Shown in pieces: positions 1 to 64,000 of a stretch of 64,000 bases of DNA. The DNA is from Planctomycetaceae bacterium (GTDB lineage: Bacteria > Planctomycetota > Phycisphaerae > SM23-33): assembly GCA_039680605.1 (NCBI GenBank), contig JBDKTA010000044.1:124001-188000 (forward strand). Reading direction: 5' to 3'. How positions within the stretch are numbered: position 1 is the first letter of the stretch; each line of letters opens with the position of its first letter. The position numbers and the translations under genes are program-made. The notes below the pieces were generated by a model that was not told where the DNA came from, made no database searches, and saw only the letters and a program-made list of their open reading frames with translations.

Positions 1-145
1 GAGCGTCAGGAGCGTCAGGCGAGGGTTGCTGGCGGGAACAACTGAACCGGTCCCGCGACAGACATCTTCGGGCGACGAACCGAACGGAGGCTATTGTACC
101 AATATCGCCCTCCGCGGCGCGCACTATTTCTTTGAGCACAGTCGA
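1..145. other. Left-edge non-coding stretch
   Basis: This stretch lies downstream of the cupin gene stop. Apart from a short direct repeat (GAGCGTCAG, twice) in the first 20 bases I see no gene, RNA or clear terminator. Reading frames that cross it are shadows of the cupin gene. Confidence 0.5.
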
Positions 146-604
146 TCAATGTCTCGACTCGACATACCGCGTGCCGTCGGGGCCGGTGGCGCTGAGCTGC
201 AGCACGACCGGCTCGTTGCCGGTGCGGGCGAAGTGGGGCATATTGGCCGGTTCGGTGAAGAAGCTGCCCGGCGGCAGGGGGCGCAGCTTCGTTTCGTCGA
301 AGGTCTCGCCGTAGGCGAAGTGCAGCGTGCCCGACAGCACCGTCACCACGCGCGCCGAGTTGGGATGGCTGTGCGGCTCGAGGCGGTGGTTGGGCGGCAG
401 CTTGATGCGCTGCACGTACGGCGCGGGCTTGGCCGGGTCGCCCATCAGCGTGGCCGTCTGCAGCGAATGAAGCGCCGGGCTGCTCTTCCACTGCAGGTCC
501 GAGGGAACAAGCTGAATGGGCCCGGTTGCATCCGGCTGCGAGCAGCCGCTGCCGGCCGACACCAGGCAAAACAACATGAACATTGAGAGACGGTGCGACT
601 TCAT
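146..604 (-). CDS. Cupin-domain lipoprotein
   Basis: A 152-residue protein. It begins with a lipoprotein signal peptide: a hydrophobic stretch ends in SAGSGC, making Cys21 the likely lipidated residue, so it should be anchored in a membrane facing the periplasm. The rest is one small cupin barrel. The metal-binding motif is visible as the HSH pair (His78, His80), followed by SGTLHF, with a further His at 124 in NMPHF. The usual glutamate of cupin motif 1 is not evident, so metal coordination may be altered. Its start overlaps the stop of the upstream membrane-protein gene by four bases (ATGA), so the two are probably translated together. Single-domain cupins bind or convert many small molecules, and no substrate can be assigned. 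Confidence 0.8.
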   Translation of the reverse strand: MKSHRLSMFMLFCLVSAGSGCSQPDATGPIQLVPSDLQWKSSPALHSLQTATLMGDPAKPAPYVQRIKLPPNHRLEPHSHPNSARVVTVLSGTLHFAYGETFDETKLRPLPPGSFFTEPANMPHFARTGNEPVVLQLSATGPDGTRYVESRH

Positions 605-1218
605 AGGATTGCTCGCTTTTCTTCACGAGGGGGCAGGAACGGCAGGGCCATGCCGATCATCAGCATCGGGATGATGAACCCGCTCTTGATCGCGTGGATC
701 TCGTCTGGGCCGCCGATATGGTCGGTGGCCCAAAGCAGGGCGATGGCGACCGGACACGAGGCCAGGAAGATCGCCGCCGAAATCAGCCAAAGCAGCGGTC
801 GCAGCCTCCACTGCCACAAACCCGCCAGCGCGCAACCCACTAGCGGAATTGCCGCGTAGACCACGTAGATAAGGTAGTGATACCGTTGCAGTTTTTCCTC
901 CCCGTACGCCAACAACATCAAAAAGTTCTGGGGTGGTCCGCTCCAATGAAAATCAACAGAGTTGGCAAACGCCACCCAACTGCCATACACATATGCAGCA
1001 AATGAGATGGGCAGAAGGACGCGTTTCCAAATTCTGTCGGCCCCGCAGAATATCGCCACCCAGATTGTCAGCAACACCATGCCGGCCGGGACGGCCCAAT
1101 GCCCATATTTCAGCCAAATCAGCCCGTCCCAGCCATGCCAATCGAGTTCGATCCGCCAGCCCGCGGCCGCGAGCAGTCCAACGCTGACCAGGCTCAACCA
1201 TGGGAGGTGCTTCTTCAT
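601..1218 (-). CDS. Multi-pass membrane protein, unknown function
   Basis: A 205-residue protein with about six hydrophobic segments separated by short loops. The first spans roughly residues 8-22 and the last roughly 165-195. The C-terminus is short and basic (PPREEKRAIL). I recognise no family motif, so it is an unassigned inner-membrane protein. It is the first gene of a two-gene unit: its stop overlaps the ATG of the cupin lipoprotein gene. It is divergent from the sulfatase gene, with under 60 bases between the two starts, so both promoters must lie in or overlap that gap. Confidence 0.7.
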   Translation of the reverse strand: MKKHLPWLSLVSVGLLAAAGWRIELDWHGWDGLIWLKYGHWAVPAGMVLLTIWVAIFCGADRIWKRVLLPISFAAYVYGSWVAFANSVDFHWSGPPQNFLMLLAYGEEKLQRYHYLIYVVYAAIPLVGCALAGLWQWRLRPLLWLISAAIFLASCPVAIALLWATDHIGGPDEIHAIKSGFIIPMLMIGMALPFLPPREEKRAIL

Positions 1219-1276
1219 ATGGGAGCATTATCGGGCGCTGCTTGCGTCGGTGCAATCCAGCGGCCATTATGTTGAT

Positions 1277-2737
1277 ATGCGAATTCTCTATCTCGACATC
1301 GACACATTGCGGCCGGACCATCTGGCCTGCTATGGGTATCTGCGGAACACCTCGCCGAATATTGACCGCATCGCCGCACAGGGCGTGCGGTACGATCACT
1401 GCTACGTCAGCGACGCGCCGTGCCTGCCCAGCCGCGCGGCCATGTTCACCGGGCGGTTCGGCATCCACAGCGGCGTGGTGAATCACGGCGGTCTGGCGGC
1501 TGATCCTTTCCCGATCGGGCGCGACCGCAATTTCAACACGCAGGGCCAGCATCCGGGGCTGATCTCGGCGCTGCGGCGGACGGGGCTGCACCCGGTGAGC
1601 TTCAGCCCCTTCGCCGAGCGGCACAGCGCGTGGTGGTTCTACGAGGGTTGGCGCGAGATGACCAACCCCGGCAAGTGCGGCGGCGAGTCGGCCGACGAGA
1701 TCGTGCCGGCGGCGATGCGGTGGCTGGGCGAGAACGCCCGGCGCGACGACTGGATGGTACACATCAACATCTGGGACCCGCACACGCCGTATCGGAGCCC
1801 GGAGGATTTCGGCAACCCCTTCGCCGGCCTGCCCATTGACGGCTGGTACAGCGAGGACCTTCGCCGGCGGCAGTGGGAGAGTTTCGGTCCGGGCGGTCCT
1901 CAGGACCCCGGCGGCGGGTGGGGCCTGTTCGATTTCTCGCGCTACGCCCGCATGTGCAATCAGATCGCCTCGATGGATGACTACCGAACGTGGATCGACG
2001 GCTACGACTGCGGCATCGCCTATGCCGACGCCTGGTGCGGGCGGGTGCTGAACCTGCTGGCCGACCAGGGCGTCCTCGACGAGACGGTCGTCGTGATCAC
2101 TTCAGATCACGGCGAGGCGTTCGGCGAACTGGGCGTCATCGGCGACCACGCCACGGCCGACATGGCCACCTCGCGCGTGCCGATGATCGTTCGCTGGCCG
2201 GGCCTGCCGGGCGGGCGAGTCGACGCCGGGCTGTACAACCAATGCGACATCGGCGCCACGCTGGTGGAGTTGGCCGGGGGACAAACGCCGGCCCACTGGG
2301 ACGGACGCAGCTTCGCCGGCGAGTTCAAGAGCGGCCGCCGCGGCGGGCGCGACACCGTCGTCATGAGCCAGTGCTGCTGGAGCTGCCAGCGGTCCGTGCG
2401 ATGGGACGACTGGCTCTACATCCGCACGTATCACAGCGGCCTCAAGAACCTGCCCGAGCGAATGCTGTTCAACGTGGCCGCCGACCCGCACGAATTGCAC
2501 GACCTGGCGACCCAGCGGGCGGACCTGGTCGCCCGCGGCCAGACCCTGCTCGACCAGTGGCACGATCAAATGATGAGCACCTCACAGGGCCATGTCGATC
2601 CGCTGCAGACCGTGCTGGCTGAAGGCGGCCCGTACCACACGCGGCCGCACCTGGAGCGGTACTGCCAGCGCCTGCGCGAGACGGGGCGATCGCACCACGC
2701 CGACTTCCTGCAGCGCCATCCGACAGGGTTGGTCTGA
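1277..2737 (+). CDS. Sulfatase (formylglycine-dependent, Cys type), no signal peptide
   Basis: A 486-residue member of the alkaline phosphatase-like sulfatase family, which hydrolyses sulfate esters, probably on sulfated glycans. Metal ligands Asp7 and Asp9 (LDIDTLRPDHL) and the catalytic signature CLPSR (Cys49, to be converted to formylglycine) are intact. The second metal-binding pair, Asp277-His278 in TSDHGEAFGE, is also present. The frame is open further upstream, but the sulfatase fold starts directly at MRILYLDIDT, so I take the ATG at 1277. An upstream start would add about 105 residues with no sulfatase character and overlap the divergent gene. No signal peptide is visible, so it may act in the cytoplasm on imported oligosaccharides. 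The Cys-type motif would need a maturase, and none is visible in the window. Confidence 0.88.
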   Translation: MRILYLDIDTLRPDHLACYGYLRNTSPNIDRIAAQGVRYDHCYVSDAPCLPSRAAMFTGRFGIHSGVVNHGGLAADPFPIGRDRNFNTQGQHPGLISALRRTGLHPVSFSPFAERHSAWWFYEGWREMTNPGKCGGESADEIVPAAMRWLGENARRDDWMVHINIWDPHTPYRSPEDFGNPFAGLPIDGWYSEDLRRRQWESFGPGGPQDPGGGWGLFDFSRYARMCNQIASMDDYRTWIDGYDCGIAYADAWCGRVLNLLADQGVLDETVVVITSDHGEAFGELGVIGDHATADMATSRVPMIVRWPGLPGGRVDAGLYNQCDIGATLVELAGGQTPAHWDGRSFAGEFKSGRRGGRDTVVMSQCCWSCQRSVRWDDWLYIRTYHSGLKNLPERMLFNVAADPHELHDLATQRADLVARGQTLLDQWHDQMMSTSQGHVDPLQTVLAEGGPYHTRPHLERYCQRLRETGRSHHADFLQRHPTGLV

Positions 2738-2880
2738 TCCCGGTTTTTGCATCGCAAGCAATTATTGCACGGTTATCCGGCAATTGTTCAATCGTTGTTC
2801 TTTCTTGTCTGTTTTCAGGCGTTGTGCGATGAGGTGGATAGATATAACTATCTGTCAATAAAGGAGTTAAAGTAGTTTTA

Positions 2881-2958
2881 CATGTTCAGTTGCCTCGCAG
2901 GTGGACAAACCTGTCGAGAACCATCGCCAGAACCCGGCTGGCCCATTCATGGGCCATG
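2881..2958 (+). other. Possible 25-codon ORF behind a Shine-Dalgarno-like site
   Basis: A 25-codon frame starts 15 bases after AAAGGAGT. Its codon choice shows nothing distinctive and it has no recognisable motif. It overlaps a hairpin, so it is probably chance. Confidence 0.12.
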
Positions 2959-2975
2959 ATTCACCGCCGGTGATC
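2939..2975. repeat. Two adjacent short hairpins at the 3' end of the MFS gene
   Basis: TGGCCCAT and ATGGGCCA form a perfect 8-bp stem with a 2-base loop (2939-2956). A second inverted repeat, GATTCACC and GGTGATC with a short loop (2958-2975), runs over the MFS stop codon. Neither is followed by a T-run on the minus strand, so they are not classical intrinsic terminators. They could be RNA 3'-end stabilisers. Confidence 0.45.
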
Positions 2976-4206
2976 AATCCGGTATGGGCGCCGGTGCGGC
3001 GGCGGGGGCCTCCGCGGCGCCGGCGGCGGCCGGAGTGCGGATCAGGGCGGCGCAGATGAACATGATCACGGCGATGCCTGCCGCGGCGAAGAACACGGTC
3101 TGGTACGAGTTTGCGGAGGTGACCCAGGCCACGCCCGCTGCCGCCGGGAGCGTCATCGAGGCGATGTGGTCGATGGACGTGCCTGCCGCCAGGGTGGGCG
3201 AGACGTCCTCGTCCTTGAGGGCGATCTTGCGCAGGTAGGTTGAGCGGGCCATGTTCACGCCGAACAGCAGCATGTCGCCGACGTAGCAGGCGCAGACGAC
3301 CCACAGCGCCAGCGCCTTATTGGCGATGCCGTGCGAAAAAGCGTAGCCCATGCACACGCCGAAGATGAACACGGCGTCGACCATCAGCACCGTCCGCTCG
3401 CCAAAGCGGTCGATCGCCCGCCCCAGCAGCGGCTGGAAGAAGATCCCGATGACCGCGCCGATGACGAGCATTTCGGCGAAGATCGTCGGCGGCTGTTTGA
3501 AGACTTCGATGATGACCCATGGGCCGAAGGTGATGAAGATCTGCTTTCGCGCCCCGAAGAGCAGCGCCAGCACGTAGTACAGGCGGTACTTCCTGTTATA
3601 GACGAATCGCGGGCGCTTGAGGTGCGCGTCGGGCATGTTCATAAAGTGGAACACGACCGCCGCGCCGATAGCCACCACGCCGCCGCCGATGAAGACCTGG
3701 GCGTAGCTCCAGTGAAGATACTTCATGCCCGTCCAGATCACCGCCGCGCCGATGATCCCCGCCGCCAGTGAGACCGCGCGCAACTGACCCAGGCGCCGCC
3801 CGTGGCGCCCTTGCGTGCCCAGGGCGATCGCCAGCGAGGCGCTGACGGGCATCATCAGGTGGCTGCCCGCGCTCCAGAGGATCATGAAGACCATCATCCC
3901 CCACCAGACGCTCCCGCCCAGCCCCATGCCGATGAGCCCCACGCCGATGACCAGCGAGCTGACGGCCGCGATCCGCGTCTCGGGCAAAAAGAACAGCAGC
4001 CCCGCGAACAGGGCTGTCAGGAACCCCGGCAGCTCGCGCGGAAACTCCAGCGCCCCGCGCGCGTCGGCGGCGATGTTGAACGTGTCCTTGAGATAGTTGG
4101 GAAAGACGATCTCAAAGACGCCGCCTCCGGCCGCCAGCAGACCGGCGCCGACCACGAACAAAACCAACTGCCGATTCGCACGCAACCGTTCTATCACGCC
4201 GTTCAC
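2974..4206 (-). CDS. Major facilitator superfamily transporter
   Basis: A 410-residue polytopic membrane protein with about 12 hydrophobic segments, the usual length for an MFS permease. The first helix is LVLFVVGAGLLAAGGG. A central cytoplasmic stretch with FVYNRKYRLYY precedes the second half. The C-terminal tail is rich in Ala and Pro. I take the GTG at 4206 because GGAGGG lies five bases upstream and the membrane protein proper begins there. The ATG of the longest open frame would add 57 residues of non-membrane sequence. The substrate is unknown. No co-transcribed gene reveals its role. Confidence 0.78.
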   Translation of the reverse strand: MNGVIERLRANRQLVLFVVGAGLLAAGGGVFEIVFPNYLKDTFNIAADARGALEFPRELPGFLTALFAGLLFFLPETRIAAVSSLVIGVGLIGMGLGGSVWWGMMVFMILWSAGSHLMMPVSASLAIALGTQGRHGRRLGQLRAVSLAAGIIGAAVIWTGMKYLHWSYAQVFIGGGVVAIGAAVVFHFMNMPDAHLKRPRFVYNRKYRLYYVLALLFGARKQIFITFGPWVIIEVFKQPPTIFAEMLVIGAVIGIFFQPLLGRAIDRFGERTVLMVDAVFIFGVCMGYAFSHGIANKALALWVVCACYVGDMLLFGVNMARSTYLRKIALKDEDVSPTLAAGTSIDHIASMTLPAAAGVAWVTSANSYQTVFFAAAGIAVIMFICAALIRTPAAAGAAEAPAAAPAPIPD

Positions 4207-4388
4207 GTCGCCCTCCGGGCAAAGGGGGAATTTACCACAGAGGCGGACCCGAGCGGAGAAAAAACGTCCATCGGCTGGATGATCGAATGGACGCAGGAAT
4301 GGATGGAAGCTTGGATCACACGGGCGCGTCTGTCGCTTTTGAATCGTATGGTTCCCGTGGTCGCGGGTCCACCGCATCGGAATGTGCT

Positions 4389-4796
4389 ATGCGCGTTAAA
4401 GCGTTCACGCTGATCGAGATCCTGATCGTCGTGGTGATTCTGGGGATCATCGCGGCCGTGGCCATTCCGCAGATCTTCGGCATGGGCGACATGGGCAAGC
4501 TCTCCACGCTCAAGATGAATCTCTCCGCCGTCCGCGGGCAGATCGAACTGTACCGCCTGCACCACGGCGGCGCGTTTCCGACGGACCTGGTGCGGCAGAT
4601 CACCACGCGGACCGATCCCCAAGGCAATCCCGGGACCGAATGCGGCCCGTATCTGGCCCAGTTCCCGGTCAATCCGTTCGTGGCTGCCGCGGCCGACGAA
4701 GTGGACGACGCCAAAGGCGGCGGCAACAAGGGCTGGTACTACAATCCCGCCACGGGCGAGTTTACGCCTGACGACGACGCGCATCTTGCCCTCTGA
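4389..4796 (+). CDS. GspG-like type II secretion pseudopilin
   Basis: A 135-residue protein with a class III (prepilin peptidase) leader: MRVKA followed by FTLIEILIVVVILGII. Cleavage is expected between Ala5 and Phe6, giving an N-methylated phenylalanine with Glu at position 5 of the mature protein. The hydrophobic helix spans residues 6-27. The C-terminal domain (VRGQIELYRLHHGGAFPTD, then GPYLAQFPVNPF) resembles the major pseudopilin GspG. It should form part of a periplasmic pseudopilus. The longer upstream frame adds no conserved sequence, so I use the ATG at 4389. The gene stands alone, far from the GspE/GspF operon at 21-25 kb, a dispersed arrangement. Confidence 0.85.
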   Translation: MRVKAFTLIEILIVVVILGIIAAVAIPQIFGMGDMGKLSTLKMNLSAVRGQIELYRLHHGGAFPTDLVRQITTRTDPQGNPGTECGPYLAQFPVNPFVAAAADEVDDAKGGGNKGWYYNPATGEFTPDDDAHLAL

Positions 4797-4803
4797 ACAA
4801 CTC

Positions 4804-4944
4804 ACCACAGAGGCACAGAGGCCCAGAGAAAGACGGGGAACGATTTTGCCACAATGGTCTCAAAGAGCCCAAACGCAAGGGATGGAGTGTTTCATCCCTT
4901 CTTGGCCTTTGTATCATCCTCCGTGCCCTCTGTGGCTCTGTGGT
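4804..4944. repeat. Inverted-repeat element with ACCACAGAGG arms
   Basis: The left arm (4804-4821, ACCACAGAGGCACAGAGG) pairs with the right arm (4927-4944, CCTCTGTGGCTCTGTGGT) with one mismatch. It fills much of the gap between the pseudopilin and alpha-2-macroglobulin genes. The same arm sequence recurs near 11397-11472, so it is a dispersed repeat family. The remainder of 4797-5057 holds no gene that I can support. Confidence 0.75.
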
Positions 4945-5057
4945 AAGTTTCTCAGGAACCGCAAGAGCCTTCGTGCGTCGAAGAGGCAGAGGTACTTGCC
5001 GCCGCCGGCGCGGCCGGTCACAATGGACGCACTGCAGGACTTCAGAAAGGTTCTCCC

Positions 5058-8000
5058 ATGAGGCGACTCAAGAAGCTTGTCACATCGGTTCTCGTGCTGG
5101 CCGTTGCGGCCCTTTCGCTGGCGACGCTCGAGGCCCAGCAGGCCCAGACGCCGTCGGGCCTGCGCAGCCGCGCGCAGAAGCTCCAGCGAGACGGCAACTA
5201 CAAAGATGCATACGAGCTGTTCTCACGCCTGGCGAAGAAGGAGTCTGACGACCCGGCTCAGACCCCCAGCGACCTGCACAACGCCGTGGCGTGCCTGGCC
5301 AACCTCAACCGCTACGACCAGGCCGACGCCTTCGTCGAAGACGTCATCAAGGCCCGCGCCGGCCAGTGGCGCACGCTGCAGGCGGCGGGGCAGATCTACC
5401 TCAACACGCTGCCGCACTACGGGTACATCATCGCCGGAAAGTTCGAGCGCGGCCATCATCGCGGCGGCGGGCAATACACCTACTCCTACGAGCGCGACCG
5501 CGTGCGGGCCCTGCAGCTCATGCAGCAGGCGATGGAGCAGATCAAGGCCGGCGACGACAAGGGCGAGGTCGCGAGCTTCTACTGGAACCTGGCCCAGATG
5601 CTGCTGGGCAACCGCGGATGGCAGGAGTCGTGGCGGTTGCAGTATCTGACGGACCTCAAGGAACTGCCCGACTACGGCGAGGGCGCCGACCGCGAGCCCC
5701 CGCAGGGCGCGCCGGTGGACGAGAACGGCGTCCCCGTCTATTACACCGTCCCCGAAAGCTGGGCCAAGGCCGCCAACGACGGCCAGCGCTGGCGCTGGGC
5801 CCTGGCGGAAGTGGCGCGGAACAACCCGGCGATGATCTCGCAGGTCGATTACCACTTCGCCCAGTTCCTGCAGGCCCAGTTCGGCGTCCAGACGCTGCAG
5901 GAGTACCGCTGGTTCTTCGGCCGCTTCGACAGCGACGACACCAGCAAGAAGAACGAGTCGGGCACCTGGGCCCTGCACACCCTGGGCGAGGACGAGACCA
6001 TCGCCAAGCTGGCCACAGGCATCAAGCGGTTCAACCTGCCCAAGGAGTTCAACTACATCCGCATCTTCCATCGCCTGGCCGACAGCCAGGGCAGCTACGC
6101 TTCCAACGCGATGGGCAACCTGTGCCAGGAGTTCGAGAACCGGCGCCAGTACCCCAAGGCCGCAGAACACTGGCGGCAGAATATCAAGCGATTCGGCGAC
6201 GATAGCAACCAGTCCAAGCAGAAGCGCCTGGCGCAGATCGTCGGCAACTGGGGGCTCTTCGAGCCGATCATGACGCAGCCGTCCGGCAAGGGCGCCACCG
6301 TCGAGTACCGCTACCGCAACGGCAAGAAGGTCTCCTTCGAGGCCTTCGAGATCAAGGTGCCCAAGCTTCTCGAGGACGTCAAGCAGTACATCAAGGACAA
6401 CCCCCGGCGGATGGACCACCAGAAGCTCAATGTTGCCGACATCGGCTATCGGCTGGTCTACGAGAACGAGGCCCAGTACATCGGCGCCAAGGTGGCCGGC
6501 TGGGACCTGGACCTGACGCCGCGGGCGGCGCATTTTGACAAGCGCATCACCATCGCCACGCCGCTGCAAAAGGCCGGGGCGTATCTGCTGACGGCCAAGA
6601 TGGAAGACGGCAACGTCAGCCGCGTCATCCTCTGGATCGCCGACACGGCCATCGTCAACAAGCCCCTCGACGGCAAGGCGTACTACTTCATCTGCGACGC
6701 GGTGGACGGCCACCCGATCAGCAAGGCCAACGTCGAATTCTTCGGCTACCAGTCCGAGTACGTCAGCCAGCCGCGCGGGCAGGGGTACTACATCTTCCAT
6801 CACAAGAACTTCGCCGAGTTGACCGACGAGCAGGGCCAGCTCACGTTGGGCAAAGAATGGAACGTCGGCTACAACTGGCTGATCACCGCCACCACGCCGC
6901 AGGGCCGAATGGCTTACATGGGCTTCACCGGCATCTGGATCGGGCACTGGTACGACCAGGAATACAACGCGACCAAGGCCTTCACCATTACCGACCGGCC
7001 GGTCTACCGCCCGCAGCAGACGGTCAAGTTCAAGGTCTGGATCAACCACGCCAAGTACGACCAGGAAGGCAAGAGCGCCTTCGCCGGCCACAGCTTCACC
7101 GTGCAGGTACACAACCCCAAGGGCGAGAAGATTTTTGAAAAGACGCTCAAGGCCGACGACTACGGCGGGATGGACGGCGAGCTGTCGCTGCCCAAGGAAG
7201 CGGCGCTGGGCGTTTATCGCATCGGCGTGCCTCACGGCGGGGGTACGTTCCGCGTCGAGGAATACAAGAAGCCCGAGTTCGAGGTCAAGGTCGACGCCCC
7301 GACCGACCCGGTGATGCTGGGCGAGAAGATCGAGGCCAAGATCACGGCCAAGTATTACTTCGGCGCCCCGGTCACCAAGGCCAAGGTCAAGTACAAGGTG
7401 CTGCGCACCACGCACGAATCGCGCTGGTACCCGATCTGCCGCTGGGACTGGTTCTACGGCAGCGGCTACTGGTGGTACGCGTACGACTACACCTGGTACC
7501 CCGGCTGGTACAAGTGGGGCTGCCCGGCGCCGGTGTGGAGCTGGTGGCCGCAGTGGCGCGCCCCGCAACAGCCGGAACTGGTCAGCCAGGCCACCGTGCC
7601 TGTCGGGCCTGACGGCGTGGTGAAGGTGCAGATAGACACCGCCGTCGCCAAGGCCATCCACGGCGACAAGGACCACCGCTACGAGATTACGGCCGAGGTC
7701 ACCGACGAGTCGCGCCGCACGATCACCGGGACCGGTGCAGTGCTGGTGGCGCGCGAGCCGTTCAAGGTCTACACATGGGTGGGCCGCGGGCACTACCGCG
7801 TGGGCGACGCGGTCGAGGTCGGCCTGCGCGCCCAGCGCCTCGACGGCAAGGGCGTCAAGGGCAAGGGCACGCTCAAGCTGCTGTCGATCAAGTACGAAAA
7901 GGCCAAGCCCGTCGAGACGGTCGTCCAGCAGTGGGACGTCAACACCGACGACGAAGGCAACGCCAGGCACAAGTTCGACGCCAGCCGCGCCGGACAGTAC

Positions 8001-11000
8001 CGCCTGGCGTACACGCTGACCGACAGCAAAGGCCACAGCATTGAGGGCGGGTACGTCTTCACGGTCATCGGCGAAGGGACCGACGGCCGCGACTTCCGCT
8101 TCAACCAGATCGAACTGGTGACCGACAAGCAGGACTACAAGCCCGGCGAGAAGGTTGCACTGCAGGTCAACACCGAGCAGCCGGACTCGACCGTGCTGCT
8201 GTTCGTGCGGGCGGCAAACGGTGTTTACCAAGCGCCCAAGATCATCCGCCTCAAGGGCAAGACCGTCTCCGAGAGCGTCGAGGTGGTCAAGAAGGACATG
8301 CCCAACTTCTTCATCGAGGCCGTCACCGTCAGCGGCGGCAAGATGCACAACACCGTGCGAGAGGTCGTCGTGCCGCCCGAGAAGCGCGTGCTGGACGTGA
8401 AGGTCACGCCCTCGGCCGAGAAGTACAAGCCCGGCCAAAAAGCCTCGGTCACCGTCAAGCTGACCGAGCCCAACGGCGAACCGTACAGCGGCTCGACGGT
8501 GATCGCGATGTACGACAAGGCCGTCGAGTACATCTCCGGCGGCTCGAACGTGCCGGACATCAAGGAGTTCTTCTGGAAGTGGCGGCGGCACCATCAGAGC
8601 CAAGGCCAGACCAGCCTGCAAAAAGGCAGCGGCAACCTGCTCAAGCGAGATGAGATCGGCATGAGCTTCCTGGGCATCTTCGGATACCTCGTCGTCGAAG
8701 AGGTGACCGAGGGTGAGGAAGGCAAGCCTACAGACGGCGACAGCGAAGTCACCACCGCAGGTGGCTATGGATACTCAGGGGGTAGAAACGGACGTGGCGG
8801 GCCCATGCCTATGGCAGCCAAGTCCATGCGCATGCGGTCGGCCGACGGTCCGGCGATGGAAGCGGCGGGCGCACCCGCGGCCGCAATGGCGGATATGGCG
8901 ATGAACGGTATGGCCGGTGAGAAGAAGGCCGAGGCCGGTCCCGGCGGCGGGCAGGCTGCCCCGATGGTGCAGCCGACCGTGCGAACGAACTTTGCCGACA
9001 CGGCCTTCTGGGCGGCGGCGGTGCAGACGGGCAAGGACGGCACGGCCAAGATCGAACTGACCATGCCCGAGAACCTCACCACCTGGAAGACCAAGGTGTG
9101 GGCGATGGGCGAGGGCACCAAGTGCGGCGAAGGGTCCGCCGAAGTCATCACCACCAAGGACCTGATCGTCCGCCTGCAGGCGCCGCGATTCTTCGTCCAG
9201 AAAGACGAGGTGGTCCTGTCGGCGAATGTGCATAACTATCTCAAGACCAAGAAACGCGTGAAGGTGGTGTTGGAGTTGGAGGGGAATACGCTGGAACCCA
9301 TCCTTGATATCAAGACCTCCCCTGCGGGTTATCTCTCCCGGAATGTGGAGGTAGACGCCAACGGCGAATTGCGCGTCGATTGGCGCGTCAAGGTTACTCA
9401 GCCCGGCAACGCGGTCATTCGCGTCAAGGCGATGACGGATGAAGAATCCGACGCCATGCAGATGGAGTTCCCGGTCTACGTACACGGGATGCTCAAGACC
9501 GAAAGCTTCTCGGGGGCGCTGCGCCCTGAGGACAAGAAGGGCGTGATCGACATCGCCGTGCCGGCCGAGCGGCGGCCCGACGAGAGCCGGCTGGAGATCC
9601 GCTACTCGCCCACGCTGGCCGGGGCGATGGTCGACGCCCTGCCGTACCTGATGAGCTACCCCTACGGCTGCACCGAGCAGACGCTCAACCGCTTCCTGCC
9701 GACGATCATCACGCGAAAGGTGCTCATCGGCATGGGCCTGAACCTCAAGGACATCCAGGCCAAGCGGTCTAACCTCAACGCCCAGGAGATCGGCGACGAC
9801 GCCGAGCGCGCCAAGCAGTGGCGCCGGCAGTTCGACCCCGTCTTCGACGACGCGCTGGCGGCCGACATGGCCAAGGCCGGCGTCGAGAAGCTCCTGAGCA
9901 TGCAGTGCTCCGACGGCGGATGGGGCTGGTTCAGCGGCTGGGGCGAGCACTCGTGGCCGCACACGACGGCAGTGGTCGTACACGGCCTGCGACTGGCGCA
10001 GGATAACGACCTGGCCGTGCCGCCGGCGGCGTTCGCCCGCGGCGTGGCGTGGCTGAAGAACTACCAGGCCCAGGAGGTGCGGGAGCTCAAGAACGCAAAA
10101 ACTAAGACGCAGCCGTGGAAGGAACACGCCGACAACCTCGACGCGTTCGTCTACATGGTGCTGGTGGACGAGAAGGCCGACAACAAGGACATGCGCGAGT
10201 TCCTCTATCGCGACCGCAACGGCCTGTCGGTCTACGCCAAGGCGATGTTTGGCCTGGCGTGCCACAAGGTCAAGGACATCGAGAAGCGGGACATGCTGCG
10301 CCAGAACATCGAGCAGTTCCTCATTCAGGACGACGAGAACCAGACCGCGTACCTGCGCCTGGGCAACGAGGGCTACTGGTGGTGCTGGTACGGCAGCGAG
10401 TACGAGGCCCAGGGCTACTACCTCAAGCTGCTGGCCGCGGTGGACCCCAAGGGCAAGACCGCCAGCCGCCTCGTGAAGTACCTGCTCAATAACCGCAAGC
10501 ACGCGACGTACTGGAACTCGACGCGCGACACGGCGATTATCGTCGAGGCCTTCGGCGACTACATCCGTGCCAGCGGCGAGGACAAGCCCGACCTGACGGT
10601 GCAGATCCTCATCGACGGCAAGGCTGTCAAAGAAGTGAAGATCAACAAGGACAATCTCTTCAGCTACGACAACAAGCTCGTGCTGGAGGGCAAGGCGATC
10701 ACCACCGGCAAGCACCGCATCGAGCTGGTCAAGAGCGGCACCGGCCCGCTGTATTACAACGCGTACCTGACCAACTTTACGCTCGAGGACCCGATCACCA
10801 AGGCCGGGCTCGAGATCAAGGTCGAGCGCAAGTACTACAAGCTGGTGCAGGTGGACAAGAGCGTCAAGACAGCCGGTTCGCGCGGGCAGGCGGTGGATGA
10901 GAAGGTCGAGAAGTACAAGCGCGAGCCGCTGAAGAACCTCGACGAGCTTGTCAGCGGCGACATGGTCGAGATCGAGCTGGAACTGGCCAGCAAGAACGAC

Positions 11001-11282
11001 TACGAGTACATCGTGTTCGAGGACATGAAGCCGGCAGGCTTTGAGCCCGTCGAGGTGCGCAGCGGCTACACGCAAAGCGGCCTGGGCGCGTACATGGAGC
11101 TGCGCGACGAGCGGGTGGTGTTCTTCGTGCGGGCGCTGGCTCGCGGCAATCACAGCATCAGCTACCGCATGCGGGCCGAGATCCCGGGCAAGTTCAGCGC
11201 CCTGCCGACCAAGGCCAGCGCGATGTACGCCCCCGAGCTCAAAGCCAACAGCGACGAGATCAAACTCCGAGTCAGGGATTGA
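5058..11282 (+). CDS. Bacterial alpha-2-macroglobulin family protein with TPR-like N-terminus
   Basis: A 2074-residue protein, longer than the roughly 1500-1900 usual for bacterial alpha-2-macroglobulins. A signal peptide covers residues 1-26 and is not of lipoprotein type. Residues about 30-420 look like alpha-helical TPR-type repeats. Macroglobulin domains follow, with the MG2-type TDRPVYRPQQTVKFK near residue 640. A Met/Ala/Gly-rich segment at about 1233-1301 sits where a bait region would be, and the A2M core begins near 1308. The thioester motif GCTEQ is intact (Cys1538-Gln1541), within an alpha/alpha toroid domain. The C-terminal domain ends near 2074. Family members trap proteases in the periplasm by covalent linkage after bait cleavage. 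An insertion at about 787-839 is extremely rich in Trp and Tyr. The usual bacterial partner pbpC is not adjacent. Confidence 0.92.
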   Translation: MRRLKKLVTSVLVLAVAALSLATLEAQQAQTPSGLRSRAQKLQRDGNYKDAYELFSRLAKKESDDPAQTPSDLHNAVACLANLNRYDQADAFVEDVIKARAGQWRTLQAAGQIYLNTLPHYGYIIAGKFERGHHRGGGQYTYSYERDRVRALQLMQQAMEQIKAGDDKGEVASFYWNLAQMLLGNRGWQESWRLQYLTDLKELPDYGEGADREPPQGAPVDENGVPVYYTVPESWAKAANDGQRWRWALAEVARNNPAMISQVDYHFAQFLQAQFGVQTLQEYRWFFGRFDSDDTSKKNESGTWALHTLGEDETIAKLATGIKRFNLPKEFNYIRIFHRLADSQGSYASNAMGNLCQEFENRRQYPKAAEHWRQNIKRFGDDSNQSKQKRLAQIVGNWGLFEPIMTQPSGKGATVEYRYRNGKKVSFEAFEIKVPKLLEDVKQYIKDNPRRMDHQKLNVADIGYRLVYENEAQYIGAKVAGWDLDLTPRAAHFDKRITIATPLQKAGAYLLTAKMEDGNVSRVILWIADTAIVNKPLDGKAYYFICDAVDGHPISKANVEFFGYQSEYVSQPRGQGYYIFHHKNFAELTDEQGQLTLGKEWNVGYNWLITATTPQGRMAYMGFTGIWIGHWYDQEYNATKAFTITDRPVYRPQQTVKFKVWINHAKYDQEGKSAFAGHSFTVQVHNPKGEKIFEKTLKADDYGGMDGELSLPKEAALGVYRIGVPHGGGTFRVEEYKKPEFEVKVDAPTDPVMLGEKIEAKITAKYYFGAPVTKAKVKYKVLRTTHESRWYPICRWDWFYGSGYWWYAYDYTWYPGWYKWGCPAPVWSWWPQWRAPQQPELVSQATVPVGPDGVVKVQIDTAVAKAIHGDKDHRYEITAEVTDESRRTITGTGAVLVAREPFKVYTWVGRGHYRVGDAVEVGLRAQRLDGKGVKGKGTLKLLSIKYEKAKPVETVVQQWDVNTDDEGNARHKFDASRAGQYRLAYTLTDSKGHSIEGGYVFTVIGEGTDGRDFRFNQIELVTDKQDYKPGEKVALQVNTEQPDSTVLLFVRAANGVYQAPKIIRLKGKTVSESVEVVKKDMPNFFIEAVTVSGGKMHNTVREVVVPPEKRVLDVKVTPSAEKYKPGQKASVTVKLTEPNGEPYSGSTVIAMYDKAVEYISGGSNVPDIKEFFWKWRRHHQSQGQTSLQKGSGNLLKRDEIGMSFLGIFGYLVVEEVTEGEEGKPTDGDSEVTTAGGYGYSGGRNGRGGPMPMAAKSMRMRSADGPAMEAAGAPAAAMADMAMNGMAGEKKAEAGPGGGQAAPMVQPTVRTNFADTAFWAAAVQTGKDGTAKIELTMPENLTTWKTKVWAMGEGTKCGEGSAEVITTKDLIVRLQAPRFFVQKDEVVLSANVHNYLKTKKRVKVVLELEGNTLEPILDIKTSPAGYLSRNVEVDANGELRVDWRVKVTQPGNAVIRVKAMTDEESDAMQMEFPVYVHGMLKTESFSGALRPEDKKGVIDIAVPAERRPDESRLEIRYSPTLAGAMVDALPYLMSYPYGCTEQTLNRFLPTIITRKVLIGMGLNLKDIQAKRSNLNAQEIGDDAERAKQWRRQFDPVFDDALAADMAKAGVEKLLSMQCSDGGWGWFSGWGEHSWPHTTAVVVHGLRLAQDNDLAVPPAAFARGVAWLKNYQAQEVRELKNAKTKTQPWKEHADNLDAFVYMVLVDEKADNKDMREFLYRDRNGLSVYAKAMFGLACHKVKDIEKRDMLRQNIEQFLIQDDENQTAYLRLGNEGYWWCWYGSEYEAQGYYLKLLAAVDPKGKTASRLVKYLLNNRKHATYWNSTRDTAIIVEAFGDYIRASGEDKPDLTVQILIDGKAVKEVKINKDNLFSYDNKLVLEGKAITTGKHRIELVKSGTGPLYYNAYLTNFTLEDPITKAGLEIKVERKYYKLVQVDKSVKTAGSRGQAVDEKVEKYKREPLKNLDELVSGDMVEIELELASKNDYEYIVFEDMKPAGFEPVEVRSGYTQSGLGAYMELRDERVVFFVRALARGNHSISYRMRAEIPGKFSALPTKASAMYAPELKANSDEIKLRVRD

Positions 11283-11318
11283 GTTACGTCCACGAATGTC
11301 ACGAATGACACGAATGGG
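11281..11318 (+). repeat. CACGAATGN tandem triplet repeat, copy 1
   Basis: Three consecutive 9-mers of form CACGAATGN follow GAGTTACGTC, starting at the stop codon of the alpha-2-macroglobulin gene. An almost identical block sits at the stop codon of kdsB (50532-50570), differing by one inserted base in the lead-in. Confidence 0.8.
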
Positions 11319-11338
11319 AGAGTGATGATTTGGGAATT

Positions 11339-11392
11339 GTTAGCGGTCGGGCTTGCCCGACGCGGTTGTTTCCCTGACCTCAGGGAAACAAC
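11339..11392. repeat. GTTAGCGG element with two perfect hairpins, copy 1
   Basis: TCGGGC-TT-GCCCGA (11347-11360) is followed by a perfect 13-bp stem GTTGTTTCCCTGA / TCAGGGAAACAAC (11365-11392) with a two-base loop. The start and the GTTGTTTCCCTGA part recur at 49605-49643. It lies between convergent genes and could end transcription from either side, but no T-run follows. Confidence 0.7.
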
Positions 11393-11396
11393 TCAC

Positions 11397-11472
11397 CACA
11401 GAGGCACAGAGAGCACAGAGAAGATGGATAGAAAAACTAAAACTTCTTGCTCTGTGAGCTCTGTGCCTCTGG
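11397..11472. repeat. Inverted-repeat element with ACCACAGAGG arms, second locus
   Basis: The left arm contains CACAGAGGCACAGAG and the right arm contains CTCTGTGCCTCTGGGG. They pair imperfectly over about 26 bases. The arm is closely related to the element at 4804-4944. The right arm runs into the 3' end of the DUF2085 gene. Confidence 0.7.
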
Positions 11473-12072
11473 GGCCCAACATCTTGATGCTCGCCATGCC
11501 GCGACGGCCAGAGTCGCTGCCGCAGCCGCTGAGGCCGTCAGCAACGCCAGGGCCCCCAGCATCGCCAGCACGTCGAGAATGTCCAACAGAATCGGCGATG
11601 GCTTCATGTTGGCGAGCATGAGCGCCATCGCCGCCAGGGCAGCCAGAGCGATCAGCGAAGCGGTCTTGTCGCCCTTGCGCCAGGGCAGTTGGGGAAATGG
11701 GGACTGTCCCAGTGTTTGGGACTGTCCCCATTTCCCCATCCGGATCAGATGCTGCGCGCCGCCGATGAGCCACATGACGGCGACATGCCCCGTCCAAAGC
11801 CCGCACGTGAGCTTCCACGCTGCCGGGCCGTTGACGACATGCAGCCCGCCGAGCATGGCCGCCACCAGCGCGACGACCTGCGCGACGAACACGCTCCAAC
11901 TCGGCAGCCCGCGCCGCCACAGGCCCGAGGCCGTCAGCCACATCGCCGTCACGGCAGCGCCGCCATAAAGCCCGAGGCACCGCCAGCACACCGCCAGCGC
12001 CTGGCCATCCATTCGCAGGCAGTCCCCTTGCCCGCAGACGTGGTGGAGTACGTGCGTGAGAAACGCGTTCAT
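11437..12072 (-). CDS. DUF2085 family membrane protein
   Basis: A 211-residue membrane protein with about six hydrophobic segments. The N-terminal signature has paired cysteines, Cys13/Cys18 (CGQGDC) and Cys29/Cys32 (CWRCLGLYGG). This matches DUF2085, a family of small predicted inner-membrane proteins without an assigned reaction. It is the third gene of an operon: its ATG lies three bases after the stop of the beta-propeller gene. A 47-base near-perfect palindrome (11691-11737) sits in the coding sequence and is translated in frame as a polar Gly/Gln/Ser loop (GKWGQSQTLGQSPFP), probably an inserted repeat tolerated in an extramembrane loop. The last codons overlap the arm of another repeat. 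Confidence 0.75.
   Translation of the reverse strand: MNAFLTHVLHHVCGQGDCLRMDGQALAVCWRCLGLYGGAAVTAMWLTASGLWRRGLPSWSVFVAQVVALVAAMLGGLHVVNGPAAWKLTCGLWTGHVAVMWLIGGAQHLIRMGKWGQSQTLGQSPFPQLPWRKGDKTASLIALAALAAMALMLANMKPSPILLDILDVLAMLGALALLTASAAAAATLAVAAWRASRCWAPEAQSSQSKKF
11691..11737. repeat. Near-perfect palindrome inside a coding sequence
   Basis: Two 21-base arms (11691-11711 and 11717-11737) are reverse complements with a single mismatch, around a five-base spacer. The arms start GGGGAAATGGGGACTG. The element keeps the reading frame of the DUF2085 gene open. Confidence 0.9.
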
Positions 12073-12075
12073 CGC

Positions 12076-13584
12076 CTATTCGTCTGCCTGCGAGGTTGAA
12101 GGCGCCGATGCCCCCGGCAGATGTTTGCCGCTGCCGGCAGCGCCTTTCCGCCCGGGCTGCACATCGGCCGGTTGCGAAGCTGGGCGTTTGGCCTGCGGTA
12201 TCGCCACGCGGCCAATCGGCTTGCCGGCGGCGTCGAAAAAGGCCACGGCGACAGTGGCTTCTTCCTTGTCGCCTTTTTCGACCAGCTTGACGGCGAGCGT
12301 CTTCGAGTCGTCCGACCAGGTCGGATTGCTGACGATCAGCTTGCCGCGCTGGCCCGTGATCTCGGGGATCTTCGCGACGGTCTTGCCCTTGGCATCGAGC
12401 AGGCTGATCTTGCCGCCGGCGGTGAGGGCCATGTTGCCGGCCTTGGCGCGAGCAACGCTATAGATCTCTTTCTCATCCTCAGGCAGAGCGATCTGCACGG
12501 TTTCCCTGCCGTCGCGCCCGATCCCGATCAGCGCGTAGCCGGTGCCGCTCTTTCGGACCACGCCCAGTGTTTTATTATCCATCCAGGCTATGGACCAGAG
12601 CGCTTCTGCGTCGGGGATATGTTTCCAGACAGTCAGGTCGCCGTCGAGATGCGAGATGGCGATGTACTTTTCGCCGACAGCCGCCAGCGTCTTGCCATCG
12701 GGGGAGAGGATAGACAATGTGGCAGGAGCAGCGACGAGGGTGGTTTCGCCGCCCGGCAGGTCCACCGCGACCACTTCGGCGCCCGAGGCGATGTAGATCT
12801 TGCCCCCGTTCGGTGAGAATTGTGGCTGTGTGAAAATATAGGCGGTTGCCATGCCTTCCAGGGGCTTATTGGTGTATGAGAGGGCGTGCATCCTGAACGG
12901 AATGACCTTGCGGATCTCGAAGGACTGAGCGTCGCGCAGGACGATCTCGCACGGCCATTCCGGTCCGGCGTAGTAGTTGCGGACCAGATCGATCATCGAA
13001 TTGATGGGCGGCAGTTCCTGGCGGGCCAGTTTGGCCGAGGAGGCACTGGCGGCTGTGGCCGCGGTGGCGGCCTCCCGCGTGACCGGCGAGGAAGCGGCTT
13101 TCTGCTTTGGCTGCAGCAGGGCCATCAACTTGGCCACCTGCGCATCGCGCGCTTCGTCGCCTTCCTTGCTCGCTTGCACGATCGCGTCGATCTGCTCCTT
13201 TGTCGGCAGAGGGATGCGCACGTACGCCAGGCTCTTGCCGTCGGGCGTGTAGGTCGGGGCCGAGAGCATCTTCTCGCTCGTCTCCTCCAGCACGACCAGC
13301 TTCTCGCGGCCGCTGATCACCATGAGCCGAAAGACGGCGTCGCCTGAACCCAGCTTGCCGTGGCTGCTGTCCATCACGGTCAGCGCCAGCGTCTTGCCGT
13401 CGGGCGAGAAGGCCATCGGGCTTTCGACGCAGGCCAGCAGGTGCCACAGCACCGCCAGCATCGCCACGCTCAACGCCACGGCGGCTTTCCAACGAGGTGT
13501 AAACGTGCGGTCGCGAGCGGGACGCTCTGTTTTTCCTTCGAACTTCGAACTTGGAACTTCGGTCTGTTTCAAGAGTCGTACCAT
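12076..13584 (-). CDS. Membrane-anchored WD40-like beta-propeller protein
   Basis: A 502-residue protein. A basic N-terminus is followed by one membrane span at about residues 33-51. The domain beyond it, presumably periplasmic, carries several WD40-like (TolB/PD40-type) blade motifs: FSPDGKTLAL, YTPDGKSLAY, FSPNGGKIYI, LSPDGKTLAA and WSDDSKTLAV. An Ala/Thr/Ser-rich insert lies at about 160-195, and the tail is Pro/Ser/Gln-rich and low in complexity. The start is supported by AAGGAG six bases before the ATG. It overlaps the end of the radical SAM gene by 16 bases and is followed after three bases by the DUF2085 gene, so all three form one transcript. Such propellers usually mediate protein contacts; no enzymatic role is evident. 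Confidence 0.78.
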   Translation of the reverse strand: MVRLLKQTEVPSSKFEGKTERPARDRTFTPRWKAAVALSVAMLAVLWHLLACVESPMAFSPDGKTLALTVMDSSHGKLGSGDAVFRLMVISGREKLVVLEETSEKMLSAPTYTPDGKSLAYVRIPLPTKEQIDAIVQASKEGDEARDAQVAKLMALLQPKQKAASSPVTREAATAATAASASSAKLARQELPPINSMIDLVRNYYAGPEWPCEIVLRDAQSFEIRKVIPFRMHALSYTNKPLEGMATAYIFTQPQFSPNGGKIYIASGAEVVAVDLPGGETTLVAAPATLSILSPDGKTLAAVGEKYIAISHLDGDLTVWKHIPDAEALWSIAWMDNKTLGVVRKSGTGYALIGIGRDGRETVQIALPEDEKEIYSVARAKAGNMALTAGGKISLLDAKGKTVAKIPEITGQRGKLIVSNPTWSDDSKTLAVKLVEKGDKEEATVAVAFFDAAGKPIGRVAIPQAKRPASQPADVQPGRKGAAGSGKHLPGASAPSTSQADE

Positions 13585-15116
13585 TTGGGTCTCCTTGAAT
13601 GCAAAGCAGGGTGTTTGTCGCGCGGGTGCAGGGCGGCGCGGATGAGGCTTGTTGCGGCGATGCGCGTGCCTTTGGCCAGCAGCGCCCGGTGTACGCGGCG
13701 TTTGCGTTTGTCGCCGGTCAGCAGGGTGCGGAGGCTTCGCATCAGCCTCCGCGGCTGCGGGCGGAGCATCAATCGCCAGTACGTGCTTTCCAGGTCGCGC
13801 AGGGTCAAGGTGTCGGTCCGGCAGACGGGCGTATGAAAATTGTAGCTGGCCAGGTCAGCGTTGGCTATGTATCCGCCGCTGCGGGCGGCCTCGGCGGCGG
13901 CCGTGCCGGGGTTGGGCGTCAGCGGGATCAGGAAACAGTAGTCCATCCCGAGGCGGTACTGGCAGTCGACCAGCCGCGCGAGGCTGTCGCGCGTGTCGCC
14001 GCTCAGACCGAAGATCACCGTGCCGATGGTATAGACGGAGGGATATTTCTCGCGAAAGATCGCGAAGGCCTCGCGGCAGATCTTGAGCGAGTTGTTGTGC
14101 TTTCCCAGGCTCGCCAGGCCGCTCTCGTCCGGGCGCTCCAGGCCGATCATCACCTGCCGCAGGCCCGCCCGCACGAGTTTGTCCAGCACGCCGAGCTTCT
14201 CGTCGCGCACGACGCCGTCGGCCCGCAGCCACGCCGTGTGCAGCGTGCGCGGTCGCCCGCGGGCGTCCATCAGGTCGCCGGCGAGCATGAGCTCGGCCCA
14301 GGCGTCGGACCACTCGGGTGAGGCGTTGAAGGTCGGGTCCACCCAGCCGAACGTGCGCCGGCCGAAGCGATCGTGCAGGTGCTGCACGGTCTCGTAGCTG
14401 CGGGCGGGGCTCTGCGTGCGCCAGCAGGGGCGCACCAGGCCGTTGCCGTCGACGCTGCGGCCCATGTGTTTCCAGAGGATGCAAAACCCGCACGAGTCGG
14501 TGCAGCCGCGCGAGTGCTCGATGCTGACCAGGTCCGGGTGGTTCCGCGACCCTCGGCCGTAGAGCGACATGTCCAGCAGGTCGTAGGCGGGCATGGGCAG
14601 GGCGTCGAGGTCGTCGATAAGCTCGCGTGCCGGCGTGCGCACGACTTGGCCGTCGCGCATGAACGCCATGCCAGGAATGTTGTCCCACGCGGCGCGGTTG
14701 CCGAGATTCTTCAGCAGCTCGACGAACGTGATCTCGCCCTCGCCGCGGACGACGGCGTCGATCAGCCCGGTCTGCAGCGTTTCCTGAATCGTGTGGGCGA
14801 AGTACGTACCGCCGGCGACTACCGCGCAGGAAGGATGAAGCTCGCGGACCATCGCCGCCGCCCGCAGCGCCTCGTGGGCCGAGACGGTCTCCTCGCCCAC
14901 GCCCAGCACGTCGATGGGCTGTGTGGCGAGGCGCCGCTGCAGCGTAGCCCATCCCCAATTGGCGGCAGGGGCGTCCCAGACCTCGACGGCCGCGTTCGGG
15001 AAATGCCGCCGCGCGGCGCCGGCCAGGCACAGCAGCCCCAGCGGTTGCCAGAAGGCGGAGGTCTCGCTGTTGAACGGCCAGACGTACCGCGGCGGTCGAA
15101 GGAGGACGATACGCAT
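13569..15116 (-). CDS. B12-binding domain radical SAM protein
   Basis: A 515-residue protein. An N-terminal cobalamin-binding-type Rossmann domain (about 1-140; MRIVLLRPPR, VAGGTYFAHT) is followed by a radical SAM core. The [4Fe-4S] cysteines Cys205, Cys209 and Cys212 appear as CTDSCGFC. This is the architecture of the BchE/HpnP/P-methyltransferase class, which uses SAM radicals for methylation, cyclisation or other C-H chemistry at unactivated carbons. The classical B12 DxHxxG motif is not evident, as in many members. It is first of a three-gene operon with the propeller and DUF2085 genes. The substrate cannot be predicted: these neighbours are not a known lipid or hopanoid pathway. Confidence 0.85.
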   Translation of the reverse strand: MRIVLLRPPRYVWPFNSETSAFWQPLGLLCLAGAARRHFPNAAVEVWDAPAANWGWATLQRRLATQPIDVLGVGEETVSAHEALRAAAMVRELHPSCAVVAGGTYFAHTIQETLQTGLIDAVVRGEGEITFVELLKNLGNRAAWDNIPGMAFMRDGQVVRTPARELIDDLDALPMPAYDLLDMSLYGRGSRNHPDLVSIEHSRGCTDSCGFCILWKHMGRSVDGNGLVRPCWRTQSPARSYETVQHLHDRFGRRTFGWVDPTFNASPEWSDAWAELMLAGDLMDARGRPRTLHTAWLRADGVVRDEKLGVLDKLVRAGLRQVMIGLERPDESGLASLGKHNNSLKICREAFAIFREKYPSVYTIGTVIFGLSGDTRDSLARLVDCQYRLGMDYCFLIPLTPNPGTAAAEAARSGGYIANADLASYNFHTPVCRTDTLTLRDLESTYWRLMLRPQPRRLMRSLRTLLTGDKRKRRVHRALLAKGTRIAATSLIRAALHPRDKHPALHSRRPKWYDS

Positions 15117-15148
15117 ATCAGCACCGGCGGGGATTGTACTGCGGGAAT

Positions 15149-15340
15149 GTGGAAGAATGGAAGGACGAGCGGATGGGGGGATGATTGGATGGGTGGATGG
15201 ATGGATGAATGGTGGGGGCGCATGGCAAAGCGTTCTATCACAAGCAAAGAAATTTAATCAGCCGCTGAGGTCGCGGAGGACGCAGAGGAAAGAGTTGTTT
15301 GTCTTCTTACTTCCTCAGCGTCCCCTGCGACCTCAGCGGC
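15149..15340. repeat. GGAT simple repeats and a 30-bp inverted repeat
   Basis: At 15149-15221 the sequence consists of degenerate GGAT/GGAA units on the plus strand. At 15261-15290 and 15311-15340 lie two 30-base arms (beginning GCCGCTGAGGTCGC) that are reverse complements at about 27 positions. This gap separates the radical SAM operon from the 1756-residue gene and contains no gene that I can support. The GCCGCTGAGGTCGC arm recurs at 59132-59145. Confidence 0.7.
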
Positions 15341-15364
15341 TCAATTCATCGGCGGCTCTGTCGA

Positions 15365-18300
15365 TCAAGGCTTTGGTTCGACAATGAGATGCTGCTCTTC
15401 TTGGCGAATTGTTAAGGTGCTGGGGGCAGCGGCGGTGATCTGGCCGGTCTTGATGTAATTCTCCAGCAGCGTGCGATTTGTTTCGCCATTGGCGGGCATT
15501 CGCAGTGACGCTTTCGCCGGCGCTGCGGGCGCGGCTGCAGCCTGGGCTGGGGCCGCGGCGGCGGGGTCGGGCGGGGCCAGCGTGACGACGGCGCCCTCTT
15601 CGATCGTCAGCGTTTTGTTGACCAGCAGGGTTGTTCCCGCCAGGGTCAGCGTGGTGGGCCGCGACGCGTCGGCGCCTTTGCGCAGGATGATGGCGTCGGC
15701 CTCGACGGTTCCGATCCCCATGGTGACAGCCGCGGCGGCGTGTGAGCCCTGGGGCGCCGTCTCGAGGGTGGAGATTCTGGCGTCGGTCCATCCGCCGCCA
15801 AGGTCGAGCACGGCCGAGGCGGGCGTTGCGGCGTCGGCGGCCCCGGCGCCCAGGGTGATCTTGACGGGCGTGTTTCCGCCGTTGCGTCCTCGCAGGCGCA
15901 GGCGGGCGCTCTTGGGCAGCGTGAGGGCTCCCTGGGCGGCCGGTCCGCTGGCGATCTCGATGCTGTTGGCCTGCAGCGTGGTGTCGGCTGCCAGGTCCAG
16001 CGTGCCGCTCATACCCTCGCCGGCGGCGCCGACGGCCCGCCCGACGATAATCTTCTCGGCCTGCACGACGCTGATGGGGGCGAGTTTGAGGGCAGCCTGT
16101 CCGGTGGCGTGTGCGGTGTCGGCCGGGGCGCGGCGCCCGAGCCCTACCGTCATCTCGTCGAGATTGGCGAAGAGTCTGGCCAGGCCCGACAGATCGAGCG
16201 AGGCCGCGCACGCACCGTCGGGTCTGGCGCCAACCTGCAGGTTCACCTCGCGCTGGCCGCCGACGATCAGCGTCCCGGCCCCCTTGGGGGCCAGGGCCTG
16301 TTTGAGGCCGTTGACGGTCAACGCCGTGGCGACGACGCGGGTCTCCTTGAAGTTATCCATCGCCGCCTGGATCGTGGCGTTGTTGATGACCAGGGGGCGA
16401 GCCATGAGCAGCGCCCGGCGGCGACGGGCGTATTCGGCGGCCTTGGCGGCCATGCGTTCGGCGCCGGTCTGGCTGACGTTTTCGGCGGCGCCGAGATCGC
16501 GGTGCCAGCGTTCCAGGGCGGCGAACTGCTCGGGGGCCAGGTCCTTGATCGGCAGGGCCATGAGTCGCTGGGGCTCGATATTGGCCTCGTCGGCATCGGC
16601 GTAGGCGGCGGCGTTGGCGACGTCGCCGAGCTCGACATAGTGCAACGTGAAGAGTCTCTTGCGGAGGGTGGAGGCAGTGTCGGGCTCTGCGAGCTCGAGC
16701 GCCTGGGCCGCCTCTGCGGCCTGCGTGATATACGTCTGTCGCGAGCGGACGAGTTTGAGCCTCAACTGGATCTCGCGCTGGTGCGGCGACTCGACGCCCG
16801 GCGCCAGCGCCTGGGCCTCTTCGTAGGCCTTGGCGGCATGGTCCCACTGCCCGGCGACAATGGCGGCAGAGCCGACGTCCATCAGCAGGGCCACCAGGCT
16901 CAGCCCGGCGGTGAGCTTGGCGTTTCCGGCAGGGAGCGATTCGTAGTTCTTGCGAAACGCCGGCAGGAGCTTGGGCTGGTATTCTGTCCGGTGGGCCGCG
17001 GCCAGATCGGCCAGGAGTTTCTGGGCCTGTTCGAGGTTCTCCGGATGCGCCAGCGCCCGGTCGTAGGCGGCCAGTCGCAGGGCGCTGGCCAGTTCGGGCT
17101 CGCCGGTCAAAGCGGCGGCGGCCTCGAGGAGCTTGCGTGCCAGCTCAAGCGAGGGTTCGGGTCCGGATTGGGCGGCGCCTTCGAGCCCCATCAGAAGATT
17201 GACGTTGTAGGGCGCATCGGGGGCGGTGACAGCCCTGACGGCGCGGGCGAGGGTCGCGGCCTGCTGGTAGGCCGGCGGCGCCTTGGCGTTGAGGGCGTTG
17301 ATGAAGGCCGTCGACGTGCGGCGGACCCACGGGGCGATAGCGGCATCGAGTTCGCCCGAGGCGGGGTTCGGCTGGCGGAAGGCGGCGGCCTTTGCTGCGG
17401 CGGCGTCATACTGGGCGGCGTCGAGGGCGGCGAGGATTTCCTGCAGCGCCTTGGAGGGCGTCTGCGAGGGGTCGGCAGGCGGTTGGGCGGGGGTCTTGGG
17501 CGCCGTGGCATTGGTGACGAAGCCCGCCACAGCCCAATCCGCCAGGTCGGGGTTCGACGCGTCGCCGGCGCTGGTGGTGACCAGGGTGATCTGTTTGGCG
17601 CCGGCGGGTATCGGCACGTTGACGTTCCAGGGCGGGTCGGCGTACCGAAGGACGCCGCTGCGGTCGACGATCTTGCCGTCGATGAGCACCGAGGCGACGA
17701 TTGAGCCGCCCAGCGTGCCGTCGAGAGCCTTGATGGCGTGCGTATGCACGCCCACGCGCGCGACGAACGACTTGTATCCTGCGGTCAGCTCGTACGTCAC
17801 CCGGGCCGGGGCATGAAGACCCAGTCCCCGCGGGTACTCCGTGCCGGCGATGCGAAGGGGCTGATTGTCCAGCGGACTGTGGTCGGCCGTGACGGCCCCC
17901 CAGAGCGTGGAGGCCTCGACCGGTTTGAGGTCGCCCAGGAAAACCGTCGGCGCCGGCGGCACAGGTCGCGAGGAAACCTTGGTCGCCGCCGCCGCCGTGG
18001 CGGGCGCGGGGACCGCCTTCAACGTCAACTGGAACCCGGGGTTGCCCCAGGTGACGAAGCAACGGGTTCTTGACGAGCTGATCTCGGCGGTCAGGCGAAT
18101 GCGTTTGCTTTCCGGCGGGATTACCACCACGACGGGGACCGCTTCGGCGCCAGGCTCCAGGGGGCGGCTCTTGAAGACGCTCTTGTCGTCGATGAACACC
18201 TCGGCGATGCAGGGACCGGCATTGGTGGGGTTTCGCAGCGATGAGATGTCATCGAGCCCCACCTGGGCGACGAACGCCTTCCACTTGGGATCGAGATCAT

Positions 18301-20635
18301 AGACGACCTGAGCGGCCGCGGCCGCGCCCTTGCTCGTAGCGCGGAAGTTGAGGCCGTTCTTGAACTGCCTTCCGGCCACAGCGGGAACTCTGTTCCTGAA
18401 GAATCCCTCGGAACATTTGCCGAAGGTCGGCGGAACTCTGGCGTCTTCGGAGGCGCCCTTGACCCAGGTGACGCCGGCCAGTTCGACGTCGGGGACCATC
18501 GCGGGGTCTTCTTTCGCCGGGGCGGGCTTCTTCGCCGGGGCCTTGGGCTGGGTGCGGCTCGCGGCTGCCTTGCCGTATTCGTCTGCAAGCTTGAGCATGC
18601 GATCTTTTGCCGCATCGCTGATCTGCGGCGTCTGGGCCAGCCGCTTGTACCACTCCTCTACCTGCGAGCACTGGGCGTCGGACAGGCTCGACCGGTCGAG
18701 GGTCGCCAGGATGAACGTTTCGGCGTCGGCGGCGGGCAGATGTTCTGCCCAGCGGGCGGCGGAGTCCTTGTCGTCCAGCTCGACCCAGCAGATGTGGAAG
18801 ATTCGCTCGGCCGCACCCGGATCGCCGCCGTGAGCCTTGGCCCGCAGAGCGACGAGTTCCTTGCACAGCGCCTCGGCGGCGGCAGCTTGCTTGACCAGCG
18901 GCTCGGTTTGCGTGGTGAGGAAGATGGCAGCCGCGGCGGTGTTGGCCTGGGCGGCATACTTCTGAGCCCGCGCCTGGTTGCCCTCGGCGAGGCTTTGTTT
19001 GGCCATCGCCGTCAGCAGGGCGATGAGCCGTCGGGTGAGTTTGTCTTTATCCTGCGGGGCGTCGGTTCGTTCTATGCGGGCGCGAAGCAGCGCCGCCATC
19101 CACTCGCCGGCGGCGCCGTCGGGGCCTTCGACAACCGCCAGCACCTGCGCCGCCTGCCAGGCGCCGGCGTCGCCGGCGGGGTCCTTCATCGCCGCCGGAA
19201 TCGCCGCCTTCAGCAGCGCCGTGCGGAACGCCGGCCAGGGCGAGGTCGCCGGATGGGCCGCCGCCGCTACCAGCTCGCGAGCCCAGGCCGCCGCCGCGGC
19301 GGCGTCGGAAGCCGTCGTCCGCCCCAGCAGCGGCAGGATGTCCCATTCCCCGGCGTCGCCGCTGATCTGGCGGCGGGCCGTCGCGGTCGCCGCGGCGGGG
19401 GCCCACTGGCGCGCCGACCACTGCGCGCGGAACGTCTGGGCGAGCTTGGCGCTGTGCTGACGCAGGAGGGCGTCAGTGGCCGCGGAACTCTCGCCGAGGC
19501 GCTTGAGGTCGTCGATCTTGGCCAGGGCGGCGGCGTAGCGTCCGGCTTCGAGGTCCTTGGGCACCTCGTCGAGAACGAGCTTGCGCTGCAGGGCGCGGAT
19601 GCTCTCGCTGAGGCGCGCCACCAGCGGGTCCTGACCGGCGAGGATCTGCACGCCCTTGAGCAAGGCGATGGCCTGGGAGGCATTGCCGGCCGCCACGGCA
19701 GAGTCGATCTGGCGGGTCAGAACCTCCAGAGCCTGGGCGCGAAGCGCCGGCGCGCCGGACCCGTCGCCCTGCAGTTTTTCGGCGGCGGTGAGTTTCTGGG
19801 CGGCCTGTTCGTAGTGCCCTTCCCTCAGGGCCGCGGCGGCCTCGTCGACCAGCACCGCGCCCTGGGCGCGGAGGCGCAGTTGCGCGGGCAGCGGATCGGC
19901 CTTCTTAATCTGCTGGGCCTGGTCCAACTCGGCCAAGGCTCCTTTGGGGTTGCCCTTTTCGATCAGGTCGCGCGCCGCGGCAATGTGGGCGTCGAACTGC
20001 GAGTCGGTTTTCGACCGCATCATTGCCGGAAGCAGCACGAACGCGAAAATCGCCGCGGCGCCGGCGATGACCATCGCGACGATGCCCGCAGTGACCTTGC
20101 GCCGCCATTTGCCGGCGATGCGCTCGGCTTCGGCGTCCATGTGGCGGATGATCTTGAGGGCCTCGCTCTCGCCGATACCGACAGCCGCCGCTTCGGCGAC
20201 CAGCAGGCGTTCCTCGTGCGCGTCCATGGACCACTTGAGCAGGTGGCTTCTCAGGCGGCGGACGAAGATGTCGCGAGGCTTCCGGCTGCGCTTGGCATCC
20301 GGGGCGTCGGCCGGCGCCGCGACGGCGGGGGAACTCGCCGGCGCCGACACGCCCAGCGCCGCGGCCAGCGTCTGGTCGTAGCGCAGCTTCTGCTCGGGGT
20401 TGACCAGCCGCACGCGTGCGGCGGCCAGTTCGTTCATCATGTTCTGAACGGCCTGGCGTTTGGCGCGGTCGGGGTGGAGGGCGTACTGGTCGAGCTTGTC
20501 CATGCGGCGTCGGACGGCTTGCTCGATGGCGTCCTGGTCCTGGCAGAAAGGCTTGACGCCCAGCAGCGTATAGTGGTCGACGGGGCGGGGGCCCGCCGCG
20601 ATCCCCAACCACAATGTGTAAAGGTCTTGTGACAA
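15365..20635 (-). CDS. Giant J-like/TM/NPCBM x2/beta-helix-like protein
   Basis: A 1756-residue protein. The N-terminus resembles a DnaJ J-domain: DHYTLLGV at 20-27, His54-Pro55-Asp56, and LRYDQTL near 85-90. One membrane span follows (about 181-204), so the J-like part is cytoplasmic and about 1550 residues are outside. Long Ala-rich helical repeats of TPR type occupy about 205-690 and 1060-1440. Two NPCBM-type carbohydrate-binding domains lie at about 710-885 and 892-1042; the second has the canonical YPRGLGLHAPARVTYEL. The C-terminal part (about 1440-1700) is Thr/Val/Gly-rich and looks like a beta-helix. The open frame begins with TTG at 20635, with AGGA nine bases upstream. The first ATG (residue 45) would cut the J-like domain, so I keep TTG. 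It may link cytoplasmic events to wall or envelope glycans. The combination is unusual. Confidence 0.8.
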   Translation of the reverse strand: MSQDLYTLWLGIAAGPRPVDHYTLLGVKPFCQDQDAIEQAVRRRMDKLDQYALHPDRAKRQAVQNMMNELAAARVRLVNPEQKLRYDQTLAAALGVSAPASSPAVAAPADAPDAKRSRKPRDIFVRRLRSHLLKWSMDAHEERLLVAEAAAVGIGESEALKIIRHMDAEAERIAGKWRRKVTAGIVAMVIAGAAAIFAFVLLPAMMRSKTDSQFDAHIAAARDLIEKGNPKGALAELDQAQQIKKADPLPAQLRLRAQGAVLVDEAAAALREGHYEQAAQKLTAAEKLQGDGSGAPALRAQALEVLTRQIDSAVAAGNASQAIALLKGVQILAGQDPLVARLSESIRALQRKLVLDEVPKDLEAGRYAAALAKIDDLKRLGESSAATDALLRQHSAKLAQTFRAQWSARQWAPAAATATARRQISGDAGEWDILPLLGRTTASDAAAAAAWARELVAAAAHPATSPWPAFRTALLKAAIPAAMKDPAGDAGAWQAAQVLAVVEGPDGAAGEWMAALLRARIERTDAPQDKDKLTRRLIALLTAMAKQSLAEGNQARAQKYAAQANTAAAAIFLTTQTEPLVKQAAAAEALCKELVALRAKAHGGDPGAAERIFHICWVELDDKDSAARWAEHLPAADAETFILATLDRSSLSDAQCSQVEEWYKRLAQTPQISDAAKDRMLKLADEYGKAAASRTQPKAPAKKPAPAKEDPAMVPDVELAGVTWVKGASEDARVPPTFGKCSEGFFRNRVPAVAGRQFKNGLNFRATSKGAAAAAQVVYDLDPKWKAFVAQVGLDDISSLRNPTNAGPCIAEVFIDDKSVFKSRPLEPGAEAVPVVVVIPPESKRIRLTAEISSSRTRCFVTWGNPGFQLTLKAVPAPATAAAATKVSSRPVPPAPTVFLGDLKPVEASTLWGAVTADHSPLDNQPLRIAGTEYPRGLGLHAPARVTYELTAGYKSFVARVGVHTHAIKALDGTLGGSIVASVLIDGKIVDRSGVLRYADPPWNVNVPIPAGAKQITLVTTSAGDASNPDLADWAVAGFVTNATAPKTPAQPPADPSQTPSKALQEILAALDAAQYDAAAAKAAAFRQPNPASGELDAAIAPWVRRTSTAFINALNAKAPPAYQQAATLARAVRAVTAPDAPYNVNLLMGLEGAAQSGPEPSLELARKLLEAAAALTGEPELASALRLAAYDRALAHPENLEQAQKLLADLAAAHRTEYQPKLLPAFRKNYESLPAGNAKLTAGLSLVALLMDVGSAAIVAGQWDHAAKAYEEAQALAPGVESPHQREIQLRLKLVRSRQTYITQAAEAAQALELAEPDTASTLRKRLFTLHYVELGDVANAAAYADADEANIEPQRLMALPIKDLAPEQFAALERWHRDLGAAENVSQTGAERMAAKAAEYARRRRALLMARPLVINNATIQAAMDNFKETRVVATALTVNGLKQALAPKGAGTLIVGGQREVNLQVGARPDGACAASLDLSGLARLFANLDEMTVGLGRRAPADTAHATGQAALKLAPISVVQAEKIIVGRAVGAAGEGMSGTLDLAADTTLQANSIEIASGPAAQGALTLPKSARLRLRGRNGGNTPVKITLGAGAADAATPASAVLDLGGGWTDARISTLETAPQGSHAAAAVTMGIGTVEADAIILRKGADASRPTTLTLAGTTLLVNKTLTIEEGAVVTLAPPDPAAAAPAQAAAAPAAPAKASLRMPANGETNRTLLENYIKTGQITAAAPSTLTIRQEEQHLIVEPKP

Positions 20636-20808
20636 CCTGGCCAGTCCTGGCGCCGCCGGCGCTGGGCAATAATCCTTCTTCAGCTAAAATACCCCATGTG
20701 GCGCCCCAGTGAAAGCGCTAACCGGCGGCACAGGCAATGGGGGCAATAAGACCTATGGGACGCACAGATTCTATGCATTCTGCGGGCAGATCGTTAGAAT
20801 GAGTTATC
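20636..20808. other. Divergent intergenic region upstream of msrB and the giant gene
   Basis: This 173-base gap must hold both promoters. TAGAAT at 20793-20798 is a possible -10 for msrB, but I see no matching -35. No RNA gene is visible. Confidence 0.35.
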
Positions 20809-21216
20809 ATGAACTTCCCCGTTAAGAAGACAGACCAGCAGTGGCGCGAGCAACTGTCCCAGCAGGAATTCCGCATCGCCCGCAAAGCCGCCACTGAACC
20901 GCCCTTCACCGGCAAGTACTGGAACACCAAAACCCCCGGCGTTTATCACTGCGTCTGCTGCGACCAACCGCTCTTCGACTCGTCCACCAAGTACGACAGC
21001 GGCACCGGCTGGCCGAGTTTCTATCAGCCCGTCGACCCGGCCAGCGTGGTTCTCGTCGAGGATCTTTCTGAAGGCATGGTGCGCACCGAAGTGCTGTGCA
21101 GCCGCTGCGGCGCCCACCAGGGGCACGTCTTCCCCGACGGTCCCAAACCCACCGGCCAACGCTACTGCATGAACTCGGCTTCGCTGAAGCTGCACCCGGC
21201 GGACAAGGCGGGCTGA
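20809..21216 (+). CDS. msrB: Peptide-methionine (R)-S-oxide reductase
   Basis: A 135-residue MsrB, the standard single-domain length. It reduces the R epimer of methionine sulfoxide in proteins, using thioredoxin. The structural zinc is held by two CxxC pairs, Cys48/Cys51 (CVCC) and Cys97/Cys100 (CSRC). The catalytic Cys120 is in the signature GQRYCMN, with the conserved GTGWPSF upstream. No signal peptide is present, so it works in the cytoplasm. It is a lone gene, convergent with the GspF operon, whose last stop codon lies about 22 bases beyond its own. Confidence 0.95.
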
Positions 21217-21238
21217 GCCCGAGCAGCTCAAAGGGCAT

Positions 21239-22663
21239 TTATTTGCCCGACATCGCGATCAGTTGGATCATCGGCAGGAATATGCTCAAGACTACCATCC
21301 CTGTCCAGCAGCCCAGGATGAGGACCATGACCGGCCAGAGGACGCTGTTGAGCACATTAAGGCGATAAGCATAGCGGCTGCGGCAAATGCCTTCGATGGC
21401 TTCAAGTGTGGAAATGGCTTGATTGGAGCCGTTCTCGGTGTCGAAGGCCCAGGCCAGCGGCGCGGAAAGCCCGGCCTTTCGCGCAGCCGGGGCGGGAAGT
21501 TGCCCGGCGCTCGTATCGCGATGCCACCTCTTGAGGCCGCTGCGCCAGCGGGTGTTGATGTCCAGCGTCATGGCGTTGGCGATGCCTTCATCCAGCGGTC
21601 GCCCGGCTTGCAGCGTCACGCGCAAGGCCTGGGCCGTCGAGAGCAGGCAGCGGTTGCGTTCGAACCATCCCAGCCCGGGCAGATACCACCTGAACAGATC
21701 AGTCGCAGCCAGAGGAAATTCGAGCATTCGGCGCAGCCACGGTCGGAACCAACTGAATAGCGAGATCGACGAAAAGCCCGCCACGACCACGGCCAGAAGA
21801 AGCAAGATGCCGGTGATCAAGGGGTTTCGCTCGAAAATGAATTTCGTTATGACCGGCAGGTTTCTGGTCATCTTGGAAAAGATAGCTTCGAACTTGGGCA
21901 TGACGACAATGCCCACCATTTGCAGAACGAAGGCCGTAATGGCCAGAACAACGGCCACATAGGTTACGGCGCTGGGCCTCATCCGGCGATGCTCGCGGGC
22001 GGCGCGGGTGTAGTCGGCCTGAAGGCTCTGGAGATACGCCGGCAATTGCCCCAGTCGTTCGGCCATCGCCAGCCCCGCCAGAACGTTTACGGGGCAATTG
22101 GGATATGCGCCCTTCACCGCCTGGCTTAGAGGCAGGCCTTGCCAGAGCAAGGCTCCGGTCCCGCGCAGCACCGCGGCGATACGGTCTTCTCGTCCCTCGG
22201 CAGCCAGTTGCGTTGTTACCGTCAGCGGAAGGTTCTGTCGCACTCCGGCGGCGAGGGTCGTGATCAAGTCGACCGTCAGCGCGTCGCGGGAGCGTTTGGC
22301 GTAGAGAATCCACAGCACCACCGCCAGCACGAACAGCACCGGCCCGTAGGGCGGGGGCGTCGCCAGGAATCCGCCGGCCAGATTCAGCACCCACATGCCC
22401 ACCAGGATGATCAGTTCCGCTTTGGCCACCCGGTGGTGCCACTGGTTGGCCCCGCCCCCCCGGCGCGTGGATAACACCAGCACCGGAACAATGATGAGGA
22501 TTCCCAGCATCGCCAGGGCGGGCGCTAACCCGACGAACTGGCCGCCGGCCACTGCCGCCGCCACCAGCAACGGCGGGCAAGCCAGCACCGCGATCTTCGG
22601 CCGGCGCAGCGAAAGAGTTACGCATGCCGCCAGCACCACCGGGATGAGCAGGCTCCACCACAT
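21239..22663 (-). CDS. GspF-like secretion membrane protein, long form
   Basis: A 474-residue protein. About 110 N-terminal residues form several hydrophobic segments with a Gly-rich cytoplasmic loop. They precede a T2SSF-type core: a helical repeat region near 130-240, then AITAFVLQMVGIVVMPKFEAIFSKM, and a second repeat at 330-440 followed by a final membrane span. It therefore belongs to the inner-membrane platform family of type II secretion and type IV pili (GspF/PilC) but carries an extra N-terminal membrane domain. It is the last gene of a three-gene operon, 12 bases after the canonical GspF. Two different F proteins per ATPase suggest a heteromeric platform, or that one is regulatory. 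Confidence 0.75.
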   Translation of the reverse strand: MWWSLLIPVVLAACVTLSLRRPKIAVLACPPLLVAAAVAGGQFVGLAPALAMLGILIIVPVLVLSTRRGGGANQWHHRVAKAELIILVGMWVLNLAGGFLATPPPYGPVLFVLAVVLWILYAKRSRDALTVDLITTLAAGVRQNLPLTVTTQLAAEGREDRIAAVLRGTGALLWQGLPLSQAVKGAYPNCPVNVLAGLAMAERLGQLPAYLQSLQADYTRAAREHRRMRPSAVTYVAVVLAITAFVLQMVGIVVMPKFEAIFSKMTRNLPVITKFIFERNPLITGILLLLAVVVAGFSSISLFSWFRPWLRRMLEFPLAATDLFRWYLPGLGWFERNRCLLSTAQALRVTLQAGRPLDEGIANAMTLDINTRWRSGLKRWHRDTSAGQLPAPAARKAGLSAPLAWAFDTENGSNQAISTLEAIEGICRSRYAYRLNVLNSVLWPVMVLILGCWTGMVVLSIFLPMIQLIAMSGK

Positions 22664-22675
22664 CGTGTTTTGGCC

Positions 22676-23881
22676 TCAGAACTGCTTGCCTATGTTCTGC
22701 AACAGTTCGATGTACGGGGCGAACATCGCGAAGACGCACAGGCCCACCATCAGGCCCACCAACAGCAGCAGCATTGGCATCATGGCCGCCTGCAGGCGCG
22801 ACTGGTGGGCCTCGGTCTGGTGTACATACATCTCGGCCAGCCCGTAGAGCGTGTCGGGCAGATCATTGCGGCGGCTGCCGAGCTGCAGGGAATACAGGAA
22901 GAACCCGGGGATCACGGTGCAATGTCGGCCGGCCTGGACGATATCCTGCCCCTGGTCGATCTGCCGGGCGGCTTCCTGTGCTTCGGTCTCGATGACCTCG
23001 CTGCCCGAGGCTGCCCCCGCCAGTCGCAGGCAGTCGCTCATGGTATGTCCAGCGCTGACGAGCACCGCCATCGCGTCGGCCATCCGCGCCAGCATTCCGC
23101 TCCGGCAGGCGCGTCCGATGACGGGAAAGCCCAGCAGCGAGCGTTCCAGCGTCATCCTGCCGACCCGCGTGCTTCGCAGCGCCAACCCCACCACGACCGT
23201 CAGCACAATCACGCAGGCGATAGAGAGCCAGATGGGGCCCAACTGTTCCGACAGCGTCAGCATCGTTCGCGTATAGAACGGCAAGGCCCCGCCGCCGTGC
23301 AAGCCCTGGAACGACCGGGAAAACTCCGGAGTGACCCAATACAGCACGGCCGTCACCACCCCCGCGGCGATCGCCAGCACCGTCAGCGGATACGTCACGG
23401 CTTCCCAGACGATCCGCCGCGTGGTGCCCGACATTTCGACGTGGCGGTTGAGGCTGGTGAGCATTTCCGCCAGTCGGCCGGTGCTGATGCCCGCGCGCAA
23501 GATCTGGCCGTATAGCGGCGGAAAGAACTGGCGGTGTTTGTTGAAGGCTTCCTCAATGGTCGCTCCGGCTTCCAGATCAGCCGCAAGTTGCTCGACGAGT
23601 TTGCGAACGCGCGCCGAGGACACGTCGCCTGCCAACTCGCGCAGCGAACGCTCCAGCGGAAGCCCCGCTCCGGCGATGGCAGCCAGTTGCCGGTTGAACA
23701 GCAGAAACTCGCTGCGACCGATCGGCGTGGCCAACCGCTTGCTCGCCTGCACCGACAGCGCGCTGACCGTCAGGTTCATCCCCTGCAACTGCTCGCGGGC
23801 GTGCAGGTCCGAGTCGGCATCGATCGTCCCGAGCATGCTCCGCCCCGATTCGGTCAGGGCCTGGTATTCATACGTGGCCAT
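22676..23881 (-). CDS. GspF/PilC-type inner-membrane platform protein
   Basis: A 401-residue protein of standard GspF length. The N-terminal MATYEYQALTESGRSMLGTIDADS is the usual T2SSF opening. Two T2SSF helical domains follow, each with a membrane span: the first near 60-190 (FNRQLAAIAGAGLPLERSLRELAGD), the second near 260-390, ending in LLLLVGLMVGLCVFAMFAPYI. It sits in the inner membrane and links the ATPase to pseudopilus assembly. Its ATG shares one base with the ATPase stop (TAATG), and GGGGAG lies five bases upstream, so translation is probably coupled. Confidence 0.87.
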   Translation of the reverse strand: MATYEYQALTESGRSMLGTIDADSDLHAREQLQGMNLTVSALSVQASKRLATPIGRSEFLLFNRQLAAIAGAGLPLERSLRELAGDVSSARVRKLVEQLAADLEAGATIEEAFNKHRQFFPPLYGQILRAGISTGRLAEMLTSLNRHVEMSGTTRRIVWEAVTYPLTVLAIAAGVVTAVLYWVTPEFSRSFQGLHGGGALPFYTRTMLTLSEQLGPIWLSIACVIVLTVVVGLALRSTRVGRMTLERSLLGFPVIGRACRSGMLARMADAMAVLVSAGHTMSDCLRLAGAASGSEVIETEAQEAARQIDQGQDIVQAGRHCTVIPGFFLYSLQLGSRRNDLPDTLYGLAEMYVHQTEAHQSRLQAAMMPMLLLLVGLMVGLCVFAMFAPYIELLQNIGKQF

Positions 23882-25026
23882 TAGTTCTCCCCATCGTCAC
23901 TGCGGCCGCAAACCCGCAGCAGTTCCTCGCGCGTCGTCACCCCGGTCTGCACCAGGTGCATTCCGTTCTGCCGCAGATTCATGTGCCCTTTGCGGGTCAG
24001 GAGATCGCGCAGCGTGTCGATATCGGCTTTGGCCAGCAGCGCCCGCCGCAGGTCGCCGTCGAGTTGGATCATCTCCGCGATGAGCGCGCGGCCGGAGAAC
24101 CCGGTGCCCAGACAGCACGGGCACTGAGGGTCACCGCCGCGGCAAGCGGCGCAAAGGCGGCGCAGCAGCCGTTGATTGATCACCCCAGAGATGCTCGATG
24201 TCACCTGGTACGCCTCGACGCCCATTTCGAGCAATCGCAGCAAGGCTGAGGCCGGGCTGCCGCTGTGCATCGTGCTCAGCAGCAGATGGCCGGTCAGTCC
24301 CGCTTCGACGGCGATGCGGGCGGTCTCGGCGTCGCGGATCTCGCCGATCATGAGCACTTCCGGGTCCTGCCGCAGCAGCGACCGCAGCGCCACCGGAAAT
24401 GTCATCTCTCCGTAGGGACCGATCTGCACCTGCGTGGCGCCGGGCAAATGCCGCTCGACCGGGTCTTCCAGCGTCACGACGCTGCGGCCGGGGAATCGCT
24501 GCAGAATGTGCCGCACGATCGCCGCCAGCGTGGTGCTCTTGCCGCTGCCGGCCGGTCCGGTCATCAGCAGCACCCCCTGGTTCTGCTCGGCGATGCCCTC
24601 CAGCACCGACGTGATAGCCGCGGGCAGACCCAGGCTTGCCAGATCGTCCAGTGACTGGTCCTGCTGGAAGATCCGCACCACCGCCCGCTGCCCGTGGATG
24701 GTCGGGAAAATCGCCAGGCGCTTGTCCTGCACGCCGGACCCGCCGGGAGAGGCAATGCGCCCTTCCTGTGGAATGTCCGTGCGGTACGTGAGCAATCCGC
24801 CCATCACCTTCAGCCGCGCGATGATGTTCTCGGCCACGCTGCGAGGGAGTTCCTCAATGGTCTTGAGCACGCCATCGAGTCGCAGTCGGACCTGCATGCC
24901 GCCGGCGGTGGGCTCAAAATGCACATCGCTGGCGGCGACGGCGGTAGCCTTGGCGAGGATTTCATCGACGATAGCAACGACATCCTGCGCACCAGTGGGG
25001 AACGATCTGGAATCGGCCTCTGTCAT
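23881..25026 (-). CDS. GspE/PilB-type secretion ATPase, short form
   Basis: A 381-residue ATPase that powers assembly of a pseudopilus or pilus. Walker A GPAGSGKST is at about 157-165 and the Walker B region (VLMIGEIRD) at about 224-232. The Asp box (TLEDPVE) and His box (STMHS) are in place. A zinc-type tetracysteine lies at about 292-305 (CAAC then CPCC). The N-terminal GspE_N domains of typical 500-570-residue relatives are missing, so contact with GspL- or PilM-like partners may be different or absent. I use the ATG at 25026; a TTG 15 bases upstream is possible. It heads the E-F-F operon. Secretin, GspG and prepilin peptidase are not nearby, although one pseudopilin is at 4.4 kb. Confidence 0.87.
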   Translation of the reverse strand: MTEADSRSFPTGAQDVVAIVDEILAKATAVAASDVHFEPTAGGMQVRLRLDGVLKTIEELPRSVAENIIARLKVMGGLLTYRTDIPQEGRIASPGGSGVQDKRLAIFPTIHGQRAVVRIFQQDQSLDDLASLGLPAAITSVLEGIAEQNQGVLLMTGPAGSGKSTTLAAIVRHILQRFPGRSVVTLEDPVERHLPGATQVQIGPYGEMTFPVALRSLLRQDPEVLMIGEIRDAETARIAVEAGLTGHLLLSTMHSGSPASALLRLLEMGVEAYQVTSSISGVINQRLLRRLCAACRGGDPQCPCCLGTGFSGRALIAEMIQLDGDLRRALLAKADIDTLRDLLTRKGHMNLRQNGMHLVQTGVTTREELLRVCGRSDDGEN

Positions 25027-25126
25027 AAAGGAACCCGCCAATCAGAGAAAGACGGAATGAGCGTAACTCTGCGGCAGCCGATTATCAAGCTGCAACTCCG
25101 CCGTGTGGTGCAAGAGGCTCAAGAGG

Positions 25127-25233
25127 GGGTGCCGTGGCGGGAGGGCTTTAGCCCGACAGCCACGACGGTTGGGGGGCGGCGAGTCCGGGGATCGTGGCTT
25201 TCCGAGCCTGCGGCCCTGCGCGCCACGGCACCC
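25127..25233. repeat. Multi-hairpin element bounded by 13-bp inverted repeats
   Basis: GGGTGCCGTGGCG (25127-25139) and its exact reverse complement (25221-25233) bound the element. Inside are AGCCACGA / TCGTGGCT (25158-25165 and 25192-25199) and a small stem GGGCTTTAGCCC (25143-25154). It occupies the gap between the GspE start and the beta-helix gene stop, with no gene in it. Confidence 0.75.
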
Positions 25234-25252
25234 GGGACGCGCACCCTGCTGG

Positions 25253-27643
25253 TTACTCGAATGTGAACCAGTCGACGAAACCGCCGCCGGTGAAGACCAG
25301 ATAGACCGTGTGTGCGCCGGTGGCGCCGGCGGCGGGGGCGGTGTGGAGATGCGCGCCTTTGGCGTCGGCGCTCTTGATTGTCGCGACGACTGGACCGGTC
25401 GGATTGTCCAAGTGTACCGTGACGGTCGTGTCCTTGCCCAGATCACCCATCAGCTTGAAGGTCTTGTGCCCGCCGGCGCCGAAGTCCACGTTGACGTAGC
25501 GGGCCCAGGCGCCGTTGCCCATGTCGTAGACGCCCGTGCCCCCGATGGTGCGCAGGGCTTGCATGCGGTCGTAGTCCTCGGCCTGGATGCGGTCAGCCGC
25601 GGCCTTGCGGAACATCAGCGACTTGTCGAAGGGGAAGTCTTTGGTCAGGCCGATCTTTTCCAGCGGGATGGGCTTGAAACCCAGCTTGAGCGCGGGGCTG
25701 GCGGGCTTGAGGGCGTAATCGGCGTATGTCGAATCCCACGCCGGGCCCTTGCGGTCGAACTGCGGGTCTTCCTGCACGCTGTGCGGGTCGAACCCGTGGC
25801 GGCGGAACTCCCGGTGCGGCGGGAAGATCACGTTGTAGTCGATCTCCTTGAGCCGCGCGGCGCGGTTCATGCCCGTGGTATACAGCCCGCCGCGCATGTT
25901 AAAGATGTTGTGCGAGATCGAGATGTTCCCCCCAGGTTCGTACTGCGGGAAGACCGTGACCGTGCGGCCGAAGCTGCTGTCGGCGACGACGTTGTTCTCC
26001 AGGGCGTTGTCGAGGCCCTTGAGGTTCGTCATGCCGAACAGCCCGCCGCCGTAGCAGTGATAGATCACGTTGCCCCGCATCGTCAGGTAGTGGCTGCCGT
26101 CGTCGCCGTAGATCACGAACCCGTAGCCGTTCCAGTCGACGGCCTTGTCGATATCGTGCAGGGCGTTGTACTCCCACACGCAGTCGCGCCCGACGCCCCA
26201 GCTCTCGATGGCGCCGCAGTCGTGGCTGTCGCGGCAGACGTTGGAGATGTCGTTGTATGCCACATGCACGTTGCGCCCGTGCGCCGCTTCGAAGTACGTC
26301 TCAAGCGTCTTGGCTTTTCCGTAAAGTGTCTTGCCCAGCGCGCCCATTCGCAGACCCTTGTAGCTGATGCCGTAGCGCGGCGTGCGGGCGATGCGGTTGT
26401 GCGAAATCTCGTTGTCGCCCGATTGGTAGAACTGGATGCCCACGCCGTGGCCGGCGAAGAGCCCGCAGTCGTGGATGAAATTGTTCGTGATGACGTGCCC
26501 CTTGTTGACGTCCGACTCGGCGGCCGAGGTGAACTGCGGATCGCCGGGACGGAACCCGCACATGTAGATCCCCGCGAAGCCCGCCCGCTCGATCCAGCAG
26601 TTCTTGAGCGTGTTATTTTTCGCGCGCCCGGCCATGTATACCCCGGCCATGCCCGCGTTGAGGATCTTGCAGGCCTCGACGGTGATGTGGTGGGCGTTCT
26701 CGATGTGGATGGCGCCGTTGGCGTCGGAAAAGCTGTTGTTGCCCGCCAGGCCGAAGCTCGACGCGAAGTCGGTCCCGCCGAGGGTCAGGCCTTCGATGCG
26801 GATGTTGGAGACCTGCTTGTCAGGCCCGCTGCCGCGGATGTCCAGCACGCGCGGGGCGGTGGGAATGACGATCTCCTGGCGCTCGATGGGCCCGCGAGGC
26901 CAATAGTACAGCCAGCCTTCCTTGTGCTTGAGGCACCACTCCCCAGGCTCGTCGAGCAGTTCGAGCACGCCCTGGATCCACGCCCGACCGCCGTAGGGCT
27001 CCAGCCCCGCCTGCGGGCTGACCGTCAGGCGGCGGGCGGCGAAGTCGACGGCCATCACCTGGCAGAAGTTCGAGAACCAGTTGCTCTTCATCCAGATGAA
27101 GACGTTGGCGTCGGCGAAGTCGAACTTGTCCGGCAGCACGCCGGCGGGGTAGAAGTACCCGTCGCGCCCGGCGCCGCGGCCGCCGAGATACCCGCTGCCG
27201 CGATTGGGCGTGCGGGCCATCGGCTCGTCGCGCAGACCGTTGAAGAGCTGGAAGAACCGCCGGTCCTTGGGCACCGGCGCGCGATAGATCTGCCCCTTCC
27301 ACTTCTGCCATCCGGTGACCGGCTTGCCGGCGTACAGCACCGCCTGCTCGCCGGCGGCGGATTTGTAGACGACAGAGTGTCCGCCTCGCCCGCCGTCGCG
27401 TTCGTCGAGGCGCAGCGGCTCGTCGAGGTAATACTTGCCGCCGTGGAGGACGATGGTCGCGTCAGCGGACATCCCGCCGGCGATCGTCGCCCGCATCGCG
27501 TCGCGCGCCTTGGCAAGGGTGGCAAAGGGCGCCGCAGCGGTTCCGTCGGCCGCGTCGCTGCCGGCAGGCGAAACATGGATCTCGCCTGCCGCAGACGCCG
27601 CAGCCAGCAGCAAGCACGTCAAACTGGACAGATACAATCGCAT
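25253..27643 (-). CDS. Secreted right-handed beta-helix protein with CBM6-like C-terminus
   Basis: A 796-residue exported protein with a signal peptide at about 1-20. The pectate-lyase-like opening is EIHVSPAGSDAADGTAAAPF, followed by FATLAKARDAMR. Residues about 30-640 form a parallel beta-helix with many Asn-rich turns (NNFIHDCG, HNRIARTPRYGISYKG). The last 130 residues (IQAEDYDRMQ to VDWFTFE) match a CBM6/CBM35 carbohydrate-binding module. Such proteins usually cleave acidic or sulfated polysaccharides as lyases or hydrolases outside the cell. It is last in a minus-strand unit after a XylR-like regulator and a glycosidase-like gene, which suggests a catabolic locus for one plant or algal glycan. 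No PEP-CTERM tail is present, unlike the other beta-helix gene at 35.8 kb. Confidence 0.85.
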   Translation of the reverse strand: MRLYLSSLTCLLLAAASAAGEIHVSPAGSDAADGTAAAPFATLAKARDAMRATIAGGMSADATIVLHGGKYYLDEPLRLDERDGGRGGHSVVYKSAAGEQAVLYAGKPVTGWQKWKGQIYRAPVPKDRRFFQLFNGLRDEPMARTPNRGSGYLGGRGAGRDGYFYPAGVLPDKFDFADANVFIWMKSNWFSNFCQVMAVDFAARRLTVSPQAGLEPYGGRAWIQGVLELLDEPGEWCLKHKEGWLYYWPRGPIERQEIVIPTAPRVLDIRGSGPDKQVSNIRIEGLTLGGTDFASSFGLAGNNSFSDANGAIHIENAHHITVEACKILNAGMAGVYMAGRAKNNTLKNCWIERAGFAGIYMCGFRPGDPQFTSAAESDVNKGHVITNNFIHDCGLFAGHGVGIQFYQSGDNEISHNRIARTPRYGISYKGLRMGALGKTLYGKAKTLETYFEAAHGRNVHVAYNDISNVCRDSHDCGAIESWGVGRDCVWEYNALHDIDKAVDWNGYGFVIYGDDGSHYLTMRGNVIYHCYGGGLFGMTNLKGLDNALENNVVADSSFGRTVTVFPQYEPGGNISISHNIFNMRGGLYTTGMNRAARLKEIDYNVIFPPHREFRRHGFDPHSVQEDPQFDRKGPAWDSTYADYALKPASPALKLGFKPIPLEKIGLTKDFPFDKSLMFRKAAADRIQAEDYDRMQALRTIGGTGVYDMGNGAWARYVNVDFGAGGHKTFKLMGDLGKDTTVTVHLDNPTGPVVATIKSADAKGAHLHTAPAAGATGAHTVYLVFTGGGFVDWFTFE

Positions 27644-27743
27644 TGGGTGATCCCGATAGTTCGCGGGAGATAAAACCCCCAGCCCCAGTTGCCGTTTCGC
27701 CTAAAACGATTATCGCGCACCTGGACAGGCCGCCAGGCAGTCC

Positions 27744-29429
27744 TCAGGTTTGTTCCAGGCCGACGGCGGCGACGCGGTCGAACGTCTTGGCGCCCGGCGG
27801 CGAGACGTGCAGCAGAGCGCGGGCGGAATGATAGATGTCGCCCAATTCCTGGAAATACCGCTCGGAGGCCTCGGTGGCCTGTCCGCCCGAGGCGGTCAGC
27901 TCGCCATCCAGGGCGGCCCGCAGGAACAGAATGCGCCACCGCCATGCGGTCCGGGCCCAGGGGGGCAGCTTGGCGTCGATAGATTCCGCCAGGGCCCGCG
28001 TTCTCGCGGCCGTCTCGGCTGTCACGCTGCCCAAAATGTGATTGACCGGGGTTCGCGGCCACTCGCCGATCTTCCAGTCGCTGTAGTGCCCGTGGGCCAG
28101 TTCCAGCGCCTCGACGAGGCGGACGGCGTCGTCGGTGACGGCGGCCGACAGTTCGTACCGGGCGTACTCGCGCACGACATCGAGCGCCGGGCGGTCGGGC
28201 GACCATTCCATTTGCAGCAGGATGATCTTGTTGATGTCCTCGTAGATGCCTTCGGAGTAGGGAAATCCGCCTTCCACCAGGGTGCGGGTCTTGTCCCAGT
28301 GTTTCTGCCAGTGTGCCGGCCGCGGGTTGGCCCCGAAGCCGCCCCAGGGATACATCCCCTCCATGCTGATTTCCGGAAAGTTGACGGCGGGAAAACCGCC
28401 CGGCACGCCGTGCGTGAGGGGATACTGCGGAAAGGTTCCGTAGTCGTCGATCATCAGGTAGTCGACCCAGTCGGGTCTTTCCGCCTCGAACGTGCGACTC
28501 AGCCCGGACCACTCGCCGCTGGTGAAGTGGTCGAAGTACCAGGTGCTCAGGACCACCTTGGCCGCGGGCATGACCTGGCGGATGACGCCCGCTTCGGCCT
28601 TGGCGGCCTTGAGGAATCCCGCCGCGCCCCAGGGGGCGCAGCGGCTGCAGGTGCACCCGCCCTGGTCGTACGGCCAAATCCAGACGTACTCGATGTCCAG
28701 GTCGGCGAAAGCCTCCAGCATCTGTCGGCGGTCGGCGACGATCTGCTCGATGCCGCCCGGTACGTTGGGGCAGATTTCCACGTGATAGTGTCCGCCGGGG
28801 GGGCTGGTGTAGCCGTCGTGCCCGGCTGTCCAGTCCGCCCGGAGTGGCTGGGGGCTGTTGGCGTAGCCTTCATTGGCCAGCGTGGTCAACCCCGCGGCGA
28901 TGCCGACGGAGTTGGCGGTGCTGAGAATAGCCCGCAGGCGGTCGATCATCTCGCGTGCGGCCGGGTCGTCGATGCCCTGGTAGTGGTGCATGTCGAACCA
29001 GACGCTCAGGGCGTTGCAGCCCCACAGGGCCAGTTCCTCGACGTATCGCTGCACCTGGGCGATCGGCGCGTCATGGTAGAAGTTGTGGAAGTGGCTGGCG
29101 AAGTACATTGCCCGAACGGGCTTGACCGGCACGCTCGTGCCGCGCCACGCCCCGGCCCGGAAGCGCCCGTTGTCGTACGAGGCGTCGCGCAGAAACCGCC
29201 CGACGCCGTAGAGCAGCCCGCGCTCGTCGTTACCGGTGATGGCCACCGCGGACTCGCCGGCGTCGGCAATGGAATATCCTTGGGTCCCGATCCCCGCGGC
29301 GATCGCCAGGCGCACGCTCGCGTCGGCGGCAGAGCATCGCCGGCTGGCGACGCGCTCCAGCAGTTCGGCGCACTTTTCCACCATCGCTGTGCGAGGGGCG
29401 GTGCATTGGATCTTCAGACCTTCGATCAT
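27744..29429 (-). CDS. Glycoside hydrolase-like protein (GH20/GH67-type fold)
   Basis: A 561-residue cytoplasmic protein without a signal peptide. The N-terminal alpha/beta domain includes YSIADAGESAVAITGNDERG and LLYGVGRFLRD. That is the small domain found before TIM barrels in GH20, GH67, GH84 and GH115 proteins. The barrel follows with FASHFHNFYHDAP, LWGCNALSVWFDMHHY and YVWIWPYDQGGCTCSRCAPWG. The last features a Cys-rich loop common to planctomycete relatives. The catalytic acid is not certain; Glu and Asp residues in the barrel (MIDDYG, PEISMEGMYPWG) are candidates. I chose the ATG at 29429 because AAGGA lies eight bases upstream; an ATG at 29456 has none. It lies between a XylR-like regulator and the beta-helix gene in one probable transcript. 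The exact sugar specificity is unknown. Confidence 0.7.
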   Translation of the reverse strand: MIEGLKIQCTAPRTAMVEKCAELLERVASRRCSAADASVRLAIAAGIGTQGYSIADAGESAVAITGNDERGLLYGVGRFLRDASYDNGRFRAGAWRGTSVPVKPVRAMYFASHFHNFYHDAPIAQVQRYVEELALWGCNALSVWFDMHHYQGIDDPAAREMIDRLRAILSTANSVGIAAGLTTLANEGYANSPQPLRADWTAGHDGYTSPPGGHYHVEICPNVPGGIEQIVADRRQMLEAFADLDIEYVWIWPYDQGGCTCSRCAPWGAAGFLKAAKAEAGVIRQVMPAAKVVLSTWYFDHFTSGEWSGLSRTFEAERPDWVDYLMIDDYGTFPQYPLTHGVPGGFPAVNFPEISMEGMYPWGGFGANPRPAHWQKHWDKTRTLVEGGFPYSEGIYEDINKIILLQMEWSPDRPALDVVREYARYELSAAVTDDAVRLVEALELAHGHYSDWKIGEWPRTPVNHILGSVTAETAARTRALAESIDAKLPPWARTAWRWRILFLRAALDGELTASGGQATEASERYFQELGDIYHSARALLHVSPPGAKTFDRVAAVGLEQT

Positions 29430-29510
29430 GGGCCGATTCCTTATCAAAGGCATCATTATCCCGCGCCGGCCGATCTGCCCGCCATGATTACATGAAGAAA
29501 TATCTGCGGA

Positions 29511-30686
29511 CTAATCCCGCGACGCGATATTCGCGGTGAAGGTTCTTCGCCACGCGGTGGGAGACAAGCCGGTGGCCTGGCGCAGGATGTAGATCATGTG
29601 GTTGACCGTCCCGTACCCGCAGCGGGCGGCGATCTCCTTGACGTGAAGCTTTGTGCTCTTAAGCAACTCCTCCACCGCCCGTATCCGCCGCTGGCGCAGA
29701 CGCGTGCTCGGCGAGCAGCCCAGGTGCTTCTTGAAAGCCTTGTTCAACGCGATGATCGAGATCCCCACATCGTCGGCCAGCCTCTGGATCGTCAACTCCG
29801 GATCGCCATAGCGCTGGCGGATGATCTGCATGGCCTTGGCGACTCCCGGGTGCGCCACGGCAGTCACGTCGCTGCTCTGGCGCACCACCACCTCGCGCGG
29901 CGCCACGTACACCGGCTTGCGGGGCGGTCTCTTGCCCTTCAGCATGCCATCGAGCACGGCCGCCGCCTGATAGCCCTGGGCGTGCCAGTCCATGTCGATA
30001 CTGGTCAGAGGAACCGACGCGCCTTCGCAGATCGGTTCGATGTTGTAGCAGGAGATGACGGCGACTTCTTCGGGCACGGCGATTGCGGCCTCGTCCAGCG
30101 CGGCCAGGGCGTCCAGGGCGGTCCAGTCGCTGTCGACGAACAGCCCCAGCGGCTTGGGCATGGCCGAGACATGCTGGACGAGCCAGCGGCGCTGGTCGGC
30201 GTAGTCCCAGAAGAACCCCGGCCCGCGCTTCGACCAATCCAGTTCATGCACGGTCGCTCCCGCGTCGCGGGCGGCCTGCTCGAACCCGTCGCGCTGTGCG
30301 TCCAGGGCCCAACTTGAGCCCATATACCAGTAGGTCAAGTGTCGAAAGCCCGCGTCGGTAAGGTGCTGTGCGGCCATCTGCCCGCTGGCGCGGTAGTCTA
30401 GAAGCACGTAGGCGGCGCGGATGGATGGGTTGGGTGGGTATTCGGTGGCGACCAGGGGAACCGTAATCTCGTCCGGGCGGATCTGCCACTCCCACACGCC
30501 TGTTGTCAGCACCGCGTCGGGGCGGGACATTTGTACCTGCCCCATGGGGGTAAGGTTTTGTCTATGGGAAAAGACCGTTGCCCATCCCGCCCGTCTGCCG
30601 TACTCGACCGCCCCACGAGCAAAAGGATGATACACGTCGTGTCCCAGAAGAAGCACGCGAGGAGAATCGCCGGAGGTTGGGGGCAC
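29511..30686 (-). CDS. XylR-like AraC-family regulator with sugar-binding fold (paralogue 1)
   Basis: A 391-residue transcription factor. Residues about 10-275 form a LacI/periplasmic-binding-type ligand domain (VLLLGHDVYHPFARGAVEYGR; DMDWHAQGYQAAAVLDGML). Residues about 285-385 form an AraC-type double helix-turn-helix (RLADDVGISIIALNKAFKKH; VKEIAARCGYGTVNHMIYIL). E. coli XylR has this order and binds xylose, so a pentose or other sugar ligand is likely. It starts at GTG (30686), with AAGGA nine bases upstream. It heads the unit with the glycosidase-like and beta-helix genes, and faces the PEP-CTERM cluster. The palindrome at 30711-30721 in the divergent gap is a candidate operator. It is a close paralogue of the protein at 38136-39353. 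Confidence 0.88.
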   Translation of the reverse strand: MPPTSGDSPRVLLLGHDVYHPFARGAVEYGRRAGWATVFSHRQNLTPMGQVQMSRPDAVLTTGVWEWQIRPDEITVPLVATEYPPNPSIRAAYVLLDYRASGQMAAQHLTDAGFRHLTYWYMGSSWALDAQRDGFEQAARDAGATVHELDWSKRGPGFFWDYADQRRWLVQHVSAMPKPLGLFVDSDWTALDALAALDEAAIAVPEEVAVISCYNIEPICEGASVPLTSIDMDWHAQGYQAAAVLDGMLKGKRPPRKPVYVAPREVVVRQSSDVTAVAHPGVAKAMQIIRQRYGDPELTIQRLADDVGISIIALNKAFKKHLGCSPSTRLRQRRIRAVEELLKSTKLHVKEIAARCGYGTVNHMIYILRQATGLSPTAWRRTFTANIASRD

Positions 30687-30710
30687 GGCCTTTCTTCCTT
30701 TCCATGGTTA

Positions 30711-30721
30711 TACGAATCGTA
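30711..30721. promoter_or_regulatory. Perfect palindrome, candidate operator
   Basis: TACGAATCGTA is a perfect 11-base palindrome in the AT-rich gap upstream of the XylR-like gene. A second stem, GTGGC-(7)-GCCAC, lies at 30763-30779. XylR-like AraC regulators usually bind direct repeats, so assigning it to this protein is a guess. Confidence 0.4.
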
Positions 30722-30895
30722 ACATAAAAAATAAAGATATGGGGTATCCTTTTACCGAGTCTGTGGCATAATAGGCCACGATGGACAATGCCTGGCCATG
30801 GGGCGAGGGCCATATGGGCGGACAAATGAGGCGACGGCAGTGGTTGTGGCATCAGTTCTGGTCTCTGTCATGTCGCCGAAAACGGAAGGAGCAGG

Positions 30896-31082
30896 ATGAT
30901 GAAACAGCGGAGCGCTGGGTGCAAACCTGAGCGGAACCATCGGTGGATACAGTGCCACGTTGAGCGTAGACGATTCCGGCCAGGACATTCTCCTGACGGT
31001 CATCCCCGAGCCGGCGACGGCCTGCCTGCTGGCCATCGGCGGGCTGGGTGTGCTGCTGAAGCGCATGAGGCATAGAAAATGA
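30896..31082 (+). pseudogene. PEP-CTERM protein remnant
   Basis: A Shine-Dalgarno-like GGAAGGAGCAGG precedes ATGATGAAACAG, as for a real exported-protein gene. That frame leads only into out-of-frame sequence and ends at 31075. In another frame, from 30903 after an in-frame TGA, the sequence encodes a perfect PEP-CTERM tail: a short beta-rich stretch, VIPEPATACLLAIGGLG, then KRMRHRK. The parts appear to be the two ends of a PEP-CTERM gene whose middle was deleted out of frame. Its stop TGA overlaps the ATG of the next PEP-CTERM gene. Confidence 0.75.
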
Positions 31083-31879
31083 AGCATCTGGCGATCTCAG
31101 TTCTGGTCGCGGCGGTGCTGGCGGGTGCCTCGGCGGCGCCGGCGGCGGAGGTGCTGTTCCAGGACGGACTGAACAGCTACGCTGGCACTGAAGACACGTC
31201 CCTGGTGCAGAATGCAGCCAACAACAACTACGGCGGGCGGACGACGCTCATCATGGGCCCGCCCGGTTCCGGCCAGCAGCGGGCTCCCATCATCCAGTTC
31301 GACCTGAGCTCGATCGCCGGGCAGTACGAGAGCATCGAGTCGATGAAGCTGCGATTCTGGGTCTCCAACACCTCCTCCAGCGCCACCTTCAACCTGAACC
31401 TGCTGCGCGAAGGCAACGCCGGATGGGTCGAGGGATCGTCTAACGGAACGACCGAGACCGGCACTTCAACGTGGAACTATCGCGTGTACAACACCCAGCA
31501 GTGGCTTGGCGGCACCAGCGGAGCGCGGCTGGCGGCCGACGTCTACGGGGCCGTGGCGACCTTCACGCTGTCCACCGCGACTACCCCCGTCGGCACGATG
31601 GTCGAGATCAACGTCGACCCCGCTGCTCTGGCAGCCAATGTCGACACGCTGACGGAGATCGTCGATCTCTGGACGCGAGGCGGCGGGTCCGACAACGCCG
31701 GGTTCCAGATCTACGGCGGTTACAACGCCTCCTGGCAGGTTCATTCCAGCGAGTCGGCCACACCCGCCATGCGTCCGCAACTGGTGATCGAATATTCCCC
31801 CATTCCCGAGCCCGCCTCGGCCTTGCTGTTGGTGCTCGGTGCCTTGGCGGCATCAGCACGCCGACGACGATGGAAATAG
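31079..31879 (+). CDS. PEP-CTERM surface protein with DNRLRE-like domain
   Basis: A 266-residue exported protein with a signal peptide at about 1-22. A DNRLRE-type beta-sandwich at about 25-235 contains YAGTEDTSLVQNAANNNYGG, followed by IIQFDLSSIAG and a long jelly-roll. The C-terminus is IPEPASALLLVLGALAASA followed by RRRRWK, a standard PEP-CTERM sorting signal. An exosortase would cleave it and attach the protein to the envelope or release it into matrix. No exosortase is in the window. It is the first intact gene of the plus-strand PEP-CTERM cluster and overlaps the stop of the preceding remnant by four bases. Confidence 0.85.
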   Translation: MKHLAISVLVAAVLAGASAAPAAEVLFQDGLNSYAGTEDTSLVQNAANNNYGGRTTLIMGPPGSGQQRAPIIQFDLSSIAGQYESIESMKLRFWVSNTSSSATFNLNLLREGNAGWVEGSSNGTTETGTSTWNYRVYNTQQWLGGTSGARLAADVYGAVATFTLSTATTPVGTMVEINVDPAALAANVDTLTEIVDLWTRGGGSDNAGFQIYGGYNASWQVHSSESATPAMRPQLVIEYSPIPEPASALLLVLGALAASARRRRWK

Positions 31880-31952
31880 TCAGATGCGAAGTACTCAAAA
31901 GTGCAGCGGGCGCCCGTTGGCTCATCAGGCTGTGTGGGCAGGAGATCAGGGC

Positions 31953-33728
31953 ATGTCGGACAAATGTGGAATCTCTAGAGTGATCTTGCTGGTCTTGGCC
32001 GTGGCCGTTCTTCCGGCGGCGGCCTGGGGCGAGCCGGTCCTGCTCAACGGCGACTTTGAGACCTTCGGCGCCGACCTGACGGGGCACGCGGTCTTCGGCG
32101 AGACCGAGGGGCGCTACGCGCTGCCCAATTGGATCAACCTGACGCTCGACCCGGCGCATGCCTTCATGGCCTGTGGCGAGTATGCGGCCTACGAGTCGAC
32201 CCCCAGCACCAGCCGTTATCTTCGCCTGGCCGACCCGGACGGGCAGGTCACGCCGTACAAGACCGGACGCATCGCGCAAGACCTGGGCGTGATGACGGCC
32301 GGCGAGACGTATATCTTCACGGCAGAGGCGTTCAACTCGCGAATCAACCCCAACACCTTCCAGGCCATCGGCAGCTTCATCGGCGTTGCGGGCGGGGCCG
32401 ACGCCGACACCCTGCGGGCCGCTGCGCCCCTGGGCGGCACGGCTGCGCAGACCGTGGCGGTCGCCACCGGCACGGGCGAGTTCAACTTCCAGTACACCGC
32501 CACCGAGGCCGACGCGGGCAACCATCTCTACATCCGCCTGGACGCCTACCAGAACCCCGCTGGCGTGTACATGTACGGCGGCGTGGACAACGCGCGGCTG
32601 ACGGTCCTGGTCGACGGCAAGATCAATGTCGCCGGCAAAGGCGCTGCCGGTGTGCGAAGCGAAATCGGCACGGACCTGACGACCGAGTACGTCTTCCGCC
32701 AGGATGCGCCGATTACGATCAACGGCCAAGCCGTGACCACCGTCGTCGAGGGCGAGCCCCAGCCGGTGGTCTACACGGGCACGCAGGACACGTACGTATG
32801 GGCGGGCGACGCGGGTACGGCCAACACCCACGGCAACGATGGCAGCATGACCATCGACCCATCGGCGAGCGGGTCGAGCTACGACCAGGCGCAGGGATTC
32901 CTGCAGTTCCAGGGCATCTTCGGCAGCGGGCCCGGGCAGATTGCCGCGGGCACGCCCGTGCATACGGCTGTCCTGGACCTCTCGCAGACCAACGGCATCG
33001 GCTACGCCCCTTGGTGGGTGTACGCCCGCCGGATGAACGGCTCGTGGGATGAAGACACGCTCACCTGGGACAACGTCACGCTCAACGGCAACACCGAGCC
33101 GGGCTTGCAGTATGACGGCGTGGAAGCCCAGAACGCCATCGCCTGGATCATCCCGGCCGGCGCCCGCTATGCGTACTTCCGGTACGCCATCAACATGACC
33201 GGCGAGATCGCGTACTTCTCCGATCACCCCGACGAGAACTACGGCTGGGCTCTGCCGCCGACGGCTTTGTTCGACACCAAGGGCATGGACGTGACCACCT
33301 CCGAGGGCGGCGAGGCGGAGCGCCCCGCCCTGCGCGTGTACGTGGACCTCGGCCAGACGATCACGACGATGGCCCAGGGGCAGACCTACGTCTTCGAACT
33401 GGGCGACCTCGCGGGCTTCGACCAGCTCCTGGCGTACAAGTTCGGGGCCGTCAACGAGGCGATCCTCGACCTCAACGGCTCGATCCTGGAGATCGGCCTG
33501 CTGGACGGGGCGGCGATTTCGCCGGGGGCATACCGCCTGCTGCTGGCCGACACGCTGACGGGCGAGTTCGACCAGATCATCCTGCCCAGCATCGCCGGCC
33601 TCACGTGGGACACCAGCGGTCTGACCGCCGGCGGCGACGGATTCATCCGCGTCATCCCCGAGCCCGCCTCGGTGTCATTGTTTGCGCTGGGAGCCGTTAC
33701 GGCCTTGGCGCGCCGGCGTCGAAAATAG
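31953..33728 (+). CDS. PEP-CTERM surface protein with two beta domains
   Basis: A 591-residue exported protein. The start at 31953 is chosen because AGGAGA lies upstream and a signal peptide begins there (SRVILLVLAVAVLPAAAWG). The first domain opens with VLLNGDFETFG, typical of CBM-like or DUF642-like jelly-rolls (about 25-195). A DNRLRE-type domain follows at about 265-480, with TQDTYVWAGDAGTANTHGND. The C-terminus has a beta stretch and VIPEPASVSLFALGAVTALA then RRRRK, a PEP-CTERM signal. It lies 73 bases after the preceding PEP-CTERM gene and is convergent with the AraC gene. A role as a surface or matrix component is inferred from the sorting signal alone. Confidence 0.85.
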   Translation: MSDKCGISRVILLVLAVAVLPAAAWGEPVLLNGDFETFGADLTGHAVFGETEGRYALPNWINLTLDPAHAFMACGEYAAYESTPSTSRYLRLADPDGQVTPYKTGRIAQDLGVMTAGETYIFTAEAFNSRINPNTFQAIGSFIGVAGGADADTLRAAAPLGGTAAQTVAVATGTGEFNFQYTATEADAGNHLYIRLDAYQNPAGVYMYGGVDNARLTVLVDGKINVAGKGAAGVRSEIGTDLTTEYVFRQDAPITINGQAVTTVVEGEPQPVVYTGTQDTYVWAGDAGTANTHGNDGSMTIDPSASGSSYDQAQGFLQFQGIFGSGPGQIAAGTPVHTAVLDLSQTNGIGYAPWWVYARRMNGSWDEDTLTWDNVTLNGNTEPGLQYDGVEAQNAIAWIIPAGARYAYFRYAINMTGEIAYFSDHPDENYGWALPPTALFDTKGMDVTTSEGGEAERPALRVYVDLGQTITTMAQGQTYVFELGDLAGFDQLLAYKFGAVNEAILDLNGSILEIGLLDGAAISPGAYRLLLADTLTGEFDQIILPSIAGLTWDTSGLTAGGDGFIRVIPEPASVSLFALGAVTALARRRRK

Positions 33729-33757
33729 TCGACAAGAGGTTTTCAAATTCGCCGGTG

Positions 33758-34633
33758 CTATCCCTTCATTTGTTGACGGAACCTGCCGGGCGTCGTGCCA
33801 AAGTGCCGGATAAATGCCCGCGTAAACGCGTGGCGCGTCGAGAATCCGACCGCCCAGGCAACGCGCTCGATGCTGGTTCTTTCGGATCGGATCAGTATCG
33901 CTGCCCGCTCAAGACGCAGGCGCGCGACGTAGCGCATGGGGCTGACCCCTGTCTCGGCGATGCTGACGCGCCGCAAGTGCTGGACGGAGAGGTTGACGAT
34001 TTCGGACATCTCGTCCAGCGTCCAGCGGTGGGTCAGGTCGGCATCGACGGCCTTCCAGACTGGTCGCAACCGGCTGGGGGGGCGAGAGCGATCGATCAAC
34101 TCCTTCGCGCATACATCGATCAGCCCCGCCCAGTGGGCCATCAGGTGTTGGTTGCCGCTGGTCTGATGCTCGTGCCGCAGGCCTTCGGCGGCCAGTCGCA
34201 ACGAATCGATGTCGGCGGAAAGCACCTGCTGGGACGTGATCCCTCGCACAATTGGATCTTCGCAATCGGCCCGATAGCGGACTTGGACAAACTGATGCGG
34301 GGGGCGGCCGACCGAATGAGTCTGCACCTGCTGGCCGGGGCAACAGAGGTGAACGCCGGGGGCAGACACCATATGCCAGGTTCCGTCGAACAGAGATGCC
34401 CCCGCTCCCCGGACCTGGGCCGACACCAGATAGCAGGGGAATGACGGCTCGCGGTACTGGTCTTTCCCGCAGTGGGTAACGATGTAAACCTTCTCGATGC
34501 CCAACCTCTCCAGAGCCGGCAGCACTACGGCATCGCACATCCAGCAATCGTAATTGCGACCGGGCTGATAAAGGAAGGAATTGGCGATGTTCTTTTGGGG
34601 CAACACGCTTGCTCTTTTCAGACCTTGGCGCAT
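33758..34633 (-). CDS. AraC-family transcriptional regulator
   Basis: A 291-residue regulator. An N-terminal cupin-like effector domain (about 20-150) contains WHMVSAPGVHLCCPGQQ. The C-terminal AraC DNA-binding domain (about 190-288) carries both helix-turn-helices: LDEMSEIVNLSVQHLRRV, and IERVAWAVGFSTRHAFTRAF with the closing FGTTPGRFR. The frame stays open upstream to a TTG at 34705. However, a near-consensus sigma-70 promoter (34650-34678) lies inside that extension, so I place the start at the ATG at 34633, about ten bases after the expected transcription start. It is divergent from the PEP-CTERM gene at 34788, a plausible target. Confidence 0.83.
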   Translation of the reverse strand: MRQGLKRASVLPQKNIANSFLYQPGRNYDCWMCDAVVLPALERLGIEKVYIVTHCGKDQYREPSFPCYLVSAQVRGAGASLFDGTWHMVSAPGVHLCCPGQQVQTHSVGRPPHQFVQVRYRADCEDPIVRGITSQQVLSADIDSLRLAAEGLRHEHQTSGNQHLMAHWAGLIDVCAKELIDRSRPPSRLRPVWKAVDADLTHRWTLDEMSEIVNLSVQHLRRVSIAETGVSPMRYVARLRLERAAILIRSERTSIERVAWAVGFSTRHAFTRAFIRHFGTTPGRFRQQMKG

Positions 34634-34649
34634 TTTGGATTCGATGTAT

Positions 34650-34678
34650 CTTATAACGTGAATCGGGCGATGTGTCAA
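34650..34678 (-). promoter_or_regulatory. Sigma-70-type promoter of the AraC-family gene
   Basis: On the minus strand TTGACA (34678-34673) is separated by 17 bases from TATAAG (34655-34650). This is a perfect -35, a five-of-six -10 and ideal spacing. Transcription should begin near 34643, leaving a leader of about ten bases, which decides the start codon of the AraC gene. Confidence 0.75.
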
Positions 34679-34787
34679 GGCGACGACCTGATTTGGGTGT
34701 GGCAAATAAGAGCGTCTGAGTATCTTTTAATTACGTCTTGCGGGAGATGAGATTGAGTCTGCTGTCAAAAGCAGAAAGGATCGCAGA

Positions 34788-35783
34788 ATGATGCCTAGCA
34801 TGAAATCGCGAGTGGCATTGGCGATTGGGTTGCTTTCGGTTATGGACGTTTCGGCCTCGGCGGCCACGATCACGCTGACGCCCAACTATGACGGGTTTGT
34901 TGCTTACAACTCCGTCGCCAACTGGACGGGCACGACTTTTGACGCGGGTAATTGGGACTCGCAGGTGGCAAACCGGGACAGCCGCGCGTTCATCCACTTC
35001 GACCTTAGCGGCATCCCAGTTGGCGCTACGATCACCAGCGCAACCGTCACCTTCTATGTCACGCAGAAGTACAACTTTGGCGGGTTGGACCTGTACAAGG
35101 TGAACTCTGCCTGGACTACCGCCATGGCCGGCAGCACGATCCGTGCATTGGGCGTGACTTCATTGGGAGGTCTTTCGCCGGTTACCGCGGGTTCCTCGCC
35201 CAGCAAGGCGATTACCTCAACCGTCCAAAGCTGGTACGCCGGGGCCAACTACGGCTTGAGCATCCGAGGCACCGAAGGATTCACTCAAACGGGCTTTCGC
35301 CTGGCCTCGGCCGAGTACAGCACCGCCAGCCGCCGGCCAACGCTGGTCATCGACTATCTTCTGGCCGCCATCACGGGAACTCCCTCTCCGGGCGTGCTGG
35401 ACCTGGGCAGCGTGGGCGCCGGCGGACCGCCGCTGGCGCTTGGCCTGGCGGTTGAGAATACTCTCGACGCGGGATCCAACCTGATCCTGAGTGGCATTAC
35501 CGGGCTGGGCAATGGGTTCAGCCTTCAGGGCGGCAACGCCAACGCCACCCTCGTCGGCGACGGGGTCTCCGGTAGCGGGCCGGACCTCGAAAACCTTATG
35601 TTCAGCTTCGATCCGACCGGATTGGCCGAGGGCAACTACTCCACCGATATCACCATCCACAGCAACGCCGGTGACCTGAATTACACGCTCAGTGCCATCG
35701 TCATTCCTGAGCCTGCGACAATGGTCCTGCTGGGCCTTGGCCTGGCCGGGGTGCTCCTCCGCAGGCGGCGGACCGCCGACTGA
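34788..35783 (+). CDS. PEP-CTERM surface protein with DNRLRE-like domain and Ig-like module
   Basis: A 331-residue exported protein with a signal peptide at about 1-25. A DNRLRE-like beta-sandwich spans about 30-195 (YDGFVAYNSVANWTGTTFDAG; SRAFIHFDLSGIPVG; SIRGTEGF). A module of about 110 residues follows (GVLDLGSVGAGGPPLALGL), like Ig-type choice-of-anchor domains. The C-terminus is VIPEPATMVLLGLGLAGVLL then RRRRTAD, a PEP-CTERM signal. AAGGA lies about eight bases before the ATG. It is followed after 11 bases by the beta-helix PEP-CTERM gene, so both are probably co-transcribed. Confidence 0.86.
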   Translation: MMPSMKSRVALAIGLLSVMDVSASAATITLTPNYDGFVAYNSVANWTGTTFDAGNWDSQVANRDSRAFIHFDLSGIPVGATITSATVTFYVTQKYNFGGLDLYKVNSAWTTAMAGSTIRALGVTSLGGLSPVTAGSSPSKAITSTVQSWYAGANYGLSIRGTEGFTQTGFRLASAEYSTASRRPTLVIDYLLAAITGTPSPGVLDLGSVGAGGPPLALGLAVENTLDAGSNLILSGITGLGNGFSLQGGNANATLVGDGVSGSGPDLENLMFSFDPTGLAEGNYSTDITIHSNAGDLNYTLSAIVIPEPATMVLLGLGLAGVLLRRRRTAD

Positions 35784-35794
35784 TCGAGGTCCCA

Positions 35795-38185
35795 ATGAAA
35801 CTTGCAGTCCTGGTGCTCCTGGCGGTTGCAGTCTGCCCGCAACTGGCAGGGGCAACCGACTACTACGTCTCGACCAGCGGCTCCGACACAAACGCGGGCA
35901 CGGCCGCCAACCCCTTCGCGACGATCCAGGCGGCCGCCAACGTCGCCCAGGCCGGCGACCGCGTCCTGATCCGCGGCGGGACCTATCGCGAGAGCGTCAC
36001 GGTTCAGCATTCGGGCACGGCCGCGGCGCCGATCTCCTTCCAGGCCTGCGCGGGCGAGTTGGTGACAATCACCGGCCTGGATCCGGTCAGTACCACGTGG
36101 ACGAGTTACAGCGGGCCGATCTATCAGACCGACATTTCGACACCGGTCAGCCAGGTCTTCGTCGACGGCAAGGCGATGAACCAGGCCCGCTGGCCCAACC
36201 CGGTTTACAACAACCCGCTGGATGCGAATATGGCGACGGTCAAGGCGGCCTCGGTGCATGCCGCCCCGGCGACCACCACCATCACCGACAGCGCCATCAC
36301 CGCTCCCAGCGGCACCTGGACCGGCGCGAAAGTGGCCGTCACCTCCGGCAGCCAGTGGGTCACCTCCAGCGCCGCAGTCACCGGTCAGTCGGGCAGCACA
36401 TTGTCGATCCAGTGGACCGGTTCGACCTCGTCGAGCTACAGCCCCAAGGCGGGCAATCCGTACTACCTCTACGGCACCGTGGCGGCCGTCGATGCCCAGA
36501 AGGAGTGGTATCACGATTCCACCGCCGGAAAGCTCTACTTCGTCGCCCCCGGCGGCGGCAGCCCGGCCACCCAGAACGTCGAAATCCGCACGCGCGACGT
36601 CGGCCTTGATATCGGCAATCAGTCTTATGTCACGGTCAGCGGCGTGCGGTTTCAGGCCGCGACGGTCAAGGCGGCCGGCGACCACAACACCATCACGAAT
36701 TGCCAGATCCTCTACCCCAGCGCCCCGACAGATCCCGGCGGCTGGGCCAGTCCGGCCGGCGTGACCTTCAGCGGGCAGTACAACACTCTGAGCAACTCAG
36801 AGATCGCCTATTCCTATGGTGACGGCGTGACGCTGCAGAACTCGCACAACACGGTGCAAAACAACGTCATCCACGACGTGGACTGGTCTGGCACCGACGG
36901 GGCATTCGTGAAGACCTCCGGCGCCTCGGATAACACGATCATGCACAACACGATGTACAACGCCGGCCGAAGCGGCGTGCTCCACCGCGGCGCGACGCAG
37001 AACACCACCATCACCCACAACGACATCTCCCGCTATGGCAAACTGACGAAGGATCTCGGCGGCACCTACACCTGGGGCAGCACCGGCGAGGGCACAGAGA
37101 TCGCCTACAATGTCGTCCACGACGCCGACTCGCCGGGACTGGCTGACGGGATCTACCTCGACAACTACAACTCCGGCACCACCGTCCACCACAACGTCGT
37201 CTACAACGTCGCCACTGGCATCCGCCTCAACACGCCCGCCTCCGACGATGTCATCGCCAACAACACCCTCTGGGGCGTCTCGGCCGCGATGGCCACCTAT
37301 GCCGTCGACGGCGGCACGATGACCGGCTGCCAGACCTACAACAACCTCGCCAACCAGGGCACCTGGCTGGGCAACTCCAAGGGCAACAACCTCTCCACCA
37401 CCACAAGCCCGTTCGTCTCGGCGGCGGCCGGGAACTTCCAGCTTCGCGACGGCGTCGCGGCAATCGACTACGGCCGCGTGATCGCCGGAATCACCGAAGG
37501 CTACACCGGCGCCGCCCCGGACGCCGGGGCGTTCGAGCGCGGTGTTGCGCCTTGGACCGCCGGGGCGAGCTTCACCTCATGGCTGGCGCCCAACCAGACC
37601 CGCGCATCGCTGGCAGCAGCTCTGTACGTCAAGCCCGACGGCACCCGTGTGACCACGGGCGACCTGGTAGCCGGCAACCCCAACTCCACCGCCGGCAGCG
37701 ACAACCGCGCATTCCTGGTCTTCGACTTGTCCGATGCGCCGCAAGGCCGCAAGCTTCTGGCGGCCACGCTGCGGCTCTACCAGGCTGACGGTACGGGCAG
37801 CACCTACGGCAGCGTGAAACTGCACGAGGTTCTCTCGCAATGGACTGCCGCGACCGTGGCGTACAACCAATCCGTCGGGTCGGGCATGTCGTTCGGTTAC
37901 GACGCGGCGAACCTGGACTTCTATCAGGACATCGACATCACGGCCATCGTACAGGCCTGGCTGGTCGACCCGTCGAGCAATCGCGGCCTGAGCCTCCGCG
38001 GCACGGAAGGCTTCTCGCTGACGGCCAAGTACTTCGGCGGCGCCTACGATGTGACCCCGCCGGAACTGGTGCTGACGTGGGAAAGCGTCCCCGTTCCCGA
38101 ACCCGCCTCCGCAGTGCTTCTACTGATTGGCGGTCTTAGTGTTCTTTGCAGGAGTCCAGGGCATCTTCTGATGTCTGGGCGTTAG
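35795..38185 (+). CDS. PEP-CTERM protein: beta-helix plus DNRLRE-like domain
   Basis: A 796-residue exported protein with a signal peptide at about 1-20. A pectate-lyase-type beta-helix spans about 22-570, opening with DYYVSTSGSDTNAGTAANPF, then ATIQAAANVAQAGDRVLI and many Asn-rich turns. A DNRLRE-type domain lies at about 588-755 (FLVFDLSDAPQGRKLLAATL; SLRGTEGFSLT). The tail has VPVPEPASAVLLLIGGLSVL, but the usual arginine cluster is replaced by CRSPGHLLMSGR. The last 50 bases overlap the convergent XylR-like gene, so the tail may have been altered by a 3' rearrangement. If the weak tail still works, this is a cell-attached polysaccharide lyase or hydrolase. It shares its fold with the beta-helix protein at 25.3 kb. 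Confidence 0.83.
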   Translation: MKLAVLVLLAVAVCPQLAGATDYYVSTSGSDTNAGTAANPFATIQAAANVAQAGDRVLIRGGTYRESVTVQHSGTAAAPISFQACAGELVTITGLDPVSTTWTSYSGPIYQTDISTPVSQVFVDGKAMNQARWPNPVYNNPLDANMATVKAASVHAAPATTTITDSAITAPSGTWTGAKVAVTSGSQWVTSSAAVTGQSGSTLSIQWTGSTSSSYSPKAGNPYYLYGTVAAVDAQKEWYHDSTAGKLYFVAPGGGSPATQNVEIRTRDVGLDIGNQSYVTVSGVRFQAATVKAAGDHNTITNCQILYPSAPTDPGGWASPAGVTFSGQYNTLSNSEIAYSYGDGVTLQNSHNTVQNNVIHDVDWSGTDGAFVKTSGASDNTIMHNTMYNAGRSGVLHRGATQNTTITHNDISRYGKLTKDLGGTYTWGSTGEGTEIAYNVVHDADSPGLADGIYLDNYNSGTTVHHNVVYNVATGIRLNTPASDDVIANNTLWGVSAAMATYAVDGGTMTGCQTYNNLANQGTWLGNSKGNNLSTTTSPFVSAAAGNFQLRDGVAAIDYGRVIAGITEGYTGAAPDAGAFERGVAPWTAGASFTSWLAPNQTRASLAAALYVKPDGTRVTTGDLVAGNPNSTAGSDNRAFLVFDLSDAPQGRKLLAATLRLYQADGTGSTYGSVKLHEVLSQWTAATVAYNQSVGSGMSFGYDAANLDFYQDIDITAIVQAWLVDPSSNRGLSLRGTEGFSLTAKYFGGAYDVTPPELVLTWESVPVPEPASAVLLLIGGLSVLCRSPGHLLMSGR

Positions 38186-39353
38186 TCTTTCTTCGCCACG
38201 CTCGGGGGGGCAGGCCGGTGGCGGTCTTGATGTTGCGGATGAACTGCTCGATGGTGCCGTAACCGCAGGCCGCGGCGATGTCCTTGGCCATCAGGTCGGT
38301 GGCGGCCAGCAGCTTCTTCGCTTCCCGCAGCCGTCTCTGGCTCAAGAGGTTGCTGGGCGATCGGCCCAGATGCTTCTTGAAGGCCAGGTTCAGACCGACC
38401 ATTGAGATTCCCACGCTGCGGGCGATGCTGCCCACGCTCAGGTTCCGGTCGCCAAAATCGTTTTGGATCATGTGCATCGCCCTGGCCACGCCCGCGTGCG
38501 GCACGGCCATCACGTCGCTGCTTTGCCGCACGATCACGCCCTTGGGCGGGACGATCAGGGGCCTGCGGGGGAGGCGGCCGCCGTTGAGCAGGCGGTCGAG
38601 CATGGCCGCGGCCTGGTAGCCCTGAGCGTGCCAGTCCATGTCCACGCTGGACAGAGGGATGATGCACCCCTTGCAGATCGGCTCCATGTTGTAGCAGGAG
38701 ATGATGGCCACTTGGTCGGGCACGAGGATTCCCGCCGCTCGCAGGGCCGTCACCGCCTCGATGCCCGTCCAGTCGCTGTCGACCATCAGGCCCAGCGGCT
38801 TGGGCATCTGGCCGACACGCACGCCCAGCCAGCGGCGGAAACTCTCGAAGTCCCACGTGTACTCGCTGCCGCGGGCGGCCCAGTCCAGTTCGTGCAGCGC
38901 CGCCCCGCCCGCGCGGGCGGCTTGGATAAACCCCTTGCGCTGCTCGTTCAGCGCCCAGCTTTCGCCCATCCAGCAGTAGGTCAGGTTCCGAAAGCCCGCC
39001 GCCAGGAAGTGCTCGGCCGCCAGTCGCCCGCTGGCGCAAAAGTCCAGCAGCACGTACCCCGCGCGAACCACCGGGTGGGGCGGATAGGTCGCGCAGACGA
39101 CGGGAACGCGCACGTCAGACCAGTCCGCCTCGTCGGCCCACAGCACTTGGCCGGCGATCACCGCCTCGGCTTGTGCCAGATGGATCTCGGCCGAGGGCTG
39201 AAGATTGCGCCGGTGAGAGAAGGTCAGGACCCACCCGGCCGATGCGGCGTATTCCAGGGCGCCCAAGGCCAGCGGGTGAAAGTGGTCCGTGTGCATGAAC
39301 AGCACCCGTCGAGGCGAGGCGCTGACGGCCTTGGGGCGGCGCGTTTTCTTCAT
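38136..39353 (-). CDS. XylR-like AraC-family regulator with sugar-binding fold (paralogue 2)
   Basis: A 405-residue regulator with the same layout as the one at 29511-30686. The ligand domain spans about 15-290 and the AraC-type double helix-turn-helix about 300-395 (SIARSVGISMVGLNLAFKKH; AKDIAAACGYGTIEQF). The two share long blocks, for example DMDWHAQGYQAAA, VVRQSSDV/VIVRQSSDV and ISCYN(I/M)EPIC, so one is a duplicate of the other. The ATG at 39353 has AAGGAG six bases upstream and is preferred over an in-frame start 30 bases earlier. It is divergent from the PEP-CTERM gene at 39514, and its stop lies inside the 3' end of the beta-helix gene. Confidence 0.88.
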   Translation of the reverse strand: MKKTRRPKAVSASPRRVLFMHTDHFHPLALGALEYAASAGWVLTFSHRRNLQPSAEIHLAQAEAVIAGQVLWADEADWSDVRVPVVCATYPPHPVVRAGYVLLDFCASGRLAAEHFLAAGFRNLTYCWMGESWALNEQRKGFIQAARAGGAALHELDWAARGSEYTWDFESFRRWLGVRVGQMPKPLGLMVDSDWTGIEAVTALRAAGILVPDQVAIISCYNMEPICKGCIIPLSSVDMDWHAQGYQAAAMLDRLLNGGRLPRRPLIVPPKGVIVRQSSDVMAVPHAGVARAMHMIQNDFGDRNLSVGSIARSVGISMVGLNLAFKKHLGRSPSNLLSQRRLREAKKLLAATDLMAKDIAAACGYGTIEQFIRNIKTATGLPPRAWRRKTNAQTSEDALDSCKEH

Positions 39354-39411
39354 CGCAGGCTCCTTGTGGCGGTTCAGACGCATATTATAATAATGTCAAG
39401 TCCTGTTTATA

Positions 39412-39425
39412 ACAACATATATTGT
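39412..39425. promoter_or_regulatory. Near-palindrome overlapping the -35, candidate operator
   Basis: ACAACATATATTGT matches its reverse complement at 12 of 14 positions and overlaps the -35 of the promoter at 39422-39449. A protein bound here would block transcription of the PEP-CTERM pair. The divergent XylR-like protein is the obvious candidate; that link is inference. Confidence 0.45.
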
Positions 39426-39449
39426 AAAAATACGGCTGCATGATATACT
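39422..39449 (+). promoter_or_regulatory. Sigma-70-type promoter for the PEP-CTERM pair
   Basis: TTGTAA (39422-39427), a 16-base spacer and TATACT (39444-39449) precede the gene at 39514. The leader would be about 57 bases, ending in AAGGAAGGA seven bases before the ATG. Confidence 0.6.
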
Positions 39450-39513
39450 CAATACAGATAGGCGGTCATCTGCGCAAGACATCACCATGAGTTCTGAAAG
39501 GAAGGATACGGTT

Positions 39514-40269
39514 ATGAAAAAGATGGCATGGGCATTCATCGCGACGGCCACACTCGTGCTTGCCGCGGGGACGGCGGCAAATGCGGCGTACTCGTACGGC
39601 TACGTGTGGGATCGCTCGGCCGATTTTGCTTTGGCGCCCATCACGAATCCCGACAATGACAGCCAAGGCAATGCCGTCTGGAGGTGCGCGTATTCGACGG
39701 GGGGCAGTTTCACGTACCAGAGCGGCGCGAAGTGGTATCAACAGACCGGCACGGCCCTGATATGGGATTCGTCGTGGTTTGGCGGGGGCGCAGTGTGGGC
39801 TCGCGCGAATGACAAGACCCCGGTTGCTTGGGGCTCAGCCATGGTTTACGCATCTCAGAGCGGTGTATCAGCCAGTTACGCGCCTCTGGTGCAGTGGATC
39901 AATCCCGCCGGCAACGGAACGGTCGTTGAGATCAACGGGACGCTGACGCGCAGCACTACGGTAGGGACGAGCAACTACGACTTCGCCGCCGTGTGGTATG
40001 ACGCTTCAGCGAACACATACACCGCTGTCGCGCCGGGCAGCGTGGCGTCAACCCTCTACAGCACCACGTCGATCTTTACATTCAACGCCGTCACGCTGAC
40101 CTTGGACGCCGGTGATTTCATCCAGTTCGGGATCAAGCCGCACGCCCCCGCGGGCGGCGACTACATCACCATGGAAGACAACATCACCATCACGTACATC
40201 CCCGAGCCGGCGACGGTTGTGCTGCTGTCCGCCGGCACCGTGGCCATGCTGAGGCGGAGGCGGGCATGA
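39514..40269 (+). CDS. PEP-CTERM surface protein, unknown fold
   Basis: A 251-residue exported protein. The ATG at 39514 follows AAGGAAGGA by seven bases and opens a clear signal peptide (MKKMAWAFIATATLVLAAG, cleavage near residue 24). The middle part is beta-rich, with aromatic and Ser/Thr-rich strands (KWYQQTGTALIWDSSWFGGG), and matches no family I recognise. The tail is YIPEPATVVLLSAGTVAML then RRRRA, a PEP-CTERM signal. Its stop overlaps the next gene start by four bases (ATGA), so the pair should be co-translated. Confidence 0.83.
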   Translation: MKKMAWAFIATATLVLAAGTAANAAYSYGYVWDRSADFALAPITNPDNDSQGNAVWRCAYSTGGSFTYQSGAKWYQQTGTALIWDSSWFGGGAVWARANDKTPVAWGSAMVYASQSGVSASYAPLVQWINPAGNGTVVEINGTLTRSTTVGTSNYDFAAVWYDASANTYTAVAPGSVASTLYSTTSIFTFNAVTLTLDAGDFIQFGIKPHAPAGGDYITMEDNITITYIPEPATVVLLSAGTVAMLRRRRA

Positions 40270-41480
40270 GATATTGCCCGGCCCTTCTGGCAGCGTGCAT
40301 CCTGATCCCCCTTTCCGCCTCTGCGCGGGGGCAGGACTGGGCGTGGAACGTGGCGGTCTCGGGGGGGGACATCTGGCTGGCCAGCAGCGGCGGTGGCGTG
40401 CCGACGTTTGACTATCGTATCGGGGCCAGCGGGGCGATCTCCGAGATGCGCGACGTGCCCGACGCGTATCAGCGCCTTCTGAGCCCCAGCTACGCCGGAG
40501 AAGCCACCGACCGCATCGTCCAGTGGACGGCCTGGTCCAATACCGTCCGTTACGAGGCGACGAGTCTTCCCGATTTTGAGAAGCGATTCAACCTAACCCA
40601 GGGCGGCAATTTCGCCGGCACGATCTCGCCGACGATGGCCGTCGAGTACAACCCCGCCGCCGGACGTCTGGACGTCTACTCCGTTCCGCAGGACCAGTGG
40701 AAGACCGAGAACGCCGCGGCCATGCAGAGCAAGTTCAGCGCCCTGACTCGCTATGAGATGCTCGACCAGGGTGTGCTGGCCGTCCGGCGAGTCATCCGAG
40801 TCGGAGCGGTGACGCTGCAGGGCGCGCCCGCCACATTCGATCACCTCTACATCGAGGGCTGGAGCCCCTTCGACCGCTCCAGCACGACCTTCAACGCCCT
40901 GGCGCTGGGCCTCGACGCCGCGGGCAATCCCAACTGGTGGTACCGCGCGGGGTACAACATCCCCATGTACCCGGGCTTCGACGTCGATACTCAAACAAAC
41001 GGCTACGCCGTGGTCTACGATGAAGACGCCTATGCCTCCAGTACGGCCGTGGGGCTGGTCTTCGGCAAGAGGCAGATTGTCTCCGACGGGTCCGCCGACA
41101 AGTACGAGGTGAACTCGATGGACTGGAACAACGGGATCGGCATTCTTCCCGGGCTGACGATGTACGATGTGGCCGAGGGAAGCATTATCGACCAGACGAT
41201 CCTGCTCGTGCCTCGCCGCCAACTCGACGCGGGCATGCGCGATCTGCTGGTCTCGCTGGTCGGCCAGGTGCCCGCACCGGTTCTTTGTGCCCCGGGGACA
41301 ACCTTCACGGGAGAGTTGGCGATGATCGTTTCGCGCCTGAGCGGTTATGTCGATGCCTCCGGCCAGCGGACCGACCATCTGGGCGGCATGTTCACGCCCG
41401 TCCCCGAACCCGCCTCCGCCTCGCTGCTGGTGATCGGGGCCGTTGGGATGATCCTGCGTCGTCGGAAGCGCTGCCGGTGA
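40266..41480 (+). CDS. PEP-CTERM surface protein, unknown fold
   Basis: A 404-residue exported protein with a signal peptide at about 1-23 (LAACILIPLSASARGQ). The long middle region (about 24-370) resembles a beta-sandwich enzyme or binding domain: DWAWNVAVSGGDIWLASSGG near the start, IEGWSPFDRSSTTFNALALG mid-way. I recognise no catalytic motif. The tail VPEPASASLLVIGAVGMIL followed by RRRKRCR is a PEP-CTERM signal. It is translationally coupled to the preceding gene. The next gene on the strand, a sulfatase, is separated by a repeat-filled gap. Confidence 0.83.
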   Translation: MRYCPALLAACILIPLSASARGQDWAWNVAVSGGDIWLASSGGGVPTFDYRIGASGAISEMRDVPDAYQRLLSPSYAGEATDRIVQWTAWSNTVRYEATSLPDFEKRFNLTQGGNFAGTISPTMAVEYNPAAGRLDVYSVPQDQWKTENAAAMQSKFSALTRYEMLDQGVLAVRRVIRVGAVTLQGAPATFDHLYIEGWSPFDRSSTTFNALALGLDAAGNPNWWYRAGYNIPMYPGFDVDTQTNGYAVVYDEDAYASSTAVGLVFGKRQIVSDGSADKYEVNSMDWNNGIGILPGLTMYDVAEGSIIDQTILLVPRRQLDAGMRDLLVSLVGQVPAPVLCAPGTTFTGELAMIVSRLSGYVDASGQRTDHLGGMFTPVPEPASASLLVIGAVGMILRRRKRCR

Positions 41481-41550
41481 TCGGCAAGCTGCAGCAGGCC
41501 GTCGGCCGGCGACAGCGGCGCTGTGGGCTGGACGCGGGGCTATCTCAGAA

Positions 41551-41632
41551 GTAGCATGGGCATCTTGCCCATGAGTAGCACGGGCGTCCCGCCCGTGCAA
41601 ATCGCCGCGACATGCCAAGCCGCCCGTGCTAC
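41551..41632. repeat. Tandem GTAGCAYGGGC hairpins
   Basis: GTAG is followed by CATGGGCATCTTGCCCATG (41555-41573) and then by GTAG with CACGGGCGTCCCGCCCGTG (41579-41597). Both are perfect 8-bp stems with 3-base loops. An inverted partial copy of the second (CGCCCGTGCTAC) follows at 41621-41632. The array fills the gap before the sulfatase gene. Confidence 0.85.
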
Positions 41633-41672
41633 GGGACCGATGCGTTCACTCGTTGACGATTGAGGAAAATGA

Positions 41673-43091
41673 ATGAAACGACGTGAGTTTCTCCGTGCCG
41701 CGGGGGCGGCGGCCGCGGCGGCAGTGCTGCCGCGGTTGGTTTTGGGGCAGTCGGCGCCGGCGGCGCGGCGGCCTAACCTTATCGTCATCCTGGCCGACGA
41801 CATCGGCGCCGGCCATTACGGCTGCTATGGCAATGCCAAGGCGCGCACGCCGCACCTGGACGCCCTGGCCCGCGGCGGCGTGGCGTTCCGGACCTGCTGG
41901 GCCACGCCCATGTGCGGGCCATCGCGGGCGCTGCTGGCGACGGGGCACTACGCCTCGCGAACGGGCATCTATCACAATTCGCTGTCAATCCCGGTCAGGG
42001 GAGCGAATCCCAATGCGTTTGCCTCACAGCACCTGACCTTCGCCCGCGTGCTCAAAGAGTCCGGATACGCCACGGCCATCGCCGGAAAGACAATGACCCT
42101 CGGCGGCAAGCTCGGCTCGCCCGAGGTCGGCTTCGACGAGCACTGCGTCAACCACGAGTCGTTCACGCTGCCCGACGGCTCGCGGTTCGACGGGCCTTCT
42201 GAGGGCTCGTACAAGGTTCCCAACGCCAAGCCAATCCCCAGCCGCTACTGGCACCCCTGCATCGTCCGCAACGGCAAGGCCGTCAAAACGGGCCCGCGGG
42301 ATTTCGGGCAGGACATCTACATCGACTTCGCGATCGACTTCGCCAAGCGGCACAAGGACCGCCCGTTCCTGACGTACCTGCCGATGGACCTGGTGCATGG
42401 CATCGCCGGCGGGGGGCTGCCAACAACGCCCGCGTCCGGGCGGCCGGGCAAGAACACCGGCGGCACCGTCGACGACTGCAACAGCTATCTGGACGTTCTG
42501 GTCGGACGCATCGTCAAGGCGTTGGACGAACTGCACCTGCGCGAGGACACGATCATCCTGTTCACCAGCGATAACGGCGACGGCCCGCGAGGCAAGACAT
42601 GGGCGACCGAGCAGGGGGCGCGCGTGCCGATGATCGTCAACTGCCCCGGCCGCGTGAAGGCCCGCGGGGCCACCAGCGCCCTGACCGATTTCGCCGATGT
42701 GATGCCCACACTGCTGGATTTCGCCAAGGCCGATCTGCCCAAGGGTTATGAGCTCGACGGGCGCAGCCTGGCGCCCTTCCTGGCCGGTCAAGCCGGCGCG
42801 ACGCGGGAGTGGATCTACAGCTACATCGGCACGGCCCGGATGATCCGCGACCGGAGATGGCTGCTCGAAGGCGTCGATCCGCTGGGCGGTAAAGCCGCCG
42901 GCCGGATGTACGACTGCAGCGGCCGCCCCTACCGCGAAGTGACCGGTTCAAAGGATCCGGAGGTCCAGGCCGCCCGCAATCGCCTGGGCGAGATCCTGGC
43001 GAAGATTCCGCACATCGATCCCAAGGACCCGCCAACCGCCGCGAGATTGGCCAAATACAAAAAAGCTCCCTACAGGCATCAAGTGCCTTAG
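41673..43091 (+). CDS. Tat-exported sulfatase (formylglycine-dependent, Cys type)
   Basis: A 472-residue sulfatase. The N-terminus MKRREFLRAAG with a following hydrophobic stretch is a twin-arginine signal, so it is exported in folded form. Metal ligands Asp42 and Asp43 (ILADDIGAG), catalytic signature CGPSR (Cys81, to become formylglycine) and Asp300-Asn301 (TSDNGDGP) are intact. It probably removes sulfate from an extracellular glycan. Its neighbours are PEP-CTERM proteins upstream and a glycosidase cluster downstream, as in polysaccharide-degradation loci. It is only distantly related to the sulfatase at 1.3 kb, which has no export signal. Confidence 0.9.
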   Translation: MKRREFLRAAGAAAAAAVLPRLVLGQSAPAARRPNLIVILADDIGAGHYGCYGNAKARTPHLDALARGGVAFRTCWATPMCGPSRALLATGHYASRTGIYHNSLSIPVRGANPNAFASQHLTFARVLKESGYATAIAGKTMTLGGKLGSPEVGFDEHCVNHESFTLPDGSRFDGPSEGSYKVPNAKPIPSRYWHPCIVRNGKAVKTGPRDFGQDIYIDFAIDFAKRHKDRPFLTYLPMDLVHGIAGGGLPTTPASGRPGKNTGGTVDDCNSYLDVLVGRIVKALDELHLREDTIILFTSDNGDGPRGKTWATEQGARVPMIVNCPGRVKARGATSALTDFADVMPTLLDFAKADLPKGYELDGRSLAPFLAGQAGATREWIYSYIGTARMIRDRRWLLEGVDPLGGKAAGRMYDCSGRPYREVTGSKDPEVQAARNRLGEILAKIPHIDPKDPPTAARLAKYKKAPYRHQVP

Positions 43092-43140
43092 AATGGCGGC
43101 CCGCCCGTTGTCCGTGAAGCGGACGCCGGGTCCGAACAAG

Positions 43141-43166
43141 AGGAAGGCACAATGGGACTGAGATGA
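43141..43166 (+). promoter_or_regulatory. Ribosome-binding site and four-codon leader ORF
   Basis: AGGAAGG (43141-43147) is well spaced (four bases) for an ATG at 43152, which reads MGLR and stops at a TGA overlapping the ATG at 43163. For the main gene itself the spacing would be about 15 bases. The main gene may be translated by coupling to this mini-ORF. Confidence 0.4.
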
Positions 43167-44224
43167 ATTTGACCGACTATCTCGTGATCGACGATGTCCA
43201 ACTGCGGCGATTCGACGACATGTATGCCCGCTACCGGCGGCTGTACGACGACCCGGGCGGTTGTCAGCCGATGATTATCGTGAACACGCCCCTGCCGCCC
43301 CAGCCGACGTGGCAGCAGCGACTGGCCGATCCGCTGGTCATGCTGCAATCGGAGCTCGACGCGATTCGTCCGCACCTGGAACTCGGCGACGACCGCGTGC
43401 CCACGGTGCGGGTCCAGTTCGGCACGGCGCAGGTGGCGGCCGCTTTCGGCTGCCGCATGCACATCAACGAAGACAGCCCCCCTGCCGCGGGCACCAGCGT
43501 GATGTCGCGCGCCCAAGACGTGTACGACCTGGAGATTCCGCCTCTCGACGCCGGATGGTATGGCAAGCTGGCGCAGTGGACGGAGATCTGGAAGGCCAAC
43601 CTCCCGCCGGGCGTGCATATCCAGCACCCCGACATCCAGAGCGCCTTCAACTCGGCCCACCTGATCCGCGGCAACGACATCATGACGGACTTCTTCGACC
43701 ACCCGGCCGAGCTCGACCTGCTGCTGGACAAGGTGACCGACTTCATGCTGGCGATCACGCGGCACGTCAAGGCCGCCATCAGCGACGACCGGGACTGGTT
43801 CTTCGACTGGGGCTCGATGTGGAAAGGCGCCGCCCGCATCAGCAACTGCACGATGCAGTTGATCTCGCCGGAGCTGTACCGCCGCCACGTCCTGTCGCGA
43901 GACGTGCGATTCCTGGAGACCATCGGCGGCGGGCGAATGCACTACTGCGGGATCACCGGCGCGGTCATCGACGACTTCCTGGCCATCCCCGCACTGACGG
44001 GCCTGGACATCGACGTCGGGCGGCACGACTTCTTCGACCTCTGCGACCGCACGCCCCCGCAGGTGGTCCTGGTGACTTACTTCGACGGCAAGAGTCCCCA
44101 GATCGAACGCCTGCTCAGAGGCCAGTGGCCCCGGAAGCGGAACATCATTATGAGCACGTCGGCGCCGTCGGTAGACGAAGGCCGGCGCCTGCTGGAGAAG
44201 CTTCGCGATTCGATTCCCGGATGA
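43163..44224 (+). CDS. Uroporphyrinogen decarboxylase-like (methyltransferase-type) protein
   Basis: A 353-residue protein of the URO-D/MtaA-like superfamily. Most planctomycete members are not haem enzymes but putative corrinoid- or zinc-dependent methyltransferases. The TIM-barrel signature is seen in the C-terminal part with GGGRMHYCGITG (about 257-268), the usual metal-binding HxCG-like position (His-Tyr-Cys-Gly). No export signal is present. Its stop overlaps the ATG of the DUF362 gene by four bases, and the glycosidase gene follows two bases later, so all are probably co-translated. It could demethylate a methylated sugar or phenol taken up with the glycan. That is inference from family and context only. 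Confidence 0.72.
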   Translation: MNLTDYLVIDDVQLRRFDDMYARYRRLYDDPGGCQPMIIVNTPLPPQPTWQQRLADPLVMLQSELDAIRPHLELGDDRVPTVRVQFGTAQVAAAFGCRMHINEDSPPAAGTSVMSRAQDVYDLEIPPLDAGWYGKLAQWTEIWKANLPPGVHIQHPDIQSAFNSAHLIRGNDIMTDFFDHPAELDLLLDKVTDFMLAITRHVKAAISDDRDWFFDWGSMWKGAARISNCTMQLISPELYRRHVLSRDVRFLETIGGGRMHYCGITGAVIDDFLAIPALTGLDIDVGRHDFFDLCDRTPPQVVLVTYFDGKSPQIERLLRGQWPRKRNIIMSTSAPSVDEGRRLLEKLRDSIPG

Positions 44225-45267
44225 GCCCGCGGGTCTGGAGCAGTGGCGAAGCGGCAGGGCACGCCCAGCGCAGCCGCAACGTCATGACCAACACCGGCAT
44301 GGTGCATGGGGTCAAAGACACCATGGCGCACCTGATTTTCCTGGACGAGATCGCAGAGAAGGTTGTCGACTTCGGGCCCCAGGCCGGGGCAGTGCGTTAC
44401 ATGCCCGTGCCGGAGATCATGGAGCGGGCCGACGTCATCATCAACGTGCCCAAGGCCAAGACGCATTTTGTCGACCCGATCAGTTGTGCCTGCAAGAACT
44501 GGATCGGCGTGATGCCCATGAGCTTCCGCCTCTGGGCCCAGCGCGAGGTTGAACCCTACTACGCCGGAAACGCCTGGCTGCTCAAGAAGTTCCGCCCAAC
44601 GCTCAATGTCGTCGACGGCGCCTGGGCCGGCGAGGGACAAGGCCCCGGCGGAAACGACCCATTCTGGTGGGGATGGATCCTCGCCTCGACCGACCCGGTG
44701 GCCGTCGACGTGACCGTCGCGCGGCTGTTCGGGCTGGACCACACCAACATCCGAATGGCCAACGAGGCGGCGAAGATCGGAGCGGGCGTCTGCGACCCCG
44801 AGCAGATCGAATTGACCGGAGCGACGCTGGAGGAGGCCTTTCGCAAGGTCAAACCCGCCGATCCGAGCGTGCATCGCTTTCCGTGCAACGTGATCGTCGG
44901 CCGGCGCGGGGCGACGATCGAAGGCACACTGGGGCACTGGAAGACCATCGCCGACGGGTGGATGGGAGTGGGCCTGTGGAAGCTTTTCACGCTGCGGGGC
45001 ACGCCGACGTTCTTGTTCGGCGACGCGGACGACCCGGACTTCGAGCAGCACCTCAAGGACGGCCCGTACATCGTGCTCGACGATGCGGCACAGGACAAGT
45101 ACAAGTACGACCCGCGCGTGGCGTTCGTGCCCGGATCGCCCGTGCCCCAGTCCTACATGCAGAATGAAATGATCGAGGGCATGGGCTTCGGCGGCATCTA
45201 CCAGGCGGGTCTGGCCGTCGACAAGATGATCCAGCACGCGCGAGGCGTCCTGCAATCGAGGGGCTAG
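44221..45267 (+). CDS. DUF362 protein, probably N-terminally truncated
   Basis: A 348-residue DUF362 protein. Core motifs are present: IINVPKAKTHFVDP with SCACKNWIGVMP, NVVDGAWAGEGQGPGG, and STDPVAVDVTVARLFGLD. The usual N-terminal portion of about 80-100 residues, with its KPN-type segment, is absent: the protein opens near VMTNTGMVHGVKD. A ferredoxin-type CxxCxxC cluster, seen in some members, is also missing. The start is set by the ATGA overlap with the URO-D-like gene. The two genes may have been joined by a deletion that removed the DUF362 front. Family function is poorly known; some members carry Fe-S clusters and occur beside corrinoid methyltransferases. Confidence 0.7.
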   Translation: MSPRVWSSGEAAGHAQRSRNVMTNTGMVHGVKDTMAHLIFLDEIAEKVVDFGPQAGAVRYMPVPEIMERADVIINVPKAKTHFVDPISCACKNWIGVMPMSFRLWAQREVEPYYAGNAWLLKKFRPTLNVVDGAWAGEGQGPGGNDPFWWGWILASTDPVAVDVTVARLFGLDHTNIRMANEAAKIGAGVCDPEQIELTGATLEEAFRKVKPADPSVHRFPCNVIVGRRGATIEGTLGHWKTIADGWMGVGLWKLFTLRGTPTFLFGDADDPDFEQHLKDGPYIVLDDAAQDKYKYDPRVAFVPGSPVPQSYMQNEMIEGMGFGGIYQAGLAVDKMIQHARGVLQSRG

Positions 45268-45269
45268 CG

Positions 45270-47855
45270 ATGAGTCTGGAAGGCACGATCCTGGACTGGG
45301 TGGAAAAGATCAGCCGCAGATTCGACGATCTGGAGACGCACCATGCCGGTTCGGCCTCTCCGCACTACAACATCTCCGATGCCGTCACGACCAGTCAGCA
45401 GGACGGCATCTACTGCTATCATGTTCCCGACAACCATCTCGGACACGGGGCCTCCTTCGGCAACGGGTCAGTCTGGGCCCTGACCAAGGGCAACGGCGAC
45501 ATGCTCAGTTTGACCAGCACCCTCACGTCGCTGCAGCTCCTGGGTGGCATGAGCATCGGATACCTGCTGCCGTTCACCGACCTGTCGGTGCTCGGCCGCA
45601 GCGGTCGGCGCTCGGGGGGGCGACGCCAATTGACAGCCACGATTTCCTATGCCACGGGCAAGCTCCATCTTCATCCGGCTCTTCAGCAACGGGAGTTTGT
45701 CATCGGGGACGGTCTGCAGGTGCTGCATTCATTCTTTGTGCCCCGGACGGGTCTGGACGATCCGGCGGTGGCCTGTACGACGGTTTGCCTTCATAATGCC
45801 ACGGACCATCCGATCCGCATCAACGTGGTGGGGTGTCTGGACCTGCGCGGCCAGACCCAGGGCGACCTGGCGGCCACCTATGACCGTGGCAGCGGGGTGC
45901 TGCTGGCATGGAATCAGTCCCAACCTGAATACGTGCGTTATTTCGGCGCCTCGGAGCGGCCGGATCATTACCTGGCGACCTGCGATGAAGAACAAGCCTT
46001 CTCGCCCAGCCAGCCCCTGGGCGACGGTACGGAGGAGACCGGCGATCTGACCGGCGCGCTTCAGTTCGACTTTCTGCTGCTGCCTTCCCGCCGCAAGAAG
46101 ATCCGCCTGTACGCCGGTTTCAGTCTGGAAGGCCGATCCGCTGCCCTAAAGGCCTTCCGCGCCCTTAGAAAGAAAAACGCCCTTCTCCGTGACACGATTG
46201 AGCACTGTCGAGATCAGATCGCCATAAGCGACCTCAAGATTCCCAGCGACATGTTGACCCAGGGCATGCAGTGGGCCAAAGCCAACATGCTCCGTCCGCT
46301 GGCGCGCTATCCCAAAGGCAACGCCTTCACCAACGACCCCGGACACAGTTCGCACGTCGTGGGGCGGGATGCGGCCTGGTACGTCCACGGCTGCGATTTT
46401 GTGCGTCCCGAGGCCGCTTGCGGACTCCTGACCCTGCTGGCCAACCATCAGCGCGGCGACGGGCTGATCCCGGAGTTCGTCGACGCCGTCAGCGGCGATG
46501 CGGAATACTGGGATTTCAACATCAACGACAACACGCCGCTGTTCGTGACGGCTGTCGACCATCACTGGTCCGTGACGCGGCATCGGCGGTGCCTGGACGA
46601 GTTGTACGCCCCCGCGCGCAAGGCCGCCGAGCTGATCCTGTCCCAGCGAAACGACGACGGACTGGTCTTCTGCACCGCCCGCGGTATCGGAGCCAAGGGC
46701 ATCTGCGGGTGGCGAAACGTGCTTGAGCACGATCAGATCAACGGCGCGGTGACCGAGGTCAACGCCGAGTGCTATGACGCCCTGCGGTGCGCGGCCGACC
46801 TCTGTCGCGCCAAAGGCGAAGCGTCTGACGCGTCGCGATACGATGACGAAGCCTCGCGATTGCGAGATCGCATCAACGACAAACTCGTCGACCCGCGAAC
46901 TCACCTGTACATCCGCAACATCGACATTGACGGGCGCCGGTTCACCCAGCCCACGGTGGAGATGGTCTTTCCGCTGCTGTTCCACGTGGCGACGCCGGAC
47001 GTTCGGGAAGCCGTCATCACCCGCCTGTTCTCGCCGGACTTCATGTCCGACCACGGGCTGCGAGCCTTGCCCTCCAACAGCCCCCGATGGGATCCTTCAG
47101 GGCAGTCCGGTTGCCTGGGCGGGGTCTGGCCCGGCGCCACCTGGTGGTTTGCCATGGGGTGCCTGGGCATGCACAACCGCATCATGGGCGACTCGCTCGA
47201 GCGCGCGTACCGGTACATCGTCCAGGACCCCAAGACCTACAACACCGTGCCCGGGCAGTTCAACGAGTGGTGCGACGGGCAGACCCTCGTCAATCGAGGC
47301 ATGCCCCTGTCCCCCTGGGCGCCGCCCAGATTCATCTGGGCCGCCCTGGAAGGCCTGGCCGGAGTGGAAATCAAAAAGGAGCAATTCACCGTCAACCCCA
47401 GGATCCCGGGCCAGTGGTCCTGGATGCAGGTAGACAACCTGGCCTTTCGCGGACGCCGACATTCGTTCTTCGTCACGCGCCAGAAGGACGGCTTGCACCT
47501 GTACACCTGCAGCGACATCAAGTCCCACTTCCCGGTTCATCGCTATCGCAAGTGCCTGCGCAGCAGCGTCGAGCCCTTGACCGGCGGCATGACAGCGGCC
47601 GTCTTTGAGCGACCGGACGAATCCATCCTCCTGTTCGCCAGCTCGCGCCATCGCATGCTGGTGGGACCGTTGTTGGCGCACGACGCTATCCGTCGCCATG
47701 CCACCTATCACGTCTGGCGACTGGACAGCATGCAGCGCGATTGGGATGACCTGGGCAAGATCCGAGGCCGCGATCTCCAAAGAATCGCCGTCCGCATTGA
47801 ACCGCAGGGATACGCGCTCTACAGGTTCCGTCCAGTCCGGTCCGGAGAGGGTTAG
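45270..47855 (+). CDS. Six-hairpin glycosidase-like protein
   Basis: An 861-residue protein without a signal peptide. The N-terminal beta-sandwich (about 30-310) is followed by an (alpha/alpha)6 barrel (about 330-700). The barrel includes VVGRDAAWYVHGCDFVRPEA, EYWDFNINDNTPLFVTAVDH and QINGAVTEVNAECYDALRCA, with EWCDGQT near the end. This is the layout of GH94, GH63/GH37 and glycogen-debranching-like hydrolases or phosphorylases. Catalytic acid candidates are Asp or Glu in GRDAAW and EVNAEC, but the exact family is unclear. It comes directly after the DUF362 gene with a two-base gap, in one transcript with the URO-D-like gene. It probably processes the intracellular oligosaccharide of this locus. 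Confidence 0.75.
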   Translation: MSLEGTILDWVEKISRRFDDLETHHAGSASPHYNISDAVTTSQQDGIYCYHVPDNHLGHGASFGNGSVWALTKGNGDMLSLTSTLTSLQLLGGMSIGYLLPFTDLSVLGRSGRRSGGRRQLTATISYATGKLHLHPALQQREFVIGDGLQVLHSFFVPRTGLDDPAVACTTVCLHNATDHPIRINVVGCLDLRGQTQGDLAATYDRGSGVLLAWNQSQPEYVRYFGASERPDHYLATCDEEQAFSPSQPLGDGTEETGDLTGALQFDFLLLPSRRKKIRLYAGFSLEGRSAALKAFRALRKKNALLRDTIEHCRDQIAISDLKIPSDMLTQGMQWAKANMLRPLARYPKGNAFTNDPGHSSHVVGRDAAWYVHGCDFVRPEAACGLLTLLANHQRGDGLIPEFVDAVSGDAEYWDFNINDNTPLFVTAVDHHWSVTRHRRCLDELYAPARKAAELILSQRNDDGLVFCTARGIGAKGICGWRNVLEHDQINGAVTEVNAECYDALRCAADLCRAKGEASDASRYDDEASRLRDRINDKLVDPRTHLYIRNIDIDGRRFTQPTVEMVFPLLFHVATPDVREAVITRLFSPDFMSDHGLRALPSNSPRWDPSGQSGCLGGVWPGATWWFAMGCLGMHNRIMGDSLERAYRYIVQDPKTYNTVPGQFNEWCDGQTLVNRGMPLSPWAPPRFIWAALEGLAGVEIKKEQFTVNPRIPGQWSWMQVDNLAFRGRRHSFFVTRQKDGLHLYTCSDIKSHFPVHRYRKCLRSSVEPLTGGMTAAVFERPDESILLFASSRHRMLVGPLLAHDAIRRHATYHVWRLDSMQRDWDDLGKIRGRDLQRIAVRIEPQGYALYRFRPVRSGEG

Positions 47856-47928
47856 CGCGGATATCTCACCGCCGTGTCGCGGAGATCACAGACTTACAGC
47901 GTGTTGTGGAAATGTATTGCGAATCTAA

Positions 47929-48019
47929 CGGAGAGGTCGGGATTCGAACCCGAGGTACGGGCATGACCCCGTACAACGGTTTAGCAAACCGTCGCTTTCA
48001 GCCACTCAGCCACCTCTCC
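47929..48019 (-). tRNA. tRNA-Ser(GCT)
   Basis: On the minus strand the acceptor arms GGAGAGG and CCTCTCC pair fully. The anticodon stem-loop is CGGTTTGCTAAACCG with anticodon GCT, reading AGC/AGU. A long variable arm (GTACGGG...CCCGTAC) and the T-loop GGTTCGAATCC confirm a class II serine tRNA of about 91 bases with discriminator G. CCA is not encoded. Confidence 0.96.
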
Positions 48020-48181
48020 AGCATGTCAGACGCTGATGAATCGGGCGGCTGACGGTACCATTCTATGGCAATGGATCACCCCGGTCAATCATGAACCTGT
48101 TTATAGCGTTGTATCCGCCGGGTATTGCTGGTACACTTCCGCCTTCAGAATCCTCCAGAACAAGAAACTCAAGCGTCCCCC

Positions 48182-49504
48182 ATGCCATTCAAGACCCTAG
48201 ACCTCATCCAACCGCTGCTGCTGGCTGTCGAATCCGAAGGCTACACGATCGCCACCGAGATCCAGAAGGAAGCCATCCCCTACGTCCTGAAAGGGCGCGA
48301 CCTGTTGGGCTGCGCCCAGACCGGGACGGGCAAGACAGCGGCTTTCGCTTTGCCCATCCTTCAGCGGTTGCACTCGCACCGGCCGGCCGACAGTGGCGGT
48401 CAGCGGCGCCCCGTCCGGGCGCTGGTGCTGACGCCGACGCGTGAGCTGGCGGCCCAGATCGGCGAGAGCTTCCGCGCGTACGGCAAGAACCTCTCGCTGC
48501 GCCACACGGTGGTCTTCGGCGGCGTCAAGCAAGGCCCGCAGACCACGGCGCTGCATCGCGGAGTGGATATTCTTGTGGCCACGCCCGGGCGGCTGCTGGA
48601 CCTGCTCAATCAGCGCGTGCTGACGCTCAAGGGCGTCGAGATCCTCGTGCTCGACGAGGCCGACCGCATGCTGGACATGGGGTTCATCCACGACATCCGC
48701 CGCGTGATCGCACAGATCCCCGCCAAGCGCCAGACGCTGATGTTTTCGGCCACCATGCCCCGCGAGATTCGCGACCTGGCTAACACGCTGTTGAGCGACC
48801 CGGTCCACGTGAAGGTGGCCGCCGAGTCGCCGGCTGCAGACACCGTCGAGCAGGCGATCTACTTCGTCGAGACGCGGACCAAGATCGCCCTGCTGGAGCA
48901 CCTGCTGCGCGACGCGGCAATCTCCCGCGCGCTGGTGTTCACGCGCACCAAGCACGGGGCCGATAAGGTCGTGCGGAAACTCACGCGCGGCGAAATCGCC
49001 GCCGAGGCGATCCACTCCAACAAGTCTCAGGGCGCCCGCCTGCGGGCGCTGGCGAACTTCAAGGCCGGCAAGACTCGCGTGCTGGTGGCCAGCGATATCG
49101 CCGCCCGCGGGCTGGACGTCGACGACATCTCGCACGTGTTCAACTACGACCTGCCCAACGTCGCCGAGACGTACGTACACCGCATCGGCCGCACCGGTCG
49201 CGCGGGCGCCCGCGGCAAGGCGATCTCGTTCTGCAGCGAGGAACAGCGCGACGACCTGGTCGAGATCGAGCGCCTGGTGGGGCGGCGCCTCCCCGTGCTC
49301 CAGCATGCCATCAAGGCCCCGCCCGCCGAACCGCGCGTCGGCGGCGACTCTCATGAGCAGAGCGCTCACGTGCGGCGCGAGCGGCCTGCGGTTAAGGAAT
49401 CCACCCCCGCGGCCAAAGGTTCCCCCGAGCAGCAGCGCAGCGCCTTCTGGCGCAGCCGCCAGCGCCGCCCCAGCGGCGCCAGTCGCCGGCGCAGAGGGCG
49501 GTAG
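48182..49504 (+). CDS. DEAD-box RNA helicase (RhlE-like)
   Basis: A 440-residue ATP-dependent RNA helicase. The Q motif (Phe3 and Gln28), Walker A AQTGTGKT (45-52), DEAD (158-161) and SAT (189-191) are intact. The second domain carries VATPGR, ARGLDV and [10 protein letters not shown]. The basic tail (about 380-440; [16 protein letters not shown]) probably binds RNA. The length and the arrangement resemble RhlE. It acts in the cytoplasm on ribosomal or mRNA structures. I use the ATG at 48182 because helicase homology begins there; a frame 57 bases longer adds nothing. It stands between a tRNA and kdsB without close operon partners. Confidence 0.92.
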
Positions 49505-49800
49505 AGGCTGGAATGATGGAATAATGGAATAATGGGTGGCATGGCGACACGCATTTTGTTTTTGGCGGGTCGTCATGAGGGAACGTGAAACGGCGCGTCG
49601 TTTTGTTAGCGGCGGAGCTTGCTCCGCGCGGTTGTTTCCCTGATCCGTAGGCTGATGTGCGCAGGCAGATCGCGCGGCAAAACGCGCGGGGCAAGCCCCG
49701 CCGCTAACGGGAAAACGCCGCCATCAATCCATCCATCCATCCATCCATCCATCCATTCATCCATTCCTTCTTCCGCCCGTTCCGCGTAGAATCTGCGTCC
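49505..49800. repeat. Repeat-filled intergenic region upstream of kdsB
   Basis: This 296-base gap holds no gene. A GTTAGCGGCGG arm (49605-49625) pairs with an inverted copy (49688-49708). Between them, GCGCGGTTGTTTCCCTGA matches the element at 11339-11392. Tandem CCAT/ATCC repeats fill about 49731-49768. A degenerate AATGATGG run lies just after the helicase stop. Confidence 0.75.
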
Positions 49801-50538
49801 ATGAACACCGCCATCGCCATCATTCCGGCGCGCTACGCCTCCACGCGCCTGCCGGGCAAGCCTCTGCTCGCCCAGACGGGCAAGATCCTCATCCAGCACG
49901 TCGTCGAGGCCGTCGGCCTGGCAAAGCGAATTGCGCGGATCGTCGTGGCTACGGATGACGATCGGATTCTTGCCGCCGTGCGCGGTTTCGGCGCCGAGGC
50001 CGTCATGACCAGCCCCGACTGCCCCAGCGGGACCGACCGCCTCGCCCAGGCCGCCCGGACGCTGAATCTGGGCGACGACCAGATCGTCATCAACGTTCAG
50101 GGCGACGAACCGGACATGCCGGCCGACTGCATCGACCGCCTGGTAGAACTGCTGGAGCAGTCAGACGCCCCGATGGCCACGTTGACAACGCCCATGACCG
50201 TCGCGGCGGCGGAAGATCCCAATCGCGTCAAGGCCGTGCTGGCTGGCGACGGGCGGGCGATGTATTTCTCGCGGGCAAAGATTCCCTTCGACCGTGACAA
50301 GAAAGGCGGCGTGAATTACCTGCTGCACCTGGGCATCTACGGATACCGCGTAGGGTTCCTCAAGCAGTTCGCCCAATTGGCTCCGACGCCGGCCGAGCAG
50401 GCGGAGAAACTCGAGCAGCTCCGTGCCCTCGAGCACGGGTTCGCGATCATTGCGGCCGTCGTCGACTACCACGGCAGCGGCATCGACACGCCGGAAGACT
50501 ACGCGGCGTTCGTGGCACGGGTTCGGGGAAAGAGTTGA
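49801..50538 (+). CDS. kdsB: 3-deoxy-manno-octulosonate cytidylyltransferase
   Basis: A 245-residue enzyme of standard length that activates Kdo with CTP to CMP-Kdo for lipopolysaccharide inner-core synthesis. The N-terminal nucleotide signature IIPARYASTRLPGKPL is intact, followed by INVQGDEP and the SRAKIPFDRD loop; LEQLRALEHG is the usual C-terminal motif. It is cytoplasmic and has no signal peptide. It is followed by pyrG, which makes its CTP substrate; a repeat-containing gap of 236 bases lies between them. Its presence supports a Kdo-containing outer membrane. Confidence 0.95.
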   Translation: MNTAIAIIPARYASTRLPGKPLLAQTGKILIQHVVEAVGLAKRIARIVVATDDDRILAAVRGFGAEAVMTSPDCPSGTDRLAQAARTLNLGDDQIVINVQGDEPDMPADCIDRLVELLEQSDAPMATLTTPMTVAAAEDPNRVKAVLAGDGRAMYFSRAKIPFDRDKKGGVNYLLHLGIYGYRVGFLKQFAQLAPTPAEQAEKLEQLRALEHGFAIIAAVVDYHGSGIDTPEDYAAFVARVRGKS

Positions 50539-50570
50539 CGTCCACGAATGTCACGAATGACACGAATGGG
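50532..50570 (+). repeat. CACGAATGN tandem triplet repeat, copy 2
   Basis: The same block as at 11281-11318: lead-in GAGTTGACGTC and three CACGAATGN units, overlapping the kdsB stop codon. The two copies differ by one base of insertion. Confidence 0.8.
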
Positions 50571-50586
50571 GGAAAGCAAGACGGGA

Positions 50587-50693
50587 AGAATGGACGGACG
50601 GAACAAGGAATAATGGAATAATGGAATGATGGAATATTGCTTGGTGGTTCGCTTCCATCCGTTCTTCCATCCTTCCAGTCTTCCATCATTCCG
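50587..50693. repeat. Degenerate GGAAT/GGAC simple repeats between kdsB and pyrG
   Basis: The plus-strand sequence runs from GAATGGACGGACGG through several AATGATGG/AATAATGG units into CCATCCGTTCTTCCATCC-type repeats. The two halves are partly self-complementary. No gene is visible in the 236-base gap; the pyrG promoter must lie within or beside the repeat. Confidence 0.6.
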
Positions 50694-50774
50694 TTTCTTT
50701 TTTCCCCATCGCGGACGTAACGTTTTTTTCCTGAGCCTTGCCTTGGCGGGCGCGCTGCTGTAAAGTCCGGTTCC

Positions 50775-52502
50775 ATGAGCGACGCCATGGATTTGCTGCG
50801 GTCTGTCAAGGATCGCACCGACGAAACGGAATTCTACACGCCTTTGCCCGACGGCTACCGGTTGGGCTCTACCAAGTACGTAGCCGTCTTTGGCACGGTC
50901 ATGAGCGGTCTGGGCAAGGGGATCTTCTCCTCCTCGCTGGCCAAGCTGCTCAAGGACAAGGGCCTGTCGGTCGCCCCGATCAAGCTGGAAGGCTACCTCA
51001 ATATCGACTCGGGCACGCTGAATCCGTATCGCCATGGCGAGGTCTTCGTGCTGGACGACGGCATGGAAACCGACATGGACCTGGGCACCTACGAGCGCAT
51101 GCTCGACCAGAACCTCACCCGCGCCAACTTCGCCACCAGCGGGCAGATTTTCCGGGCCGTGCTCGACAAGGAACGCGCCGGCAGCTATCTCGGTCGCGAC
51201 GTGCAGATGATCCCCCACGTCACCGGCGAGGTGAAGCTGCGCCTGCGGGAGCTGGCGCTGGCGAGCAAGGCTGACGTGATCTTCGTTGAAGTCGGCGGCA
51301 CCGTCGGCGATATCGAGAACGCGTTCTTCATCGAGGCCCTGCGCGAGCTGAGCTACGAGGAAGGCGAGGGCTCGGTGCTGTTCGTGGCCCTGACGTACGT
51401 GCTGAGCCCGCCGGCGCTGGGCGAGCAGAAGTCCAAGGCCGCCCAGTTGGGCATCAAGCGCCTGATGGAATACGGCATCCACCCCGACATCATCGCCTGC
51501 CGGGCCGAGCAGCCCGTCGTCGACAAGGTGCGCCAGAAGATTTCCGTCTACACTAACGTGCCGATGCGGCGCGTCTTCTCGATGCACGATCTCAAGAGCA
51601 TCTACCTGCTGCCCGAGACCATGCGCGAGGCGGGCATTGACAGCGAGGTGGTGCAGCTTCTGAGCCTGGGCGGAAAGGTCAACTCGATGGCCGATGCCCG
51701 GGCGGCCCAGAAGTGGCACGCGTTCTGTTCGGAGTTGGAGAACCCGCGCCACAAGGCCACCATCGGAATCACGGGCAAGTACACCGCCCTGCGCGACAGC
51801 TATGCCAGCATTCTCAAGGCCCTGGAGCATTCGGGCGTGGCCAACTCGGCCCAAATCGACATCAAGTGGATCGACACCACCGACATTACGGATGACAACG
51901 TCGCGGCCGCCCTGGCCGACGTCGACGGCATCATCGTTCCCGGCGGCTTCGGCGTGCGAGGCACCAGCGGCAAGATCGCCTGCGTGAAACACGTCCGCGA
52001 GAACCGCATACCGTACCTGGGCATCTGCCTGGGGTTCCAGATGGCCGTGATCGAATACGCCCGCAACGTCTGCGGCCTGGATGGGGCCGACAGTTCCGAG
52101 ATCGACCCCCAGTGCAAGCACGCGGTGATCGACATCCTGCCCGACCAGAAGAAGATCGAAGGCCTCGGCGGCAACATGCGCCTGGGCGGCCAGGACGTCG
52201 AGATCGCCCCCGGCACCATCGCCGCCGGGCTCTACGACAACGCCAAACGCATCCGCCAGCGATTCCGCCACCGCTACGAAGTCGATCCCAAGTACATCGA
52301 TCAGATCGAGGCTGCCGGGCTCAAGTTTACCGGCCGACACGGTCTGCACCCGATCATGCAGATCCTCGAACTGCCCCGCGACGTCCACCCGTACTTCGTG
52401 GCCGCCCAGTTCCACCCCGAGCTGACCAGCCGCCCCCTGCACCCCCAGCCGATGTTCGTAGGTCTGGTGGCGGCCGCACTGCAGCGGCGGCAGAAGGCAT
52501 AG
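50775..52502 (+). CDS. pyrG: CTP synthase
   Basis: A 575-residue enzyme converting UTP to CTP with glutamine. The amidoligase domain (about 33-300) begins with KYVAVFGTVMSGLGKGIFSSS and carries IKLEGYLNIDSGT and EVGGTVGDIE. The class I glutaminase domain follows, with the nucleophile Cys418 in YLGICLGFQMAV and the C-terminal His-x-Glu (FHPEL). It is about 25-40 residues longer than usual, mostly at the N-terminus (residues 1-32). GTVMSGLGKG replaces the more common GGVVSSLGKG, with the P-loop glycines intact. It should act as a cytoplasmic tetramer. Confidence 0.95.
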   Translation: MSDAMDLLRSVKDRTDETEFYTPLPDGYRLGSTKYVAVFGTVMSGLGKGIFSSSLAKLLKDKGLSVAPIKLEGYLNIDSGTLNPYRHGEVFVLDDGMETDMDLGTYERMLDQNLTRANFATSGQIFRAVLDKERAGSYLGRDVQMIPHVTGEVKLRLRELALASKADVIFVEVGGTVGDIENAFFIEALRELSYEEGEGSVLFVALTYVLSPPALGEQKSKAAQLGIKRLMEYGIHPDIIACRAEQPVVDKVRQKISVYTNVPMRRVFSMHDLKSIYLLPETMREAGIDSEVVQLLSLGGKVNSMADARAAQKWHAFCSELENPRHKATIGITGKYTALRDSYASILKALEHSGVANSAQIDIKWIDTTDITDDNVAAALADVDGIIVPGGFGVRGTSGKIACVKHVRENRIPYLGICLGFQMAVIEYARNVCGLDGADSSEIDPQCKHAVIDILPDQKKIEGLGGNMRLGGQDVEIAPGTIAAGLYDNAKRIRQRFRHRYEVDPKYIDQIEAAGLKFTGRHGLHPIMQILELPRDVHPYFVAAQFHPELTSRPLHPQPMFVGLVAAALQRRQKA

Positions 52503-52505
52503 CGC

Positions 52506-52597
52506 CTACAGCCCGCACATCGTGCGCAGGTGCTCGACCATGTACTTGAAGTTCTCCCAGCTCGCGTCCAGCGGGATGAGAGGGTCAATGAGGTCGC
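52506..52597 (-). pseudogene. 3' remnant of a second URO-D-like gene
   Basis: Thirty codons on the minus strand encode a sequence ending in WENFKYMVEHLRTMCGL, the same last 17 residues as the intact URO-D-like gene at 54440-55519. Plus-strand bases 52507-52559 match 54441-54493 at 52 of 53 positions, and similarity fades over the next 27 bases. No upstream part of the gene remains: the ankyrin-repeat gene ends at the break. Confidence 0.85.
52507..52559. repeat. Direct repeat flanking the ankyrin gene, copy 1
   Basis: Fifty-three bases, starting TACAGCCCGCACATCG, repeated in the same orientation at 54441-54493 with one mismatch. The two copies are 1934 bases apart and bracket the ankyrin-repeat gene. 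Confidence 0.9.
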
Positions 52598-54369
52598 GAC
52601 GGTGCTTTTTGTGGCATCGCCGATTGAAGAAGCGACTTGATCTCTGCGGTGGCCCCAGAGGCATAGTCCATTGCAGTCTTGCCCTCTGGATTTTTGATGG
52701 TTGGATCGGCCCCGGCTGCCAGAAGCACGCGAACAAGATCGACGTTCTTGGAAGCGACGGCCTGCTGGAGAGGGGTATATCCGGCCTGTCGACTGGGATC
52801 ACCTTTGGTTTGATAGATGGCCCGCGCCAGTTCCGGAGTGCGGATGCCGTAGGCCGTGAACCACTCCTCATGCCCATAGTCGGCCAGCGGCGATGGAGGG
52901 GCGCCTTTCTCAAGAAGCATGCGGACGATCGGCATATTCTGGCGAGCAACGGCCAAGTGGAGCGCCGTCAAGCCAAAGCGGTTCTGGGTACCGGGCTTGG
53001 CCCCGCCGCTGAGCAGGGTCTGGATCATCTGAACATCCTCTTCCCTGACGGCCCGCATCAGCGGAGTCAGGCAGAACAGAAAGGCGTCCTTTTCCGCAGG
53101 CGCGCCGCGCTTCAGCAGATCGGCCGCTAATGAATAATTCTTCTGCGCTACGGCGAGGTGGAGCAGCGTTGCGCCGTATCGAGCCTGACAATTTGTCGAG
53201 GCGCCCTTTTCGAGCAGGAACCGAGTTGCGCCAGGCTGTTTGTGCCAGACGGCCCAGAAGATCGGCGGGGCACAGTAGAGCCCATCAGACTCGTTGAGGA
53301 GGGATGGCTTGCGTTTCAGCAAGTCCGCCAGCACGTTGGTCTTTCCTAACGCCGCCGCTGAGTGAACATCGATGGGAACATGATGGTCGAGAAGCACTCG
53401 CTGCACGAGCGGGAACTTCCACACAATGGCAGCCATCAGGGGCGTCAGTCCCTTGTTGGGGCGACCAGCCAGATCCGCACCGCGAATTGTGGGGGCGGCG
53501 CCGGCTTCCAGCAGCACCTTCACCACCTCAGGATTTCCGCGCAAGGCCGCCGTGAGCAGTGGCGTTCTCTTGAAAGGCCCGGCATTGCTGTTGATCTCTG
53601 CGCCTTTGCTGCAAAGCACTTTGACGGTCTGGGCATAGTCACCGGCACTGGGTGTGGATCTTAGAATCTTCAGCGTTTCCCTGTCTGGAAACATCGCTTC
53701 GTCATCTGCCATGTCAGTCTCGTCCTCGGGCACGAAGATATCAACTTTCCATTCCGTCCGTGCGCAAGCTAGCGCCAGGCAGTGCAGAGGGGTCAATCCG
53801 ACTGGATCGGCGGAACTGGGATCGGCTCCTTTGGCCAAGAAATCTTCAACCACTGCATAGGAGCCCGTTTGTGCAGCAAGGTGCAGCAGCGAACGGCCGC
53901 GAAAAGGCCTTTCCTCAAGGCTGGCGCCGTGCGCCGCCAAGGCTCGCAGCGCATTGGCTTTGTTGTGGATCAGGGCCATTCCAGCCGGTGTGACCGCCCA
54001 TGCCGCCAACTTCTTATATTCCTCTTTCGTAAGATTGGAATCGTCGGCAGGAATGTCCGAGCGGTCGCTGATGGTCGTAGCGAACTTGAGAACGACAGCA
54101 ATCATCTTCTCATTGTCGGTTTCGATGGCCGCAAGAAGCGGCTTACGACCGCATTTCCGGCAGGGATACCCATAGAAATCCCCGTAGCGCCTGGGATCTT
54201 CAAGTGTGCCTTCCCGGATCGCCGCACAGAGCGGCGACATGCAAGGAAGCGTCGGTACAGCAACGTTGTCACGATGCACCGCCTGCTTCGACTCCTGCGG
54301 GCGCATCTGCGGAGCGACGCCGCAGCCGGATGCGACTGCCAGGGCAATGATCGCGAAATTCTTATTCAT
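52585..54369 (-). CDS. Ankyrin-repeat lipoprotein
   Basis: A 594-residue protein. The N-terminus ends a signal peptide with AVASGC, so Cys16 is the probable lipidation site. About ten ankyrin repeats follow (about 75-580), with motifs such as GRSLLHLAAQTGSYAVVEDF, GLTPLHCLAL, GLTALHLAVARQNMPIVRML and GYTPLQQAVASKNVDLVRVL. A paired-Cys stretch (CRKCG) lies near residue 70. It probably sits at the outer membrane or periplasm and binds protein partners. The sequence appears less GC-rich at third positions than its neighbours, which together with the flanking repeats suggests acquisition. No enzymatic domain is seen. The gene starts a few bases after a GGGGTAAGG Shine-Dalgarno-like site. Confidence 0.82.
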   Translation of the reverse strand: MNKNFAIIALAVASGCGVAPQMRPQESKQAVHRDNVAVPTLPCMSPLCAAIREGTLEDPRRYGDFYGYPCRKCGRKPLLAAIETDNEKMIAVVLKFATTISDRSDIPADDSNLTKEEYKKLAAWAVTPAGMALIHNKANALRALAAHGASLEERPFRGRSLLHLAAQTGSYAVVEDFLAKGADPSSADPVGLTPLHCLALACARTEWKVDIFVPEDETDMADDEAMFPDRETLKILRSTPSAGDYAQTVKVLCSKGAEINSNAGPFKRTPLLTAALRGNPEVVKVLLEAGAAPTIRGADLAGRPNKGLTPLMAAIVWKFPLVQRVLLDHHVPIDVHSAAALGKTNVLADLLKRKPSLLNESDGLYCAPPIFWAVWHKQPGATRFLLEKGASTNCQARYGATLLHLAVAQKNYSLAADLLKRGAPAEKDAFLFCLTPLMRAVREEDVQMIQTLLSGGAKPGTQNRFGLTALHLAVARQNMPIVRMLLEKGAPPSPLADYGHEEWFTAYGIRTPELARAIYQTKGDPSRQAGYTPLQQAVASKNVDLVRVLLAAGADPTIKNPEGKTAMDYASGATAEIKSLLQSAMPQKAPSRPH

Positions 54370-54439
54370 GCCTTACCCCAATCGACCAGCCGTACGGCTG
54401 GGAGCGATGCGCCCGCTGCCAACTAAGAGCGGCCTGAGA

Positions 54440-55519
54440 CTACAGTCCGCACATCGTGCGCAGGTGCTCGACCATGTACTTGAAGTTCTCCCACTTGGCG
54501 TCCGGCGGGATCAGGTGGTCGAAGCCGACGATGTACCCGCCTGCGGCCAGCATGCGGCTGGCGCGGTCGAGCTCGACATGCACTTCCTTCTTGCCCTTGG
54601 CCAGGGCGTTCTTGTCCAGCCCGCCCAGGATGCCCAGCTTGGGATAGAGCCTGCGGTACTCGCAGATGTCGTTGCCGGCCTGCACTTCGAATGGGAAGAA
54701 CGCGTTGAGACCGTGCCGCATCATCAGCGGCACCAGCTCCTTCACGTCGCCGTCGGAGTCGACCGAGACGATCGCCACGCCGCGGCGCTTCGCGAAGGCC
54801 GCGATGCGGTCGTAGTGCGGCATCATGAACTCCTCGGTCATCTTCATCGAGATCAGCGAGCCCTGCTTGCCCGACATGTCTTCCCAGATGTGGATATGGT
54901 CGATCTGGATGTGCTCGGCCGCGGCTTCGTACATCGCCAACCAGAGGTCCACGTACGTCTTCATGATGTCATGCACCAGGTCGGGCATGTCGTAGAAGGC
55001 GATCAGCAGCTCCTCGGCGCCCATCATGTCGCGGGCAGTGCCGAAGACGCCCCAGCCGGGGTTGCCGATCTGAATGGGCAGGTCCTTCGTGGCCGCGTCT
55101 TTCGCCCAGGCGGCCACGCTGGCGGTGCGCAGGGCGATCTGCGGCTGGAGGCGCTCGGCCTTGTACTGGTTCCAGTCGTCCCAATTGCGCACGGGGTGGG
55201 CGACCCAGTCGGGCATGGACATGCCGTCGCGGCGATTGCGCGTCGTGATGCCTCGCCAGTCGATAGCCGTGATGAACTCGTCGGTCTCCGAGATCACCTT
55301 GTACTCGAAGTGCGGAAAGGGCCCGTACTCGACGGGGATGCCATGGAAGAACGGTTCGAAGCCGAAATACTCGAAGACATTCAGATCGGCGATGCCGGAC
55401 TCTTTCTTCCAGCGATCGACCGTCTGCCCCCAGGGCCAGAACCCCAGCCAGCACGGAAATGGCGCCCGATCGGTCTTCTCGCACAGCAGCGTCTTGATGA
55501 TGCGTTCGCGGTGGGTCAT
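54440..55519 (-). CDS. Uroporphyrinogen decarboxylase-like (methyltransferase-type) protein
   Basis: A 359-residue member of the URO-D/MtaA-like superfamily, complete from THRERIIKTLLCEKTDRAPF to the C-terminal WENFKYMVEHLRTMCGL. Barrel motifs include IQIGNPGWGVFG, IDHIHIWEDMSGKQG and NAFFPFEVQAGNDI, then GILGGLDKNALAKG. Unlike true HemE it lacks the N-terminal RQAGR motif, so a role in haem synthesis is unlikely. Planctomycete members are often assigned to methyl transfer from small substrates, but no substrate can be named. GAGGAG lies seven bases upstream of the ATG. Its 3' end exists a second time at 52506-52597. Confidence 0.82.
   Translation of the reverse strand: MTHRERIIKTLLCEKTDRAPFPCWLGFWPWGQTVDRWKKESGIADLNVFEYFGFEPFFHGIPVEYGPFPHFEYKVISETDEFITAIDWRGITTRNRRDGMSMPDWVAHPVRNWDDWNQYKAERLQPQIALRTASVAAWAKDAATKDLPIQIGNPGWGVFGTARDMMGAEELLIAFYDMPDLVHDIMKTYVDLWLAMYEAAAEHIQIDHIHIWEDMSGKQGSLISMKMTEEFMMPHYDRIAAFAKRRGVAIVSVDSDGDVKELVPLMMRHGLNAFFPFEVQAGNDICEYRRLYPKLGILGGLDKNALAKGKKEVHVELDRASRMLAAGGYIVGFDHLIPPDAKWENFKYMVEHLRTMCGL
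54441..54493. repeat. Direct repeat flanking the ankyrin gene, copy 2
   Basis: The copy inside the 3' end of the intact URO-D-like gene. It matches 52507-52559 except for one base. Confidence 0.9.
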
Positions 55520-55618
55520 GGTCGCTCCTCTATGGCGTCAAGGCGACGGCCTTGGCCGGCCGGGGAAGATAGCAGATGCCCATGTCGCAGTCAAAGGGCA
55601 GATAGCAGGGAAGGGGGT

Positions 55619-56737
55619 TCAGGAGATCGGCGCGGACAAAGCTGGACGTTTTCGGCGTCGCCGGGCTCGCCTGTCCAGGGCCTCGCGGGCATAGGCGACC
55701 AGTTCGGCGGCCCGGCAGGGGGCGGTATGGCGTTCCAACACTCGCTGCCGGGCGCGGGCGGCCAGTCGCCGCCGGTCGGTCTCGCTGGTGGTGCGGAGGT
55801 GTTCGACCACGTCGTTGCTGCGCCGGGCGACCAGCAGCTCTTCGCCGGGGACAAAGAAGTCCTCCAGGCCGGGCCAATAGTCGCTGATGACCGCGGTCCC
55901 GCAGGCGGCGGCCTCGAACAACCGCACCGAGGGGCTCCAACCGGCGCGGCGCATCTGGCGGCGGGTGATGTTGAGGGCGTATCGCTGACGGTTGTAGAAC
56001 GCCGCGTGCTTGTCGGGCGAGAGGTGCTCGATACGCTGGACGTTGCCGGGCCAGCGGATCTGCGGCGGGTACTGAGGCCCGGCGACGACGAATCGCCCCT
56101 GGTCCCACGCCCGTGCCGGTCGGCAGAGCAGTCGCTCCAGCGCCGGTTGGCGGTCGAGGCTGTACGTGCCGAGGTACGCCAGGTCCCATCGCGGTCGGCA
56201 GGGACGCGGGCGGTAGAGGGTTTCGTCGACGCAGCAATAGAGCGGCCGCGCCGCGGGGCTGCCCCAGTGCTGTTCCAGTCGCGTCAGAGTCGGTCCGCCG
56301 GTGAAGGAGAGGTACAGGTCGTAGCGGGGGATCTGCCGCGGCGAGAGGTATTCGCACCGGTCGCCGGCCAGCAGGTCCAGCGTCACGGGGGTGTCGAGAT
56401 CGTAAAACGCCGTCGCGCCTCGGGCGGTGCGCAAGACCCATTGGCCCACCGAGGCGCCGCGGGGCACGTAGGAGCCGACGATCGCCAGGTCGCTGTCAGC
56501 GAGTTCCGCGGCGAACCGGTCGCGCAGATCGTCCAGGCTGCGGTAGAGTTGCGTGCGCCCGAAGGGCGGATTCGGCATGTCGCGATTGGCGGCGTACCAG
56601 GGCACGTCGCGCTCGAGGAAGAGCACGTCGTGCCCCTCGGCCGCCAGGCAACGCATCAGACCGCGAAAGTTCGTGGCATGCCCGTTGCCCCAGGAACTGG
56701 TGACCGACAGACCCAGGATCGTGATCTTGAGCTTCAT
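55619..56737 (-). CDS. CgeB-like glycosyltransferase (GT1-type, PF13524-like) A
   Basis: A 372-residue cytoplasmic glycosyltransferase with a GT-B fold. The N-terminal domain begins KITILGLSVTSSWGNGHATN. The C-terminal nucleotide-sugar domain has AGWSPSVRLFEAAACGTAVI followed by SDYWPGLEDFFVPGEELLVA, typical of the Glyco_trans_1_2/CgeB group. It is the last gene of the polysaccharide operon and its ATG overlaps the stop of ugd (ATGA). It resembles the proteins at 59148 and 60245, so the operon probably adds several sugars with related enzymes. The linkage is unknown. The C-terminus is basic and rich in Arg. Confidence 0.82.
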   Translation of the reverse strand: MKLKITILGLSVTSSWGNGHATNFRGLMRCLAAEGHDVLFLERDVPWYAANRDMPNPPFGRTQLYRSLDDLRDRFAAELADSDLAIVGSYVPRGASVGQWVLRTARGATAFYDLDTPVTLDLLAGDRCEYLSPRQIPRYDLYLSFTGGPTLTRLEQHWGSPAARPLYCCVDETLYRPRPCRPRWDLAYLGTYSLDRQPALERLLCRPARAWDQGRFVVAGPQYPPQIRWPGNVQRIEHLSPDKHAAFYNRQRYALNITRRQMRRAGWSPSVRLFEAAACGTAVISDYWPGLEDFFVPGEELLVARRSNDVVEHLRTTSETDRRRLAARARQRVLERHTAPCRAAELVAYAREALDRRARRRRKRPALSAPIS

Positions 56738-58146
56738 GCCGGGGCGCCTTTGTCGCTGGAGGTCGCAGTGGCCGCCGCGCGTGTGCGTGCCGGGGCGGGT
56801 TTCTCCTGCCGCCGCCGCGGGGCCCGTCCGTTGCCCTGGCGGGGCGGTCGTCCGATCGAGTGGTACTCGATCCCCTCGGCGGCGACGCATGCGGGATCGA
56901 ACATGTTGCGTCCGTCGAAGATGATCGGCGTCCGCAGGTGTCGGCGGAGCAGGGCGAAATCGGGTTTGAGGAACTCCTGCCATTCGGTGCAGATGACCAG
57001 GGCGTCGGCGCGCGTGACGACTTCGTAGAGGTTGTCGGCGAAGAGCATCCGGGGTTCATCGCCCATGGCGGCCTTGGCGTTGGCCTCGGCGACGGGGTCG
57101 TAGCATTGCACATGCGCTCCGGCGCGCAGGAGCATGCGGGCGGTCTGCAGCGCGGGGGCCTGTCGCACGTCGTCGGTCTGAGGTTTGAAGGCCAGCCCCC
57201 ACATCGCCAGGCGTTTTCCGCGGAGATTGCGTCCCATGCGGGCGAAGATGATCTCGGCCAGCACGCTTTTCTGGCGTTCATTGCGGCGGTGAACGCTGGT
57301 GAGGATTTCGGCCTTGGCCCCGGCGGCGCGGGCGACCTGGATCAGGGCCTGGACGTCCTTGGGAAAGCAACTGCCCCCGTACCCGATACCGGGCTTGAGG
57401 AACTCGCGCCCGATTCGGTGGTCGCGCCCCATACCCTCGCACACGTCGCCGACGTCCACGCCGGTGTGCGAGCAGATGTCGGCGATCTCGTTGATGTAGC
57501 TGATGCGCGTCGCCAGGAACGCGTTGGAAGCGTACTTGACCATCTCCGCCGCCGGGCGCGACAGGGTCAGGATCGCCTCGCCGGGCACCAGCGTGCGGTA
57601 AAGCCTGCGCAGGACCGCGGCCACGCGCGGTTTGTCGCAGCCGATCACCACGCGGTCGGGGTGCAGGAAGTCTTCGACGGCCGCTCCCTCGCGCAGAAAC
57701 TCGGGGTTCGACACGACCTCCATCTTCACCTTCGTGAGGCGTTCGATCTGCTGCTGCACGGCCAGCCCGGTCCCGACGGGCACGGTGGACTTGATGACCA
57801 CGATCTTGCTCGAGCGGGCGCAGGCGGCGATATCGGCGGCGGCCTGCATCACCGCCGACAGGTCCGCCTGCCCGTTCTCACGCGGCGGCGTGCCTACCGC
57901 CATGAAGACGACGCGCCCGTGGCGGATGGCGGCCGCCGAATCGTCGGTGAACGACAGGCAGCCGCTATCGAGTCCGGCGCGGAGCAGTTCGGCCAGACCC
58001 GGTTCGTAGAAACAGCTTCGGGCCTGCCGCAGCATGCGGATCTTGTCGCTGTCGATGTCGAGCCCGACGACGCGATGTCCGGCCTTGGCGAAACACGCCG
58101 CCGCTACCAGCCCCACGTACCCGGTGCCGATCACGGTGATCTTCAT
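56734..58146 (-). CDS. ugd: UDP-glucose 6-dehydrogenase
   Basis: A 470-residue NAD-dependent enzyme oxidising UDP-glucose to UDP-glucuronate. The NAD fold GTGYVG is at 7-12, KSTVPVGTG near 119, and catalytic Cys260 lies in GYGGSCFPKD. The C-terminal UDP-binding domain contains LAMWGLAFKPQTDDVRQAPA. A tail of about 40 residues rich in Arg, Pro and Ala (about 430-470) is extra to the family. I use the ATG at 58146, which overlaps the decarboxylase stop (ATGA); a longer open frame adds unrelated sequence. The product feeds the decarboxylase encoded by the upstream gene. Confidence 0.94.
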   Translation of the reverse strand: MKITVIGTGYVGLVAAACFAKAGHRVVGLDIDSDKIRMLRQARSCFYEPGLAELLRAGLDSGCLSFTDDSAAAIRHGRVVFMAVGTPPRENGQADLSAVMQAAADIAACARSSKIVVIKSTVPVGTGLAVQQQIERLTKVKMEVVSNPEFLREGAAVEDFLHPDRVVIGCDKPRVAAVLRRLYRTLVPGEAILTLSRPAAEMVKYASNAFLATRISYINEIADICSHTGVDVGDVCEGMGRDHRIGREFLKPGIGYGGSCFPKDVQALIQVARAAGAKAEILTSVHRRNERQKSVLAEIIFARMGRNLRGKRLAMWGLAFKPQTDDVRQAPALQTARMLLRAGAHVQCYDPVAEANAKAAMGDEPRMLFADNLYEVVTRADALVICTEWQEFLKPDFALLRRHLRTPIIFDGRNMFDPACVAAEGIEYHSIGRPPRQGNGRAPRRRQEKPAPARTRAAATATSSDKGAPA

Positions 58147-59108
58147 GGTCTGCCTCCCGCAATCACCGGCGCGCTTTCCTTCAGGACGCTCTGGAAATAG
58201 GCCGCCGTGGCCGCCAGACCCTCTTCGCGCTGGACGCGCGGCTGCCAGAGCAGCACCTTCTGGGCCAGCGAGATGTCGGGCCGGCGCTGGCGCGGGTCGT
58301 CGTCGGGAATGGGGGTGAAGACGATCTCGCTGCCGCTGTCGAGCAGGGCGATGATCTCGTGCGCCAGTTCGAGGATCGTCACCTCGTTGGGATTTCCGAT
58401 GTTCACCGGACCGGTGTAGTCGGTCGCCACCAGGCGCAGCAGACCGTCGACCTGGTCGTCGATGTAGCAAAAGCTGCGCGTCTGGCTGCCGTCGCCCTGC
58501 ACGGTGAGCGTCTGGCCGGCCAGCGCCTGGACGATGAACGTGCTGACGACGCGCCCGTCGTCGGCGCGCATGCGCGGACCGTACGTGTTGAAGATGCGCG
58601 CCAGCCGCGTCGGGATGGCGTATCGGCGGTGGTACGCCATGATCAGCGCCTCGGCGAAACGCTTGCCCTCGTCATAGACGCTGCGCGAGCCGATCGGGTT
58701 GACGTGCCCCCAGTACCCCTCCTGCTGGGGGTGCTCCTGCGGGTCGCCGTAGACTTCGCTGGTCGAGGTGTGCAGGAACACCGTCTTCTTCCGCCGCGCC
58801 AACTCCAGCATGTTGCGAACCCCGCGGCTGCACACGTCCAGGATCTCCACCCCCAGCGGGCCGAAGTCCACCGGGCTGGCCGGGCACGCCAGGTCGCAGA
58901 TCAGGTCCAGCGATCCCGGAACGTCCAGCGGCGACGTGATGTCGTGATGGATGAACTCGAACCCGTCATGCTCGCTGAGCCACTCGATGTTCCCGTGGCT
59001 GCCGGTGCAGAAGTTGTCCACGCCGATGACGCTATGGCCTTGCTCGAGGTACCGTCTGGCCAGATGACAGCCGATAAACCCCGCCGCCCCGCTGATGAGA
59101 ACCTTCAT
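58143..59108 (-). CDS. UDP-glucuronate decarboxylase-like SDR (UXS)
   Basis: A 321-residue extended short-chain dehydrogenase. The NAD-binding GAAGFIG lies at 7-13 and the catalytic Tyr145/Lys149 in SVYDEGKR, preceded by HTSTSEVYGDP. The sequence SRSVYDEGKRFAEAL with IPTRLARIFNTYGPRM is typical of UDP-glucuronate decarboxylase, which makes UDP-xylose. A soluble form without a membrane anchor. Together with Ugd, encoded directly downstream, it converts UDP-glucose through UDP-glucuronate to UDP-xylose. A related dTDP-glucose dehydratase is less likely. Confidence 0.88.
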   Translation of the reverse strand: MKVLISGAAGFIGCHLARRYLEQGHSVIGVDNFCTGSHGNIEWLSEHDGFEFIHHDITSPLDVPGSLDLICDLACPASPVDFGPLGVEILDVCSRGVRNMLELARRKKTVFLHTSTSEVYGDPQEHPQQEGYWGHVNPIGSRSVYDEGKRFAEALIMAYHRRYAIPTRLARIFNTYGPRMRADDGRVVSTFIVQALAGQTLTVQGDGSQTRSFCYIDDQVDGLLRLVATDYTGPVNIGNPNEVTILELAHEIIALLDSGSEIVFTPIPDDDPRQRRPDISLAQKVLLWQPRVQREEGLAATAAYFQSVLKESAPVIAGGRP

Positions 59109-59131
59109 GATCTAACCCCCCTTGCTATATA

Positions 59132-59145
59132 GCCGCTGAGGTCGC
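59132..59145. repeat. GCCGCTGAGGTCGC arm
   Basis: Exact copy of the 14-base arm at 15261-15274, in the 39-base gap between the glycosyltransferase stop and the decarboxylase start. Only one arm is present here. Confidence 0.55.
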
Positions 59146-59147
59146 CT

Positions 59148-60248
59148 TCACGCATGCACCGGCGAGGCCGTCGCGGCCGCCCCGCGCAGCAGCTTGTCCA
59201 GCACGGCGGCGCGGTGCTGGTAGGTGTGCTGGGCTCGCACGCGCTCCAATGCGGCGTTGCCGATCTGCCGCGCCGCCTCCGGCGTGAGCGATTCGACCCA
59301 TTGGGCCACTTCCTGTCCGTCGCGGGCAACGAGGATCTCCTTGCCCGGTTCGAAGAAGTGGTCGATGCCTTCCCAGTCGTCGCTGATCAGGCACGCCGCG
59401 GCGCCGGCGGCTTCGAAGACCCGCGTCGCCGGCGAGTAGCCGTACGCCGCCATGCTCTGACGGCTGATGTTGAGCACGGCGGTGGCCGAGCAGTTGACGG
59501 CATTGTGATCGCGCGTGTACACGTGGGCGAGGCGTCGGACGTTGGTCGGCATGGGCTTGTCGTGCCATCCGCTGCCGCCGATCAGGAACGTGCGCTGCGG
59601 GAGCATCGCCGCGGGGCGCAGGAAGAACTCCTCCACCCGCGCCTCGCGGTCGGGAAGGCGGTTGCCGATGAAGCTCAGATCGGCGGCGTACTGCTGCTGC
59701 CGCTGCGTCGGGTGGTGCGTCTGCAGGTCGACGCCGTTGTAGATCGCCGCGCAGCGCCGGGCGCCCCAGCGCCGGTACGCCCGCGCGACCGGTTCGCCCC
59801 CGCCGTAGGTCAGGATCAGATCATAGCGCCCGATCAACGTGGCGAACGGATCGTCCCCGTCGGCTTCGAGGCGGTCGAGCGTCGCCGGGGCGTCGACGTC
59901 CCAGAAGATCTTCATCGCCGTGGTGCGCAGGTCCGGCACGGCCGCCTCGAGCAGGTCGTCGAACGCGCCCACGCCGCTGGCCTTAATGATCACGTCGGCG
60001 CTGCGCGCCTCGTCCAGGCAGCGCCGCACTGCCGATTCGTCGACGGATGAATACACCACCACGCGCGCCCATGAAGGGTCGGGGATGTCGCGGTGCTGCT
60101 GGCGGTCCAGCGCATCCGATTCGTAAAACGTCGTGCGGTGGCCGTACTGGTTCAGGGCCTTGATGATCCCGCGGTAGTACGTGGCGGCCCCGTTCCAGTA
60201 GGCCGAAACCAGGCTCGATCCGAACATTGCAGTGCCCAGCGACTTCAT
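59148..60248 (-). CDS. CgeB-like glycosyltransferase (GT1-type, PF13524-like) B
   Basis: A 366-residue cytoplasmic glycosyltransferase with a GT-B fold. The N-terminal domain begins GTAMFGSSLVSAYWNGAATY, and residues about 290-330 carry YGYSPATRVFEAAGAAACLI then SDDWEGIDHFFEPGKEILVA, the Glyco_trans_1_2/CgeB signature. It is a paralogue of glycosyltransferases A and C in the same operon. The start at 60248 gives an ATGA overlap with the upstream gene. It is followed by the decarboxylase gene across a gap of 39 bases, the longest internal gap of the operon. Confidence 0.82.
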   Translation of the reverse strand: MKSLGTAMFGSSLVSAYWNGAATYYRGIIKALNQYGHRTTFYESDALDRQQHRDIPDPSWARVVVYSSVDESAVRRCLDEARSADVIIKASGVGAFDDLLEAAVPDLRTTAMKIFWDVDAPATLDRLEADGDDPFATLIGRYDLILTYGGGEPVARAYRRWGARRCAAIYNGVDLQTHHPTQRQQQYAADLSFIGNRLPDREARVEEFFLRPAAMLPQRTFLIGGSGWHDKPMPTNVRRLAHVYTRDHNAVNCSATAVLNISRQSMAAYGYSPATRVFEAAGAAACLISDDWEGIDHFFEPGKEILVARDGQEVAQWVESLTPEAARQIGNAALERVRAQHTYQHRAAVLDKLLRGAAATASPVHA

Positions 60249-61387
60249 GATGCCACCTCGGCCAGTCCGCAGCCGGCGGTGCGACCGGCGCTGTCCTTGA
60301 GACTGTTGTAGATGTCGAGCAGTTCGTCCACGCGGTGGGCGCAGGTGTGACGCGCGAGGATGGTCGCGCGGCCGTGGGCGGCCAGGGCGGCGGCCAGAGC
60401 CTTGTCTGACAGCAGCAGGCGCATCGCCCGCGTCATCTCCCGCCCGTCGGCGACGCCGAGATAATCCTCCCTGCCGTGAAAGAGATTTTCGGTGTCGCGC
60501 CACGGGGCGCAGATCAGCGGCAGGCCGCACGCCAGGGCCTCGAAGACGCGGATGGTCGGGATGCCCGGCAGGGCGGCGGCGTACGGGCGGCGGGGGATGT
60601 GTACCGTCATGCGGTAACGTGCCATCACGCGCGGGGCCTCGAAGTTGGGCAGGTACCCGCCATACTGGATCCCCGCCCGCTCCAGCGCCGCCAGCGCCTG
60701 CGAAGGGTACCGCACGCCGTAGACCTTCGCCCGCAGACCCAGCGACTGCACCGGACCGAGCAGAAACTCCATCAACTCGGCCGTGCGCTCGTCGTCGCCC
60801 CAGTTGCCGATCCAGACCAGGTCGCCCAGCAGGCGCGGCGGTTGCCGCGGCGGGTGGAACAGTCTCACGTCGGCGGCTTCATGCCAGACCCACGCGCGGT
60901 CGGTCCAGCGGCGGCGCAGGTACAGGTCGCGGATGACGCGCCCGAACGCCAGCACGCCGTCGTAGTTGGACAGGTCCAGTTGCGCCAGGGCGTCGCGGTC
61001 GGAGGCGGCGCGGTGGTGCGTGTCGTGAAACAGCAGGCGAAAGTTCCCGCCGCGGCGAAGACGCCCCAGGGCGGCTATCAGTTCCGGATCGTTCCACTCA
61101 TGCACGATGACCAGGTCGGCCCCGTCGACCAGCGCGGCGGCGCGCCGCACGACGTTGCCGCGGCGATAGCGCGTGCTCTTGAGCGTCGGATAGGCGGCGC
61201 GCATGGCCGCCACGGCCGCCGGACCGGCGTCAGCGAGCAGGTTCGCCAGGCTCCAGTTATCCGCCGGCTCGCAGACGCGCACGCGGTGTCCGCGCGAGAT
61301 CAGCTCGGCCGCAACGCCTCTGAGAAAATGCGCGTTGCCGTGATTCCAGTCCGACAGCAGTGAATGATAAAACATCACAATACGCAT
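60245..61387 (-). CDS. CgeB-like glycosyltransferase (GT1-type, PF13524-like) C
   Basis: A 380-residue cytoplasmic glycosyltransferase with a GT-B fold. The N-terminal MRIVMFYHSLLSDWNHGNAH and the C-terminal GIPTIRVFEALACGLPLICA followed by PWRDTENLF are the family signature. The protein is slightly longer than paralogues A and B. Its ATG at 61387 lies inside the preceding glycosyltransferase gene (13-base overlap), and its stop overlaps the next ATG. The acceptor and donor are unknown; a UDP-xylose or UDP-glucuronate donor would fit the nucleotide-sugar genes in the operon. Confidence 0.82.
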   Translation of the reverse strand: MRIVMFYHSLLSDWNHGNAHFLRGVAAELISRGHRVRVCEPADNWSLANLLADAGPAAVAAMRAAYPTLKSTRYRRGNVVRRAAALVDGADLVIVHEWNDPELIAALGRLRRGGNFRLLFHDTHHRAASDRDALAQLDLSNYDGVLAFGRVIRDLYLRRRWTDRAWVWHEAADVRLFHPPRQPPRLLGDLVWIGNWGDDERTAELMEFLLGPVQSLGLRAKVYGVRYPSQALAALERAGIQYGGYLPNFEAPRVMARYRMTVHIPRRPYAAALPGIPTIRVFEALACGLPLICAPWRDTENLFHGREDYLGVADGREMTRAMRLLLSDKALAAALAAHGRATILARHTCAHRVDELLDIYNSLKDSAGRTAGCGLAEVAS

Positions 61388-62493
61388 GAGTGCTCCTGGT
61401 GGCTGGGGACGCAGACCAGGCGCCCCTGCAGCAGGCGGCGGTACAACGCCAGGTACGACAGCGCCATGCGGACGGCCGTGAATCGCCGCGCCCTCGCCCG
61501 CGCCAGGCGCGACAGCGTCACGCGCAGCGGCTCTTCTCCCAGAACGCGGTCGATGGCATAGGCCAGGGCAGTGTCGTCGGCCGGCGGCACGAAAATGGCC
61601 GATTGCCCCCAGACCTCGCGCAGCGAGCGGATGTCGCCCAGGATCAGCGCACAGCCGCGCATCGCCGCCTCCAGGGCCGTCAGACCGAACGGCTCGTACC
61701 GGGCGGGCAAGACATAGACCGCCGCGCGGGCCATCCACGACAGCAGGTCGGTTCGATCGAGTGGCCCCAGGCACCGCACGCCGTCGACGCGCCCGTCGCG
61801 CGTGGCGGCGGGGTGATCGACCGCTCCGGCCAGGTACACCGGCCAGGTCAGCATGCTGGCGGCCTTGGCCAGGGCGGCGGCGTTCTTGGCTTCGTCCCAC
61901 AATCGCCCGGCCGAAAGGGCCAGCAGTTCCTTGCCGGCGTCGCCGGCGACCGCGCCATCGGCGGCCAGACCGTTATAGATGACCCTGGCCGGCGGCAGGG
62001 GCCCGTAGTGGCGGCGGAGCTGCGAGAGCATCGTCAGCGTGGGGGCTACCAGCACGTCGGCGGCTTGCACGCCCTGTCGCACTTTTTCGGCGTAGTCGCG
62101 CCAGCGGGCAGGGGCGGGTTGACCTTTGACCGCCTGCCACCACGACAGCACGCACGAGTGCCCGACGACGACGACGGGCCTCTGCCAGGGCAGCGAGGTG
62201 TTGCAGTAGTGGTTGAGGTGTACCACGTCCGGGGCGGTCTGGGCTGCGACGCCCAGCAGCCACTGCCCGCAGCGCTCGACGTCGTCCCACGGGTCGTCCA
62301 TCCACTCGAGCTTGAACTGCCTGCATCGCAGTCGCACGCCCTTGATCGCCGCGGCGGATTCCTGCGCGGCGGTGGGGGGCGGGCCCATCGCGGCCAGCAC
62401 CACCTCGTGCCCGCGAGCGGCGAACTGAGCGGACAGTTCGATACTGTAGGTCCAGACGCCGCCGACGGTGTCGGTGCTCATCAGGATTCGCAT
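61375..62493 (-). CDS. Glycosyltransferase family 4-like protein
   Basis: A 372-residue retaining glycosyltransferase with a GT-B fold. The N-terminus MRILMSTDTVGGVWTYSIEL is typical of GT4. The EX7E motif is seen as YEPFGLTALEAAMRG at about 265-276. The sugar-nucleotide region carries LSAGRLWDEAKN near 190. It is cytoplasmic, with no membrane span. It follows the dehydrogenase gene after ten bases and overlaps the next glycosyltransferase by 13 bases. It differs in family from the three CgeB-like enzymes, so it probably makes a different linkage. Confidence 0.88.
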   Translation of the reverse strand: MRILMSTDTVGGVWTYSIELSAQFAARGHEVVLAAMGPPPTAAQESAAAIKGVRLRCRQFKLEWMDDPWDDVERCGQWLLGVAAQTAPDVVHLNHYCNTSLPWQRPVVVVGHSCVLSWWQAVKGQPAPARWRDYAEKVRQGVQAADVLVAPTLTMLSQLRRHYGPLPPARVIYNGLAADGAVAGDAGKELLALSAGRLWDEAKNAAALAKAASMLTWPVYLAGAVDHPAATRDGRVDGVRCLGPLDRTDLLSWMARAAVYVLPARYEPFGLTALEAAMRGCALILGDIRSLREVWGQSAIFVPPADDTALAYAIDRVLGEEPLRVTLSRLARARARRFTAVRMALSYLALYRRLLQGRLVCVPSHQEHSCVL

Positions 62494-62503
62494 CGGGTCC
62501 TCC

Positions 62504-63529
62504 TCACTGATCCTTCATCATCACCAGCGCCTTGACGAATCCGTCACTGTGCTGGGCCGCCAGCGACAACGCCTCGCCCAGGCTCGACAGCGGAAACACG
62601 TGCGTCAGCAGGGGCGTCACGTCCAGCTTGCCCTGCTGCAGCAGGGCCACCGCCTTGCGGATGCCGGCGACTGAAACCTCCACCTGACGCTCATGGGCGT
62701 TGATGACGTCCAACCCGCGCCAGTTCCATAACTGCATGTTCACCTGCCGCGGACCGTCCTGGTGATACCCCGCCACCACCAGCCGCCCGCGGACGCCCGT
62801 CAGCTCGCCCGCCAGGTCCAGCGGCCACTGGTATCCCGCGGCCTCGATCGTCACGTCGCAGAAGCGCCCGCCGGTGAGGTCCTTGACGCGTTCGATGATC
62901 GTGGCGTGGTCGAGCATGGGTACCACTTCGGCGGCTCCCATCTGGCGCGCCAGATCGAGCGAGAACTCGCGCCTCGCGACGGCGATTACGCGGGCGCCGT
63001 GCATCGACGCCAGCCGCACCATCAGCGCCCCGAGGAACCCCACGCCGATCACCGCCACCGTCTGGCCGGCCTGAATGCCGCAGCGGTCGAAGATCGTCAT
63101 CGCGCAGCCCAGGGGTTCGCCGGGGACAGGCATATGATCAAGCTGCCTGGGCAGCGGCACCACCTTTTCGTGATCCGCCACGTCGTACTGCGCATAGGCA
63201 TGATCGCTGAGCATCGCCACGCGTTGACCGACGGCCAACGCGTCCGCGCTGCTTCCCAGAGAGACGATCGTGCCCCAGCCCTCGTGCCCGAGTTGTCCGG
63301 GCTGCATCGGATAATTGAACCAGGGCCGCCCCAGCCACGGCGGCAGATTGGACGCGCAAACGCCGCAACCCTCCAGCCGCACGAGTACCTGACCGGCATC
63401 GGGTTTGGGAACCGTCACCTGCTGCAGTTCGACCTTGCCCGGGCTCTGGATCACGGCAGCCATCATCACCGCCGGAACCGGCGCCGGCGAGCGGGTGCCG
63501 CGGGGTGGGCTCTGTGTGCGGGTCATCAT
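62504..63529 (-). CDS. Zinc-type (MDR) dehydrogenase
   Basis: A 341-residue medium-chain dehydrogenase. The catalytic-zinc region appears as GCGVCAS (Cys55, Cys58) and GHEGWG (81-86). The nucleotide-binding motif GVGFLG lies at about 164-169, and the C-terminal part carries TGVRGRLVVAGY. The first 22 residues are low in complexity, and the catalytic fold starts near MMAAVIQSPGKV. The start at 63529 is set by the ATGA overlap with the epimerase gene; a start at residue 22 or 23 is possible. In this operon it could oxidise or reduce a sugar intermediate. MDR proteins have broad substrates, so the role is open. Confidence 0.8.
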   Translation of the reverse strand: MMTRTQSPPRGTRSPAPVPAVMMAAVIQSPGKVELQQVTVPKPDAGQVLVRLEGCGVCASNLPPWLGRPWFNYPMQPGQLGHEGWGTIVSLGSSADALAVGQRVAMLSDHAYAQYDVADHEKVVPLPRQLDHMPVPGEPLGCAMTIFDRCGIQAGQTVAVIGVGFLGALMVRLASMHGARVIAVARREFSLDLARQMGAAEVVPMLDHATIIERVKDLTGGRFCDVTIEAAGYQWPLDLAGELTGVRGRLVVAGYHQDGPRQVNMQLWNWRGLDVINAHERQVEVSVAGIRKAVALLQQGKLDVTPLLTHVFPLSSLGEALSLAAQHSDGFVKALVMMKDQ

Positions 63530-64000
63530 GAGGCCCTTTCTGAAGCGACAGCGACACTCTCGATCCTGGCGGCGCGCCGCCTCGCGCGCTGGGCGGCGGC
63601 CAGCCAGCGGTATAATTTTGTAAGGCCTCTCTCGACGCCGACGGTCGGCTGCCATCCAGTGGCGGCTGTGAATGAGGAAATATCCGACACGTAAAGGCGC
63701 TGATCGCCGAGGCGCCAGTAGTGGTAGTCGAGCTGCGGCGCCTGCCCGTGCAGGCGGCCGATCATCTCGATCACCTCCAGCAGGCTGACGGTGTTGGTCG
63801 CGCCGCCGCCGATGTTGAAGGCCCTGCCGGACAGGCGATCGATGTCCCCTTGGGCCGCCAGCATCGCCGCGACCAGGTCATCCACATAGAGCACGTCGCG
63901 CACCTGTTTGCCGTCGCCGTAAATATGCAGCCGGCGGTTGTTGAGCGTCGTGAGCAGAAAATGCGCCAACCAGCCCTGGTCCTCGTTGCCCATCTGGTGC
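63526..64000 (-). CDS. NAD-dependent sugar epimerase/dehydratase, partial (C-terminal half)
   Basis: The visible part is about 157 codons and continues beyond the right edge, so the 5' half with the NAD-binding fold is missing. The sequence MGNEDQGWLAHFLL with IYGDGKQVRDVLYVDDLVAA and AFNIGGGATNTVSLLEVIEMI is typical of extended SDR enzymes. It is closest in feel to CDP-paratose/tyvelose 2-epimerases, which have a G(T/N)EDQGW motif at this place. It probably supplies a nucleotide sugar to the operon. The C-terminus is basic, with a run of Arg residues. Confidence 0.85.
   Translation of the reverse strand, partial: HQMGNEDQGWLAHFLLTTLNNRRLHIYGDGKQVRDVLYVDDLVAAMLAAQGDIDRLSGRAFNIGGGATNTVSLLEVIEMIGRLHGQAPQLDYHYWRLGDQRLYVSDISSFTAATGWQPTVGVERGLTKLYRWLAAAQRARRRAARIESVAVASERAS

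Follow-up and report, generated by a model that had tools for sequence, protein, structure and literature searches.

A partial-duplication scar around a probably acquired ankyrin-repeat gene next to a URO-D-like gene

Introduction

How does the end of a gene come to stand apart from the gene itself, on the far side of an unrelated reading frame? In the window – the whole stretch of 64,000 nucleotides that was analysed – a gene for an ankyrin-repeat protein lies between an intact URO-D-like gene and a second copy of that gene's 3′ end. We asked what the two copies reveal of their common history, whether the gene between them is foreign, and which process could have left such an arrangement behind.

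Results

Read along the minus strand, the locus comprises the URO-D-like gene (55519 to 54440), a spacer of 70 bp, the ankyrin gene (54369 to 52585), the tail copy (52586 to 52506) and then the end of pyrG, a convergent gene for CTP synthase (50775–52502, plus strand; Pfam CTP_synth_N and GATase), whose stop codon is 3 bp from the tail copy. Both minus-strand frames are open – 359 aa for the URO-D-like gene (54440–55519) and 594 aa for the ankyrin gene (52585–54369) – and Pfam confirmed the identities first proposed for them. The spacer (54370–54439, minus strand), which runs from the URO-D-like stop to the ankyrin start, contains a perfect 16-bp palindrome, CCAGCCGTACGGCTGG (54386–54401), possibly an operator or a hairpin.

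The original prediction had recognised the near-identical part of a repeated URO-D-like 3′ end. Sequence comparison shows that the direct repeat extends over 81 nt (52506–52586 and 54440–54520, both on the minus strand), with copies 90% identical at a spacing of 1934; the orphan copy corresponds to the last 27 codons, stop included, of the intact gene. Chance is excluded by the strength of the match (E = 4e-25), and a search of the whole genome (5.23 Mb) with the 81-bp sequence found two places only, both at this locus. The ends of the repeat are sharp, flanking identity being at background on either side. One boundary falls exactly at the URO-D-like stop codon, where the orphan copy begins; the other is straddled by the TGA stop of the ankyrin gene (52585–52587), one base outside the repeat and two inside (T|GA). 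That the ankyrin stop lies where the second copy breaks off, as predicted, is thus correct to the base, and to judge from this overlap the repeat junction may have supplied the stop codon.

Identity is unevenly distributed within the repeat. The final 54 nt (52506–52559, minus strand, against 54440–54493) carry a single mismatch, a synonymous GGA/GGG difference, and include the longest exact stretch, of 47 nt; the adjoining 27 nt (to 52586 and 54520) carry seven, an identity of ~74%. The step from 53/54 to 20/27 rests on eight mismatches: Fisher's test gave p = 0.0016 for a split chosen post hoc, and permutation of the best split gave p = 0.013. Near identity had been taken to imply a recent event or gene conversion, a claim that stands for the last 54 bp and not for the adjoining 27 bp, which at 74% identity suggest either that the copies are older and their tail has been homogenised, or that the short copy derives from an allele or paralogue that had diverged. 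The step speaks mildly against a single clean duplication with uniform drift thereafter.

Comparison with homologues of the URO-D-like protein in other genomes (30–68% identical) places these differences in context. The final residues of the protein vary freely, the conserved part being a D-H-L-I-P-P-D motif upstream of the tail end, and a conserved C-terminus could be ruled out as the cause of the tail identity: every homologue examined differs over its last 15 residues. Because the two tails are nearly identical precisely where the family is variable, we infer that the two are of recent common descent or have been homogenised. The 27 codons of the short copy are in register with the functional gene, truncated and no longer under constraint. 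Two of its changes, H335P and P339L (numbering of the 359-residue protein), fall at positions invariant or nearly so among homologues, and for this reason the short copy reads as a decaying, non-functional fragment, DNA no longer selected for protein; the prediction that only a tail was left is in this respect borne out. At position 342 the intact gene encodes K and the short copy S, which is what homologues most often have there, a hint that the short copy stems from an older allele or paralogue and not from the present gene plus drift. Maintenance of the repeat by an RNA structure or a terminator was ruled out: shuffled sequences fold as well as the copy does (z −0.01), and the minus strand showed no terminator-like site.

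The ankyrin gene is compositionally foreign to its surroundings. The comparison of codon usage that the original prediction had proposed marks it as an outlier, with a GC3 of 0.66 against 0.78–0.91 in eight neighbouring genes (0.91 in the URO-D-like gene) and a codon-usage distance of 0.22 against 0.08–0.14. Its product is an array of ankyrin repeats (Pfam); within the genomes of its family the closest matches reach 28–31% identity over parts of the protein. Searches of 397 class genomes (E ≤ 1e-30) and 392 phylum genomes (E ≤ 1e-40) found no close homologue; viral contigs contained no close ankyrin homologue and no close relatives of the unit, and plasmids matched through remote ankyrin proteins only (26–31% identical). 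The gene thus combines the atypical composition and patchy distribution typical of horizontally acquired genes, and on the strength of its odd composition and the lack of a close homologue in the genomes searched we regard it as probably acquired cargo. Since ankyrin genes evolve fast, neither the odd codon use nor the lack of close homologues amounts to proof of transfer. The N-terminus, MNKNFAIIALAVASGC, makes a lipoprotein plausible, although the residue at −3 differs from the usual Leu. Matches to NCBIfam effector models lie far below the cut-offs (98.9 against 600 bits, for example) and reflect the ankyrin repeat only.

The URO-D-like protein matches PF01208 at 61.4 bits (curated cut-off 23.9) and belongs to the URO-D / MtaA-CmuA methyltransferase superfamily; it falls under the curated cut-offs of every NCBIfam model matched. 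Matches to URO-D relatives number 26 in the host genome, and near relatives of this gene are rare, being present (E 1e-100) in 5/397 genomes of the class, the present one included. The closest orthologues found are 68% identical, then 59% or less, and all stand in other contexts.

The surroundings of pyrG were compared across the family. In relatives kdsB often precedes pyrG, as it does here. Among family genomes with a readable locus none has a URO-D relative near pyrG, within ~1.5 kb or less downstream, and the present arrangement is, within the data at hand, lineage-specific. Several family genomes (L036, L041, L044, L049, L051) carry behind pyrG a short conserved ORF with a KIIVDDDWK motif. 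This ORF is absent from that position at the present locus, so the present lineage has apparently undergone a rearrangement downstream of pyrG.

Several general sources of such a structure were considered. The whole 1.93-kb unit is single-copy in its own genome, and a multicopy element was ruled out as its source. Insertion of a transposon involves a transposase, terminal inverted repeats and a short target duplication (2–15 bp); here there is no transposase match, the repeat measures 81 bp, and none of the 25 longest inverted-repeat pairs in 50000–58000 bounds the unit. Duplicated gene tails as a common habit of this genome were likewise set aside: of the other close direct repeats in a 364-kb sample, those inspected, a part of the total and each viewed briefly, did not resemble duplicated gene tails (the direct repeats concerned lie on C44 near 50, 54, 73/79 kb and near its end, and on C9).

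Discussion

A critical issue is the order of events by which one gene came to be enclosed between two copies of its neighbour's tail. The account we prefer, in which belief and doubt are for us about evenly matched, is that the ankyrin gene was gained, in this lineage specifically, behind the URO-D-like 3′ end, through recombination assisted by homology that left a partial duplication. What follows is our proposal as to donor and polarity, as well as to the route of recombination and the cause of the 54-bp identity. The starting state would have been a resident URO-D-like gene facing pyrG, and the incoming DNA an ankyrin gene beside a slightly diverged URO-D-like tail. Recombination of the incoming tail with the resident one, whether by a single crossover or by homologous exchange at one end paired with illegitimate joining at the other, would have produced one complete URO-D-like gene upstream and a displaced tail orphaned past the ankyrin gene, beside pyrG. 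The last 54 bp might have been kept identical by a recent crossover point or by gene conversion; a crossover between the resident tail and a diverged one would be expected to give just such a step in identity inside the repeat.

A precedent for acquisition at this kind of position is the swapping of effectors at the 3′ end of vgrG, in which genes are acquired by homology-facilitated illegitimate recombination (PMC11751169). In both cases the newcomer is a foreign gene placed immediately after the 3′ end of a resident one, which acts as homology anchor; the present locus differs in retaining a copy of the anchor tail beyond the cargo, and its route is one that we propose from the sequence. It is most improbable that single-gene cassettes dock repeatedly at the URO-D-like 3′ end and are swapped over the tail repeat without a recombinase.

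Acquisition is not the only process that could end a match at a stop codon. An old tandem paralogue would likewise leave a repeat confined to coding sequence, and it is conceivable, if doubtful, that the locus once held two tandem URO-D-like genes, the pyrG-proximal of which was reduced to its last 27 codons, perhaps on arrival of the ankyrin gene, gene conversion keeping the last 54 bp alike. Homology that stops exactly at the stop codon, as between paralogues with diverged flanks, would fit this history, as would the mosaic identity across the repeat and the 26 URO-D-relative matches in the genome; yet in the 1.93-kb unit the tail is the sole significant tblastn match and nothing else of a second gene body is visible, no tandem allele has been seen, and the conversion is an extra step. 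The short copy does constitute a partial gene duplication, or pseudogene fragment: it resembles the products of partial tandem duplication in being a short, in-register, decaying 3′ fragment of the neighbouring gene, and departs from them in that an unrelated, compositionally foreign gene separates the copies. The literature on gene-tail duplication provided analogues only.

The geometry of the locus – an intact gene on one side, a displaced 3′ end on the other and an exact core of 47 bp – also recalls site-specific integration into the URO-D-like 3′ end, in which the element would have supplied a new tail and pushed the original one aside, and from which cargo and att repeats would be all that remains of a degenerate element. 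Decayed integrative elements that keep cargo, part of an integrase and a pair of direct repeats are on record, as are elements inside protein-coding genes, and ICE/AICE repeats share with ours a length of tens of bases, the inclusion of part of the target gene, an intact gene and cargo in between (PMC9513070). The present repeat includes the target 3′ end (81 bp, 47 exact), whereas the 1.93-kb unit has no integrase, recombinase or other mobility gene: it consists of the ankyrin ORF and overlapping shorter frames, with Pfam matches to ankyrin only. The unit differs further in being a single cargo gene of single occurrence, with a repeat diverged across a third of its length, and with nothing alike in viral contigs and only remote ankyrin proteins on plasmids we judge such an origin improbable.

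Less probable still is the fill-in of a staggered double-strand break, in which an ankyrin fragment was joined at an 81-nt stagger and the duplicated target later drifted. The insert does begin directly after the URO-D-like stop, and the repeat completes the ankyrin stop as if the fragment had been cut within the stop region; but drift should scatter the eight differences evenly, yet seven fall in 27 bp, and a boundary at the stop codon would be a coincidence. That unrelated contigs were joined at a short repeat is very improbable: the assembly is a draft of 72 contigs and the repeat is exact over 47 bp, but ordinary short reads are longer than the repeat, each copy has unique flanks of its own, and the locus lies deep within a 226-kb contig.

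The partial-duplication scar around a probably acquired single gene is, in our assessment, genuine. It is well delimited, the junction being readable to the base, and it serves as a worked example of known mechanisms, familiar in kind and involving no new system. The 47-bp exact repeat predicts that the change is reversible by deletion, recombination across it making loss of the cargo possible.

The wider family of the resident gene offers an indication of function. Relatives of the URO-D-like gene adjoin a family 4 glycoside hydrolase (GH4) in three genomes, and in a fourth a GH106-like gene lies nearby (genomes L068, L067, L097 and L065), a neighbourhood that suggests a role in glycan breakdown for this uncharacterised URO-D/MtaA-like clade; at the present locus the gene has no direct GH4 or GH106-like neighbour. 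An FG-GAP protein is also present beside relatives of the gene. The closest relative (68%) is on a contig of L065 labelled as an Akkermansia muciniphila MAG; either mislabelling or transfer of the URO-D-like gene may explain this.

Elsewhere in the window, two dispersed repeat pairs, 11286–11321 with 50538–50573 and 11337–11377 with 49603–49643, have copies 97% and 85% identical respectively. The pairs seem to be intergenic and lie near one another at either site; they have the look of a small repeat family in the host genome.
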